Assembly (NCBI GenBank): GCA_029820295.1
Contig: JALGVA010000022.1
Coordinates: 1 to 45,020 of the forward strand
Origin: Candidatus Zipacnadia bacterium
GTDB lineage: Bacteria; Armatimonadota; Zipacnadia; Zipacnadales; UBA5352
Direction: 5' to 3'
Length of the DNA: 45,020 nucleotides
Shown: in pieces, positions 1-45,020 of the stretch
How positions within the stretch are numbered: position 1 is the first letter of the stretch
Layout: every line of letters begins with the position of its first letter
Position numbers and translations under genes: made by a program
Notes under the pieces: model-generated
What the model saw: the letters and a program-made list of their open reading frames with translations, nothing else
What the model was told of the DNA's origin: nothing
Databases searched by the model: none

Positions 1-43
1 GACCGATGTGGCCCTTGCCCCAGACGCCGCCGCGGGTCATGCC
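1..43 (-). pseudogene. Remnant of a second DUF1961 (YesU-like) gene
   Basis: Read on the minus strand, these bases encode TRGGVWGKGHIG, which matches TRGDVWGEGHIG near the C-terminus of the LamG-DUF1961 protein encoded at 893-2284. At DNA level, bases 1-45 and 955-999 differ at only about five positions up to base 44, and then similarity stops. To the right (44-131) the frame stays open but bears no resemblance to the rest of the DUF1961 domain, so the copy appears truncated at its 5' side. The 3' part, if any, lies outside the window. It could be a decayed tandem paralogue or a recombination scar. Confidence 0.45.
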
Positions 44-131
44 GCAGACGCCTGCGTGCGACCTGCTGCGCGCCCAGGCCGAGTGCGGGCTGCGCTGCGC
101 GGTCGCGCTGTCCCTCGGGGAGTGAGCGCGG

Positions 132-521
132 CTACGGCTCTCCCGCGCCCAGGTACTCCTCGATGGCGGCGATGAACTGCGCGGCGTTCTCGACTACACC
201 CCGGGCCGCAGGCTCGGAGACGCTCAGTCCCGCGCCGTAGTCGGCGGACTGCCGCAGGTCAAAGGCTCGTCGGAGATAGCCGTGGAGTTCGCGGGGCAAC
301 CTCTCGGTCTTCGCGAATTCACGGCCGAACGCCGACACCACGCCCGAATGGCTGCTGAACGACAGGCTGAGGCTCAGGAGGGCCGCTTCTGCGGCATAGA
401 ACATGGCGTAGTAGGCGCGCGACGCCGCGATGTCAAAAGCATCCTCACGCGTCAGCAAGTCGGTGGCCACGCGCACGTTCCTTCGCGCGTCTCGCAGCAA
501 CTGGCGGGCCTCGTCGCTCAT
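132..521 (-). CDS. HEPN-domain protein (UPF0332-type), probable toxin of a NTase/HEPN pair
   Basis: 129 aa, all-helical HEPN domain. The N-terminal stretch SRAYYAMFYAAEA (about residues 34-46) and the later RRAFDLRQSADYG are typical of the UPF0332 branch of HEPN proteins. A possible ribonuclease motif of the R-x4-6-H type is seen as RLPRELH near residue 74. The gene starts inside the stop of the upstream nucleotidyltransferase gene (4-base overlap, 518-521), so the two are translationally coupled. In known MntA/HepT modules the HEPN protein is an RNase toxin that its partner silences by AMP transfer; that role is inferred from family and pairing. Confidence 0.85.
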   Translation of the reverse strand: MSDEARQLLRDARRNVRVATDLLTREDAFDIAASRAYYAMFYAAEAALLSLSLSFSSHSGVVSAFGREFAKTERLPRELHGYLRRAFDLRQSADYGAGLSVSEPAARGVVENAAQFIAAIEEYLGAGEP

Positions 522-835
522 ACGACCGCCACGCCCTCTCTACGCAGGTTGAGCAGCAGGGGGGTGCGTCGCGTGCGCCACTCACGAGCCCGGACCGGGA
601 CAGCCGCGAACACGAGATCGCAGTCAAGTGACAACCGATCGAGGATCGGGGCCATCTCCTGCAGCGCGTCCGATGCGAACTCGAAGTCGTCCAGCACCAC
701 CGCGACGTCCACGTCCGAGTCGGGCTCGGCATCGCCGCGGGCACGCGAGCCGAACAGGTACAGGCCCTTCAGCCGCTCCCCGTACAGCGCCTCCAACTCG
801 CGTTTGAGCTGCTTCAGCGCCTCGTCAAGCTCCAT
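518..835 (-). CDS. MNT-type nucleotidyltransferase, probable antitoxin partner of HEPN protein
   Basis: 105 aa minimal nucleotidyltransferase of the pol-beta superfamily. It carries the signature GSRARGDAEPDSDVDVAVV near residues 29-47, with an intact G-S motif and both Asp residues of the DxD pair. The domain is short, as usual for MNT proteins paired with HEPN partners. It is the first gene of a two-gene operon with the HEPN gene at 132-521. This promoter-proximal NTase order is the opposite of the two cassettes at 37.1-38.5 kb, so it represents an independent module. Predicted activity is adenylylation of the HEPN partner, by analogy to MntA. Confidence 0.85.
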   Translation of the reverse strand: MELDEALKQLKRELEALYGERLKGLYLFGSRARGDAEPDSDVDVAVVLDDFEFASDALQEMAPILDRLSLDCDLVFAAVPVRAREWRTRRTPLLLNLRREGVAVV

Positions 836-866
836 CGCGCCCTCACCACCTTGCCGTAGCCCTTGC

Positions 867-893
867 CGTTGCTGGTAGCTGGTAGCTGGCGAC
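867..893. repeat. Short tandem heptamer repeat (CTGGTAG)
   Basis: The gap between the nucleotidyltransferase gene start and the DUF1961 gene stop contains two perfect copies of CTGGTAG followed by a partial third (CTGGCGA). It resembles the short tandemly repeated heptamers known from intergenic regions of some bacteria such as filamentous cyanobacteria. No promoter was recognised here. Confidence 0.5.
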
Positions 894-2284
894 TACTTCA
901 GCGCCCACACCCGGAAGTTGTCGTACCAGCCGTCGGTGTTGAGCATCTGGCGCAGACCGATGTGGCCCTCGCCCCAGACGTCGCCGCGGGTGACGCCGTC
1001 GTCCACCCAATCGATGGAGATGCGGCCGTTGACCGCGAACTGAATGTGCGCGCCGCGCTTGACCAGCGTGATGCGGCTGGTCGCGCCCGCCTCCAGCGGA
1101 ATCGGATCATACCCCTCGGCGCAGCGCCAGAAGCCATAGTTCTTGCGCAGCGCGCAGTTGGGCTCGCGCGCGCAGGTGTTGCGGAAGTAGCTGATGTGGT
1201 AGCAGTTGATGTCACCCATGGTGTAGCCCGTGAAGGTGCCATCACGCGGCGCCAGCGCCGGGTCGAAGATGCTCTCACCGTCGCGCCCCTGCGCGCAGAA
1301 GAACACGATGCACAGGCCGGCGACCTGGTTGGGCGTGAACTCCCACTCGGCGATGAAGTCGCGCGGGTGCGGGGTCATGTTCCACAGCACGACATGGTTG
1401 GCGCCCTCGGTGCCGGGGTCGGGCTCCTGCAGGCGCAGCCGTCCGCCCTCCTGGGTCAGGATCCCCGGGCCCTCCAGCACCCACCGATCCTGCCACGGCT
1501 CGTCGAAGCTGTCCTCGATGATCAGCTCGCCCTTCAGCGGCTCGATATCCAGCGTGGTGTCGAAGAACACCCGCCCCTCATCGTACATGCACTCGCCGTC
1601 GCGGTAGTCGCCCGCGGCCCTGATCTCCGCCCCGGTCATGGCTCGGTCGTAGACGCGCAGGTCATCCACTGATCCGAAGGTCGAGCCGATGCTGAGCATC
1701 TCGCCCCAGGGCGCGTCGCCCGGCGCCACGATGTTCCACTTGCCCAGCGTGTCGCTCTGCGCGATGCCGAAGAGCCAGAAGCACAGGTCGCTCTCCGCCC
1801 GGTGCCAGGTGACGGCGAGGTGGTACCATTTGCCCGGGATCAGGTGCCCGTAGACCTCGCGCGCGCCGCCGCGATGTCGCTCATCCCACGGGTTCCCGGC
1901 CGCGATCTGGCTTTCGTTGGCGCGCTGGACCACGTCCACGTCCGGGCCGGGAGCGCCGGCGGTGGTCACCGGTGACCACCGGAGCACCTCGCCCTCGACC
2001 TCGGGCCTGGACCGCTCGGGGCGGAACCAGAACATGAGCGTGCCCTCGTCCGGGCTCGCGGCCGCGAGCGGGATCAGGGCCGCAGGGCGACCCTCCTCGG
2101 TCGCGCGGATCGCCTGCCCGTCGCGCCCATCCACGAACTCGCCCGCGACCAGCTCCCCCGCACCGCCGCCCTCAAGCGCGCAGGAGCCATCGAAGGTAGC
2201 GTGCAGGACCAGCGTCGGAGTCTGGGCGTTGGCCGTCATGCAGATCACCACCAGGGCCGTCATGAGTGCGCCGCGCAACCACAT
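893..2284 (-). CDS. Secreted LamG + DUF1961 (YesU-like) protein
   Basis: 463 aa from ATG at 2284, which is preceded by GAGGAGGTG at good spacing; the open frame extends further upstream but the first 100 codons there look non-coding. Residues 1-21 form a signal peptide ending in ANAQ. Residues about 40-235 form a LamG/concanavalin-type jelly roll (GTLMFWFRPE, KWYHLAVTWH, IGSTFGSVDDLRVYDRAM). Residues about 245-463 resemble Bacillus YesU (DUF1961): GLCIVFFCAQGRDGESIFDP, MGDINCYHISYFRN, ALRKNYGF, GHIGLRQM. YesU belongs to a rhamnogalacturonan-utilisation locus and has a lectin-like fold with no proven catalysis. A carbohydrate-binding or degradative role outside the cytoplasm is inferred. Confidence 0.85.
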   Translation of the reverse strand: MWLRGALMTALVVICMTANAQTPTLVLHATFDGSCALEGGGAGELVAGEFVDGRDGQAIRATEEGRPAALIPLAAASPDEGTLMFWFRPERSRPEVEGEVLRWSPVTTAGAPGPDVDVVQRANESQIAAGNPWDERHRGGAREVYGHLIPGKWYHLAVTWHRAESDLCFWLFGIAQSDTLGKWNIVAPGDAPWGEMLSIGSTFGSVDDLRVYDRAMTGAEIRAAGDYRDGECMYDEGRVFFDTTLDIEPLKGELIIEDSFDEPWQDRWVLEGPGILTQEGGRLRLQEPDPGTEGANHVVLWNMTPHPRDFIAEWEFTPNQVAGLCIVFFCAQGRDGESIFDPALAPRDGTFTGYTMGDINCYHISYFRNTCAREPNCALRKNYGFWRCAEGYDPIPLEAGATSRITLVKRGAHIQFAVNGRISIDWVDDGVTRGDVWGEGHIGLRQMLNTDGWYDNFRVWALK

Positions 2285-2423
2285 ACGCCGGGCACCTCCT
2301 CGCCGGACTGTGCTCGCCGCTATCTTCGCGCATGTCCGGTGCGAGGCCTTCTCCGCGGCAGGTGCGTAATGCCTTGCCGTGGAAGCGTAGAAGCAGATGG
2401 CACGCCGGTCACGGAGGCACGCG

Positions 2424-2831
2424 ATGGACGACTTCCTGAAGCAGGCGGGCGAGGCGCTGAGCGGGCTGGCCGGCGAGGCCGGTCGGCAGACTGAGATCCT
2501 GAAGTTGCAGGCGACGCTGGGCTCGCTCGATGACGACCTCGACCGCGTATTCATCGAGGCGGGCAAGCGCGCCCGCGAGCTGCTCACCATGCGCCGGATC
2601 CACGACGAGGAGCTGAAGGTGATCCTCGAACGCGCACGGGTGATCGAGGAGCAGATGATGGAGGTGCGTCAGCAGATCCAGGATCTGCGCTCGCGCAAGC
2701 CGAAGACGGACACCGCCGCCACCGAGCCGCCGCGTCCCACCGACGAGTCCGCGCGCACCTGCCCCGAGTGCGGGACGGCCCTCCCGGCGACCTCGAAGTT
2801 CTGCCCCAACTGCGGCGTGCGGGTGGAGTAA
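2424..2831 (+). CDS. Coiled-coil protein with C-terminal zinc ribbon
   Basis: 135 aa from ATG 2424, chosen because GGAGG lies at 2413-2417; an ATG at 2397 in the same frame has no comparable site. Residues about 15-95 are charged and helical, likely a coiled coil (LGSLDDDLDRVFIEAGKRARE, then VIEEQMMEVRQQIQDLR). A Pro/Thr-rich linker leads to a CPECG...CPNCG zinc ribbon at the C-terminus. This architecture occurs widely in small regulatory or membrane-associated proteins of unknown role. It is divergent from the DUF1961 gene. No function can be assigned. Confidence 0.8.
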   Translation: MDDFLKQAGEALSGLAGEAGRQTEILKLQATLGSLDDDLDRVFIEAGKRARELLTMRRIHDEELKVILERARVIEEQMMEVRQQIQDLRSRKPKTDTAATEPPRPTDESARTCPECGTALPATSKFCPNCGVRVE

Positions 2832-2837
2832 CGGCGG

Positions 2838-2876
2838 GGCATGGGGGATCGGGCGTGGGGCATCGGGAACGGCTGA
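2838..2876. repeat. Degenerate intergenic short tandem repeat (GGGGATCG type)
   Basis: Just after the zinc-ribbon gene stop there is a run of G-rich units of 6-8 bases (GGGGCAT, GGGGGATC, GGGCGT, GGGGCATC, GGGAACGG). Its reverse complement (GTTCCC, GATGCCCC, ACGCCC, GATCCCC) resembles the array at 35531-35592, so the two look like members of one family. Confidence 0.4.
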
Positions 2877-3035
2877 ACGGTCGTGAACCCTGGCGGCCCG
2901 CCGGACCCGTCCCTGCGTGTCGCGCCTTCGCCGCCGAGGATGCGCTACTCCGTGCGGCCGACACGCAGACCGCACGCGGTCTGACTGTCGGCGGATGCCG
3001 TCCCGTGGGGGCGCGGTCGGCCCCGTGGCGCCGCG

Positions 3036-6000
3036 CTACTGGATCGGCCACTCCTCGATACGCGCGTCGATCTCCGCCATGATCTCGATCGTGCGCGCCA
3101 GCGCGACCACGATGCGCTGGTAGTGCGTCAGGTCGTCGGGGGTGAGCTCGCGCCCGCGCCGGTCCTTGAGCCACTTGTCCGGCACCTGGTAGCCGCCCAC
3201 CTGGAACTCCCACACCTCCGGCGGCACCCCGTCGAAGTACTGCGCCGCCGGGGCCCCGGCCTTGCGCTTCGTGCGGTTGATGTAGACGCGCCCGCGCTCT
3301 GCCGGCTCATCCTCCCCCGGAGGGACCTCGCCGGGCGGGACATACTTCGGGTGGCCCTTCTCGACCAGGTTGTCGCCCGCCACCGGATAGCTGGTCATGA
3401 GCGTATCCAGCTCCGGCGACTCCATCAGGTGCAGCGCCACCAGCTCCCCGCCGAGGGCCACGAGGTCGCGGAACAGGTCCGCGTCCGAGGTCAGCGGCAC
3501 GCGCGGGAAGTCGGTCAATTCGAGCGCTTCAGCGTAGCGTGATCTGTAAGTCGGGCTGTGCAAAATGGCATACACGTAGTGGAACACGTCCTCAGGACAG
3601 GGCGGGCTGGGGAGCCGCATCCTCTCCTCAAGTAGACGCAGGAACCTCGGGCTGAGGTTCGGCAGCCGCTCAGACTCAGGGAGCAGGCCGCCCTGCAGGA
3701 CGTCCGTGAACACATAGAGCGGGAACACTTGAGTGTTTCTGTCATGCGAGGTGCTCTTATACTCCGGGATATTTCTCGTCACGAATGCGTTCGAGTAGGG
3801 GCGTCTCGTTCCTCGCCGGGTCGTTAGCAGAGCGAGGTTCTCTCTACCCCTGAGTTGGTCCATTATCCTGCGGCGCAGAATCGTCGCAACGTGACGGGAG
3901 TAGACCGTATACCGGACATCAAATGGCCTGTAGAGGCATGCGGTCACCAACTGCGAGCAATCGACACTTGAGAGGGCTGCCCTTGCCTTTTCGAAATCCC
4001 ACTGCTGAGTGGTGCATAGGCGGTACTTCGCTCGCAGGGCCTCCTCCGTCTGCCCGGGGGCGAGCAGTTCCGCTATGCGCTCACCGAAGTCGTCCTGCGA
4101 GAAGGCTATGGCGAATGCATCCTGCTGTGTGACAAAGCCAGTGCCCCAGAACCTGTGCTGGTCCCCGGCGGGATCCCCGCTGCCGAACACCTCCGGTAGC
4201 GGCATGTAAGCCTCCCACTCGGCTTGCAGTTCCGCGTCGCGCAGCGCCCACGGGCGGCCCGTCAGCCCCGTGTCGATGACGTCCCACGCGGTGTTGCTCA
4301 CTGAGTGTTCCGTCAGGAACCGCTCCTTGCCTTCTCGGCTTCCCCACAGCTCAGCATGGTGGACCGTGCATCCATCCGAATGTCCCTCAGTCCGGACCCA
4401 CACACTGATGCACACGCCCACATCCTTGATGTCGAAGACGCTGTCGTCCGGGCCTCCGTCTGGACTCGACTCGCGGGCCTTCCCGTGCAAGTCGAGCAAG
4501 TAGATCTCGTCCATTGTGCGCGTGAGGTGCGCCCGCATGTCCCTGAACAGCGGGCCCTGGAGGAAAGAGTTGGCCGTGATCATCGCAACGACGCCCACGC
4601 CAGTCTTCTCGACATGCCACTCTGCATACCTAAGGAACTTCGCAAAGTCGTTCGACAGCGCTTGAAGCTGGGTCTCTTCGCGGCGCACCGTGGTCTTCCA
4701 AGCGTCCATCAACCAGTCAATGTGGTCGTTCTGGTTCTGCGAACTGCTCGAATACGGCGGGTTGCCGAGCACGACCATGATGGGCATATCGCGCTTGACC
4801 TCGGCGGCGGCGTTGGCCTCCTCGGCGATGGTCTGCATGAGGCCGAACTGCATCTGCGAGAAGCTCTCGGCCTCCTCGAGGGTGTTGGTGAGGTAAACGC
4901 CGAGGCGCTCGTCGGAGTCGAAGTCGTAGGCCCAGCGTTCGCGCTGCGCCTCGGTCATGTCCTGGGCGGCAAGCTGCATGCCGAGCTTCAGGTGCGCGAC
5001 CGCGTAGGGCGCCATGAGCAGCTCGAAGCCGAACAGGCGCGGCAGGAGCTGCTCGCGCACGAAGCCGGGCCACATGCCGGCGTTGTTGGACTGCACGAAC
5101 TGCCGGCGGATGTGGTCGATGACGTGGTAGAGGAAGGTGCCGGTGCCACAGGCGGGGTCGAGGATGAGCACCCTGGGCGAGGTGCGCTGCTCGCGGGTGC
5201 CGTCGGGCTGCTCGACCTCGTACGTGACGGTGGCGCGGTCGGCGAGGCCGTCGGGGAGGTCGAAGTGCTCGCGCAGGATCCAGTCCACCGAGCGGACGAT
5301 GTAGGAGACCACGGGCTCGGGGGTGTAGTAGACGCCGCGCATCTCGCGCAGCTTCGGGTCATAGGCGGCCAGGAAGGTCTCGTAGAAGTGCACGATGGGG
5401 TCATCGCGGCGGGTCTGCGCGCCGAAGTCGGCGAGGATGGCGCCGATATCGGCGTGGGCGAGCAGGCGGGTGAGGTCATCGACGAAGCCCGCGTAGGGTT
5501 CATCGTCGAGGTCGGGGCCGGTGATGGTGTGGAAGAGCTTGCGCAGGAAGGGGTTGGTCTTCGGGATCTCGGCGGCGGCGCCGATACGCTCGAAGGGCCG
5601 CGGGCCGCGGTGGTTGACGCGGGCGGCGAAGAGGCCGTAGGCAAGGGTCTGGGCGTACATGTCGGCGAACTCGCCGGGCTCGATCTGCGGCAGCAGGGTC
5701 TGGCGGAAGGCCTCGAACAGGCCGTGAAGGGTGTCGGTGTGCTGCTCGCGGTCGAAGGCCTGCACGATGATATCGCGGATCATTCGGGTGAGCCTGGCCA
5801 TGCGCCGGGCCAGCTCGGCGGGGCTGCGGATGGGCTCGGGCGCCGCCGAGAGGAAGGCGGTGAGCAAGTCCTCGACGCGCGTCGCGCCACCGGTCTCGGC
5901 GACGAGCTTGCCCTGCGCGTCCACATGCGCGAGGCGGGCGCGGCCACGCTCCTCGCCCTCGACGTACCAGCGAAACTCCAGATAGTCGGTGAGCACCAGG

Positions 6001-6296
6001 TTGTCGAGGTTGTCACGGTAGCGGGTAAGCTGCTCGGACTGCTCGACCTCATCGAGGTGGGTGCCGATGTCCTTGCATTCGACATAACCGATGGTGACCG
6101 CGCCGGGGCCGGAGCCGTCGGCGACGCTCATGTCGGGCGCGCCGCAGTCGCGGCGGTGCCGGGGCTCGTTGGTGGCAACGGCACCGGGACGCAGCGCCTC
6201 AAGCAGCGCCTTCAGGTGCGGGCGGTAGCTGTGCTCGGTGGCCTGGCTGCGCGCGGTCTCCCTGACGGCGCGCAGGTAGTCGGTGACGGCGGTCAT
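3036..6296 (-). CDS. Single-chain restriction-modification enzyme (type IIG / ISP-like)
   Basis: 1086 aa. Near the N-terminus PD (residues 54-55) and YVECK (71-75) form a PD...ExK nuclease signature. A helical connector is followed by a gamma-type N6-adenine methyltransferase: motif I DPACGTGTF at about residue 379 and motif IV NPPY at about residue 512. The C-terminal third is a putative target-recognition and type ISP-like region ending in GYQVPDKWLKDR. No helicase domain is visible, unlike LlaGI-type ISP enzymes, so type IIG is the closer label. There is no separate S, R or M subunit next to it. The part encoded by about 3540-4740 has visibly lower GC than the rest. Start ATG 6296 is preceded by AGGGGGA. 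Confidence 0.88.
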   Translation of the reverse strand: MTAVTDYLRAVRETARSQATEHSYRPHLKALLEALRPGAVATNEPRHRRDCGAPDMSVADGSGPGAVTIGYVECKDIGTHLDEVEQSEQLTRYRDNLDNLVLTDYLEFRWYVEGEERGRARLAHVDAQGKLVAETGGATRVEDLLTAFLSAAPEPIRSPAELARRMARLTRMIRDIIVQAFDREQHTDTLHGLFEAFRQTLLPQIEPGEFADMYAQTLAYGLFAARVNHRGPRPFERIGAAAEIPKTNPFLRKLFHTITGPDLDDEPYAGFVDDLTRLLAHADIGAILADFGAQTRRDDPIVHFYETFLAAYDPKLREMRGVYYTPEPVVSYIVRSVDWILREHFDLPDGLADRATVTYEVEQPDGTREQRTSPRVLILDPACGTGTFLYHVIDHIRRQFVQSNNAGMWPGFVREQLLPRLFGFELLMAPYAVAHLKLGMQLAAQDMTEAQRERWAYDFDSDERLGVYLTNTLEEAESFSQMQFGLMQTIAEEANAAAEVKRDMPIMVVLGNPPYSSSSQNQNDHIDWLMDAWKTTVRREETQLQALSNDFAKFLRYAEWHVEKTGVGVVAMITANSFLQGPLFRDMRAHLTRTMDEIYLLDLHGKARESSPDGGPDDSVFDIKDVGVCISVWVRTEGHSDGCTVHHAELWGSREGKERFLTEHSVSNTAWDVIDTGLTGRPWALRDAELQAEWEAYMPLPEVFGSGDPAGDQHRFWGTGFVTQQDAFAIAFSQDDFGERIAELLAPGQTEEALRAKYRLCTTQQWDFEKARAALSSVDCSQLVTACLYRPFDVRYTVYSRHVATILRRRIMDQLRGRENLALLTTRRGTRRPYSNAFVTRNIPEYKSTSHDRNTQVFPLYVFTDVLQGGLLPESERLPNLSPRFLRLLEERMRLPSPPCPEDVFHYVYAILHSPTYRSRYAEALELTDFPRVPLTSDADLFRDLVALGGELVALHLMESPELDTLMTSYPVAGDNLVEKGHPKYVPPGEVPPGEDEPAERGRVYINRTKRKAGAPAAQYFDGVPPEVWEFQVGGYQVPDKWLKDRRGRELTPDDLTHYQRIVVALARTIEIMAEIDARIEEWPIQ

Positions 6297-6468
6297 CGGC
6301 GCGTCCCCCTGTGGACGATGTCCGGGCGAGGGCGCCTGGACTCCAGGACGTGGGAGATGGTTCGACGGCGGGGGCGGGCGCGCCTGCGTACATGACAGGC
6401 CCGGCGCACGTGACGCCGGGCCCCGCGTGCTGGCGGTCGTGTCAGATCGCGCCGGGTGCTACGCGGTG

Positions 6469-7080
6469 CTACAGCGTGGGCGCGATGCGGTCGAGCAGCC
6501 GTGACAGGGCCACGGCCATCTCCCAGCGCGGCATGGCCTCCTGCATGTGCACGAAGCCGTCGGGCTGCGTGACCATGATGCCATCGCCGATGGCGATCTC
6601 GGCGGGTGTCAGGTCTTGAGGCAGCACGCCGTAGCCGCGCATGAGCCTGACCGCGAACTGCGCGAACTCGATGCGCTTGATGGGCGCGTCGAGGTCCATC
6701 AGCTCGGGGACGGGCCGGCGGTCGATCATGTAGGTCTTGACCATGCGCTCCCACGCCTCCATCCCCCAGTGGTCGCGCACGCCCCGGCCGTAGGTGACCA
6801 GGAAGGGCTCGTAGTCCCGTGGCAGCTCGAGGCCCTGTATCCGGCAGACGTCGATCAGGCGGCTGAAGGCGCAGAACATCTCCGCGCGTTCCACGTAGTC
6901 ATCGGGCCGGAAGGTGCCGTCCTCGTGGCCCATGATAACGCCGAGGCCGTAGACGCGCTCGAGGTCGTGCATATAGGGCGCCATCGGCGGCACGGTCTGA
7001 GTGATGTAGTCCTGGGCCCATGCGCCGGCGGCCACGCCAAGCATGGCCCCAAGTGCGATCAGGATCGCGAGCTTGCGCAT
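6469..7080 (-). CDS. Secreted S-layer homology (SLH) domain protein
   Basis: 203 aa. Residues 1-22 are a signal peptide (RK, hydrophobic core, cleavage after AWA). Around residues 38-76 an SLH repeat is clear: YGLGVIMGHEDGTFRPDDYVERAEMFCAF matches the DGTFxPxxxxxRAE core; a second weaker copy may occupy about residues 130-200 (MDLDAPIKRIEFAQFAVRLM). SLH domains anchor proteins to cell-wall polymers. GAGGAGGATG precedes the ATG. It is divergent from the pilin operon at 7368 and has its own promoter at 7140-7168. Confidence 0.82.
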   Translation of the reverse strand: MRKLAILIALGAMLGVAAGAWAQDYITQTVPPMAPYMHDLERVYGLGVIMGHEDGTFRPDDYVERAEMFCAFSRLIDVCRIQGLELPRDYEPFLVTYGRGVRDHWGMEAWERMVKTYMIDRRPVPELMDLDAPIKRIEFAQFAVRLMRGYGVLPQDLTPAEIAIGDGIMVTQPDGFVHMQEAMPRWEMAVALSRLLDRIAPTL

Positions 7081-7139
7081 GCCTCATCCTCCTCGCGACG
7101 GTGGGCGCCCAGGCGCGCCCGCTGCACATCGGTTGCTTC

Positions 7140-7168
7140 ATCATGCCATATTGTGCCGGCGGGGTCAA
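7140..7168 (-). promoter_or_regulatory. Sigma70-type promoter for the SLH gene
   Basis: On the minus strand, TTGACC (7163-7168) is followed after 17 bases by CATGAT (7140-7145). It lies about 60 bases upstream of the SLH gene start at 7080. Confidence 0.5.
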
Positions 7169-7367
7169 TGCCCAGCAGGATTCCCTGCTCCACTGTGGGG
7201 CTGCGGCGGCCCCCGACCTGCCCGCGGATTCGCGCGGAAATCGCCCTTACGGAGCCGCAGGGCATTGAGGATAACATGAGAGCGAATTGAGTAAGTCCAG
7301 AGGCTTGAAATGAGGCGTTTGTGTAGAATACAGTCACCGCCGGCTACGAGTGCAGGAGGACAAGACA

Positions 7368-8636
7368 ATGTCCCGGCACGAGTGGCCACTGAGTCGTCCC
7401 TCGAAGTCGCGATGTCTGGGCCGGCGCCGCCGGGCGCGACGGCGGTCAGGCACTGCCTCAATGCTCATCATCGTGGCTCTGCCGACTCTGTTCGGTGTGG
7501 CCGCCCTCGCCATCGACCTCAGCCTGATGGGCTCGGCCGCACAGCGTGTCCACCATGTCACGGATGCCGCGGCGCTTGCGGGCGCCCGTTACCAGTGCGA
7601 GGCACCGGGTGCGACGGCCGCGGTCGATGCGGTGGTCGCCCTCAATAACGCCGGCTCACCGTGGTCGGTGGGCTGCGAGGCCCGGCACTACGGCCCCGGC
7701 GAGGAGATCCCCGGATACGGGACGCTGGGGCCGCACGAGTACGCCACCGCGACCACCGGCAATACCCGGTTCGACTACTGCTTCGCGCGCGCGCTGGGCC
7801 TTCAGCACATCGAGATCACGCGCACGGCGGTGGCGGCCGCTACGGTCCTGCATAACCGCATGGGCAACCGCTTCATCTTCGCCGGAGCGACCTCCCCGTG
7901 GTTCTATGGCGTGGTCATCGAGGGCGCGGGCAATGTCATCGATGGCTCCGTCCACTCCAACACCGGCGTCTACGTCAACGGCGCCGACATGACGGTGAGC
8001 GGCAACATAGCCTACCGCAACCTGTACAGCCGCGACGGCCCCAACTTCACACTGGGGGGCACCGTGGGCGTGGGCGAGGTCGAGCCCTATCCGGTTGACC
8101 TCGTCTGGGAGGACTTCGACACCGGCGCCTGGGACCATGAGGTGTCGGCGGTCAGCCTCGGCACACCAGGTGGGAGCCTCCAGCCCGGTCGCTGGCGCGT
8201 GCATGGCGACATGACCGTCACCGGGAATGGCGCCACCTGCCACGATGCCCTGTTTGTAGTCGATGGTGACGTGTGCGTCAATGCGTCCGATGTGCGCTTC
8301 GACCGCGTGACCTTCGTGGCTCGGGGCAGCATCCTGCTCAACGGCTCGCGTAGCCAGTTCACTCCCTATCAGTTCGACACCATCGCCTTCTCGACCGCCG
8401 ACACCGCCGTCGGCTCCTCGGACTGGGCCATCAAGATGTACGCGGCGAGCTGTCAGGCCGAGGGCATTCTCTACGCCCCCAACGGGCATCTCTACTTCGA
8501 CGGCTCCGACGAGTTCGCGTACCAGGTAGGACTGATCGCCGAGACCATCAGGCTGATCGGTTCCCGGACCGAGCACACCGGTCCGGAGTCAGCGCGCAGC
8601 GGCGAGTACCATACGGACGTTCGCCTGGTCAGGTAG
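7368..8636 (+). CDS. TadG-like protein with N-terminal pilin-type helix and beta-rich passenger
   Basis: 422 aa from ATG 7368, which has AGGAGGA at 7354-7360. After a basic N-terminus, about residues 28-60 form the TadG/TadE-type membrane helix (GTASMLIIVALPTLFGVAAL, then IDLSLMGSAAQRVHHVTDAA). No von Willebrand A domain follows, unlike classical TadG. Instead about residues 160-420 are Gly/Asn/Val-rich with recurrent short strands (GNVIDGSVHSNTGVYVNGAD, GSILLNGSRSQF, GILYAPNGHLYF), suggesting a beta-helix. It is the first gene of a four-gene same-strand set with pilin-like proteins. A role as an exported pilus-associated adhesin is inferred. Confidence 0.75.
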   Translation: MSRHEWPLSRPSKSRCLGRRRRARRRSGTASMLIIVALPTLFGVAALAIDLSLMGSAAQRVHHVTDAAALAGARYQCEAPGATAAVDAVVALNNAGSPWSVGCEARHYGPGEEIPGYGTLGPHEYATATTGNTRFDYCFARALGLQHIEITRTAVAAATVLHNRMGNRFIFAGATSPWFYGVVIEGAGNVIDGSVHSNTGVYVNGADMTVSGNIAYRNLYSRDGPNFTLGGTVGVGEVEPYPVDLVWEDFDTGAWDHEVSAVSLGTPGGSLQPGRWRVHGDMTVTGNGATCHDALFVVDGDVCVNASDVRFDRVTFVARGSILLNGSRSQFTPYQFDTIAFSTADTAVGSSDWAIKMYAASCQAEGILYAPNGHLYFDGSDEFAYQVGLIAETIRLIGSRTEHTGPESARSGEYHTDVRLVR

Positions 8637-8664
8637 CCGGTGCAGCCGTGGGGAGAGATCGATC

Positions 8665-9156
8665 ATGGACCGTTCCGTGCTCAGGAGGCCTGGCCGGCCG
8701 TGCGTCTCGCGGCGCGGCACCGCGACCGTCGAGCTGGCGCTGGTGCTGCCCACGCTGATCGTGCTGGTCTTCGGCGCGATCGAGGTCGGACTGCTGGTGC
8801 GCGCCACGCTGGCGGTCAACCACGTGGCCAACGAGGCCGCGCGCTCCGCCGCCATCGGCACGACGCCCGCGCAGATCAACGCCAGCCTGCCCGCCATATC
8901 GCCGGGCATCAACGCGCAGCTCATCACCGCCACATACACCTTCCGCACCTGGGACTCGGGGACCCAGAGCTGGGGCCAGTGGCTGACGCTGGGCAGCAGC
9001 GGCAGCGAGAACAGTGCCCCGAGCGGCAGCCAGATCATGGTGGAGCTGCACTACCCGTACCGCATGGTGTTCGGGCGGCTGTTCGCAGTGATGCTGCACG
9101 CCTCGGAAGAGGGCACAATCACGCTGTCCACGTCAATGGTGACCATTCGTGAATAG
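8665..9156 (+). CDS. TadE-like pseudopilin
   Basis: 163 aa. The N-terminus has a basic leader and then G|TATVELALVLPTLIVLVFG: a class III prepilin-type cleavage site with Glu at +5 and a long hydrophobic helix, diagnostic of the TadE family (PF07811). The following NHVANEAARSAA is also typical. TadE proteins are minor pseudopilins of tight-adherence pili, processed by a TadV/FppA peptidase that is not in this window. It lies 28 bases after the TadG-like gene. Confidence 0.82.
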   Translation: MDRSVLRRPGRPCVSRRGTATVELALVLPTLIVLVFGAIEVGLLVRATLAVNHVANEAARSAAIGTTPAQINASLPAISPGINAQLITATYTFRTWDSGTQSWGQWLTLGSSGSENSAPSGSQIMVELHYPYRMVFGRLFAVMLHASEEGTITLSTSMVTIRE

Positions 9157-9183
9157 CGCGCCACGCGAGGAGCGACGTGACCG

Positions 9184-9540
9184 ATGATGGGCATCGGGCC
9201 TGGCCGGGAACAACGCGTGGCGCACGTGCCGCCGACCCTCTGGCGCCCGGGGCGGCAGGGCGTCGCGACGATCGAAGTCGTGCTGATGCTTGCAGTCATT
9301 GTGGTATCTGCGGTAGTATGCTTCCAGTCGCTGGGACGCGTGGCCACCGAATCCGCGGACGTCGCCAGCGGAGCCGTGGACGACGGCACGCTGGTGGCGT
9401 TCGAGATGAGCAGCTCGGACGACGACGACGGCCGGGACTCGACTGTGGAGCAATGCGACGACGGCCCGGACGACGGCAGCCGGCGCATCAGTTGGCGCGA
9501 CCGGTTCCGGCGATGGTTGCGCATTTGGTGGAGCAGGTAG
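9184..9540 (+). CDS. Flp/TadE-like prepilin with acidic tail
   Basis: 118 aa. A basic leader is followed by RQG|VATIEVVLMLAVIVVSAVV, a prepilin-type site with Gly at -1 and Glu at +5, and then a hydrophobic helix. The rest is unusual: a very acidic patch (SSSDDDDGRD) followed by a basic/aromatic C-terminus (RRWLRIWW). No family was recognised beyond the pilin N-terminus. ATG at 9184 or 9187 could be used, with GAGGAG upstream at 9167-9172. Position between tadE-like and flp-like genes supports a minor pilin. Confidence 0.65.
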   Translation: MMGIGPGREQRVAHVPPTLWRPGRQGVATIEVVLMLAVIVVSAVVCFQSLGRVATESADVASGAVDDGTLVAFEMSSSDDDDGRDSTVEQCDDGPDDGSRRISWRDRFRRWLRIWWSR

Positions 9541-9561
9541 CCTGCACCAAGGAGGGCCGAC

Positions 9562-9828
9562 ATGGCGCGGGAGTCTGCGGGGAGGCCGTCTGTCTTGCTG
9601 CGCGATCTGTGGCGGGATGAGACGGCCACCACGGCGCTGGAATACGCGCTCGCGCTGGCGCTGGTAGCACTGTCGGCGTTCGTCATCTACCAGGCGTTCG
9701 GCCTGTCCACCGCCGACTCGGCCGCGCACAGCGGTCAGCAACTTGACGACCTGCAGCAGGGCGGCAACGTCATCGGGGGCCAGGACGGGCCGCCGGCCCC
9801 CACCTCGAGCCCCGGCGGAACCCGCTGA
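9562..9828 (+). CDS. Flp-family pilin
   Basis: 88 aa, preceded by AAGGAGG at good spacing. The segment RDETATTALEYALALALVAL has the Flp/Fap hallmarks: Glu-Tyr at +5/+6 of the predicted mature protein and a single hydrophobic helix. The residue before the predicted cleavage point is Ala rather than the usual Gly. A Gln/Gly/Pro-rich tail follows. Small size fits the major pilin subunit of a Tad system. It ends 15 bases from the convergent acyl-CoA ligase gene. CpaF, TadB/C and CpaC homologues are absent locally. Confidence 0.75.
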   Translation: MARESAGRPSVLLRDLWRDETATTALEYALALALVALSAFVIYQAFGLSTADSAAHSGQQLDDLQQGGNVIGGQDGPPAPTSSPGGTR

Positions 9829-9843
9829 AGCGCGCCGCGGGCA

Positions 9844-11367
9844 CTACTTCAGTTCGCGCTTGAGGACCTTCCCCGCCGGGTTGCGCGGCAGCTCGTCACG
9901 GAACTCGATCACCTGGGGCACCTGGTAGCTGGCCAGCCGCGACACGCAATGCCGCTTGATCTCGCGCTCATCGACGCGGCCCCCGGTCTCCGGCACGATG
10001 ACGGCCTTGACCAGCTCGCCCAGGTAGGCCCGAATCCCGGTCGCTTCCACGCCCACCACGGCCACCTCACGCACGCCCGGGATCTCCTCGATGACCGCCT
10101 CGACCTCAGTCGCCACCACGTTCTCGCCGCCGACGATGATGACGTCCTTCTCGCGGCCGTGTATGTAGAGGTAACCGTCCTCATCGATGTGCGCGAGATC
10201 ACCGGTGCGGAACCAGTGGCCGCGGAAGTCCTCGGCCAGTCGCGCAGGCATGCGCCAGTAGCCTGAGATCACATTGTCGCGGTGGATGCACAGCTCGCCG
10301 GTCTCGCCCGCGGGCAGCGGCATGCCCGTCTCATCGGCGACGATCGCCCTGATCTCCGGCAGCGGTTTGCCCACCGAGTCGGCGTGGCTGAGCGCATCCT
10401 CGCTGGGCAGCACGTGCGTCACGGACGTGGTCTCGGTGAGGCCGAAGAAGTTGCGCAGCTCCACATGCGGCAGCAGCTCGCGCAGGCGGCGGATGGTGTC
10501 GGGGTGCATGGGCGAGCCCGCATAGGCGATCAGGCGCAGTGAGGAGGTGTCACGCCGGGCCAGGTGGTCGCCCATCGCCAGCATGGCGAACAGGGTCGGC
10601 GGGCCGAGGAAGGTGGTCACACGCGCGCTCTCGATGAGGTCGAGCAGCTCCCTCTGTTCCGGGCGCGGCGCGATGGCGAGCGTGCTGCCCAGGTAGGCCG
10701 CCGAGGGCAGCAGGCTGTAGAGGGCCGTGCAGTGGAACATCGGGAGCGCGAGCATGTGCACGTCCTCGTGGCGGAAGCCGTGGGCCACCAGGCAGTTCTT
10801 CACGTTGAAGAGCAGGTCACGGTGGCGCATCATGGCGCCCTTGGGCGGGCCGGTGGTGCCGGAGGTGTAGGCGATGATCGCCAGGTCCTCGGGTTCGGGG
10901 TGGTGGTCCTCGAAGTGCACCCAGCCGTCTCCTTCGGCGAGGGCGTCCAGCCGCGCGCTACGCTCGGCGACCGGCTCGGCGACGATGATGCGCTCTATGT
11001 CGTCGGCCTCGCGCAGACCGGCCTCGACCTGCTGCTGTACGCGGCCGTGGGTGATGAGCAGGTGCGCCCCGGTGTCACACAGGACGTGCGCCATCTCCGC
11101 TTCGCCCAGGCGGCAGTTGACCGCCGCCACCACCCCACCGGCGCGGATCACCGCCCAGTAGGCCAGGAAGTACTCGGCGCAGTTGGGCATGGCGATGGCG
11201 ACGGTGTCACCCTCGATGAGGCCGAAGCCGTCGCGCAGGGAGGCCGCCAGCGCGGCGGTCATGCGGTCGGATTCGCGGTAGCTGTACGCGCGTCCCTCGC
11301 AGACGGCGGCGGGCTTGTTGGGGAAGCGCGCAACGGTAGTGCGCCAGTACTCAAGGATGCTGTTCAT
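9844..11367 (-). CDS. AMP-forming acyl-CoA synthetase / carboxylate-CoA ligase
   Basis: 507 aa ANL-superfamily adenylating enzyme. Visible motifs: the phosphate-binding loop YTSGTTGPPKGAMM, the A5 motif FFGLTETT, the A7/A8 region FRTGDL...GREKDVIIVGGENV, and the C-terminal A10 lysine NPAGKVLKREL. It should activate a carboxylic acid with ATP and transfer it to CoA; fatty acid is the usual substrate of this branch but cannot be read from sequence. Start ATG 11367 gives the normal family N-terminus (NSILEYW); a longer GTG start at 11439 is possible because the SD upstream of 11367 is weak. It is the last gene of the 17316-9844 minus-strand run, 129 bases after the previous gene. Confidence 0.88.
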   Translation of the reverse strand: MNSILEYWRTTVARFPNKPAAVCEGRAYSYRESDRMTAALAASLRDGFGLIEGDTVAIAMPNCAEYFLAYWAVIRAGGVVAAVNCRLGEAEMAHVLCDTGAHLLITHGRVQQQVEAGLREADDIERIIVAEPVAERSARLDALAEGDGWVHFEDHHPEPEDLAIIAYTSGTTGPPKGAMMRHRDLLFNVKNCLVAHGFRHEDVHMLALPMFHCTALYSLLPSAAYLGSTLAIAPRPEQRELLDLIESARVTTFLGPPTLFAMLAMGDHLARRDTSSLRLIAYAGSPMHPDTIRRLRELLPHVELRNFFGLTETTSVTHVLPSEDALSHADSVGKPLPEIRAIVADETGMPLPAGETGELCIHRDNVISGYWRMPARLAEDFRGHWFRTGDLAHIDEDGYLYIHGREKDVIIVGGENVVATEVEAVIEEIPGVREVAVVGVEATGIRAYLGELVKAVIVPETGGRVDEREIKRHCVSRLASYQVPQVIEFRDELPRNPAGKVLKRELK

Positions 11368-11496
11368 CTCAGGGCCGGACAACTCGGTAGCCTCCCGGGT
11401 GACGTGATCGCCGGCGGCGGGCCGTACACGACGGCACACGCGAGCGTGCCCGCCGGCGCGTCTGTCAGAGAGATTCCTACCCGTCGGGCCTGCCGA

Positions 11497-13770
11497 TTAC
11501 TCGCCGCCGACCCGGTAGATGTGCACGGCATAGGGCTCGAAGACGTCGCCGACCTCGCCCGCCGCCGTCGCCTCCACCCGACGGCGCTCGAACAGCACCT
11601 CCACGTCCGACTCCGGGGTGGCGCCGATGTCGAAGACCATCGCCGCCGTCGTGTCTTCGGCGTTAACCGCAATCACGTAGCGCGCGCCATCATGCTCCCA
11701 CGCGGCCATGCGCACCGGGCATTCATACTCGAGCGTCACCGGCTCCGGGTCCGCTTCGAGCAGTATCGGCGCCAGCCAGGTCAGCTCGCGGTTGGTCTCC
11801 TGGACCGCCTCCCACAGCTCCGGTGCGTCACGCTGCAGGCGCCACGACGGCCAGTCGCCCCGGGCCGGCAGGCTCCAGGAGTGGTAGACCAGGCCATCGG
11901 CGCCCGCGCTCAGCGCCAGGTAGACCATCGCGCGAAACTCCGCCGGGGTGGGCGGGCGGCTGTCTTCGGGCTTGGCGAGCCGCAGGTCGTCGGACCAGCC
12001 GTAGCCCGCGGTCTGGATCACCGCCCAGACCGGCTTGCGGTCATCCACCGCATCACGGGCCATCTGCACGGACTCCGCGACCGAGATCAGCGGCCACCGC
12101 GGCACCGGCTCCGACCACGCCAGCACGATGTCCGCGACCTGCGCGAACTCCTCCATGGTGGCGTTGGGGCGTAGCGCCAGCATCACCGGATGGTGTGCGT
12201 CCATCTGCGCGATGGCTGGATAGGGGCCGGAGGTCGAGTGCACGTACGACTGCGCGAGCGTCTGCGTGGTCACCGACTGCGTGTCGGGCAAGTGGATGCC
12301 GCACCAGCCCAGCAGCGTCTGCCGGCCACGGTAGCTGTCCGTGATGTTGCGCCAGAACAGGCCGTCGAGCGCCGGCGACCAGATGGCCACGTGCAGGCCC
12401 GCATCCCGGGCGCTGTCGAAGTAGCGGTAGCTGACCGAGCGCGAGGGCGTGATCACGAAGCCGAAGCCCGCCCCAGCAACCCCGGGCAGATCGTCCTCAT
12501 CCACCACGCGGTAGACGCCCAGCGGGAACTGGACCTGCCCGTTGACCCACAGCCGGTGCTCGGCGTCATAGGCGACCTCGGCCTCGGCGAATGGTTCGCG
12601 CACGAGGGGCAGGCTCAAGGTGTGCTCGTCGCGGCCCACGACCGCGGTGACGTTGACCAGGTAGTTCTCGGTGAGCATGCCCTCGGTGGACAGGGTCAGG
12701 CGCCACGGGCCGGCGATGCCCTCGTCGCTGAGGAACTCGGGATCGCGCGCCTCCTCGCCGGTGCCCATGAGACGCGCCCTCAGCTCCGCGCGACGCGCGA
12801 TTCCCTCGACCGCGTTGATGCGCCCCTCGACCACCACCTGTTCCGAGGGCACCGTGGACAGCACCGCCGAGCGGAAGGCGGGCTCGACAATCCGCGCCTG
12901 CACCAGCCCGGGGACCTCGCGCTCCCAAGCCTGATGCACCTCATCGGGTTCATCGCCCAGCACCATCACCTGCAGGTGATGCGGCTTGCGGAAGTCGAAG
13001 GCGTAGCGGCGTTCGAGCGTCTGTGCCTCACCGGGCCCGAGCGTGGCCTCGGCCGACTCGCGCCGGCGGTCGCCTTCAGGCTCGCGCGCGTCGATCTCCA
13101 GCCGCACCGGCATCTCGCGCCCGGTGACGTTCCGCAGCCGGCAGCGCACGGTACGCTCGCGAGGCAGCTCGAGCAGCGTCCCGGCCTCCTCAAGCTCGAC
13201 CTCCAGCTCGCTGCCCACCACGCGCACCGCCGCCCCGTCATAGAACACCTCTCCTCCGCCAAGCGCGCGCAGCAGCACCACCAGGTCGCGCGCCCCGGGG
13301 GGCACGGTCAGGTGCGTGGCGTAGTGCAGCCAGTCCCGGCTCTCGCCCAGCGGGTGGGATTCGCTGAGCAGCTCCTGGGTGACGAATTCGCGCTCGGTGA
13401 AGCTCTCGGCGTAGGTCACCAGCGTGACCTGCGCCTGCGGATGCTCGACGGTGCGGAAGAAGCATGAGAAGATGAGTTCTCGGCCCTGCAGATCGCTCAC
13501 GTCGATGGGCCGGCAGTAGGCCGTGAAGTCGGCGGGGAAGACCGGCGCCTTGAGCTTGAGGCAACGCTCGCCCACGCGCGCGCGCCCGACCACCTCACCG
13601 GTGGCCATCTCGTCGCCGGTGAAGTCGTGGAATGACCAGCTCTCAGGCACGTTCTCGGCGGTCGGGCCCTCGAAGCTGCCGTTGCGCAGCAGGTTCTGGG
13701 CTCCCGCGGGAACGATGCACAGCGCCACCGCGAGCAGCGCGATGCAGAGCATCGGTTTGCACCTAGCCAA
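11497..13770 (-). CDS. Secreted carbohydrate-active-like protein (jelly roll + TIM-barrel-like)
   Basis: About 757 aa. A signal peptide (LCIALLAVALCIVPAGAQ) precedes NLLRNGSFEG, the usual opening of CBM4/9-type jelly rolls, covering about residues 25-190. A central beta-rich part (about 190-400) precedes a likely glycosidase-type TIM barrel (PLGVYRVVDEDDLPGVAGAG, LGWCGIHLPD, PVWAVIQTAGYG, ADGLVYHSWS) and a C-terminal beta domain. No GH family could be named and catalytic acids are unclear. Start is ambiguous: TTG 13770 has GGAGG nine bases upstream and supplies a basic n-region; ATG 13752 has only AGGTG. The start lies seven bases from the stop of the ClpN-RidA gene. Confidence 0.72.
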   Translation of the reverse strand: MARCKPMLCIALLAVALCIVPAGAQNLLRNGSFEGPTAENVPESWSFHDFTGDEMATGEVVGRARVGERCLKLKAPVFPADFTAYCRPIDVSDLQGRELIFSCFFRTVEHPQAQVTLVTYAESFTEREFVTQELLSESHPLGESRDWLHYATHLTVPPGARDLVVLLRALGGGEVFYDGAAVRVVGSELEVELEEAGTLLELPRERTVRCRLRNVTGREMPVRLEIDAREPEGDRRRESAEATLGPGEAQTLERRYAFDFRKPHHLQVMVLGDEPDEVHQAWEREVPGLVQARIVEPAFRSAVLSTVPSEQVVVEGRINAVEGIARRAELRARLMGTGEEARDPEFLSDEGIAGPWRLTLSTEGMLTENYLVNVTAVVGRDEHTLSLPLVREPFAEAEVAYDAEHRLWVNGQVQFPLGVYRVVDEDDLPGVAGAGFGFVITPSRSVSYRYFDSARDAGLHVAIWSPALDGLFWRNITDSYRGRQTLLGWCGIHLPDTQSVTTQTLAQSYVHSTSGPYPAIAQMDAHHPVMLALRPNATMEEFAQVADIVLAWSEPVPRWPLISVAESVQMARDAVDDRKPVWAVIQTAGYGWSDDLRLAKPEDSRPPTPAEFRAMVYLALSAGADGLVYHSWSLPARGDWPSWRLQRDAPELWEAVQETNRELTWLAPILLEADPEPVTLEYECPVRMAAWEHDGARYVIAVNAEDTTAAMVFDIGATPESDVEVLFERRRVEATAAGEVGDVFEPYAVHIYRVGGE

Positions 13771-14782
13771 GGGCAATCGCCTCCACTTCCAGCCTCGCGC
13801 CCAGCGGCAGCGCCGCGACCTGGATGGTCGAGCGCGCGGGCGGGGCGTCGTCGAAATACTCCGCGTAGATCGCGTTGAACTCCTGGAATTGCGCCATGTC
13901 CGCGAGGAAGACCGTGGTCTTCACCACGCGGCTCAGGCCACTGCCGCAATCCTCCAGCAGCGCGCCCAGGTTGTTCATCACCTGGCGCACCTCGTCGGCG
14001 AACGCACCCTCGACCAGTTTGCCGGTCTCGGGCGAGAGCCCTACCACGCCCGAGCAGAAGATGAACTCGCCCGCGCGCACGGCCTGCGAGTACGGGCCGA
14101 CTGCGGGAGGAATGCGATCGCTTGAGAGTGCCTGCTTGTCCATGGTGTCACCGTCCGTGATGGTTCCTGCGTCTACGCGCTCTTGCACGAGTTCCTCCAG
14201 CTCTTGGAGCAGCTCGCCGGCTTCTGTGACGCGTTGGGACGCGGTTTCCAGCGCCTCGGCGATCTCCTGCAGCATCTGCTGCAGCGCCCGGGCACCGAGG
14301 TCCCACCGCCCGCCCTCGTGTGCGGGCAGGTCGGCGTCCGACGCCGCCGCCCGGGCCAAGATGGCGCGGCGGACCGCTGCGGCGTCAACGCCATGCTTGC
14401 GCAACTCCCGATACGCCGCACCGCCGTCGTCGTGCGCGAGCGCGAGCAGGAGATGCTCGGTGCCGATGTGCGCCTGATTCATCTCCCGCGCCTGCTGATA
14501 GGCCAACCGCAGGATCCGCTCGGCCTCAGGCGTGAACGAGAGTTCGTTGGTGGGCTCATCCTCGGAGCCCATCTCCATGCTGTGCCGGAGTTCGGCATGG
14601 ATACGAGACGGATCGACGTCCAATGAGCGCAGGATCTCGACCGCCCCGCCTTCGCCCATGCGGATCAGCCCCAGCAGCAGATGCTCGGTGCCGATAAGGC
14701 GCACATGCATCTGCGTCGCTTCATCATGGGCGATGAGGATGCTCCGGCGGGCCCGGAATGTGAATCGCTGCCACAGCTCCAT
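13763..14782 (-). CDS. Fusion of ClpA/C N-terminal domain with a RidA domain
   Basis: 339 aa with two unrelated parts in one open frame. Residues 1-145 hold two Clp_N repeats (FTFRARRSILIAHDEA, IGTEHLLLGLI and IGTEHLLLALAH), the substrate/adaptor-binding module of ClpC-type unfoldases, without any AAA+ domain. Residues about 160-205 are a Glu/Gln-rich coiled coil. Residues 214-339 are a complete RidA/YjgF domain (PPAVGPYSQAVRAGEFIFCSG ... ARSTIQVAALPLGARLEVEAIA) with the conserved Arg (PARST) of imine deaminases. The RidA part begins with an in-frame ATG at 14143 that could act as an internal start. The gene lies 15 bases after the methyltransferase gene. Confidence 0.85.
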   Translation of the reverse strand: MELWQRFTFRARRSILIAHDEATQMHVRLIGTEHLLLGLIRMGEGGAVEILRSLDVDPSRIHAELRHSMEMGSEDEPTNELSFTPEAERILRLAYQQAREMNQAHIGTEHLLLALAHDDGGAAYRELRKHGVDAAAVRRAILARAAASDADLPAHEGGRWDLGARALQQMLQEIAEALETASQRVTEAGELLQELEELVQERVDAGTITDGDTMDKQALSSDRIPPAVGPYSQAVRAGEFIFCSGVVGLSPETGKLVEGAFADEVRQVMNNLGALLEDCGSGLSRVVKTTVFLADMAQFQEFNAIYAEYFDDAPPARSTIQVAALPLGARLEVEAIALG

Positions 14783-14797
14783 GTCAAACCCTCCCGC

Positions 14798-15784
14798 CTA
14801 GTCGACCCGGCCCCGCGCCCAATGCACGCGGCGCACGATGCCGCCCTTGGGCAGCTCGGCGATGCCCAGCAACTGCGCGCCCATCGCGGTCAGCGCCTCA
14901 CTCATGTCACCGACCGTCACCACGGCCACCAGGCGCGCCATCTCGACCGCACGCGCGACCAGCCCGCGGCACACGTCCTCGTCCCGCCGCGATGACTGAC
15001 CGTAGGGCAGGTCGAGCACGGCGCCGTCGAAGCGCCCGTGCAGATCGCGCCCGTCGGCGCAGATCAGGTCGGCCCTCAACCGATGATGACACAAGTTGCC
15101 CGCCGCTTGTTCCACTACCCGTGGGTTGAGGTCACAGCCAATCGCGTGCACACCCATGTCCGCAGCCTCCACCAGCACCGTCCCGACGCCGCAGCACGGG
15201 TCGATGAGCGTGTCGCCGGGCGCGGCCACCAGGTTCACCATCGCCCGGGCGATGCGCGGCGGCAGCGCGCTGGAGTACTGGTGCGGGCGCTGCTCGTGGC
15301 CGCGCCAGTCGCGGCCTGCACGCGAGACCAGCTCGCCCAGCAGCCAGCGGCCCGGCTCGGCATGCACGATCAGCTCGATGGCCGGGCGCGTCAGGTCCGG
15401 ATGGCCGGTGATCGCGTTGGCGACCAGCCGCTCGATCTCCTGCGACCCGGGCTCGTCAACGCCGGGCAGCTTGCGCACGCGCACCCGGAAACGCTCCATG
15501 CGCAGGGAGAGCTTCCGCGCGCCGGCCAGCATTCCTTCGAGGTCCGCGCCCATCGCCAGGAGCCGGGAGCACTCGCCGGCGTAGGCCGCGCGCGCCACAT
15601 CCACGCCCACCCGCGCCCAGGCAATGCGCGCGGTGCCCTCGGTGCGGTAGTCGCCGCCATGCAGGCGCGGCGGCGGCTCGACGTCGCCGGTGAGCGCGCG
15701 GAACTCCAGCCCCGCCAGCTCATGCTGGTCGGTCGGCGGCGTCAGCCGGTACAAGTAGGGGAGAGGCACGCCCTCCGCGATCAC
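14798..15784 (-). CDS. THUMP-type RNA methyltransferase (Trm11/RlmK-like)
   Basis: 328 aa from GTG 15784, chosen because GGGAG lies seven bases upstream and the GTGA overlaps the stop of the radical SAM gene; a longer ATG start at 15826 lies inside that gene. Residues about 80-150 look like a THUMP-type RNA-binding region. The C-terminal Rossmann fold carries motif I IDPCCGVGTVLVEA and a catalytic DLPYG in place of the usual DPPY/NPPY of guanine-N2 methyltransferases. It likely methylates tRNA or rRNA at a guanine N2. The translational coupling suggests co-expression with the radical SAM protein. Confidence 0.75.
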   Translation of the reverse strand: MIAEGVPLPYLYRLTPPTDQHELAGLEFRALTGDVEPPPRLHGGDYRTEGTARIAWARVGVDVARAAYAGECSRLLAMGADLEGMLAGARKLSLRMERFRVRVRKLPGVDEPGSQEIERLVANAITGHPDLTRPAIELIVHAEPGRWLLGELVSRAGRDWRGHEQRPHQYSSALPPRIARAMVNLVAAPGDTLIDPCCGVGTVLVEAADMGVHAIGCDLNPRVVEQAAGNLCHHRLRADLICADGRDLHGRFDGAVLDLPYGQSSRRDEDVCRGLVARAVEMARLVAVVTVGDMSEALTAMGAQLLGIAELPKGGIVRRVHWARGRVD

Positions 15785-17316
15785 TCGCCCGCTCCCATCA
15801 GGCGGCACTCGCCTACGATCTCCCATGGCGCCGGGCCGCTCTGCTCGGCGAGGTAGTCGTCCAGCGACAGGCCCGCCGCGCGCATGGCGTCCCCGAAGCC
15901 GCCCGGGCCCTTGCCCGCGGACGCCGCGATCACCGGCGCCAGCTCAGGCCCGCCGCGCCCGAGCGCCGTCTGCACCGCCGCCCAGCGCGGCGAGGCGAGG
16001 GTCACCTGCGCCTTCGTGCGCGAGGTCAGCGCGCCGCGCAGCTTCTTCAGCCGCCGGCCGACCGCGCTCGGGTCGGGCACCGCCACGCGTTCCAGCTCGG
16101 TGTGCGGCTTGGGCGAGAGCACGCCGATCGACACGGTGAAGCGCACGCTGCTGAACTCGCGCTCCAGCGCCTCAACGTAGTCGGCGATCTTCAGGGCCGC
16201 CGCGTCGGTCTCGTCCGGGATGCCCACCAGGAAGTAGAGCTTTACTTCGGTCACGCCGGCATCGGCGGCGAGGAAGATCGCGGTACGCACCGCGTCGAAG
16301 CTCACGCGCTTGCCGATGGCGGCGGCCAGCTCGGCGTCGGCGGTCTCGGGGGCGAGGGTGATGGTGCGCTGGCCGCTGCCCGCCAGCGCCGCCATCAGCT
16401 CCGGCGTCACACCCTCGGCGCGCAGCGACGATGTGGACACTCGCCCGCCCATCGCCACGATTTCGGCCGCGATCTCCTGTATCTGCGGATGATCGGCCAC
16501 GGCCGCGCCCACCAGCCCGACGCGCTCGGTGAACTCCAGGCCCAGACGCGCGCTGTTGAGGACGCTCTCAGCGCTGCGCGAGCGCACCGGGTGGTAGATC
16601 TCGCGCGCCAAACAGAACCGGCAGCCACGCGGGCAGCCGCGCCCGGTCTCGATAAGGAAGGTATCCGGGAACTCCGAGCGCGGCGTGAGGACCGCGGTGG
16701 TCGTCGGGACAGTGTCGAGGTCGTCGAGCGCCACGCGCTCGACGCTCTGCGGCTCCTCCGATGGCACGAGGAAGCCCGGCACCTCGGCCAGTCGCCCGGG
16801 CGCGTCTTCGGGATCGAGCAGCGCCTGGACCATCGCCTCGAAGACCGGCTCGACCTCGCCCACGAAGAGCGCGTCGGCGAAGGGCGCGAGCGGCAGCGGG
16901 TTTGAGGTCACTGCCGGCCCACCGATGATCACCAACGGCTCGTCCAGGCCGCGCTCATCTGCGAAGGGCTCAACGCCGCCATCGTGCAGGGCCGCGGGGA
17001 TGTTCAGCCAGTCCAGCTCGAAGGACGAGGTGATCGCGATGACATCGAAGGCGCCCAGCGCGGTATCGTGTTCGAGCGAGCGCAGCGTGCCATCATGCGC
17101 CCGGCCCTCCTCCGGGATGGCCGGGTAGAAGGCCCGCTCAACCAGCACCTCGGGGCGCGCGGACAGCAGGCGGTAGAGGCCCTGAAGCGCGAGGTTGGCC
17201 ATGCCCAACTCGTAGGCGTTGGGGAAGAGCAGGGCGATGCGCAGCAGCCCCGAGTCCGCCGGCGCACCGAACAGGTGCGTCTCGTCCGCCAGAATCTCGC
17301 GTCGCCAGACCGGCAC
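15781..17316 (-). CDS. B12-binding-type radical SAM protein
   Basis: 511 aa. The N-terminal about 180 residues resemble a cobalamin-binding-like Rossmann domain (LRIALLFPNAYELGMANLAL, DVIAITSSFELDWLN, PLVIIGGPAVTSNP) but lack an obvious DxHxxG cobalamin motif. The radical SAM core follows: ETGRGCPRGCRFC gives the CxxxCxxC cluster motif near residue 230. It resembles conserved proteins annotated TIGR03960-like, whose substrate is unknown. Start GTG 17316 has GAGGTGA upstream. It heads the minus-strand run to 9844 and has its own promoter at 17352-17381. Confidence 0.85.
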   Translation of the reverse strand: MPVWRREILADETHLFGAPADSGLLRIALLFPNAYELGMANLALQGLYRLLSARPEVLVERAFYPAIPEEGRAHDGTLRSLEHDTALGAFDVIAITSSFELDWLNIPAALHDGGVEPFADERGLDEPLVIIGGPAVTSNPLPLAPFADALFVGEVEPVFEAMVQALLDPEDAPGRLAEVPGFLVPSEEPQSVERVALDDLDTVPTTTAVLTPRSEFPDTFLIETGRGCPRGCRFCLAREIYHPVRSRSAESVLNSARLGLEFTERVGLVGAAVADHPQIQEIAAEIVAMGGRVSTSSLRAEGVTPELMAALAGSGQRTITLAPETADAELAAAIGKRVSFDAVRTAIFLAADAGVTEVKLYFLVGIPDETDAAALKIADYVEALEREFSSVRFTVSIGVLSPKPHTELERVAVPDPSAVGRRLKKLRGALTSRTKAQVTLASPRWAAVQTALGRGGPELAPVIAASAGKGPGGFGDAMRAAGLSLDDYLAEQSGPAPWEIVGECRLMGAGE

Positions 17317-17351
17317 AGATCACCTCAGCGCAGAGCGTCTCGTCCGTCCGC

Positions 17352-17381
17352 ACTATATCAGAGGGCGCAACCGCGCGACAA
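17352..17381 (-). promoter_or_regulatory. Extended -10 promoter for the radical SAM operon
   Basis: On the minus strand, TTGTCG (17376-17381), 18 bases, then TATAGT (17352-17357) preceded by TGA, giving the TGn extended -10 form. It lies about 36 bases upstream of the GTG start at 17316. Confidence 0.6.
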
Positions 17382-17383
17382 CC

Positions 17384-17411
17384 TTGACGGGTTGCCGGGA
17401 GGCGCTACAAT
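17384..17411 (+). promoter_or_regulatory. Sigma70-type promoter for the sialidase-like gene
   Basis: TTGACG (17384-17389), a 16-base spacer, and TACAAT (17406-17411). It is back to back with the minus-strand promoter, the two -35 boxes being only two bases apart, so a single bound factor could affect both transcripts. Confidence 0.7.
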
Positions 17412-17483
17412 GCTCCGGAGAGATCCCGAGGGCGACGGCCGGCAGACGGACGACAGCCGGCGTGACGGAGAGGAGTGCCCACG

Positions 17484-18575
17484 ATGGACGCGACGGGCAC
17501 CGTGCTGGGAGCGCTGGCCCTGGTGCCGATGGTGGCAGGGGGAGAGACGCTCTTCGAAGACCAACTGGTGGTGCCGGTGCCGGAGACGTGGCACGGTCCG
17601 CGGAGCATGCCCGGTGACATCATCGAGCTGACCGACGGGCGGCTCATGCTGGCCTACAATCGCCAGGGCTACTGGGCCGGCGACATGCCCACGGGGCTCT
17701 ATGCGCGTATTTCCGAGGATCGGGGCCAGGCATGGGGCGACGAGTTCGCGCTGCTGCTGGACCCGCCGGGCGGCCGCATCCACTATGCGCACCCGAGCTT
17801 CCTGCGCCTGCCCGACGGCGACCTGCTGATGAGCTACATCTGTGACACCGACGTGGACCCGGGCTACGGGCACACCTACTACCGTCGCTCTTCTGACGAC
17901 GGTGAGACCTGGGGCGAGGCGTTCATCCTCACGCCCCACAGCGAGCGCACGCTGGTGCACAATGACAAGCTGGTGCTGCTGTCCGACGGGCGCATCATTG
18001 CCCCGGCGGAGTTCTCGCCCGGCGCCGAGCGCGGCAGCCACAGCAGCTACGTGGCGACCGCGTTCTACTCCGACGAGAACGGCTACGACTGGCGCATGAG
18101 CCGCAACGTGGTCAGGGCCGAGTATGAGGTGCAGGAGCCGCATGTCGTCGAGCTGCGCGACGGGCGGCTGATGATGATGTTCCGCACCTACAGCGGCTTC
18201 TGCGGCCGGGCCTGGTCGGAGGATCGCGGCGAGACGTGGTCGGAGCCCGAGGCGATGACTGAGCTGCCCATGACCCCGCGGACCTCGGCGATCACGGTCG
18301 ACCGCATCCCCTCAACGGGCGATCTGCTGGTGCTGCGCTGCCGCGGCTGGGGGGAGGACGAGCGTGGCCGCACGCCCTTCGTCTCGGCGATCTCGACCGA
18401 CGAGGGCCGCACCTGGGGGCATGAGCGCATTATCGCCGGCGAGAAGGACAACGACTACGGCTACCAGAGCGTGGACTTCATCGATGACCTGGTCATCATC
18501 AGCTACCATCAGCGCGACGGCCTGCACGTCGCGCGCATCGCGATTGAGTGGTTCTACGCGGGGGATGAGGGCTGA
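17484..18575 (+). CDS. Exo-alpha-sialidase-like beta-propeller protein
   Basis: 363 aa from ATG 17484, with AGGAG at 17471-17475. Four Asp-box repeats of sialidases/BNR proteins are visible: SEDRGQAWG, SSDDGETWG, SEDRGETWS and STDEGRTWG, spaced as in a six-bladed propeller. RSMPGDIIELTDGRLMLAY is typical of the sialidase-like family common in environmental genomes. No strong signal peptide is visible, so cytoplasmic location is possible. True sialidase activity is not shown; the arginine triad cannot be assigned with confidence. It is transcribed alone from the promoter at 17384. Confidence 0.82.
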   Translation: MDATGTVLGALALVPMVAGGETLFEDQLVVPVPETWHGPRSMPGDIIELTDGRLMLAYNRQGYWAGDMPTGLYARISEDRGQAWGDEFALLLDPPGGRIHYAHPSFLRLPDGDLLMSYICDTDVDPGYGHTYYRRSSDDGETWGEAFILTPHSERTLVHNDKLVLLSDGRIIAPAEFSPGAERGSHSSYVATAFYSDENGYDWRMSRNVVRAEYEVQEPHVVELRDGRLMMMFRTYSGFCGRAWSEDRGETWSEPEAMTELPMTPRTSAITVDRIPSTGDLLVLRCRGWGEDERGRTPFVSAISTDEGRTWGHERIIAGEKDNDYGYQSVDFIDDLVIISYHQRDGLHVARIAIEWFYAGDEG

Positions 18576-18699
18576 CCCCCGCGACTGCGTGCGTCTGCGA
18601 ACGGCCTCCTCACCCCCTGAGACCGCGTCGTGTGCGGTCGCCAGGGAGCGCCTCAATGCGCCTGCTGGATCTAGTCAGACCCCCGCGCCGTTCTTGCGC

Positions 18700-18728
18700 T
18701 TGACCGCACGGGCGCGATAGTGTATGCT
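18700..18728 (+). promoter_or_regulatory. Sigma70-type promoter for the hydrolase/secG genes
   Basis: TTGACC (18700-18705), 17-base spacer, TATGCT (18723-18728), about 70 bases upstream of the hydrolase start. The rest of the 18576-18801 gap shows no recognisable feature. Confidence 0.6.
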
Positions 18729-18801
18729 GGCGATACTCCGGTCGCCATCTGGCGCCGGAGTGTGCTATTGTCGGGCCGGGGCCGGCCGATGGAGGCGGGC
18801 G

Positions 18802-19737
18802 ATGATGCGTCGCAGGGCCCTGCTGGTCGGCGCGCTGGTTGCGCTGGTCGTGCCCATCAGGTTCGCGGCCGCGCAGAGCTGGGACGAGCTGCGCGCGGTC
18901 TACGACTACGATGCGGCGGCGCCGCTGGACGCGAACGTGTCCTCGGTCGAGGAGGCCGGGCCGCTCACCTACGAGCGCCTGAGCTTCGCCGGGAATGACG
19001 GCGAGCGCGTGCCGGTGCTGCTCATGCGGCCCACCGGGGCCGAGCGCCCGCCGTGCGCGCTGTTCCTGCATGGGCTGGGCGGCGACAAGGACCAGGCGAG
19101 GCTGGTGGCGGCGCTGCTCGCGCCTCATGGCATCGCGGTGCTGGCCATCGATGCGAGGCTGCACGGCGACCGCGCGCCGGACGAGGGACCGGACGAGGCG
19201 ACACTTGCCGGGAACTTCTTCGCGACGGGCGGTCCGCTGGTGCGCACCGTGATTGACAATCGGCGCGCCATTGACTACATTGCCGGCAGGGACGACCTGG
19301 ACGCGCAGCGCATCGTGGTCGTAGGCGCGAGTATGGGGGCCATCCTGGGTTCGGTACTGAGCGCGGTGGACGAGCGCGTCGACGCAGCGGCGCTGATCGT
19401 GGGCGGCGGCGACTGGGCGACGCTTCTCGCGACCTCCGAGCACCCCCTGGCTGTGCGCCTGCGCGAGGCCGGCGGCAAGGGCGCGCTGGCAGCGCGCGTT
19501 GATCCGGTGAACTTCGTCGGGCACATCAGCCCGCGGCCGGTGCTCATGGTCAACGGGACGACCGACGCGATCATCCCCGCGGCCTGTGCCGAGGCGCTAC
19601 ACGCGGCCGCCGGTGAGCCGAAGGAGATCATCTGGTACGAGGGCGGGCACGTGGGCATGCCGCCGCAGACGCTGATGGCGATCGGCGCATGGATCGTCGA
19701 GCAGGCGGGCGTGGCGGTCCCGGCGGGGCAGGGCTAG
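18802..19737 (+). CDS. Secreted alpha/beta hydrolase (dienelactone hydrolase/esterase-like)
   Basis: 311 aa from ATG 18802, with GGAGG at 18791-18795. Residues 1-24 are a signal peptide (RRR, hydrophobic core, AAAQ). The alpha/beta-hydrolase fold is shown by ALFLHGLGGDKD (oxyanion loop), the nucleophile elbow GASMG, the acid in NGTTDAIIP and the His in EGGHVGMP. These complete a Ser-Asp-His triad. The family includes acetyl-xylan and other esterases and peptidases; the substrate is not evident. It lies 33 bases upstream of secG, probably in one transcript. Confidence 0.85.
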   Translation: MMRRRALLVGALVALVVPIRFAAAQSWDELRAVYDYDAAAPLDANVSSVEEAGPLTYERLSFAGNDGERVPVLLMRPTGAERPPCALFLHGLGGDKDQARLVAALLAPHGIAVLAIDARLHGDRAPDEGPDEATLAGNFFATGGPLVRTVIDNRRAIDYIAGRDDLDAQRIVVVGASMGAILGSVLSAVDERVDAAALIVGGGDWATLLATSEHPLAVRLREAGGKGALAARVDPVNFVGHISPRPVLMVNGTTDAIIPAACAEALHAAAGEPKEIIWYEGGHVGMPPQTLMAIGAWIVEQAGVAVPAGQG

Positions 19738-19770
19738 GCGCCCGTTGGCGATGAAGGGTCGAGGATAGCG

Positions 19771-20004
19771 ATGCTCATAGCATTCATGGTCATCTCGGCG
19801 GCGGCCGCGCTGGGGACCATCATCTCGGTGGTGCTGCAGACCTCCAAGGCCGACAGCTTCTCGGCGGCCATGGGCGGCACCGACGCCAGCCAGTTCCGCA
19901 AGGGCACGCGCGAGGAGCTGCTGGCGCGGCTGACCAAGTACTTCGCCATCGCGTGGATCGCCTCCGTGGCGATTAGCGCGATCATGTGGTACCACGCGCA
20001 CTGA
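19771..20004 (+). CDS. secG: Protein-export membrane protein SecG
   Basis: 77 aa with two membrane helices (residues 2-22 and about 57-74). The SecG signature VVLQTSKADSFSAAMGG and KGTREELLARLTKYFAI are clear. SecG is the accessory subunit of the SecYEG translocon and enhances SecA-driven export. GAGGATAG precedes the ATG. secE is only 3 kb away, in the same strand, at 23043. Confidence 0.92.
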   Translation: MLIAFMVISAAAALGTIISVVLQTSKADSFSAAMGGTDASQFRKGTREELLARLTKYFAIAWIASVAISAIMWYHAH

Positions 20005-20030
20005 GCGGCTCTGGGCCGCGAATCGGCCGC

Positions 20031-20059
20031 TTGACTCGCTCTGGCGATTGGGGTATAGT
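20031..20059 (+). promoter_or_regulatory. Sigma70-type promoter for sigH
   Basis: TTGACT (20031-20036), 17-base spacer, TATAGT (20054-20059). Transcription would begin near 20066, leaving an untranslated leader of about 180 bases before the sigH start at 20247. Confidence 0.65.
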
Positions 20060-20246
20060 TCCGTGTCGCCGGGAGGACGGCGGCGATGGCGTCTGCGTTC
20101 ATTGGAATCCGCGTTGGTTATGGCGGCGTGCGGGGCGCCGATTGGCACGCCTCAGAGGTTGGTGGGATACCGGGTCCGCCGGGCTGGCGGGTTCGAAGGC
20201 GCGCGCGGGCGCGCACAGGCGCGACTCGCATGTGGAGGTGGGGCTG

Positions 20247-20894
20247 ATGCAGCGTTGGCGCTCGACCGTTCGGCCGATGCAGGGCATGGCGGAGCACGAG
20301 GTGATTGCCCTCGCCAAGCAGGGCAGTGACGACGCCATTGAATACCTGTTGCGCAAGTACCAGGGCCTGGTTGAAGCCAAGGCCAAGAGCTACTTCCTGA
20401 TGGGCGCGGACCGGGAGGATGTCATTCAGGAGGGCATGATCGGCCTGTTCAAGGCCATTCGTGACTTCTCCCTTCGCCGCCTCGGCGGGTTTCGCAAGTT
20501 CGCCGCGTTGTGCGTGACCAGGCAGATCATCAGCGCCGTGAAGTGCGCAAGTCGGCAGAAGCACTCGGCGCTGAACGCGTACGTCTCCATGGACGCACCT
20601 CCCGCTGAGGGCGACGACGAGGCGATGTTGCAGGAGGTGCTCGCCGCCGAGCCGTCCAGCAGCCCCGAGGAAGTGGTGATCGGGCGCGAGCTGCAGCGGC
20701 GGCTCAACGGCGAGATGAGGGAGTCACTGTCGGAGTTGGAGCGCGAGGTGCTGCGCCGGTACCTGCGCGGCCACTCCTACCGCGATATCGCCATCGGGCT
20801 GGGCACGAACGTGAAGCAGGTGGACAACGCCCTGCAGCGCGCGAAGAGGAAGCTGGCAGAGCATGTGGCGACTGCGCCCGGTGTCGGGGCGTAG
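20247..20894 (+). CDS. sigH: SigH-type RNA polymerase sigma factor (sigma70 family)
   Basis: 215 aa from ATG 20247, with GGAGGTG at 20234-20240; the open frame extends to 19986 but that part is leader. Region 2 is strongly SigH-like: AIEYLLRKYQGLVEAKAKSY, GADREDVIQEGMIGLFKAIRDF and CVTRQIISAVK followed by RQKHSALNAYVSMD. Region 4 has LSELEREVLRRYLRGHSY and a helix-turn-helix (YRDIAIGLGTNVKQVDNALQ). In Bacillus SigH controls the transition to sporulation, but homologues occur in non-sporulating lineages. Its place just before tuf/rpmG/secE/nusG matches the Firmicutes arrangement. Confidence 0.9.
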   Translation: MQRWRSTVRPMQGMAEHEVIALAKQGSDDAIEYLLRKYQGLVEAKAKSYFLMGADREDVIQEGMIGLFKAIRDFSLRRLGGFRKFAALCVTRQIISAVKCASRQKHSALNAYVSMDAPPAEGDDEAMLQEVLAAEPSSSPEEVVIGRELQRRLNGEMRESLSELEREVLRRYLRGHSYRDIAIGLGTNVKQVDNALQRAKRKLAEHVATAPGVGA

Positions 20895-20897
20895 TGC

Positions 20898-20926
20898 TGG
20901 ACAGCCGTGGGGCCATGATGTATCAT
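20898..20926 (+). promoter_or_regulatory. Promoter for the tRNA-tuf operon
   Basis: TGGACA (20898-20903), 17-base spacer, TATCAT (20921-20926), directly after the sigH stop and about 40 bases before the first tRNA. Confidence 0.6.
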
Positions 20927-20967
20927 TGAGCGCCCGCCGGGGCCTGTCCCGGTGGGCGCTGCTCAGA

Positions 20968-21042
20968 GCCGGCGTAGCTCAGTGGTAGAGCAGCTCACTT
21001 GTAATGAGCAGGTCGTCCGTTCGAATCGGATCGCCGGCTCCA
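20968..21042 (+). tRNA. tRNA-Thr (anticodon TGT)
   Basis: A cloverleaf can be folded with acceptor arms GCCGGCG (20968-20974) and CGCCGGC (21032-21038), discriminator T and encoded CCA. The anticodon stem GCTCA/TGAGC encloses loop CTTGTAA, anticodon TGT at 21000-21002. The T arm has GTTCGAATC. Confidence 0.95.
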
Positions 21043-21094
21043 CCGCGGCCATGCCGGCGCGGAGGCGTGTGACGAGACAACCGCATATTCGGGT

Positions 21095-21182
21095 GGAGGG
21101 ATGCCCGAGTCTGGTCAATGGGAGCAGACTGTAAATCTGCCGGCGAATGCCTACGGGGGTTCGAATCCTCCTCCCTCCACCA
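21095..21182 (+). tRNA. tRNA-Tyr (anticodon GTA)
   Basis: Acceptor GGAGGGA (21095-21101) pairs with TCCCTCC (21172-21178), followed by A and encoded CCA. Anticodon loop CTGTAAA within stem GCAGA/TCTGC gives GTA at 21131-21133. The long variable arm expected of bacterial tRNA-Tyr is present (88 nt in total). Confidence 0.95.
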
Positions 21183-21193
21183 CCAAGTCGTGT

Positions 21194-21269
21194 GCCCACG
21201 TAGCTCAGTAGGTAGAGCGTGTCCTTGGTAAGGACAAGGTCACCGGTTCAAATCCGGTCGTGGGCTCCA
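21194..21269 (+). tRNA. tRNA-Thr (anticodon GGT)
   Basis: Acceptor GCCCACG (21194-21200) pairs with CGTGGGC (21259-21265), then T and encoded CCA. Stem TGTCC/GGACA holds loop TTGGTAA, anticodon GGT at 21227-21229. It is the second Thr isoacceptor of the cluster, directly upstream of tuf. Confidence 0.95.
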
Positions 21270-21394
21270 CAGGACATCCGCAGCGGCCCGGTGACATTCC
21301 GGGCGTGGGACATACACCGGACCAGCCGGCAGCGCAGCCGGCGACTACTGCCCGGATCGCTGGGCAGCTCGCGTACCCAGGAGGATGCAGGACA

Positions 21395-22600
21395 ATGGCA
21401 AGGGAGCACTTCGAGCGCACCAAGCCGCACGTGAACGTGGGCACCATCGGTCACGTTGACCACGGCAAGACCACTCTGACGTCGGCGATCACCCGCTGTC
21501 TGTCCACCGGCGTCGATGGTAGCTCGGCGACGCCGCTGGACTTCGACCAGATCGACGCGGCGCCGGAGGAGCGGGAGCGTGGCATCACCATCGCCACCTA
21601 CCATGCGGAGTATGAGACCAAGGCGCGGCACTACGCGCACGTGGACTGCCCCGGTCACCGCGACTACATCAAGAACATGATCACCGGCGCGGCGCAGATG
21701 GACGGCGCCATCCTGGTGGTCGCGGCCACCGACGGGCCGATGCCGCAGACCAACGAGCACGTGCTGCTCGCCCGTCAGGTGGACGTCCCGGCGATCGTGG
21801 TCTTCCTCAACAAGGTGGACATCGCCGACCCCGAGCTGCTCGAGCTGGTGGAGCTTGAGGTGCGCGAGCTGCTCGACTCTTACGAGTTCCCCGGCGACGA
21901 CACGCCGATCATCGCGGGCTCGGCGCTGCAGGCCATGGAGTGCGGCTGCGGCGGCCGCGAGTGCGAGGCGTGCGGCCCGATCATGGAACTGATGGACGCC
22001 GTGGACAGCTTCATCCCGACGCCGGAGCGCCCGATCGACCAGCCCTTCCTGATGCCGGTCGAGGACGTCTTCACCATCTCCGGCCGCGGCACCGTGGCCA
22101 CCGGCCGCGTGGAGCGCGGCAAGGTCAACACCGGCGACCAGGTCGAGATCGTCGGCCTGCGCGAGACCCGCACCACGGTCGTCACCGGGGTGGAGATGTT
22201 CCGCAAGACGCTTGACGAGGGCATCGCGGGCGACAACATCGGCGTGCTGCTGCGCGGCATCGAGCGCGACGAGGTGGAGCGCGGCCAGGTCATCGCCGCC
22301 CCCAAGAGCATCACGCCGCACACCAAGTTCAACTGCCAGGTCTACGTGCTGACGCAGGCGGAGGGCGGCCGCCACAAGCCGTTCTTCACCGGCTATCGGC
22401 CGCAGTTCTACTTCCGCACCACCGACGTGACCGGCGACGTGACGCTGCCCGAGGGCGTCGAGATGGTCATGCCCGGCGACGACGTCAACATGACCGTCGA
22501 GCTGATCCAGCCCATCGCCATGGAGCAGGGCGTGCGCTTCGCGATCCGCGAGGGCGGCCTGACCGTGGGCGCCGGTGTGGTCACCGAGGTCATCGAGTAA
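21395..22600 (+). CDS. tuf: Translation elongation factor Tu
   Basis: 401 aa from ATG 21395, with AGGAGG at 21379-21384. GTPase motifs are complete: GHVDHGKTT (P-loop), RGITI (switch I), DCPGH (G3), NKVD (G4) and SAL (G5). Domains II and III follow ([30 protein letters not shown]). It delivers aminoacyl-tRNA to the ribosome. Between GSALQAM and IMELMDAV (residues 183-193) there is a C-x-C-x4-C-x2-C cluster where many EF-Tu proteins have an acidic loop. It is co-transcribed with the upstream tRNAs and followed by rpmG. Confidence 0.98.
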
Positions 22601-22618
22601 CAGGGCGGATGTGACAGC

Positions 22619-22780
22619 ATGCCTGCGACTAAGATCATCCTGCGCTGCAGCGAGTGTAGCGAGTACAACTACTACACCGAGAAGAACCGGCAGAGCAACG
22701 CGGATCGGCTGACGCTGCGCAAGTACTGTCGGCACTGCCGGCGCCACACACCGCACGAGGAAACGCGCCTGCGCAAGTAG
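22619..22780 (+). CDS. rpmG: 50S ribosomal protein L33 (bL33)
   Basis: 53 aa. The sequence begins [13 protein letters not shown] and contains YNYYTEKN, the bL33 hallmark, then [14 protein letters not shown] and a basic end. Both CxxC pairs are intact, so this is the zinc-binding form of L33. It lies 18 bases after tuf and upstream of tRNA-Trp and secE, the usual order. The SD is weak (GGCGGAT), suggesting coupling to tuf translation. Confidence 0.93.
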
Positions 22781-22808
22781 CACGGCGCCCGTCCGGCCTG
22801 TCGTGGGC

Positions 22809-22885
22809 AGGGGCATAGCTCAATTTGGCAGAGCACCGGTCTCCAAAACCGGCGGTTGTGGGTTCGAGTCCCGCTGCCCCTGCCA
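22809..22885 (+). tRNA. tRNA-Trp (anticodon CCA)
   Basis: Acceptor AGGGGCA (22809-22815) pairs with TGCCCCT (22875-22881), then G and encoded CCA. Stem CCGGT/ACCGG holds loop CTCCAAA, anticodon CCA at 22843-22845. tRNA-Trp between rpmG and secE is a conserved arrangement in many bacteria. Confidence 0.96.
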
Positions 22886-23042
22886 GTCACCGCCCGGCAC
22901 GGACCTCGCCCGGACACGCACAAGAGGCCGCGCACAGCACGACGCGGACGCGCACCGAGGGCGCCCGTCGTGCACCTCCTGGGGCGCCGCCGTCGGCCGG
23001 CCATCGCGGCCGCCGCGCGGGGCCACCGAGGAGAGGACACCG

Positions 23043-23255
23043 ATGGTGGAACGCCTGACCCGCCCGTTCAAGAAGATCGGCAGCTTCGTCAAGGACGTGT
23101 GGATGGAGCTGCAGCGCGTGGTGTGGCCCAGCCACGAGGAGACCTACGCCTTCACCGGCGTGGTCATCGTGGCCGTCGCCATCGTGGCGGCCTGGGTCGC
23201 GCTGCTCGACGTCGTCTTCACGACCATCGTGGGGGCACTGCGCCTCTACGAGTAG
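23043..23255 (+). CDS. secE: Preprotein translocase subunit SecE
   Basis: 70 aa from ATG 23043, with GAGGAGAGG upstream. The amphipathic N-terminal helix ends in the SecE signature WMELQRVVWPSHEETYAFT, followed by one membrane helix (VVIVAVAIVAAWVALLDVVF). It clamps SecY in the translocon. It is followed after 38 bases by nusG, the universal partner order. Confidence 0.95.
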   Translation: MVERLTRPFKKIGSFVKDVWMELQRVVWPSHEETYAFTGVVIVAVAIVAAWVALLDVVFTTIVGALRLYE

Positions 23256-23293
23256 AGCGCACCCGACCAGATGGCCCGGTGAGGCAACGCTAC

Positions 23294-23818
23294 ATGGCCA
23301 AGCAGTGGTACGTGGTTCACACGCTCACAGGCAAGGAGAACAAGGTCAAGGCCAGCATCGAGAAGATGGCCGAGGCCAAGGACCTGTCACATCTGCTGGG
23401 CCGCATCCTGGTGCCCACCGAGACCGAGATCCGCTCGGCGGGCGGCCAGCGGCGCGAGGTCAAGCGTAAGCTCTACCCCGGCTACGTGCTCATCGAGGTG
23501 GACGCCACCGACGAGATGCGCCAGCTCATCACCCAGACCAACGGCGTCACCCACTTCGTGGGCTCGTCAGATGAGCCGGTGCCGCTGCGTCCCGACGAGG
23601 TGCGCCAGATCCTCGAGGTGGTGGGCGAGGAGAGCCAGCGGCCCAAGACCGTGTGGACCATCGACCAGAGCGTGCGCGTGACCGAGGGTCCGTTCGGCGA
23701 GTTCACCGGCAAGATCATTGAGGTCAATCCCGAGCGCGAGACGCTCAAGGTGCTCATCTCGATCTTCGGCCGCGAGACGCCGGTGGAGCTGGACTTCACG
23801 CAGGTAGAGAAGCTGTAA
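23294..23818 (+). CDS. nusG: Transcription termination/antitermination protein NusG
   Basis: 174 aa. The NGN domain starts KQWYVVHTLTGKENKVK and includes RKLYPGYVLIEVD and NGVTHFVG; the KOW domain is VTEGPFGEFTGKIIEVN with the terminal ELDFTQVEKL. NusG binds RNA polymerase and couples transcription to Rho or the ribosome. GTGAGG precedes the start. It sits between secE and rplK, as in most bacteria. Confidence 0.97.
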   Translation: MAKQWYVVHTLTGKENKVKASIEKMAEAKDLSHLLGRILVPTETEIRSAGGQRREVKRKLYPGYVLIEVDATDEMRQLITQTNGVTHFVGSSDEPVPLRPDEVRQILEVVGEESQRPKTVWTIDQSVRVTEGPFGEFTGKIIEVNPERETLKVLISIFGRETPVELDFTQVEKL

Positions 23819-23862
23819 CGGCCGCGCCGGCCAGGCCGGCGGCGGCGTGAGGAGCGCGACCC

Positions 23863-24411
23863 ATGGCGAAGAAGATCCTGACGACCATCAAGCTGCAGTG
23901 CCCCGCGGGCAAGGCCACGCCCGCGCCGCCGGTGGGGCCGGCGCTGGGTCAGCACGGGCTGAACATCATGGACTTCTGCAAGACCTTCAATGCCCGCACG
24001 GCGCAGCAGATGGGCGACATCATCCCCGTCGAGATCACGGTCTATGCCGACCGCAGCTTCGACTTCATCACCAAGAGCCCGCCGGCATCGAGCCTGATCA
24101 AGAAGGCCGCCGGGCTCGAGACGGCCAGCGGGCAGGCCGGCAAGATGTTCGTCGGCGAGGTCACCTGGGACCAGGTGCGCGCCATCGCCGAGGTCAAGAT
24201 GGAGGACCTGAACGCGCGCGATCTCGACGCGGCCGCGCGCATCGTCGCGGGCACCGCGCGCAGCATGGGCGTCAAAGTGGTCGAGGAGGCCACCGACACC
24301 GAGTACGTCGCGCCCGAGGACACCGTGGTCGAGAGCGCGAAGGCGCCGGTCGCGGAGTTCGGCGAGGAGCCGGCCGAGGAGACCGCCGAGGAGACCGCCG
24401 AAGCCGAGTAA
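23863..24411 (+). CDS. rplK: 50S ribosomal protein L11 with acidic C-terminal extension
   Basis: 182 aa against the usual 140-145. The core is complete: the N-terminal domain [20 protein letters not shown], the proline-rich loop, and the 23S-binding C-terminal domain ending in [13 protein letters not shown]11 forms the GTPase-associated centre with L10 and L12. About 40 extra residues at the C-terminus are Glu/Ala/Thr-rich ([15 protein letters not shown]), compositionally like the C-terminal tails of disordered proteins. Confidence 0.96.
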
Positions 24412-24461
24412 CCCCCCGGGGCGGCGGACCTCAGGATCCGTCACACATAGAGGTGAGACGC

Positions 24462-25169
24462 ATGGCCAGAACGGGCAGCAGGCGCTACGAAGAGGCGCGG
24501 GAGAAGGTTGAGCCCGAGCAATACTATACGCTCGACGAGGCCCTGGAACTGATCAAGGAGACGGCCACCGCCGATTTCGACGAGACGGTGGACTGCGCCA
24601 TCAAGCTCGGCGTGACGCCGGGCAAGGGCGATCAGAACGTGCGCGGCACTGTAGTGCTGCCGCACGGCACGGGCAAGGTGCCGCGCGTGGCGGTGTTCGC
24701 CGAGGGCGAGGCGGTGCGCGAGGCGGAGGCCGCGGGCGCCGACCGCGTGGGCGCCGAGGACCTGGTGCAGGCCATCCAGGAGGGCTGGAGCGACTTCGAC
24801 ATCCTGGTAGCGCAGCCGCAGATGATGCGCGTGGTGGGCCCGCTGGGCAAGCAGCTCGGGCCACGCATGCCCTCGAAGAAGGCAGGCAACATCACCGATG
24901 ACGTGGCCGCCGCGGTGAAGTCGCTCAAGAGCGGCCGCGTGGAGTTCAAGATGGACCGCGGCGCGGTGCTGCACGTGCCGCTCGGGCGCGTGTCGTTCAG
25001 CACCGAGCAGCTTCGCGACAACTTCAACACCCTGATCTCGGCGGTGCAGGCGGCGCGTCCGGCATCCGCCACCGGCCGGTTCATCCGCAGCATCACGCTG
25101 TCGGCGACCATGGGCCCGGGGATCAAGATCGACCTGTCCGACATCACAAGGCGGCGCGCCGTCGCCTGA
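24462..25169 (+). CDS. rplA: 50S ribosomal protein L1
   Basis: 235 aa, normal length for the family. Signature segments: VDCAIKLGVTPGKGDQNVRG, PHGTGK, PLGKQLGPRMPSKKAG and TLSATMGPGIKID. L1 binds 23S rRNA at the mobile L1 stalk and often represses its own operon. GAGGTGA precedes ATG 24462. Gene order rplK-rplA-leader-rplJ-rplL is canonical. Confidence 0.97.
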   Translation: MARTGSRRYEEAREKVEPEQYYTLDEALELIKETATADFDETVDCAIKLGVTPGKGDQNVRGTVVLPHGTGKVPRVAVFAEGEAVREAEAAGADRVGAEDLVQAIQEGWSDFDILVAQPQMMRVVGPLGKQLGPRMPSKKAGNITDDVAAAVKSLKSGRVEFKMDRGAVLHVPLGRVSFSTEQLRDNFNTLISAVQAARPASATGRFIRSITLSATMGPGIKIDLSDITRRRAVA

Positions 25170-25195
25170 CGCGTGCGCCCGACAACCTGACGCAG

Positions 25196-25345
25196 TCCAG
25201 GCTCAAGACAGCCGGTGCCCCGTGCGACAAGGGGCGTAATGGAGCCCTGCGCTCCGCCTGCCGAGGCCAGGACGCACCCGACCACGAAGCGGGTCTTCGT
25301 GAGTGCACGGGAGCGCCTGCCCTGGGCGCTCCCCTTTTGCATTCA
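25196..25345 (+). promoter_or_regulatory. Ribosomal protein L10 leader RNA
   Basis: The 200-base gap between rplA and rplJ contains the conserved L10-leader elements: AAGACAGCCGGTGCC near 25205, GCGTAATGGAGCC, and CCTGCCGAGG at 25257-25266. It is followed by a terminator-like hairpin. In known cases L10(L12)n binds the kink-turn of this RNA and represses or attenuates rplJL. Confidence 0.85.
25309..25338 (+). terminator. Attenuator hairpin within the L10 leader
   Basis: GGGAGCGCC (25309-25317) pairs perfectly with GGCGCTCCC (25325-25333) across a seven-base loop and is followed by C and four T. This is a Rho-independent terminator shape just before the rplJ SD, consistent with transcription attenuation. 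Confidence 0.75.
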
Positions 25346-25376
25346 GGCGCCGCTGCGTGGGAGGAGGTGAAGTGCG

Positions 25377-25907
25377 ATTCCCGCAAAGGCGAAGCAAGAG
25401 GCCGTCCGGGAGATGCGCGAACGCCTGCAGGCCGCGAGCAGCGTCTACCTGACGTCGTTCCAGGGCCTGACGGTGTCCGAGGCCAACGAGCTGCGCGGCC
25501 GGCTCATCGAGGCCGGCGGCTCGATGCAGGTGGTGAAGAACCGCCTGCTGATGATCGCCCTGCAGGGCACCGACTACGAGTCGCTGACCGACCAGCTCAC
25601 GGGGCCCAACGCCGTCACGTACTGCGGCGAGGACATGATCGCGCCGCTCAAGGTGCTGGCGGAGTTCGCCGCCGACCACGGTCAGCCGCCGGTGAAGGCC
25701 GCGGTGGTGGAGGGCAACCTGCTGTCGGCGCAGCAGATCGAGCGGCTATCGAAGGTGCCGGCGCGCGAGCAGCTCATCGCCGAGGTCGTCGGCTCGTTCG
25801 CCGGGCCGGTCAACGACCTGGTGTACACGCTCAACGCGCTGGTGTCGGATCTGGTGTACACGCTGCAGGCCATCGTCGATGAGCGGGGCGAGGCCGAGGC
25901 CGCCTGA
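25377..25907 (+). CDS. rplJ: 50S ribosomal protein L10, apparent ATT start
   Basis: 176 aa if translation begins at ATT 25377. The codons from 25377 read [20 protein letters not shown], which aligns with the normal N-terminus of L10, so the first ATG in frame (25413) would remove twelve conserved residues. A strong SD (GGAGGAGGTGA, 25360-25370) ends six bases before the ATT, whereas ATG 25413 lies over 40 bases away. A stop at 25368 rules out a longer frame. GTG at 25372 is out of frame by one base. The body is typical ([37 protein letters not shown]). L10 carries the L12 stalk. Confidence 0.93.
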
Positions 25908-25956
25908 CGCGCCGCCCCGCACGCACAAGGTCGTCCATGCGAAAGGAAGATATCAG

Positions 25957-26334
25957 GTGACAGTTGACGAGATCATTGAAGCGGTAGACAAGCTCACGGT
26001 CCTGGAGCTGGTCGAACTCAAGGACAAGCTGCAGGAGAAGTACGGCGTGTCGGCGGCGGCTCCCGTGGCCGTGGCCGCGGCCGGTGGCGAGGCCGCCGCG
26101 GCGGCCGAGGAGGAGCAGACGGAGTTCGACGTGGTCATCGCCGACGCCGGCGCGGAGAAGATCAAGGTCATCAAGGCCGTGCGCGAGGTCTCGACGTCGC
26201 TGGGTCTCAAGGAGGCCAAGGAGCTGGTGGAGTCCGCCCCCGATGCCGTGGTGGCCGAGCAGGTCGCCAAGGAGGAGGCCGAGGCCATGAAGGCGAAATT
26301 GGAGGAGGCCGGCGCGAAGGTGGAGCTGAGGTAG
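25957..26334 (+). CDS. rplL: 50S ribosomal protein L7/L12
   Basis: 125 aa from GTG 25957, preceded by GGAAG at seven bases. The N-terminal dimerisation domain ([20 protein letters not shown]), an Ala/Val hinge ([18 protein letters not shown]) and the C-terminal domain ([36 protein letters not shown]) are all present. It recruits translational GTPases. Upstream ATGs in frame belong to the rplJ 3' region and lack an SD. Confidence 0.96.
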
Positions 26335-26347
26335 GGGCCTTCGCGTG

Positions 26348-26365
26348 CCTCCGCGGCCGCGGAGG
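26348..26365. repeat. Perfect 18-base palindrome after rplL
   Basis: CCTCCGCGGCCGCGGAGG lies 14 bases after the rplL stop. It could form a stem in RNA but has almost no loop and no following T run, so it is weak as a terminator; a role in 3'-end protection or processing is only a possibility. Confidence 0.35.
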
Positions 26366-26490
26366 CGGGCCGGTGTCGGCGGCCCTGCGCATGGCGCAGA
26401 AAGCACGACGGCGCAGGAGGTGCTCCGCGTGCCGCGCGGAACTCACTGCGCGAACTCTGGACCAGTGGAAGCGAGGTAGACATCGAAGCG

Positions 26491-27354
26491 ATGGCATACG
26501 CCGACCGGGAAGAGGTCTTTGACCGACTCGAGCGCCTGTCCGAGTACGAGACGGTGTCCTCTTTCGCCCTCGCCTACTACGAACTCATCGCCGACTACCT
26601 GGCAGGCGACAGCCGGGGCGCGCACGGGCTGCGCCTTCGTTTCCTGGAGTTCCTGGAGGCCGTTGCGCGCTACCATCGCGCACTCGATGTGCTTGCGTCC
26701 GAGGACCGGGTGACGCTGGGCAACGTGCGCTCGGCGTCGGAGAAGCGCGACATCGCTCTGAGCGTGCTGCTCGAGCAACTCGCGGCCGATGAGGTCGGCG
26801 ACGACCCGGAGATCGGTCGCCTGCTGCTGTGCGCTGAGTGCTACTACCAGCTCGCGCTGGTGGACCGCGTGGTTGATCGCCTCGAGGCCGCCGTGGCGGC
26901 CGGGGCGGACCACCCGCTGGTGCAGTTCGCACTCGGCTACAACCGCTACGAGCTGGCCACGCAGGCCTTCACGCGCTACAGCGCCGAGACCGGGCGGCGC
27001 GAGATCGAGGATGAGGATCGCTTCCGCCTGGCCTGCCTGAGCGCGGTGAGCGCCTTCCAGGACGGGCTGAGCGCGGATGTGTTCGACGGGCACATCCACT
27101 GGTGGATTGGCAACGTGCTCAAGGCCGCCGGCTTCGAGGATGCCGCGCGTGCCAGCTTTGACAAGGCCGCGGAGATCCTCTCCGAGCCCGACGCCGCGGA
27201 CCTCCACGACGTCGCAGATGTTGGAATCGAGTGGAGCGCCTCTGTGTCCTTCGGGGCCGCGGAGGAGACCGGCCCGATCACTGAGGAGGAAGTGCAGCAG
27301 GCCGGCTTGCTGCTGCGACGGAGTTTCAGTGCGTCCGATCTGATGAACCGGTGA
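26491..27354 (+). CDS. TPR-like helical protein of unknown function
   Basis: 287 aa, almost wholly helical, no signal peptide and no membrane segment. Pairs of helices with TPR spacing are visible (LLLCAECYYQLALVDRVVDR, HPLVQFALGYNRYELATQAF, HWWIGNVLKAAGFEDAARAS). It ends in a mixed charged tail. The SD is weak (GAGGT about 14 bases upstream). It follows rplL by 156 bases on the same strand, where most bacteria have rpoB. No specific family was recognised. Confidence 0.7.
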   Translation: MAYADREEVFDRLERLSEYETVSSFALAYYELIADYLAGDSRGAHGLRLRFLEFLEAVARYHRALDVLASEDRVTLGNVRSASEKRDIALSVLLEQLAADEVGDDPEIGRLLLCAECYYQLALVDRVVDRLEAAVAAGADHPLVQFALGYNRYELATQAFTRYSAETGRREIEDEDRFRLACLSAVSAFQDGLSADVFDGHIHWWIGNVLKAAGFEDAARASFDKAAEILSEPDAADLHDVADVGIEWSASVSFGAAEETGPITEEEVQQAGLLLRRSFSASDLMNR

Positions 27355-27459
27355 CCGTCCGCGCCCCCAGGGCATGGGAGGCGCTTCGGGTGAAGCCGCC
27401 GAGCAGGCGGCGTGCGCATCGTGCGTACCAACGCACTATCAGGTGAAGGAGGCTGCACC

Positions 27460-27801
27460 ATGCATTCGAAGTGGGGCATCATCGCGGTGCTCGCGGGCCT
27501 GGCGGCGGCGGTGCTGATCACGATGTCGATCAGCGGCTGCCCGGGCCCGCCGGAGCAGGAGCCGGTGATCATCGAGGAGGTACCGCCGGAGGACATCGCG
27601 CCGCCGGTCGAGGGGGAGGCCGTCACGAACGAGCCCACTGAGGCCGAAGAGGGCGCCGAGATCGCACCGCCCGAGGGCGCCGAGGGCGTCGAGGGCGTCG
27701 AGGGCGCCGAGGGCGCCGAGGGCGCCGAAGGCGTCGAGGGTGCCGAGGGCGCGGACGCTCCTCCCCCGGACGAGCCGCCAGTTCCGCCCCCGGGCGACTA
27801 G
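27460..27801 (+). CDS. Small lipoprotein with Gly-Ala-Glu repeats
   Basis: 113 aa from ATG 27460, with AAGGAGG at 27446-27452. A signal peptide (HSKWGIIAVLAGLAAAVLI) ends in the lipobox ISGC, so the mature protein should be lipid-anchored. The mature part is acidic and Pro/Glu-rich, with nine repeats of the triplet E-G-A/V (residues about 72-98) and a Pro-rich end (PPPDEPPVPPPGD). It is probably disordered. No function is known; a cell-surface spacer is conceivable. Confidence 0.75.
   Translation: MHSKWGIIAVLAGLAAAVLITMSISGCPGPPEQEPVIIEEVPPEDIAPPVEGEAVTNEPTEAEEGAEIAPPEGAEGVEGVEGAEGAEGAEGVEGAEGADAPPPDEPPVPPPGD
27673..27753 (+). repeat. 9-base coding minisatellite (GAGGGCGCC)
   Basis: Nine tandem copies of a 9-base unit, GAGGGCGCC or variants GAGGGCGTC, GAAGGCGTC, GAGGGTGCC and GAGGGCGCG. 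Unit length keeps the reading frame, so copy-number change would lengthen or shorten the lipoprotein without a frameshift. Confidence 0.9.
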
Positions 27802-27833
27802 CTCGGCGGCGGGCACGCAAGCAGCAGGTGAGT

Positions 27834-27856
27834 GGCCCCCGGCATCACCGGGGGCC
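27834..27856. terminator. Hairpin between convergent genes
   Basis: GGCCCCCGG (27834-27842) pairs with CCGGGGGCC (27848-27856) over loop CATCA. It sits between the stops of the lipoprotein gene (27801, plus) and proB (27880, minus). There is no long T run on either side, so termination strength is uncertain. Confidence 0.55.
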
Positions 27857-27879
27857 GCTTCATGTACGTGCCGCAGCCG

Positions 27880-29019
27880 TCAGCGCTGGCCCTCGGCGCT
27901 GATGACCATGTCGTCGCGGTGGATGACCTCGGCTGCGCCCGGGCGCCCGAGCAGCTCGGCAATGCGCGACGAGTGCTCGCCCTTGATGGCGTCGGTCTCG
28001 GCCGCCGCGTAGTTGATCAGCCCACGGGCGATCTCGCGCCCGTCCGGGTCCACCACGGTCACCAGATCGCCCGCCTGGAAGTGCCCGCGCACCTCGACGA
28101 TGCCGCTGGGCAGCAGGCTCGAGCCGTCCTCGCGCAGCAGCGCGCGCCGCGCGCCCTCGTCCACCACCAGCGTGCCGCGCGGGTTCTCGTGCACCGCCAG
28201 CCAGGCCTTGCGGGAGGGCATGCGCGGGCGGGCGACCATGCACGTGCCCACCTCCTCACCCGCCAGCACGCGCGGCAGCACGCCCGGGCAGTTGCCGTCG
28301 GCGATGACTACGCGGATGCCGCAGTCGGTGGCGCGGCGCGCGGCCTCGATCTTGCGCGCCATCCCACCCAGCGACTCGGGTCCGCCCGCGCCCGTCGCGA
28401 ACCGGCTCACGTCCTCATCGGGGCTCACCCGGCGGATGAGCTGCGCCGAGTCATCCGAGCGCGGGTCGGCGGTGAACAGCCCGGCCTGGTCGGAGAGGAT
28501 CACCAGCAGCTCCGCCGGGACCACCGCGGCTGCCACCATCGCCGCCAGCATGTCGTTCTCGCCGAAGGTAACGCTCTCCACCGAGACCGAGTCGTTCTCG
28601 TTGAGCACCGGCACCACACCCCAGCCCAGCAGGTCCTCGAGGGTGTCGCGCAGGCGGAGGCAGCGGCCGCGATCGACGACGTCGTCGAGGGTGAGCAGCA
28701 CCTGCGCGGGCTTGAGGTCCACCCGCGCCAGCGCCTCGGCCCAGTAGCGCATGAGCACCGGCTGGCCGGCGGCGGCCGCCGACGGCCGCTCGCTCGCGCG
28801 CAGCGTGCGCCCGGGCGGGAAGAGCAACCGGCGGCCGATGCCCACGGCCCCGGAGGTGACCAGGACCACCTGCACGCCCTGGTCCATGACTTCGTGAATC
28901 TCACGCGCCAGGCGTTCGAGGAACTCGGGCCGTGGCCGGCCCTCGCCGTCTATCACGAGACGCGTTCCGACCTTCACCACCACGCGCCCGGGTGTGCTGC
29001 GTGTCGCGTCGGCGTCCAC
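27880..29019 (-). CDS. proB: Glutamate 5-kinase with PUA domain
   Basis: 379 aa from GTG 29019, with GAGGAGAG at good spacing; the open frame runs further into proA but that part is not the gene. The amino-acid-kinase domain shows VVVKVGTRLV, VTSGAVGIGR, NENDSV and LSDQAGLFTADPR. The C-terminal about 90 residues form a PUA domain (RGTLVVDEGARRALL, SSLLPSGIVEVRG). It phosphorylates glutamate in the first step of proline synthesis. It starts 11 bases after the proA stop, in the order proA-proB, the reverse of the usual proBA. Confidence 0.96.
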   Translation of the reverse strand: MDADATRSTPGRVVVKVGTRLVIDGEGRPRPEFLERLAREIHEVMDQGVQVVLVTSGAVGIGRRLLFPPGRTLRASERPSAAAAGQPVLMRYWAEALARVDLKPAQVLLTLDDVVDRGRCLRLRDTLEDLLGWGVVPVLNENDSVSVESVTFGENDMLAAMVAAAVVPAELLVILSDQAGLFTADPRSDDSAQLIRRVSPDEDVSRFATGAGGPESLGGMARKIEAARRATDCGIRVVIADGNCPGVLPRVLAGEEVGTCMVARPRMPSRKAWLAVHENPRGTLVVDEGARRALLREDGSSLLPSGIVEVRGHFQAGDLVTVVDPDGREIARGLINYAAAETDAIKGEHSSRIAELLGRPGAAEVIHRDDMVISAEGQR

Positions 29020-29030
29020 GTGCTCTCTCC

Positions 29031-30284
29031 TCAGGTGCGGATCTGCCCGTCGCCACGGCACACGTACTTGTAGATGGTCAGCTCCGCGGCGCCCACCGGG
29101 CCACGCGCATGGATCTTGTCGGTGGACACGCCGATCTCCGCCCCGAGGCCGAAGACGCCGCCGTCGGTCAGCCGGGTGGAGGCGTTGTGGTAGACCGCGG
29201 CCGAGTCGACCTCGCGCAGGAAGCGCTCGGCCACCTCCTGGTCCTCGGTGATCACCGCCTCGGTCAGCCCCGACGTGTGTGCGGCGATCTGCTCGAGGGC
29301 CTCGTCGAGGGAGTCCACGACCATGATCGACAGGATCAGGTCGAGGTACTCGGTGTTGAAGTCCTCGTCGGTGGCGGCGTTGATGCCGCCCACGATCTGC
29401 CGGGTGCGCGGGCAGCCGCGCACCTCCACGCCCGCGGCCTGCAGGTCGGCGACGATCGCGCGCAGCACCTCGGGCGCGTCGGCATGCACGTAGAGGTTCT
29501 CGACCGCATTGCACACGCCCGGCCGCTGCACCTTGGCGTTGTGCACCAGCTTGACCGCCAGGTCGAGGTCCGCGTGCTCATCGACGTAGATCTGCGTCAT
29601 GCCACGGTAGTGCTTGAGCACCGGCACCTGGGCGTTCTCGGTGACGGCGCGAATCAGCCCCTCACCGCCACGCGGGATGATCAGGTCGATGTGCTCGGGC
29701 AGCCGGCACATCACCTGCACGGCCTCGCGGTCGGTGACCGGGATCATGGTCACGGCGCCGTCGGGCAGGCCGGCCGCGACGGCGGCCTCGCTCAGCACCC
29801 GCGCCAGCTCCAGATTCGAGTTGATCGCCTCCGAGCCGCCGCGCAGTACGCAGGCGTTGCCCGACTTGATGCACAGCCCGGCGGCGTCTGCGGTCACGTT
29901 GGGGCGCGACTCGTAGATGATGCCGATGACGCCGATCGGGCAGGCCACGCGTTGGATGAGCAGCCCGTTGTCGATGGTCCATTCCTTGAGCACGTCGCCC
30001 ACAGGGTCGGGCAGCTCGGCTATCTCCTCCAGCGCCTGCGCGATCTCCTCCACGCGCTCATCGTCGAGCAGCAGGCGGTCGAGCATGGCAGAACTCAGAC
30101 CGGCCCGCTCGCCGGCAGCCATGTCCTTCGCGTTCGCGGCGATGATGCTCGACGCATTCTCGCGCAGCGCCTGCGCCATGGCGCGCAACGCCGCGGCGCG
30201 CTGCTCCGCGCCGATGGTGCCCAGCTTGCGGCTCGCCGCGCGCGCGCTCTGCGCGGCCCTCACGACCTCGTCTCGCACGGACAT
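29031..30284 (-). CDS. proA: Gamma-glutamyl phosphate reductase
   Basis: 417 aa from ATG 30284, with GGAGG eight bases upstream. It is an aldehyde-dehydrogenase-fold enzyme: IGVIGIIYESRPNVTADAAG, SGNACVLRGG, DLIIPRGG and the catalytic Cys in GVCNAVENLY. It reduces gamma-glutamyl phosphate with NADPH in proline synthesis. Family length is normal. It lies between the zinc-ribbon membrane protein (68-base gap) and proB on the same strand. Confidence 0.97.
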   Translation of the reverse strand: MSVRDEVVRAAQSARAASRKLGTIGAEQRAAALRAMAQALRENASSIIAANAKDMAAGERAGLSSAMLDRLLLDDERVEEIAQALEEIAELPDPVGDVLKEWTIDNGLLIQRVACPIGVIGIIYESRPNVTADAAGLCIKSGNACVLRGGSEAINSNLELARVLSEAAVAAGLPDGAVTMIPVTDREAVQVMCRLPEHIDLIIPRGGEGLIRAVTENAQVPVLKHYRGMTQIYVDEHADLDLAVKLVHNAKVQRPGVCNAVENLYVHADAPEVLRAIVADLQAAGVEVRGCPRTRQIVGGINAATDEDFNTEYLDLILSIMVVDSLDEALEQIAAHTSGLTEAVITEDQEVAERFLREVDSAAVYHNASTRLTDGGVFGLGAEIGVSTDKIHARGPVGAAELTIYKYVCRGDGQIRT

Positions 30285-30352
30285 CTCTCTTGCCTCCAGC
30301 ATTGATATTCGCGACGGGCGTCTGAGGAGTGCTGCGAACTCGCGGCGGCCGG

Positions 30353-30844
30353 TCACGGCCGCGTGCGCATCGCTCGGGCGATGGCCGGGGCGAGCAGCCC
30401 ACCCACGCCGGCCGCCACGAGCGCCAGCGCCACCGGGTCCATCAGGCCCACGATAGCGGCGATCACCGCCGCCAGCAGCCCGGCGTTCAGTGCGACCACG
30501 CTCACCAGAAACCCCGCACGCCCGTGCTCGGGCACGTGGCGCGCCATTTGACCGGCAATCAGGTAGCCCGCCACCGGGAGCGCGACCACGATGAGCGCCA
30601 CGCCCCACGGGATGGGCAGGCGGCAGCCCGCCAGCAGCAGCGCGATCATCCCCACCTGGATGCCCGCCATGATGCCGCACAGGCGGGCGTTGAACAGCAC
30701 CATGCCCGGGGCCGGGGCCGGCTCAGCCTCCGCCCACAGCGAGCGCGCGCCGCATCTCGGGCAGCGCCGCAGCGTGCGGCCATCCGGCAGGCTCGCCCCG
30801 CACACCGGGCAGTGGCGCCGGTCCACATCTCCGACCGGGGGCAT
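30353..30844 (-). CDS. Zinc-ribbon membrane protein
   Basis: 163 aa from ATG 30844; the open frame continues to 31135 but the added part looks non-coding and overlaps the gap after the glycosyltransferase gene. The N-terminal CPVCG...CPRCG pair forms a zinc ribbon. Four hydrophobic segments follow (ARLCGIMAGIQVGMIALLLA, WGVALIVVALPVAGYLIAG, GFLVSVVALNAGLLAAVIAA, and PVALALVAAGVGGLLAPAIA). No function is known. It probably shares a transcript with proA and proB. Confidence 0.7.
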   Translation of the reverse strand: MPPVGDVDRRHCPVCGASLPDGRTLRRCPRCGARSLWAEAEPAPAPGMVLFNARLCGIMAGIQVGMIALLLAGCRLPIPWGVALIVVALPVAGYLIAGQMARHVPEHGRAGFLVSVVALNAGLLAAVIAAIVGLMDPVALALVAAGVGGLLAPAIARAMRTRP

Positions 30845-30992
30845 CTCCCACCACCGTCCTCGTTGTGCCTCCCCGCCCCTATTCAACCACACACCGGTCC
30901 GCTCCTTCAAGCATGGATGCGCCGGAGCGGGCGAACGGGCGGTTGTCACCGTGGCGGGAGGGGCGAGGGCGGGGTCGGTCGGGCGTGGGCGC

Positions 30993-31967
30993 TCAGTTGC
31001 GCGGCCAGGTTGGTGCGATACGGCGGATGGTGTATATGCGCTTGCGCTGAGTCTCGTAGTAGGTGCGCGCCTGCAGCTCGGCCAGCAGACCCAGCGTAAT
31101 GAAGTTGCCGCCGACCAGCATGAGCAGCACCGCAAGGAGCAGTGCCGGCCGAGTGCCGATATCCATGCCGTAGGCGAGCTTCTCGATGGTGAGCACGACC
31201 GCGATTACGAAGCCGATGAAGCTCACCGCCAGCCCCCACTTGCCGAAGACCTGGATCGGCCGGGTGGCGTAGGACAGCAGGAACTTCACGGTCAGCAGGT
31301 CGAGGAAGACGGGCAGGATGCGCGACAGCCCGTACTTGCTCTCTCCCCAGCGCCGCGGCCGGTGCGACACTTCCACCTCGGCGATGCTGCCTCCCGCCCA
31401 GTGCGCCAGCGCGGGGATGAAGCGGTGCATCTCGCCGTAAAGGTGTACGTCGCGCAGGATCTCGCGGCGGTAGGCCTTGAGCGAGCAGCCGTAGTCGTGC
31501 AGGCGCACACCGGTGAACCAGGAGATGAGCGCGTTGGCGATGTGCGAGGGCAGGACGCGGGTGAGCCACCGATCCTTGCGATCCTTCCGCCACCCGCTGA
31601 CCACATCGTAGCCCTCGTCGAGCTTGTCGAGCAGCCTGGGGATGTCGGCGGGATCGTTCTGCAGATCGGCGTCCATGCCCACGATGATGTCGCCGCGTGC
31701 GTGGTCGAACCCGGCGGACATGGCCGCGGTCTGGCCGTAGTTGCGGCGCAGGTGGATCGCGATGAAGCGCGGGTCGCTGCGGGCCACGGCATCGAGCGCG
31801 GCGCCGCTGCCGTCGGAACTGCCGTCATCAACGAGCAGAACCTCCCATACGACGTCGAGGTCGTTGAGCGCGCCCACCAGCGCCTCGTAGAGGTGAGGGA
31901 TTGTCTGTTCTTCGTTGTAGACGGGGATCACGACCGAGATGTCAGGGCGGTTGTGGTCCATCCCCAT
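30993..31967 (-). CDS. Polyprenyl-phosphate glycosyltransferase, GT2 (GtrB/ArnC-like)
   Basis: 324 aa. The GT2 domain covers about residues 8-235: ISVVIPVYNEEQTIPHLYEA, LLVDDGSSDGS, the DxD motif GMDADLQNDP, and HRPRRWGESKYG. Two membrane helices follow (KWGLAVSFIGFVIAVVLTIE and RPALLLAVLLMLVGGNFIT). Such enzymes transfer a sugar to a polyprenyl phosphate carrier for cell-envelope glycosylation. ATG 31967 or 31961 could be used; GAGGAGG lies upstream. It is divergent from a GT39-type transferase that could use its product. Confidence 0.9.
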   Translation of the reverse strand: MGMDHNRPDISVVIPVYNEEQTIPHLYEALVGALNDLDVVWEVLLVDDGSSDGSGAALDAVARSDPRFIAIHLRRNYGQTAAMSAGFDHARGDIIVGMDADLQNDPADIPRLLDKLDEGYDVVSGWRKDRKDRWLTRVLPSHIANALISWFTGVRLHDYGCSLKAYRREILRDVHLYGEMHRFIPALAHWAGGSIAEVEVSHRPRRWGESKYGLSRILPVFLDLLTVKFLLSYATRPIQVFGKWGLAVSFIGFVIAVVLTIEKLAYGMDIGTRPALLLAVLLMLVGGNFITLGLLAELQARTYYETQRKRIYTIRRIAPTWPRN

Positions 31968-32198
31968 GGTTCACTGCGGCCTCCTCGACACGCTCTGTCG
32001 GCCCCGACGCGGAGGCCCGGGCCGGCCGTGCCCGACCCCGGCGGTCCATCGCGCGATTCCGCGGCCGGCGCTGGCTTCTTCGCGCTCCGGACGATAATGC
32101 CTGCAGGATTCGGCGTGGCTGACGGCAAAATGCTGTCTGGGTCCAGCATCCTCGGCGCTTGCCTCGCAAGGCGGATGGCCGGGACATGGCGGTGTGAG

Positions 32199-33896
32199 AT
32201 GGCGGTCGCGGAGAGAACCGGCCACGGGTATGAGCGGTCGGGCGATGTGGCGGACGAGAGATGGGACACATCGGGCTGGCTGTCGTGGGCCAACTGGCGC
32301 ATGACCGTCGGGCTGATGCTCGCGCTCCTGGCCCTGCGTGTGGGCTACCTCATCTGGCTGTGCCCCTGGGACCTGGTCGAGGATGAGGCGCACTACTGGG
32401 ACTGGTCGCGCCATCTGAGCCTGTCGTACTACTCCAAAGGCCCGGGCGTCGCCTGGGCGATCTGGCTGAGCACGTCAGTGCTCGGCACGAGTGAGTGGGC
32501 GATCCGGCTGCCGGCCGCGCTCGCCTCGGCCGCGGCCGTGCTGGCGCTGGCGCGCCTCACCATCGACGTGACCGGCGGCGACGAGCGCGCGGGCTTCCTC
32601 GCAGCGGCGGCGTTCTGCCTCGTACCGATCTTCCAGGTCGACGCTCAGGTGATGACCATCGACGGCCCGTTCCTGGCCTGCTGGATACTGGCCATGTGGG
32701 CCGCCTGGCGCGCCTTCGGGCGCCACCGGGCCGGGAGGGGCGCGCTGGGCCTGTGGGCGCTCACCGGCCTGATCCTGGGCGTTGGCTTTCTCTTCAAGTA
32801 CACCATTGTGCTGCTGCCACCGAGCCTCCTGCTCTACGCCGTCCTGCGCCGCCGCGAGCTGCCCTGGGACCGGCGCCTGACCGTCGGCGCTGTGGTGTGC
32901 GCGCTGGTCTTCGCGGTGGTCATCAGCCCCGTGTTGATCTGGAACTGGCAGAACGGCTGGCCGATGGTGTCGCATGGCCTCGGCCATCTGGGCGCTCCCG
33001 GGGGTGACAGGCCCACCCAGTGGACGCGCCCGTTCGCAGGATTCAACCTCCACGAGTTCGCCGCCTCCGAGATCGGCGTGATCGGGCCGCCCGTCTTCGT
33101 GCTGGTCGTGCTGGCGACGCTGTGGGCATCCCGGCGGCGCAGGCGGCGCAGGCCCGGGGCGCCCCGCCTCTACCTGCTCACCTGTGGGCTGCCCATCATC
33201 GGCTTCTTCACCGTCATCTCGCTGGTCTCGCGGGTCGAGGCCAACTGGCCGATCGCGGGCTTCACCAGCCTGCTCGTGCTGGTCGCGTGGGGCACACGCC
33301 AGGCGGTGGCCGAGTGGCGCCGCCAGCGTGCCGACTGGGAGCATAAGGCCTCGGCCATGCTCATCCGCCTGCCGCGCCCGCGCAACACCTGGCGAACCGC
33401 CTGGCGCTGGGCCATCGGCTTCGGCGTCTTCACTCAGCTCATCGTCTTCTTCCCCAATCACGCGGCGAAGCTCCCCCTCGTCGGCCAATACGTGCCGTTG
33501 AGCATCGTGATGGGCGCCGAGCAGCTCGCGACCCGTGCCGAGACGGCGGTCGCGCTGGTGCGCGAGCGCACCGGCGAGCAGCCGTTCATCATGGCGGCGT
33601 CGGCGGGCAAGACCAGCCGGCTCGCCTACTACATGCACGGGCGGCCCACCGTCTACGATGCCGGCGGCCACATCGGCATCCGACCGTCGGCCTACAACTA
33701 CTTCCCCGACACCGACCTGCGCGCCCCGGCCCTCCTCGGACGCCCCGCGGTGATGGTCAATCTGCCGCTGGAGACATGGCGTGAGGGCTTCCGCTTCGGC
33801 GAGACGTGGTCGCTCGGGGGCGTGCCGCCGATCCACATCGGCCTCGACTACGGAGGCATGCGCCCCTACCACACCAGCAGCATCTACCGGGAGTGA
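32199..33896 (+). CDS. GT39-type membrane glycosyltransferase (ArnT-like)
   Basis: About 565 aa from ATG 32199; ATG 32175 is an alternative, and neither has a strong SD. The open frame upstream of this point (from 30591) is antisense to other genes. The first luminal loop has the conserved acidic pair in CPWDLVEDEAHYWDWSRHL, followed by KGPGVAWAIWLST. About ten membrane helices are visible up to residue 430; the rest is a soluble domain. Family members use polyprenyl-phosphate sugars as donors at the outer face of the membrane. The 231-base divergent gap to 31967 shows no clear promoter. Confidence 0.87.
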   Translation: MAVAERTGHGYERSGDVADERWDTSGWLSWANWRMTVGLMLALLALRVGYLIWLCPWDLVEDEAHYWDWSRHLSLSYYSKGPGVAWAIWLSTSVLGTSEWAIRLPAALASAAAVLALARLTIDVTGGDERAGFLAAAAFCLVPIFQVDAQVMTIDGPFLACWILAMWAAWRAFGRHRAGRGALGLWALTGLILGVGFLFKYTIVLLPPSLLLYAVLRRRELPWDRRLTVGAVVCALVFAVVISPVLIWNWQNGWPMVSHGLGHLGAPGGDRPTQWTRPFAGFNLHEFAASEIGVIGPPVFVLVVLATLWASRRRRRRRPGAPRLYLLTCGLPIIGFFTVISLVSRVEANWPIAGFTSLLVLVAWGTRQAVAEWRRQRADWEHKASAMLIRLPRPRNTWRTAWRWAIGFGVFTQLIVFFPNHAAKLPLVGQYVPLSIVMGAEQLATRAETAVALVRERTGEQPFIMAASAGKTSRLAYYMHGRPTVYDAGGHIGIRPSAYNYFPDTDLRAPALLGRPAVMVNLPLETWREGFRFGETWSLGGVPPIHIGLDYGGMRPYHTSSIYRE

Positions 33897-33902
33897 GTGC
33901 TC

Positions 33903-35216
33903 GTGAATGTCATCATGATCGTCGCCGACAGCCTGCGCGCCGACCACCTGGGCTGCTACGGCAACGAGTGGATCCGCACCCCCGCGCTCGACGCGTTCGC
34001 GAGGCAGGCGTGCGTCATTGACGGCGCACGGGCCGATTCGCTCGCCACCGTGCCCTGCCGTACCTCGATGATGCTCGGGCGCATCAACTTCCCGTTCCGT
34101 CCATGGCAGCCGCTGGAGGGCGATGACCGCCCGGTCGCCGAATGGCTGTGGGAGCGCGGCGGCACCTCGTGCTTCGTGACCGACGTCTACCACCTGCACA
34201 AGCCCGGCTTCAACTTCGACCGCGGCTTCGACGAGCGCGTGTTCATCCGCGGGCAGGAGTATGACCCGTGGCTGGCTGAGGACGATGTGGACTCGGCGGC
34301 GGTCGACGAACTCGTCGAGCGGCACTTCAAGCCCAGCCCCCACGTCGATGCCGCGATGTGGCCCGAGCGCTTCCGCCAGTACTGCCGCAACATCTCGGTA
34401 CGCGAGCGCGAGGAGGATTACTTCTGCGCACAGGTGGCTCTGCGGGCGATCCAGTGGCTGGAGCGCCACGCGGGCGGCGACCGGCTCTTCCTGTGGGTGG
34501 ACATGTTCGACCCGCACGAGCCCTGGGACCCGCCGCCGGAGCTGAAGCAGCCCTACGATCCGGGCTACGCCGACATCGACATCATCGACCCGGTGCCATC
34601 ACCCGTCGAGGGCTACCTCTCGCCCGCCGAGATGGCGAACATCCGCGCGCTCTATGCCGGCGAGGTCACGCTGGTCGATCGCTGGGTCGGCAGGCTGCTG
34701 GACGCAGCGCGGGAGCTGGACTACTTCGAGAACACGATGATCATCTTCACCAGCGACCACGGCGAGCCGCTCGACGACCACGGAATTGTGCGCAAGTGCC
34801 GCCCGTGGCTCTACGAAGAGCTGGTGAGCGTGCCGTTGATCGTGCACCTGCCCGACGGCGCGGGCGCGGGGGAGAGGCGGCGGGCGCTGGTGCGGCTCAG
34901 CGACATGGCGCCGACCATCTGCGACGCGATGGGCGTAGAGCCGATGCCCGGCACCCACGGCGCCAGCCTGCTGCCGCTGGTGCGCGGCGAGGTGGACTCG
35001 CTGCGCGACTACGCGCTCACGGGCATTCACAACGCGGCGGCGTCAATCCGTGACGGGCGGTGGAGCTACCTGCGCTGCCGCGACCGCGAGCCCGAACTCT
35101 ACGACCGCGACGCCGACCCGACCGAGCAGCACAACGTGATCGCCGACTACCCGAACGAGGCCGCGCGCCTCGACCACGAGATGCACCGGCAGATCGCCGA
35201 GTTGACGTGGGAGTGA
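33903..35216 (+). CDS. Sulfatase-fold hydrolase with Thr at the nucleophile position
   Basis: 437 aa from GTG 33903 (GGGAG nine bases upstream); GTG 33897 is possible but too close. The alkaline-phosphatase/sulfatase fold is clear: NVIMIVADSLRADHLGCYG, DMFDPHEPW, ITSDHG-like FTSDHGEPLDDHG, and the C-terminal region with DREPELYDRDADPTEQHN. At the active-site loop the sequence is T49-V-P-C-R53-TSMMLGR. Aligned to C-x-P-S-R-x4-TGR of sulfatases, the formylglycine Cys/Ser is replaced by Thr. Thr nucleophiles occur in phosphate-handling members of the superfamily. It follows the GT39 gene directly, so envelope glycan or phospholipid head groups are plausible substrates. Confidence 0.85.
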   Translation: MNVIMIVADSLRADHLGCYGNEWIRTPALDAFARQACVIDGARADSLATVPCRTSMMLGRINFPFRPWQPLEGDDRPVAEWLWERGGTSCFVTDVYHLHKPGFNFDRGFDERVFIRGQEYDPWLAEDDVDSAAVDELVERHFKPSPHVDAAMWPERFRQYCRNISVREREEDYFCAQVALRAIQWLERHAGGDRLFLWVDMFDPHEPWDPPPELKQPYDPGYADIDIIDPVPSPVEGYLSPAEMANIRALYAGEVTLVDRWVGRLLDAARELDYFENTMIIFTSDHGEPLDDHGIVRKCRPWLYEELVSVPLIVHLPDGAGAGERRRALVRLSDMAPTICDAMGVEPMPGTHGASLLPLVRGEVDSLRDYALTGIHNAAASIRDGRWSYLRCRDREPELYDRDADPTEQHNVIADYPNEAARLDHEMHRQIAELTWE

Positions 35217-35222
35217 GGGGCG

Positions 35223-35459
35223 GTAAGGAGCCTGCGTGTCGGCGCCGTAGCGGATGCAGTTGAGTTCGCGCATGCCGCGGAAGTGACGGTGGTTGGTGAC
35301 GATGCAGGACCCGCATGCCCGCCGGCAGATCCCGTAGAGGAAGGCATCGGCGGGCTGCAGCGCGTGACTCTCGATGGCCTCGATCGCCACGCCGGCATCC
35401 TCGGCCGTGACGCTCAGCACTTCCCACGGCGCATCCGGCTTCGCGCCGCCCACATCAAC
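35223..35459 (-). pseudogene. Remnant of a PIN-domain (VapC-like) gene
   Basis: On the minus strand the segment VTAEDAGVAIEAIESHALQP, ADAFLYGICRRACGS and CIVTNHRHFRGMREL resembles the C-terminal half of PIN RNases (ADAL, then a TNDxxF-like motif). The N-terminal half with the first catalytic Asp is missing, and the TND Asp is replaced by His. No start codon with SD was found and the frame runs into the sulfatase gene, so it looks like a decayed toxin gene. Together with the repeat array at 35531-35592 this fills the 395-base gap between the sulfatase gene and gatB. Confidence 0.5.
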
Positions 35460-35530
35460 GCCATCCGCGCCCCGTCTCGACAAACGCCCGCCCAAGAGTG
35501 TATCATGGCTCCGATGCGCCGCCGTGCGCC

Positions 35531-35592
35531 GTTCCCAATTGCCGTTGCCGATTGCCGTTCCCGATTGCCGATTGCCGACTCCCGATTCCCGG
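35531..35592. repeat. Degenerate heptamer/hexamer tandem array (GATTGCC type)
   Basis: About eight units in a row: AATTGCC, GTTGCC, GATTGCC, GTTCCC, GATTGCC, GATTGCC, GACTCCC, GATTCCC. The array ends 20 bases before the gatB start, so it is in the place where a promoter or leader would be expected. A related array is at 2838-2876. Confidence 0.75.
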
Positions 35593-35611
35593 TCGTGCGC
35601 AGGTGATGTCG

Positions 35612-37045
35612 ATGGCCCTTGAGCCCCTGGTCGGTCTCGAAGTCCACGTGCAGCTCGACACCGATTCAAAGATGTTCTGCGCGTGCTCGACGCAGTTCGG
35701 CGCGGATCCCAACTCCAACGTCTGCCCGACCTGCCTGGGGCTGCCCGGCTCGCTGCCGGTGCCCAACCGCACGGCGATCGAGTACGTGATCCGCACGGCC
35801 GCGGCGCTCAACTGCACGGTCGCGGAGCGCTGCCGCTTTGCGCGCAAGAACTACTTCTACCCGGACCTGCCCAAGAACTTCCAGATCTCGCAATACGACG
35901 AGCCGCTCAGCTACGACGGCCACATCGACCTGGACGTCGATGGCGAGCAGGTGCGCATCCGCATCCGCAGGGCCCATCTCGAGGAGGACACCGGCAAGAA
36001 CATCCACCTGCCCAGCGGCTCGTCGCTGGTCGAGTACAACCGCTGCGGCATCCCGCTCATGGAGGTGGTGACCGAGCCGGACTTCACCACCGCCGAGCAG
36101 TGCCGCGAGTACCTGACGCAACTGCGCCTGATCCTGCGCGCCATCGGCGTCTCCACCGCGAACATGGAGGAGGGGGCGATGCGCGCCGAGCCGACCGTGA
36201 ACCTGCGCGACCCCGAAACCGGCGAGGCAACGCCGAAGGTCGAGATCAAGAACCTCAACTCCATCCGCGCGGTCTTCGAGGCGGTGCAGTACGAGATCGA
36301 GCGCCAGCGCCGCGCGGTCGCCGAGGGCCGCGAGAACGAGCTGTTCCAGCAGACGCGCCGCTGGGACGAGAGCAACGGGGTCACCGCGCTCATGCGGCGC
36401 AAGGAGACCTCCGATGACTACATGTACTTCCCCGAGCCCGACCTGGTGCCGCTCGAGCCTGAGCGCGAGTGGGTCGAGAGCATCTACGCGAGCTGCCCGG
36501 AACTGCCCGCGGCGCGCTGCGCGCGCTTCTGCGAACAGTACGAGCTGCCCGAGTACGACGCGCGCGTGCTGACCGAGAGCCGCGAGCTGGCCGATTACTT
36601 CGAGGAGGCCTGCGAGGTCTTCGCCGGCCCCGCCAAGACCGTGAGCAACTGGGTCATGGGCGATCTGACCAGCCTGCTCAATGAGGCGGGCATCGAGATC
36701 AGCGCCAGTCCGGTCACCTGCGAGGGGCTCGCCGAACTGCTCACGCTGATCGAAGAGGACGTGATCAGCGGCAAGATCGCCAAGGACGTCCTTACGAAGA
36801 TGTTCGAGACGGGGCGGCGCGCGCGCGAGATCATCGAGGAGGAGGGCCTCGAGCAGATCTCCGACACGGGCGAGCTGGAGGCGATCATCGAGCAGGTCAT
36901 CGCCGACAACCCCGGCCCCGCCGATGACTTCCGCGCCGGCAAGGAGAAGGCGATCGGCTTCCTGATCGGCCAGGTCATGAAGGCCACGAAGGGCCAGGCC
37001 AACCCGGGCATGGTCAACGAGATCATGCGGGAGAAGCTGGGGTAG
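35612..37045 (+). CDS. gatB: Aspartyl/glutamyl-tRNA amidotransferase subunit B
   Basis: 477 aa from ATG 35612, with AGGTGA five bases upstream (ATG 35606 is inside that SD). The kinase-like domain has GLEVHVQLDTDSKMFCACST, CPTCLGLPGSLPVPN, ARKNYFYPDLPKNFQISQYD, and HLEEDTGK. The helical and YqeY-like tail domains follow. GatB, with GatA and GatC, converts Glu-tRNA-Gln or Asp-tRNA-Asn to the amide forms. gatA and gatC are not in the window. Confidence 0.97.
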   Translation: MALEPLVGLEVHVQLDTDSKMFCACSTQFGADPNSNVCPTCLGLPGSLPVPNRTAIEYVIRTAAALNCTVAERCRFARKNYFYPDLPKNFQISQYDEPLSYDGHIDLDVDGEQVRIRIRRAHLEEDTGKNIHLPSGSSLVEYNRCGIPLMEVVTEPDFTTAEQCREYLTQLRLILRAIGVSTANMEEGAMRAEPTVNLRDPETGEATPKVEIKNLNSIRAVFEAVQYEIERQRRAVAEGRENELFQQTRRWDESNGVTALMRRKETSDDYMYFPEPDLVPLEPEREWVESIYASCPELPAARCARFCEQYELPEYDARVLTESRELADYFEEACEVFAGPAKTVSNWVMGDLTSLLNEAGIEISASPVTCEGLAELLTLIEEDVISGKIAKDVLTKMFETGRRAREIIEEEGLEQISDTGELEAIIEQVIADNPGPADDFRAGKEKAIGFLIGQVMKATKGQANPGMVNEIMREKLG

Positions 37046-37084
37046 GGACGGAGCGGCGGCTCCGGGTGAGGGAGGTCACCGTCC

Positions 37085-37480
37085 ATGCACGCAGACTTCG
37101 GCGACTGGTGGCAGGGGGCTGCCGCAGACCTCGCGTCGGCGGAGACACTCCGTGAGGGCAGGCACTTCAACAACGCCGTCTTCCTGGCGCGGCAGGCTGT
37201 CGAGAAATCGCTCAATGCGTTCTACCTCGTCGTCAAGCAGATAGAGCCGCCGATGGACCACGGCCTGCGGACCATGGCCCGCGAGCTGTTCGATGACGTG
37301 CCCCGGGAAGTGTGGCGGAATCTAGCGAGCCTCGATGGCGATTACACCACCACACGGTACCCGTCCGCCATGTACGCCCGCCCCGAAGAGGCCTACACCC
37401 AGGCCGACGCGGACCTCGCCATCGATGGTGCCCGGGAGGTGATCACGTGGCTGTCCAAGTCACTACCAGACGAGAGCTGA
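37085..37480 (+). CDS. HEPN-domain protein, first tandem cassette
   Basis: 131 aa. HEPN fold with FNNAVFLARQAVEKSLNAFY, the conserved PMDHGLRTM and TTTRYPSAMYARPEEAYTQ, typical of PF05168. The Arg of the R-x4-6-H RNase motif is not seen upstream of the His (KQIEPPMDH), so ribonuclease activity is doubtful. GAGGGAGGT precedes ATG 37085. The nucleotidyltransferase gene begins 34 bases before its stop. It is clearly paralogous to the HEPN gene at 37802. Confidence 0.87.
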   Translation: MHADFGDWWQGAAADLASAETLREGRHFNNAVFLARQAVEKSLNAFYLVVKQIEPPMDHGLRTMARELFDDVPREVWRNLASLDGDYTTTRYPSAMYARPEEAYTQADADLAIDGAREVITWLSKSLPDES

Positions 37481-37797
37481 TTGAGACTGTGCGGCGGTGG
37501 ATGGGTCGGGCAGGCGTTGATGAGGCCGTTCTCTTCGGCTCACGCGCGCGCGGCGACCACCTGCTGACCAGTGACGTGGACCTCATCGCCATCTCGGCGC
37601 GGTTCGCCGGTACCCGTCCGCACCGGCGGTTGGCCGACCTGCACGATCACTGGGATCCGGAGCTGCCATTCCTCCAAGTCCTGGTGTACACGCCCGACGA
37701 GTTCAGTAAGGCGTGCAAGGGCCCCGGAATCGAGCGGATCGCCGACAGGACCGGCATCCGCATCACCATCGATGATGACGGCGGCGAGGACGCCTGA
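37447..37797 (+). CDS. MNT-type nucleotidyltransferase, first tandem cassette
   Basis: 116 aa from GTG 37447, with GGAGG seven bases upstream. The nucleotidyltransferase core is intact: VLFGSRARGDHLLTSDVDLI has the GS motif and both Asp residues (DxD). It overlaps the HEPN gene by 34 bases, so production is coupled. Expected activity is AMP transfer to the HEPN partner. It is paralogous to the nucleotidyltransferase at 38167. Confidence 0.87.
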   Translation: MAVQVTTRRELIETVRRWMGRAGVDEAVLFGSRARGDHLLTSDVDLIAISARFAGTRPHRRLADLHDHWDPELPFLQVLVYTPDEFSKACKGPGIERIADRTGIRITIDDDGGEDA

Positions 37798-37801
37798 GGG
37801 C

Positions 37802-38200
37802 ATGCTCTCCGACCGCGAACGCTCGTGGATCGCCGACGCGCGCACCGAGCTGGTGGCCGCCAACGTGCTGGCCGACAATGCCATCCCGCACCTGGCGATC
37901 TTCCACGCCCGCCAGGCCCTCGAGAAGCTGCTCAAGGCCGGCTACCCCATCCTCCGCTCCCGGCCCATGCCCCACGAGCACTCCCTGCAGGCGATGGTGC
38001 ACGACGTCTTCGGCAGGATACCCGAGGAGATCTGGCAAATCATCAAGCGGCTCAACCCGTTCTACATGTCCACGCGCTACGTCGATGCCGCCGGCGGGCC
38101 GCCCTCGGAGCGCTTCGGGCTCGACGATGCGACCGAGGCCGTCACCATGGCGCAGGAGGCCTTTGAGTGGATCGAGGCGCAGTACCACGCGAAGAACTGA
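37802..38200 (+). CDS. HEPN-domain protein, second tandem cassette
   Basis: 132 aa. It aligns along its length with the first-cassette HEPN protein (LAIFHARQALEKLLKAGYPI, HEHSLQAMVHDVFGRIPEEI, YMSTRY). Unlike that copy, it has Arg residues correctly placed before the His (RSRPMPHEH), giving a candidate R-x5-H ribonuclease motif. It starts four bases after the stop of the first nucleotidyltransferase gene, with TGAGGG as SD, so four genes are contiguous. Confidence 0.87.
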   Translation: MLSDRERSWIADARTELVAANVLADNAIPHLAIFHARQALEKLLKAGYPILRSRPMPHEHSLQAMVHDVFGRIPEEIWQIIKRLNPFYMSTRYVDAAGGPPSERFGLDDATEAVTMAQEAFEWIEAQYHAKN

Positions 38201-38517
38201 TAGAGGAGATCAAGCGCTTCATGCGCCGTGTCGGCGTGGAGCACGCCATCTTCTTCGGCTCGCGCGAACGCGGCGACGAGCGCCCGCACTCGGACCTGAA
38301 CCTGGTCCTGCTTGATGACCGCTTTGAGGGCCAGGCGCTGGGCCGCCTGCTGCAGGAGCTGCAGAGCAAGTGGAAGTCGGATGTGCACCTCGAGCTGCTG
38401 CCGTGCTCGCCCGAGCAGTTCTCCGAGATGCAGGAGTGGAACGCACTGGCGCGCGAGGCCGCCCGGCGAGGGCTGAGCATTCACATCGACCTGAGCGAAG
38501 AGGAGCAGCCCGCATGA
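38167..38517 (+). CDS. MNT-type nucleotidyltransferase with degenerate catalytic motif, second cassette
   Basis: 116 aa from GTG 38167, overlapping its HEPN partner by 34 bases, exactly as in the first cassette. The fold is retained (IFFGSRERGDERPHSDLNLVLL) but the second Asp of the DxD pair is Asn (SDLN instead of SDVD). Loss of one metal-binding Asp would be expected to impair nucleotidyl transfer, so it may act only by binding. Its stop overlaps the start of the FAD oxidoreductase gene as ATGA. Confidence 0.85.
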   Translation: MDRGAVPREELIEEIKRFMRRVGVEHAIFFGSRERGDERPHSDLNLVLLDDRFEGQALGRLLQELQSKWKSDVHLELLPCSPEQFSEMQEWNALAREAARRGLSIHIDLSEEEQPA

Positions 38518-39809
38518 GCGATGCCGTGAATTTCGACGCGCTGGATGTCGCCGCGCAGGCCGAGGTGGTCGTGGTGGGAGGCGGGCCCGGTGGGCTGTGC
38601 GCGGCCGTGGCCGCCGCCGAGGAGGGCGCCGACACGCTGCTCGTCGAGCGCTACGGCTTCCTGGGCGGCATGGCCACCGCCGGCCTGGTGAACCCGTTCA
38701 TGACCTGGCACGCGGGCGGCCGCCCCATCATACGCGGGCTGTTCGAGCGCATCCTCGACCGCCTCGATGCCGAGGGCGGCTGGAGCGGCCCGCGCCAGGG
38801 CAGCGCCTTCGACGCCGAGTTGCTCAAGCTCGTGGCCGACGACCTGTGCCGCGAGGCGGGTGTGCGCCTGCGCCTGCACACCTTGCTGGCGGCGGTGGAC
38901 GCGACCGACGGGCGCGTGCGGCGCATTGCCACCGCCGGCAAGTCCGGCCTGCAGGCCGTCGCGGGCGAGATCTTCGTCGACGGCACCGGCGACGGCGACC
39001 TGGCGGCCTGGGCGGGCGCGGATGTGCGCCTGGGGCGCGACGAAGACGGCCTGTCGCAGCCGATGACGCTGTGTTTCCGCATGCTGGGCGTCAACCTCGA
39101 CGCGATCCCGCCCCGTGCCGAGGTCAGTGCGCTCTACGATGCGGCCAGGGAGCGCGGGGAGATCGACAACCCGCGCGAGAACGTGCTGTTCTTCTTCACC
39201 ACGCACGACCATGAGGTGCACTTCAACACCACGCGCATCGTCAAGCGCGACGCCACGGACGCCGAGGAGATGACTGAGGCCGAGCTGGAGGCGCGGCGCC
39301 AGGTGCGGCAGATGGTGCGCTTCCTGATCGCCGAAGTCCCCGGCTTCGAGGGCGCGTGGCTGCAGGAGATGGCGCCGCAGATCGGTGTGCGCGAGAGTCG
39401 GCGCGTCATGGGCGACTACGTGCTGACCACCGAGGACGTGCTGGCGGCGCGCAAGTTCGACGACGGCATCGCGCGCGGGTCGTACGCGGTGGACATTCAC
39501 AACCCCGCGGGCACCGGCACGGTCATCAAGCGCCTGCCACCGGGCGAGGCCTACGACATCCCCTACCGCTGCCTGACGCCGGCGGGCTTCGACAACCTGC
39601 TGATCGCGGCGCGCTGCGTTTCGTGCGATCACGGCGCGCACAGTTCGCTGCGGGTGATGCCCATCGTGATGGCGATCGGCGAGGCCGCGGGCGTCGCCGC
39701 GCAGATGGCCCTGGCGGCGGGCGATGTGCGCGGGATCGACGTTGCCGCGCTGCGCGCGCGACTCGTCGAGCGCGGCGCGAGTATCTACGGGCTGTCGCGC
39801 GACGAGTAG
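38514..39809 (+). CDS. FAD-dependent oxidoreductase (PF12831-type)
   Basis: 431 aa. The N-terminal Rossmann fold binds FAD through VVVGGGPGGLCAAVAAAEEG and a Glu in LLVERYGFLGGMAT. The family motifs FVDGTGDGDLAAWAG and, near the C-terminus, CVSCDHGAHSSLRVMPIVMAIGEAAG are present. Substrates of this family are largely unknown; many members are in polysaccharide-degrading bacteria. ATG 38514 overlaps the stop of the nucleotidyltransferase gene, with GAGGAG upstream, which is unusual coupling to a toxin-antitoxin-like module. Confidence 0.88.
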   Translation: MSDAVNFDALDVAAQAEVVVVGGGPGGLCAAVAAAEEGADTLLVERYGFLGGMATAGLVNPFMTWHAGGRPIIRGLFERILDRLDAEGGWSGPRQGSAFDAELLKLVADDLCREAGVRLRLHTLLAAVDATDGRVRRIATAGKSGLQAVAGEIFVDGTGDGDLAAWAGADVRLGRDEDGLSQPMTLCFRMLGVNLDAIPPRAEVSALYDAARERGEIDNPRENVLFFFTTHDHEVHFNTTRIVKRDATDAEEMTEAELEARRQVRQMVRFLIAEVPGFEGAWLQEMAPQIGVRESRRVMGDYVLTTEDVLAARKFDDGIARGSYAVDIHNPAGTGTVIKRLPPGEAYDIPYRCLTPAGFDNLLIAARCVSCDHGAHSSLRVMPIVMAIGEAAGVAAQMALAAGDVRGIDVAALRARLVERGASIYGLSRDE

Positions 39810-39837
39810 CGCGTGCCAGGGACGGGGAGGGGGAACC

Positions 39838-40617
39838 ATGGTCGGTGCGGCGGGTGGCGCGTTCATCACTGTGGCCATGCTGGCCGCCGGCTCGCTCATC
39901 TGCGGGTTCGCGGTCTGGCAGCTCTTCGGGCTGTGGGTTCAGGACCGGATCATCAGCAGCCTGGAGTTCGTCATCATCCTGTGCCTCTTCCTGGCGCTGA
40001 TGGGGGTGGCGATCAGCGCCGCTGGGGTGGTCGGCTTCTTCCTGCTTGGACTGCTGGGCCTGGTCGGGCTGATGATCCCGCTGATCCCGATCGCCATGCA
40101 GCGCCAAGGCCTGAAACGGATGCTGGCGAAGGACATCGCGAAGTACTATGCGGCGCTCGAGCGGCAGCCAGATGTGCCCTACCCGCACCGCAAGCTGGGA
40201 GAGATCTACGAGCAGCGGGAGGACTGGGACCGGGCCATCGAGCATTATCAGGCCTACGTGGAGATCCACCCCGGCAGCGCCGCTGACGTGCAGCGGTCGC
40301 TTGAGCGCTGCCTGGCGGCGAAGCGCCGGCGCGACATGGGTATCCGGCGCTGCCCGGTGTGCGGCGCCGACAACCCGAACGAGCTGGCGCGCTGCCAGGA
40401 GTGCGGCGTCTACGTCAAGGGGACGCAGGAGATCCTGGACACCCTCACCACGCCGGAGATGATGCGGCTGTGGAAGTGGCTGATCGTGGTCTTCCTGGTG
40501 CCGGGGCTGATCATCGGCCTGTTCCCGGCCACCATCCCGCCGGTCATCAGCCTGCTGCTGCTGATGTGCAGCGTGATCGCGACGCTGATCTTCATTTCCG
40601 GGCGCATGCGCGAGTGA
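39838..40617 (+). CDS. Membrane protein with TPR and zinc ribbon, copy 1
   Basis: 259 aa. Two or more membrane helices at residues about 8-32 and 42-86 are followed by a cytoplasmic part with one TPR-like unit (PHRKLGEIYEQREDWDRAIE, residues about 116-135). A zinc ribbon has Cys at 172, 175, 186 and 189 (CPVCG, CQECG), and two more helices end the protein. No family or function was recognised. The next gene encodes a paralogue with the same domain order. Confidence 0.8.
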   Translation: MVGAAGGAFITVAMLAAGSLICGFAVWQLFGLWVQDRIISSLEFVIILCLFLALMGVAISAAGVVGFFLLGLLGLVGLMIPLIPIAMQRQGLKRMLAKDIAKYYAALERQPDVPYPHRKLGEIYEQREDWDRAIEHYQAYVEIHPGSAADVQRSLERCLAAKRRRDMGIRRCPVCGADNPNELARCQECGVYVKGTQEILDTLTTPEMMRLWKWLIVVFLVPGLIIGLFPATIPPVISLLLLMCSVIATLIFISGRMRE

Positions 40618-40659
40618 GGAGGCGTGGCCCCCGCGCGATCGGTCAGGGAGGCGGACAGG

Positions 40660-41460
40660 GTGCCTGAGGCCGCACCGGAGGCGGTCGCGAACCAGGGCGG
40701 CTGGGAGCTGGCGCCGCTGTTCGCGCTGGTGGTGCTGCTGTCGGCGTGGGCGGTCTGGCGGCTGGTCGCCATGTGCCTGTTCGACCGCCTGATCGTTCTG
40801 GGCGAGCTGGCGGCGGTGCTCGCGGTGTTTGCGGCGCTGGTGACCGGCGCCATCGCCACCGGCGACGGCGTGGCCGCGGTGCTGCTGATCGTCAACGGCC
40901 TGCTGGCGCTGGCGGTGCTCGTGCTCCCCGCGGCCTCGGAGGCGGTGATCCGCCGCAGGATGCTCCGCGAGGACATCGCGCGCCTCGAGGCATGGATGCG
41001 CGAGCAGCCCGACGTCGCCCAGCCGCACCGCAAGCTGGCCGAGATCTACGAGGCGCAGGAGGACTGGGAGCGCGCCATCGAGCATTACCACGCGTATCTT
41101 GAACTGCACGAGCACAGCGCCGAGGTGGCGCTGCGCCTCGAGCACTGCCTGGACGTGAAGCGCCGGCACGATCTGGGCCTGCGCCGCTGCCCGCTGTGCG
41201 GGACGGATAACCCGGCCGAGATGGCGCGCTGCGGGTGGTGCGGGCGCTACCTGGAGGCGCGACGCGAACTCATGGACGCGCTGACCACGCCGCCGATGCT
41301 GCGCATCTGGCGGTGGGCGATGGTGCTGCTGCTGGCGGGCGGAAGCGTTGGCCTCGTGCTGGCGCCCGCGCAGCCGGTGACCGGACTGACGCTGCTGGCG
41401 CTGGCCGGCTTCGCCATGCTCATCTTCGTCTATGGCCGGATGCACGGCCCCGGGAGGTAA
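40660..41460 (+). CDS. Membrane protein with TPR and zinc ribbon, copy 2
   Basis: 266 aa from GTG 40660, with GGGAGG eight bases upstream; GTG 40624 has an SD only one base away. The layout mirrors copy 1: N-terminal helices, PHRKLAEIYEAQEDWERAIE, a CPLCG...CGWCG zinc ribbon, DALTTPPMLRIWRWAMV, then C-terminal helices. The shared segments in the same order show a tandem duplication. It ends two bases before the UroD-family gene, so the three genes probably form an operon. Confidence 0.8.
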   Translation: MPEAAPEAVANQGGWELAPLFALVVLLSAWAVWRLVAMCLFDRLIVLGELAAVLAVFAALVTGAIATGDGVAAVLLIVNGLLALAVLVLPAASEAVIRRRMLREDIARLEAWMREQPDVAQPHRKLAEIYEAQEDWERAIEHYHAYLELHEHSAEVALRLEHCLDVKRRHDLGLRRCPLCGTDNPAEMARCGWCGRYLEARRELMDALTTPPMLRIWRWAMVLLLAGGSVGLVLAPAQPVTGLTLLALAGFAMLIFVYGRMHGPGR

Positions 41461-41462
41461 GA

Positions 41463-42530
41463 ATGCCCGCCGAGATGTCGCCGCGAGAGCGCGTGCTGAC
41501 CGCGATGCGCCGCCGGGTGCCCGACCGCGTGCCCAGGGAGTGGAGTTTCACGCCGGCGGTGCAGGAGGAGTTCGTGCGGCAGACCGGCGCGACCAACCCC
41601 GCCGACTTCTTCGGCTTCGAGCGCCGCGGTGTGGGCCTGCGCGGCGCGCCACAACTGCCGGACTTCTCGCCGTGGTTCCCGGAGGGCTGGCCGGAGGGCA
41701 CCACCTTCAACGAGTACGGCTCCGGGCACCCGCCCGCGGGCTTCTATCACTTCACCGGCCGCATCTACCCGCTGGAGCGCGCGCGCAGCATCGAGGACCT
41801 GGAGGCCTTCCCCTGGCCCGACTACACGCCCGCCTGGCGCCACGAGCATCTCGAGCGGCAGGTCACCGACCTGCACGCCGACGAGTGGTTCGTCTCCGGC
41901 GGCGTCGGGCACATCTGGGAGACGGCCTGGCAGATGACGCGCATGGAGAAGCTCATGCAGGACATGATCTTCGACCCGCCCATGGCCGCGTACGTCTTCG
42001 ACCAGATCACCGAAGACCGCGCCTTCGCCGCGCGGCGCTTCGCCGAGTCCGGCTGCGACATGCTGCACTGCGGCGACGATGTGGGCATGCAGGACCGGCT
42101 GATGATGAGCCCGGAGATGTGGCGCGAGTGGCTCAAGCCGCGCTGGCGCCACGTCATCAAGTCGGCCAAGGACATCAACCCCGACATCCTGGCGTTCTAC
42201 CACAGCGACGGCGACGTGCGGCAGGTGATCGCCGACCTGATCGAGATCGGCTTCGACGTGCTCAACCCGATTCAGCCCGAGTGCATGGACCCGGCGGCGC
42301 TCAAGCGCGAGTACGGCGACCGGCTGGCGTTCTGGGGCTGCATCGGCACGCAGACGACGATGCCCTTCGGCAGCACCGACGACGTACGCGCGGCGGTGAA
42401 GTGGACAATCGACAACGTCGGCTACGATGGCGGGCTGCTGATCGCGCCCACGCACGTGCTCGAACCGGACGTGCCGTGGGAGAACATCATGGCGCTTCAC
42501 GAGGCGGTGGAGAAGTATGGCGCATACTAA
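41463..42530 (+). CDS. Uroporphyrinogen decarboxylase-family protein (methyltransferase-like)
   Basis: 355 aa. Belongs to the UroD superfamily (MSPRERVLTAMRRRVPDRVP, ADEWFVSGGVGHIWETAW, GFDVLNPIQPECMDPAALKR, FWGCIGTQTTMPFGSTDDV). The sequence departs from HemE and resembles the MtaA/CmuA-like branch, whose members bind corrinoid or transfer methyl groups from small donors. Substrate unknown. GGGAGGTAAGA precedes ATG 41463. The lipoprotein gene begins 14 bases before its stop. Confidence 0.87.
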   Translation: MPAEMSPRERVLTAMRRRVPDRVPREWSFTPAVQEEFVRQTGATNPADFFGFERRGVGLRGAPQLPDFSPWFPEGWPEGTTFNEYGSGHPPAGFYHFTGRIYPLERARSIEDLEAFPWPDYTPAWRHEHLERQVTDLHADEWFVSGGVGHIWETAWQMTRMEKLMQDMIFDPPMAAYVFDQITEDRAFAARRFAESGCDMLHCGDDVGMQDRLMMSPEMWREWLKPRWRHVIKSAKDINPDILAFYHSDGDVRQVIADLIEIGFDVLNPIQPECMDPAALKREYGDRLAFWGCIGTQTTMPFGSTDDVRAAVKWTIDNVGYDGGLLIAPTHVLEPDVPWENIMALHEAVEKYGAY

Positions 42531-43557
42531 CACCGGCAGATTGCTGGCAGTGGCGGCCGGGCTTGCGGCGTTAAGTCTCGCCGGCGGCTGCATCTTCATC
42601 GACGCGCAGTTCGGGCTCGACCCCGACGGCACGCAGCACGGACGCATCGAGGCCGGCGTCATGCAGGCGGTGCTGCAGCAGGGCGAGGGCGACTTCACGG
42701 CCGATGTCAGCGAGGAACTGGCGCCAGGCCGGTGGCAGGACCTGGGCGAAGAGCTGCGCGATGGGTGGCAGGTGAAGACGATGGTCGGCGAGGCCCCGCC
42801 CGGTGAGGCGCTCTTCACCGACGAGGCCGAGGCCGCGCCCGAGTTCGGCATGACCGGGCGGCTGCTGAGCACGGAGTACACCTTCTCGATGGAGCTGCCT
42901 GAGGAGAGCATGCAACCGCAAGTCGGCCCCGTCGAGATCCAGCCGGAGGCCGAGGCCCCGGCCGAAGGCGGCGAGGGCGAGGTACAGTTCGAGGGCATGG
43001 ATGAGGCCATGTCGGGGATGATGGCCATGATGATGTCCTCGGGGGACGCGGGCCTGCGCTTCTCGGCCGATCTGCCAGGTGAGATCGTCTCAACCAACGG
43101 CGAAGTCGCGGCCCCCGGCCGTGCGGCATGGGCCATCGACTTCATGAACCCGGACCCGGAACTGCGCGTCCTTGAAGCTGAGTCCCGGCTGCTCAACTGG
43201 CCCAGTATCGGGCGCCTGGCGGGCGAGATGACTGCGATGGGCCGCTGGGACCTCGCGCCGGCGTTGATCGCCGGCGTGCGCCGCGGCGTGCTACCCGATC
43301 CGGCCACCGCCGACCCCATGGCCGCACAGCTCGACGCCGTCATGTACGTGCAGGTGCTGGAGATCATGGTGGCTCTCGACCAGGCCGTGGGCGAGCAGAT
43401 CGCGAATCAGGTCATGACTACGCTGGGGCTCAACGCCGATGACATCGCCCCGGCCTTCGTGGAGGAAGTCGCGCTGCGGCTGGAGGGCATGGACCTCGCC
43501 GCCGAGGTCGATGCGAAGGTGATCGAGCAGCTTCTGGGCACGCTCGGCGGCCGGTAA
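42517..43557 (+). CDS. Lipoprotein of unknown function
   Basis: 346 aa. The signal peptide ends in the lipobox LAGGC, so the mature protein is lipid-anchored. The N-terminal half contains GRLLSTEYTFSMELPEESM and is rich in acidic residues and Met (MSGMMAMMMSS). The C-terminal 100 residues are helical. No domain was recognised. It overlaps the UroD-family gene by 14 bases and has GGAGAAG as SD, so the two genes are coupled. Confidence 0.75.
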   Translation: MAHTNTGRLLAVAAGLAALSLAGGCIFIDAQFGLDPDGTQHGRIEAGVMQAVLQQGEGDFTADVSEELAPGRWQDLGEELRDGWQVKTMVGEAPPGEALFTDEAEAAPEFGMTGRLLSTEYTFSMELPEESMQPQVGPVEIQPEAEAPAEGGEGEVQFEGMDEAMSGMMAMMMSSGDAGLRFSADLPGEIVSTNGEVAAPGRAAWAIDFMNPDPELRVLEAESRLLNWPSIGRLAGEMTAMGRWDLAPALIAGVRRGVLPDPATADPMAAQLDAVMYVQVLEIMVALDQAVGEQIANQVMTTLGLNADDIAPAFVEEVALRLEGMDLAAEVDAKVIEQLLGTLGGR

Positions 43558-43645
43558 TCGTACGAACAGAATGGAACCTGACGGCTCCTCAGGTGACTGT
43601 ACATCGGGGAGGCGTGCGCAAAGGGACGCTCCTGGGAGCGAAGAG

Positions 43646-43960
43646 ATGCGGACACCACCGGGAATCGGCTTCACCCCGGGGCGGATGGACACGTGGCGCA
43701 TGCTCGTGCATCTGCCCAACTTCATCAAGCTCTACATGCGGCTGTGGCGCGACAAGCGCGTGGGCGTGCTGGCGCGGGCGGTGCTCGTGCTGGGCGCGCT
43801 CTACTTCGTCATGCCGATCGACGCGCTCAATGACCTGATGATCCCGCTGGGATGGGCGGACGATACCGCCGTGCTGGTGGCGGCGCTGTGGGGCTTCGTG
43901 AAGCTCTGCCCGCGTCGGGTGGTGCAGGAACACGTCGAGATCATCGATGAAGGGGGCTGA
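43646..43960 (+). CDS. DUF1232 (YkvA-like) small membrane protein
   Basis: 104 aa from ATG 43646, with GGGAG eight bases upstream. The DUF1232 signature is clear: LYFVMPIDALNDLMIPLGWADDTAVLVAALW (about residues 52-82). Members are small membrane-associated proteins of unknown function. It lies three bases before the GNAT gene. Confidence 0.85.
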   Translation: MRTPPGIGFTPGRMDTWRMLVHLPNFIKLYMRLWRDKRVGVLARAVLVLGALYFVMPIDALNDLMIPLGWADDTAVLVAALWGFVKLCPRRVVQEHVEIIDEGG

Positions 43961-43962
43961 AC

Positions 43963-44514
43963 ATGACCGCCGCAGGCACCCAGCCGCAGTGGGTGGGCGA
44001 TGAGCCCGCGCTGCGTCCCTTCAACGTGCGTCGCGACCTCGAGGCGGTGCTGGACTTCCAGTACGAGGTCTACGAGGGCAACTTCCCCGGATTCTGCGTC
44101 GATCGGGGCTTCCGCGAGGAGTACGGACGCGATCTGCGTCGCGCCGCGCGCGATCCGCGCGAGACCCTGATGGTGCTCGAGCAGGACGACGAGCTGTGCG
44201 GTTTCATCTGGGCCGCGCTCATGTCGACGCTGGTTGACGCGCGAGTTGGGTATATTAAGAACGTGTACATCGCCCCGCACCTGCGCGGCAGCGGCCATGC
44301 GCAGCGGCTGATGGCCGCCGTGGAGCAGTGGCTGGTCGACCAGGGCGCCGACAAGATCATGCTGGACGCGAGCACATGCAATCCGCGCGCCCTCGCGTTC
44401 TACGAGAAGCTGGGCTACGAGGTAGAGCGCGTGCGCATGGTCAAGCGCGTGGGGCCCGACGGGGGCGCGAAGCGGCCGGTGCGGGCGCGGATGAGGACGC
44501 GGGGGACGGAGTGA
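43963..44514 (+). CDS. GNAT-family N-acetyltransferase
   Basis: 183 aa. GNAT fold with the acetyl-CoA-binding motif A, YIKNVYIAPHLRGSGHAQRL (R-G-S-G-H-A), and motif B ASTCNPRALAFYEKLGYEV. The start of the protein (PALRPFNVRRDLEAVLDFQY) is typical of single-domain acetyltransferases such as RimI relatives. The acceptor substrate is unknown. It is part of the tight plus-strand cluster 43646-45020. Confidence 0.85.
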   Translation: MTAAGTQPQWVGDEPALRPFNVRRDLEAVLDFQYEVYEGNFPGFCVDRGFREEYGRDLRRAARDPRETLMVLEQDDELCGFIWAALMSTLVDARVGYIKNVYIAPHLRGSGHAQRLMAAVEQWLVDQGADKIMLDASTCNPRALAFYEKLGYEVERVRMVKRVGPDGGAKRPVRARMRTRGTE

Positions 44515-44518
44515 CGGC

Positions 44519-45020
44519 ATGCTGCAGGAACTGCGCACCATCGATCGACTCATTGCCGACGGGGACCTGATGGCGGCTCAGTCCGCCTGCCGGTCCCTGC
44601 TGCAGCAGTACCCGACCAGCGCCGAGGCCCACGAGAAGATGGGCGACATCATGTACCGGCGCGAACTGTGGGAGGACGCGGTCGCCTGGTACGACCTCGC
44701 CAGCCAGCTCGCTGAGACGCCGGTCCTGCTGGGCAAGCTCACCGAGGCGCGCAAGCGCATGCGCCGCGCGCACACCGGACCCGAGCCCGAGCTGGTGGAT
44801 GATACCGGTTCGGGGCGCCGGCTGATCTGGCTGGGGATAGGCGTGGCGGTGATGGCGCTGGTGGTCGTGGGCATCCTCGCCAACCTGTTCGGCGGGCCGA
44901 CCGAGGAGCGCGAGGTCCGGACTGCACCGGTGGTCAGCCAGGTGTCCGAGGGCGCGCCGATGCGCACGCCCGCGCTCACCCCGCCCAGCCCGGTCCGCAG
45001 CGCGCGCGCGGCGCCCGCTG
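44519..45020 (+). CDS. TPR-containing single-pass membrane protein (partial, cut by window end)
   Basis: 167 residues are visible and the frame is open at the right edge. Residues about 5-60 form a TPR-like pair (AQSACRSLLQQYPTSAEAHE, MYRRELWEDAVAWYDLASQL). One membrane helix (LIWLGIGVAVMALVVVGILA) lies near residue 110, and the rest is Pro/Thr/Ser-rich, apparently extracytoplasmic. It begins four bases after the GNAT stop, with GGGGACGGAG upstream. Confidence 0.75.
   Translation, partial: MLQELRTIDRLIADGDLMAAQSACRSLLQQYPTSAEAHEKMGDIMYRRELWEDAVAWYDLASQLAETPVLLGKLTEARKRMRRAHTGPEPELVDDTGSGRRLIWLGIGVAVMALVVVGILANLFGGPTEEREVRTAPVVSQVSEGAPMRTPALTPPSPVRSARAAPA

Follow-up and report, generated by a model that had tools for sequence, protein, structure and literature searches.

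A predicted AUU start codon of the ribosomal protein L10 gene in one family of Candidatus Zipacnadia bacteria

The gene for ribosomal protein L10 (rplJ) of Candidatus Zipacnadia bacterium very probably begins at an AUU codon at position 25377, a reading drawn from comparison of its start region with those of related genomes. ATT occupies the same rplJ codon in eight of nine family genomes (the one described here and seven of eight others), the ninth, G008, having ATG at this codon. Few genes are known to start with AUU, infC and low-abundance regulators making up most of them, and a limited search of open papers found no report of a conserved AUU start on a core ribosomal protein. The puzzle is that an abundant protein, required once per ribosome, should be made from such a weak codon.

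Location and structure of rplJ

The window is the whole stretch of DNA that was analysed, 45,020 nucleotides of contig JALGVA010000022.1, taken from a fragmented assembly of 331 contigs (GCA_029820295.1). Gene names in the window were assigned from the translations of open reading frames and from the L10 profile match, and the gene order on the plus strand is tuf, secE, nusG, rplK, rplA, rplJ and rplL. Assignment of rplJ to L10 follows from a match to profile PF00466 above the cut-off and from the rplK-rplA-rplJ-rplL gene order, with rplA and rplL as its neighbours, and a profile search of the genome returned a single L10 gene. The features of the region are as follows.

24462 to 25169, plus strand: rplA (L1), the upstream gene, with a canonical ATG start
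25206 to 25266, plus strand: L10-leader-like RNA, with AGACAGCCGGTG (25206) and CCTGCCGAGG (25257) and two short helices between them
25309 to 25338, plus strand: GC-rich terminator-like hairpin, GGGAGCGCC...GGCGCTCCC followed by TTTT, kept in the family with some covariation
25363 to 25370, plus strand: extended Shine-Dalgarno sequence GGAGGTGA, followed by 6 nt and the start codon in 9/9 family genomes
25377 to 25379, plus strand: predicted rplJ AUU start codon, ATT in 8/9 and ATG in 1/9 family genomes
25377 to 25907, plus strand: rplJ (ribosomal protein L10), 176 aa counted from the AUU, PF00466 match with an E-value of 1.1e-24
25957 to 26334, plus strand: rplL (L7/L12), the downstream partner, with a canonical GTG start

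Positions 25360 to 25385 of the window read GGAGGAGGTGAAGTGCGATTCCCGCA, and the sequence directly 5' of rplJ is GGAGGAGGTGAAGTGCGATTCCCGCAAAGG. The rplJ frame runs TGA (25368-25370), AGT, GCG, ATT (25377), CCC, GCA, AAG; the TGA sits inside the Shine-Dalgarno sequence, 9 nt upstream of the ATT, and so excludes a start farther upstream, and neither AGT nor GCG is a start codon. The frame thus bears out the original prediction that rplJ has no canonical start at its expected N-terminus, no ATG, GTG or TTG being possible there. Read from the ATT, which lies 6 nt beyond the end of the Shine-Dalgarno sequence, the gene comprises 176 codons and ends at the TGA at 25905-25907, and its product matches L10 from the first residues. 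A GTG at 25372-25374 is out of the rplJ frame and 5 nt from the ATT. The first in-frame ATG is at 25413 (codon 13), where a standard ORF finder starts the gene, giving a protein of 164 aa with 12 residues lost; standard annotation will shorten L10 by these 12 residues throughout the family.

Evidence for initiation at the ATT codon

The family set comprised ten genomes, nine of them with rplJ, and the L10 proteins of the family members are 54-72 % identical to that of the window. This divergence implies that the AUU trait is old, and the occurrence of the same ATT in eight separate assemblies at such protein identities makes a shared sequencing error not credible. The ATT was evidently kept as a start codon and does not behave as an internal isoleucine codon, since internal isoleucine codons of the family rplJ genes are 89 % ATC (47 ATC, 3 ATT and 3 ATA) and about half of the third positions in the codons adjoining the ATT differ between genome pairs. 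The ATG found at the same codon in G008 likewise marks the site as a start.

The original prediction had offered two explanations, a rare ATT start or a base missing from the assembly after GTG 25372, and had suggested comparing relatives for an extra base that would bring this GTG into frame. That comparison was made and favors the ATT start, which seven relatives share at the same codon. The GTG lies close to the frame and near the Shine-Dalgarno sequence, and the assembly of 331 contigs is fragmented, but none of the eight separately assembled family relatives has either the extra base or the GTG. Spacing also argues against it. With the Shine-Dalgarno distance taken from the first base of the core to the start codon, 88 canonical family starts served as reference and fall at 11-19; GTG 25372 would be only 9 nt from the start of the core, outside this range, and the ATT is at 14. 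A missing base therefore has a negligible probability. As a distance of 14 is ordinary, the idea that the AUU start uses a special spacing was rejected.

Translation from ATG 25413, yielding an L10 shorter by 12 residues, is very improbable. This codon is the one chosen by ORF finders, and eight of the nine family genomes have ATG at codon 13 and the ninth GTG, where sister families mostly encode Leu or Val; however, no conserved Shine-Dalgarno sequence stands at the right distance from it, the conserved one lying 6 nt before the ATT position in all nine. Codons 2-12 are moreover constrained as coding sequence and encode residues that match the N-terminal end of L10 in relatives whose gene starts with ATG. 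Across the family their pN/pS is 0.379, like the 0.388 of codons 13-40, which indicates that they are translated. A short form of L10 is possible.

A third alternative, also improbable though somewhat less so, holds that base pairing between AUUCC and the GGAG of the Shine-Dalgarno sequence, in a small hairpin controlling translation, is what preserves the T of the AUU. The family consensus fold does pair GGAG with UUCC, but the pairs are almost invariant, so that covariation is uninformative, and the structure would close with 4-5 weak pairs, its loop containing the remainder of the Shine-Dalgarno sequence; G008 also breaks the A-U pair.

Initiation at the AUU is by far the most probable reading. 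No upstream in-frame canonical start is present in the window or in five of the seven other family members with ATT. The remaining two have an in-frame codon two codons before the ATT and directly after GGAGGTGA, GTG in G004 (locus L006) and ATG in G007 (locus L008). Each has a Shine-Dalgarno distance of 8, a spacing unseen among the 88 canonical starts, and minor use of these codons as rplJ starts is possible.

Distribution in the family and phylum

ATT was found at the aligned rplJ start in none of about 35 other genomes of the same class and about 63 other genomes of the phylum, where rplJ starts with ATG, GTG or TTG or has an N-terminal extension to a canonical codon. This absence points to the ATT start as a derived, family-specific trait. 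In a tree built from L1, L10 and L12 the family is monophyletic; its deepest branch carries ATT, and G008 falls among the inner branches. Support within the family is low (mostly 28-72), and the split from other families is firm (94-100). This arrangement would correspond to one gain of ATT at the family root and one reversion to ATG, in G008. Saccharibacteria and other bacteria returned by a wider contig scan were set aside as irrelevant, the aligned isoleucine being internal there and following ATG-GCN or GTG-GCT.

Start codons of other genes

Starts were surveyed in alignments of about 35 ribosomal and translation genes of the family, taken from the S10-spc-alpha, rplKAJL and infC regions. 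All start with ATG, GTG or TTG except infC, which has ATA in 10/10 genomes, and rplJ; rplL has ATG or GTG in 9/9. Two automatic non-canonical calls were taken as internal codons and not as starts: in one, probably EF-G, the frame continues far upstream of a CTG; the other is an ATC in rplK, the surveyed loci not reaching the start of that gene. A general loss of start stringency is accordingly not supported, the other surveyed ribosomal genes being canonical.

The analogy with infC drawn in the original prediction is apt, given the ATA start of that gene throughout the family. An ATA or ATC start is expected for infC, a gene under IF3 autoregulation. The family infC layout, GGGAGTGA N6 ATA, parallels the GGAGGTGA N6 ATT of rplJ. 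Across most of the order, the infC start (loci L042-L062) is ATA or ATC, and a Shine-Dalgarno sequence ending in GTGA typically precedes it by six bases; the f5 genomes seem to differ.

Leader RNA between rplA and rplJ

The leader between rplA and rplJ presumably resembles the known L10 leader motif. Its AGACAGCCGGTG and CCTGCCGAGG motifs are conserved in 9/9 family genomes, and the U-run after the GGGAGCGCC/GGCGCTCCC hairpin is weak in several members. Most sister families have an analogous hairpin before rplJ, and some of them also have the leader motif. No Rfam 15 model, the L10 leader included, matched the leader at the gathering threshold or at E-values up to 1, and positions 25206-25338 of the window may represent a lineage-specific variant of the L10 leader.

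Initiator tRNA and initiation apparatus

A pattern search of the family for an initiator anticodon arm with three G-C pairs (3GC) returned no tRNA match. The initiator tRNA of the source genome was located at G000:C146:5740-5813 (locus L195) on the minus strand, with the anticodon stem CAAGG/CCTTG, in which pair 29:41 is A-U, so that the arm is AU/GC/GC instead of 3GC. The same A-U pair is present in every member of the order in which an initiator tRNA was found, and additionally in G042 (f8), f14 and G065 (f27); G-C stands at 29:41 in all other phylum genomes with an initiator-tRNA match. According to PMC7949028, the 3GC feature is highly conserved across all domains, and PMC10568206 gives mycoplasmas as known exceptions. 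A direct causation of the ATT start by the initiator-tRNA change was rejected, because the change is order-wide and the ATT is confined to one family; f14, too, has the AU/GC/GC tRNA yet starts rplJ with ATG. The altered tRNA may instead be a permissive background for an AUU start. A search with an any-anticodon pattern revealed no special initiator tRNA carrying a different anticodon in the family, and of the tRNAs read in the source genome one is a CAU initiator.

IF3 retains R99, K110 and R131, the SKR tail of uS9 is unchanged in five members, and the 16S P-site stretch CATGAAG is normal in two members; IF3 and uS9 co-changes of the mycoplasma kind are thus absent. With these IF3 residues and the uS9 tail intact, normal discrimination by IF3 against AUU is to be expected; the atypical initiator tRNA might change how sensitive initiation in this lineage is to IF3.

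Proposed mechanism and significance

It is likely that AUU initiation limits L10 synthesis and confers sensitivity to IF3, in addition to autoregulation through the leader. The full-length Shine-Dalgarno sequence GGAGGUGA would position the AUU at 25377, and the usual initiator tRNA with anticodon CAU would read it. As IF3 destabilises 30S complexes on codons other than AUG, GUG and UUG, the AUU would cap L10 initiation, which would fall at high and rise at low concentrations of free IF3. IF3, whose own gene is AUA-started, would thereby influence how much of the 50S stalk base is made, and perhaps the proportion of stalk base to L12; this control would act together with L10 autoregulation via the leader RNA and hairpin. 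Repression of non-canonical starts by IF3 is established for infC and for Streptomyces sigR (PMC5472188), and by analogy with other bacteria IF3 probably controls rplJ. The original prediction had suggested that an AUU start could add autoregulation; control at the start codon fits the present reading, with IF3 acting in trans, whereas self-control by L10 is more likely to be carried by the upstream leader RNA than by the AUU.

Several observations weigh against this reading. In Staphylococcus aureus, AUU or AUA starts behind an extended Shine-Dalgarno sequence reach about 10 % of the expression obtained with AUG when the medium is poor (PMC13009471), and for a protein needed once per ribosome such a start seems costly. 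The ATG of G008 means that AUU is not indispensable, and G004 and G007 have their upstream GTG and ATG, badly spaced though these are.

A somewhat unlikely alternative is that the AUU start is real and involves no sensing of IF3, serving only to tune down L10 (for example the L10:L12 ratio) or being tolerated drift offset by the strong Shine-Dalgarno sequence and an initiation apparatus relaxed by the AU/GC/GC initiator tRNA. Consistent with it are the ATG or GTG kept by the adjoining rplL, the completeness of GGAGGTGA as a Shine-Dalgarno sequence, the one member with ATG, and the order-wide AU/GC/GC tRNA, a feature reported with relaxed initiation in mycoplasmas (cited in PMC10568206). Against it, the other surveyed ribosomal genes have not drifted to non-canonical codons, ATT has persisted across deep divergence, ATG, GTG or TTG is retained in sister families that have this initiator tRNA, and neither IF3 nor uS9 has changes of the mycoplasma type.

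The preferred reading, an AUU start sensitive to IF3, can be extended, tentatively and with less than even confidence, to a circuit in which AUU-started rplJ and AUA-started infC couple 50S stalk production to the balance of IF3 and 30S subunits, the AU/GC/GC tRNA perhaps making such starts affordable. If IF3 does control rplJ, ribosomal stalk synthesis depends on an initiation factor. The family also offers a natural case in which to study how start-codon stringency evolves alongside the anticodon stem of the initiator tRNA.

Comparison with known systems

The leader between rplA and rplJ presumably resembles known L10 leaders in its AGACAGC..GGTG / CCTGCCGAGG motif and in the hairpin farther downstream, but differs from the described L10 leader in having no Rfam match even at an E-value of 1. 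The AU/GC/GC and AU/GC/GU initiator tRNAs of Mycoplasma (Ayyub 2018, as cited in PMC10568206) share the A-U pair at 29:41 with the order, whereas in the present case IF3 R131 and the uS9 SKR tail are unchanged, in a large genome rich in G+C.

Among genes with comparable starts, Escherichia coli pcnB has an AUU that limits expression, as proposed for rplJ (cited in PMC13009471), but encodes a low-abundance poly(A) polymerase and not a stoichiometric ribosomal protein. Staphylococcus cvfC1 (AUU) and ccpN (AUA) combine a conserved AUH start with an extended Shine-Dalgarno sequence, as rplJ does (PMC13009471); they are not ribosomal protein genes, and were found by ribosome profiling and reporter-tested, whereas the rplJ start is predicted from sequence comparison. 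Streptomyces sigR (PMC5472188) has a conserved non-canonical start and a AGGAGGTG Shine-Dalgarno sequence and is an IF3 target besides infC, but encodes a sigma factor and uses GTC. A further parallel is infC with its AUU, AUA or AUC start in E. coli, Bacillus subtilis, Streptomyces and S. aureus, like rplJ a translation gene with a conserved isoleucine-type start and a strong Shine-Dalgarno sequence; in contrast to infC autoregulation, rplJ encodes a large-subunit ribosomal protein, IF3 would act on it in trans, and the start belongs to one family only.
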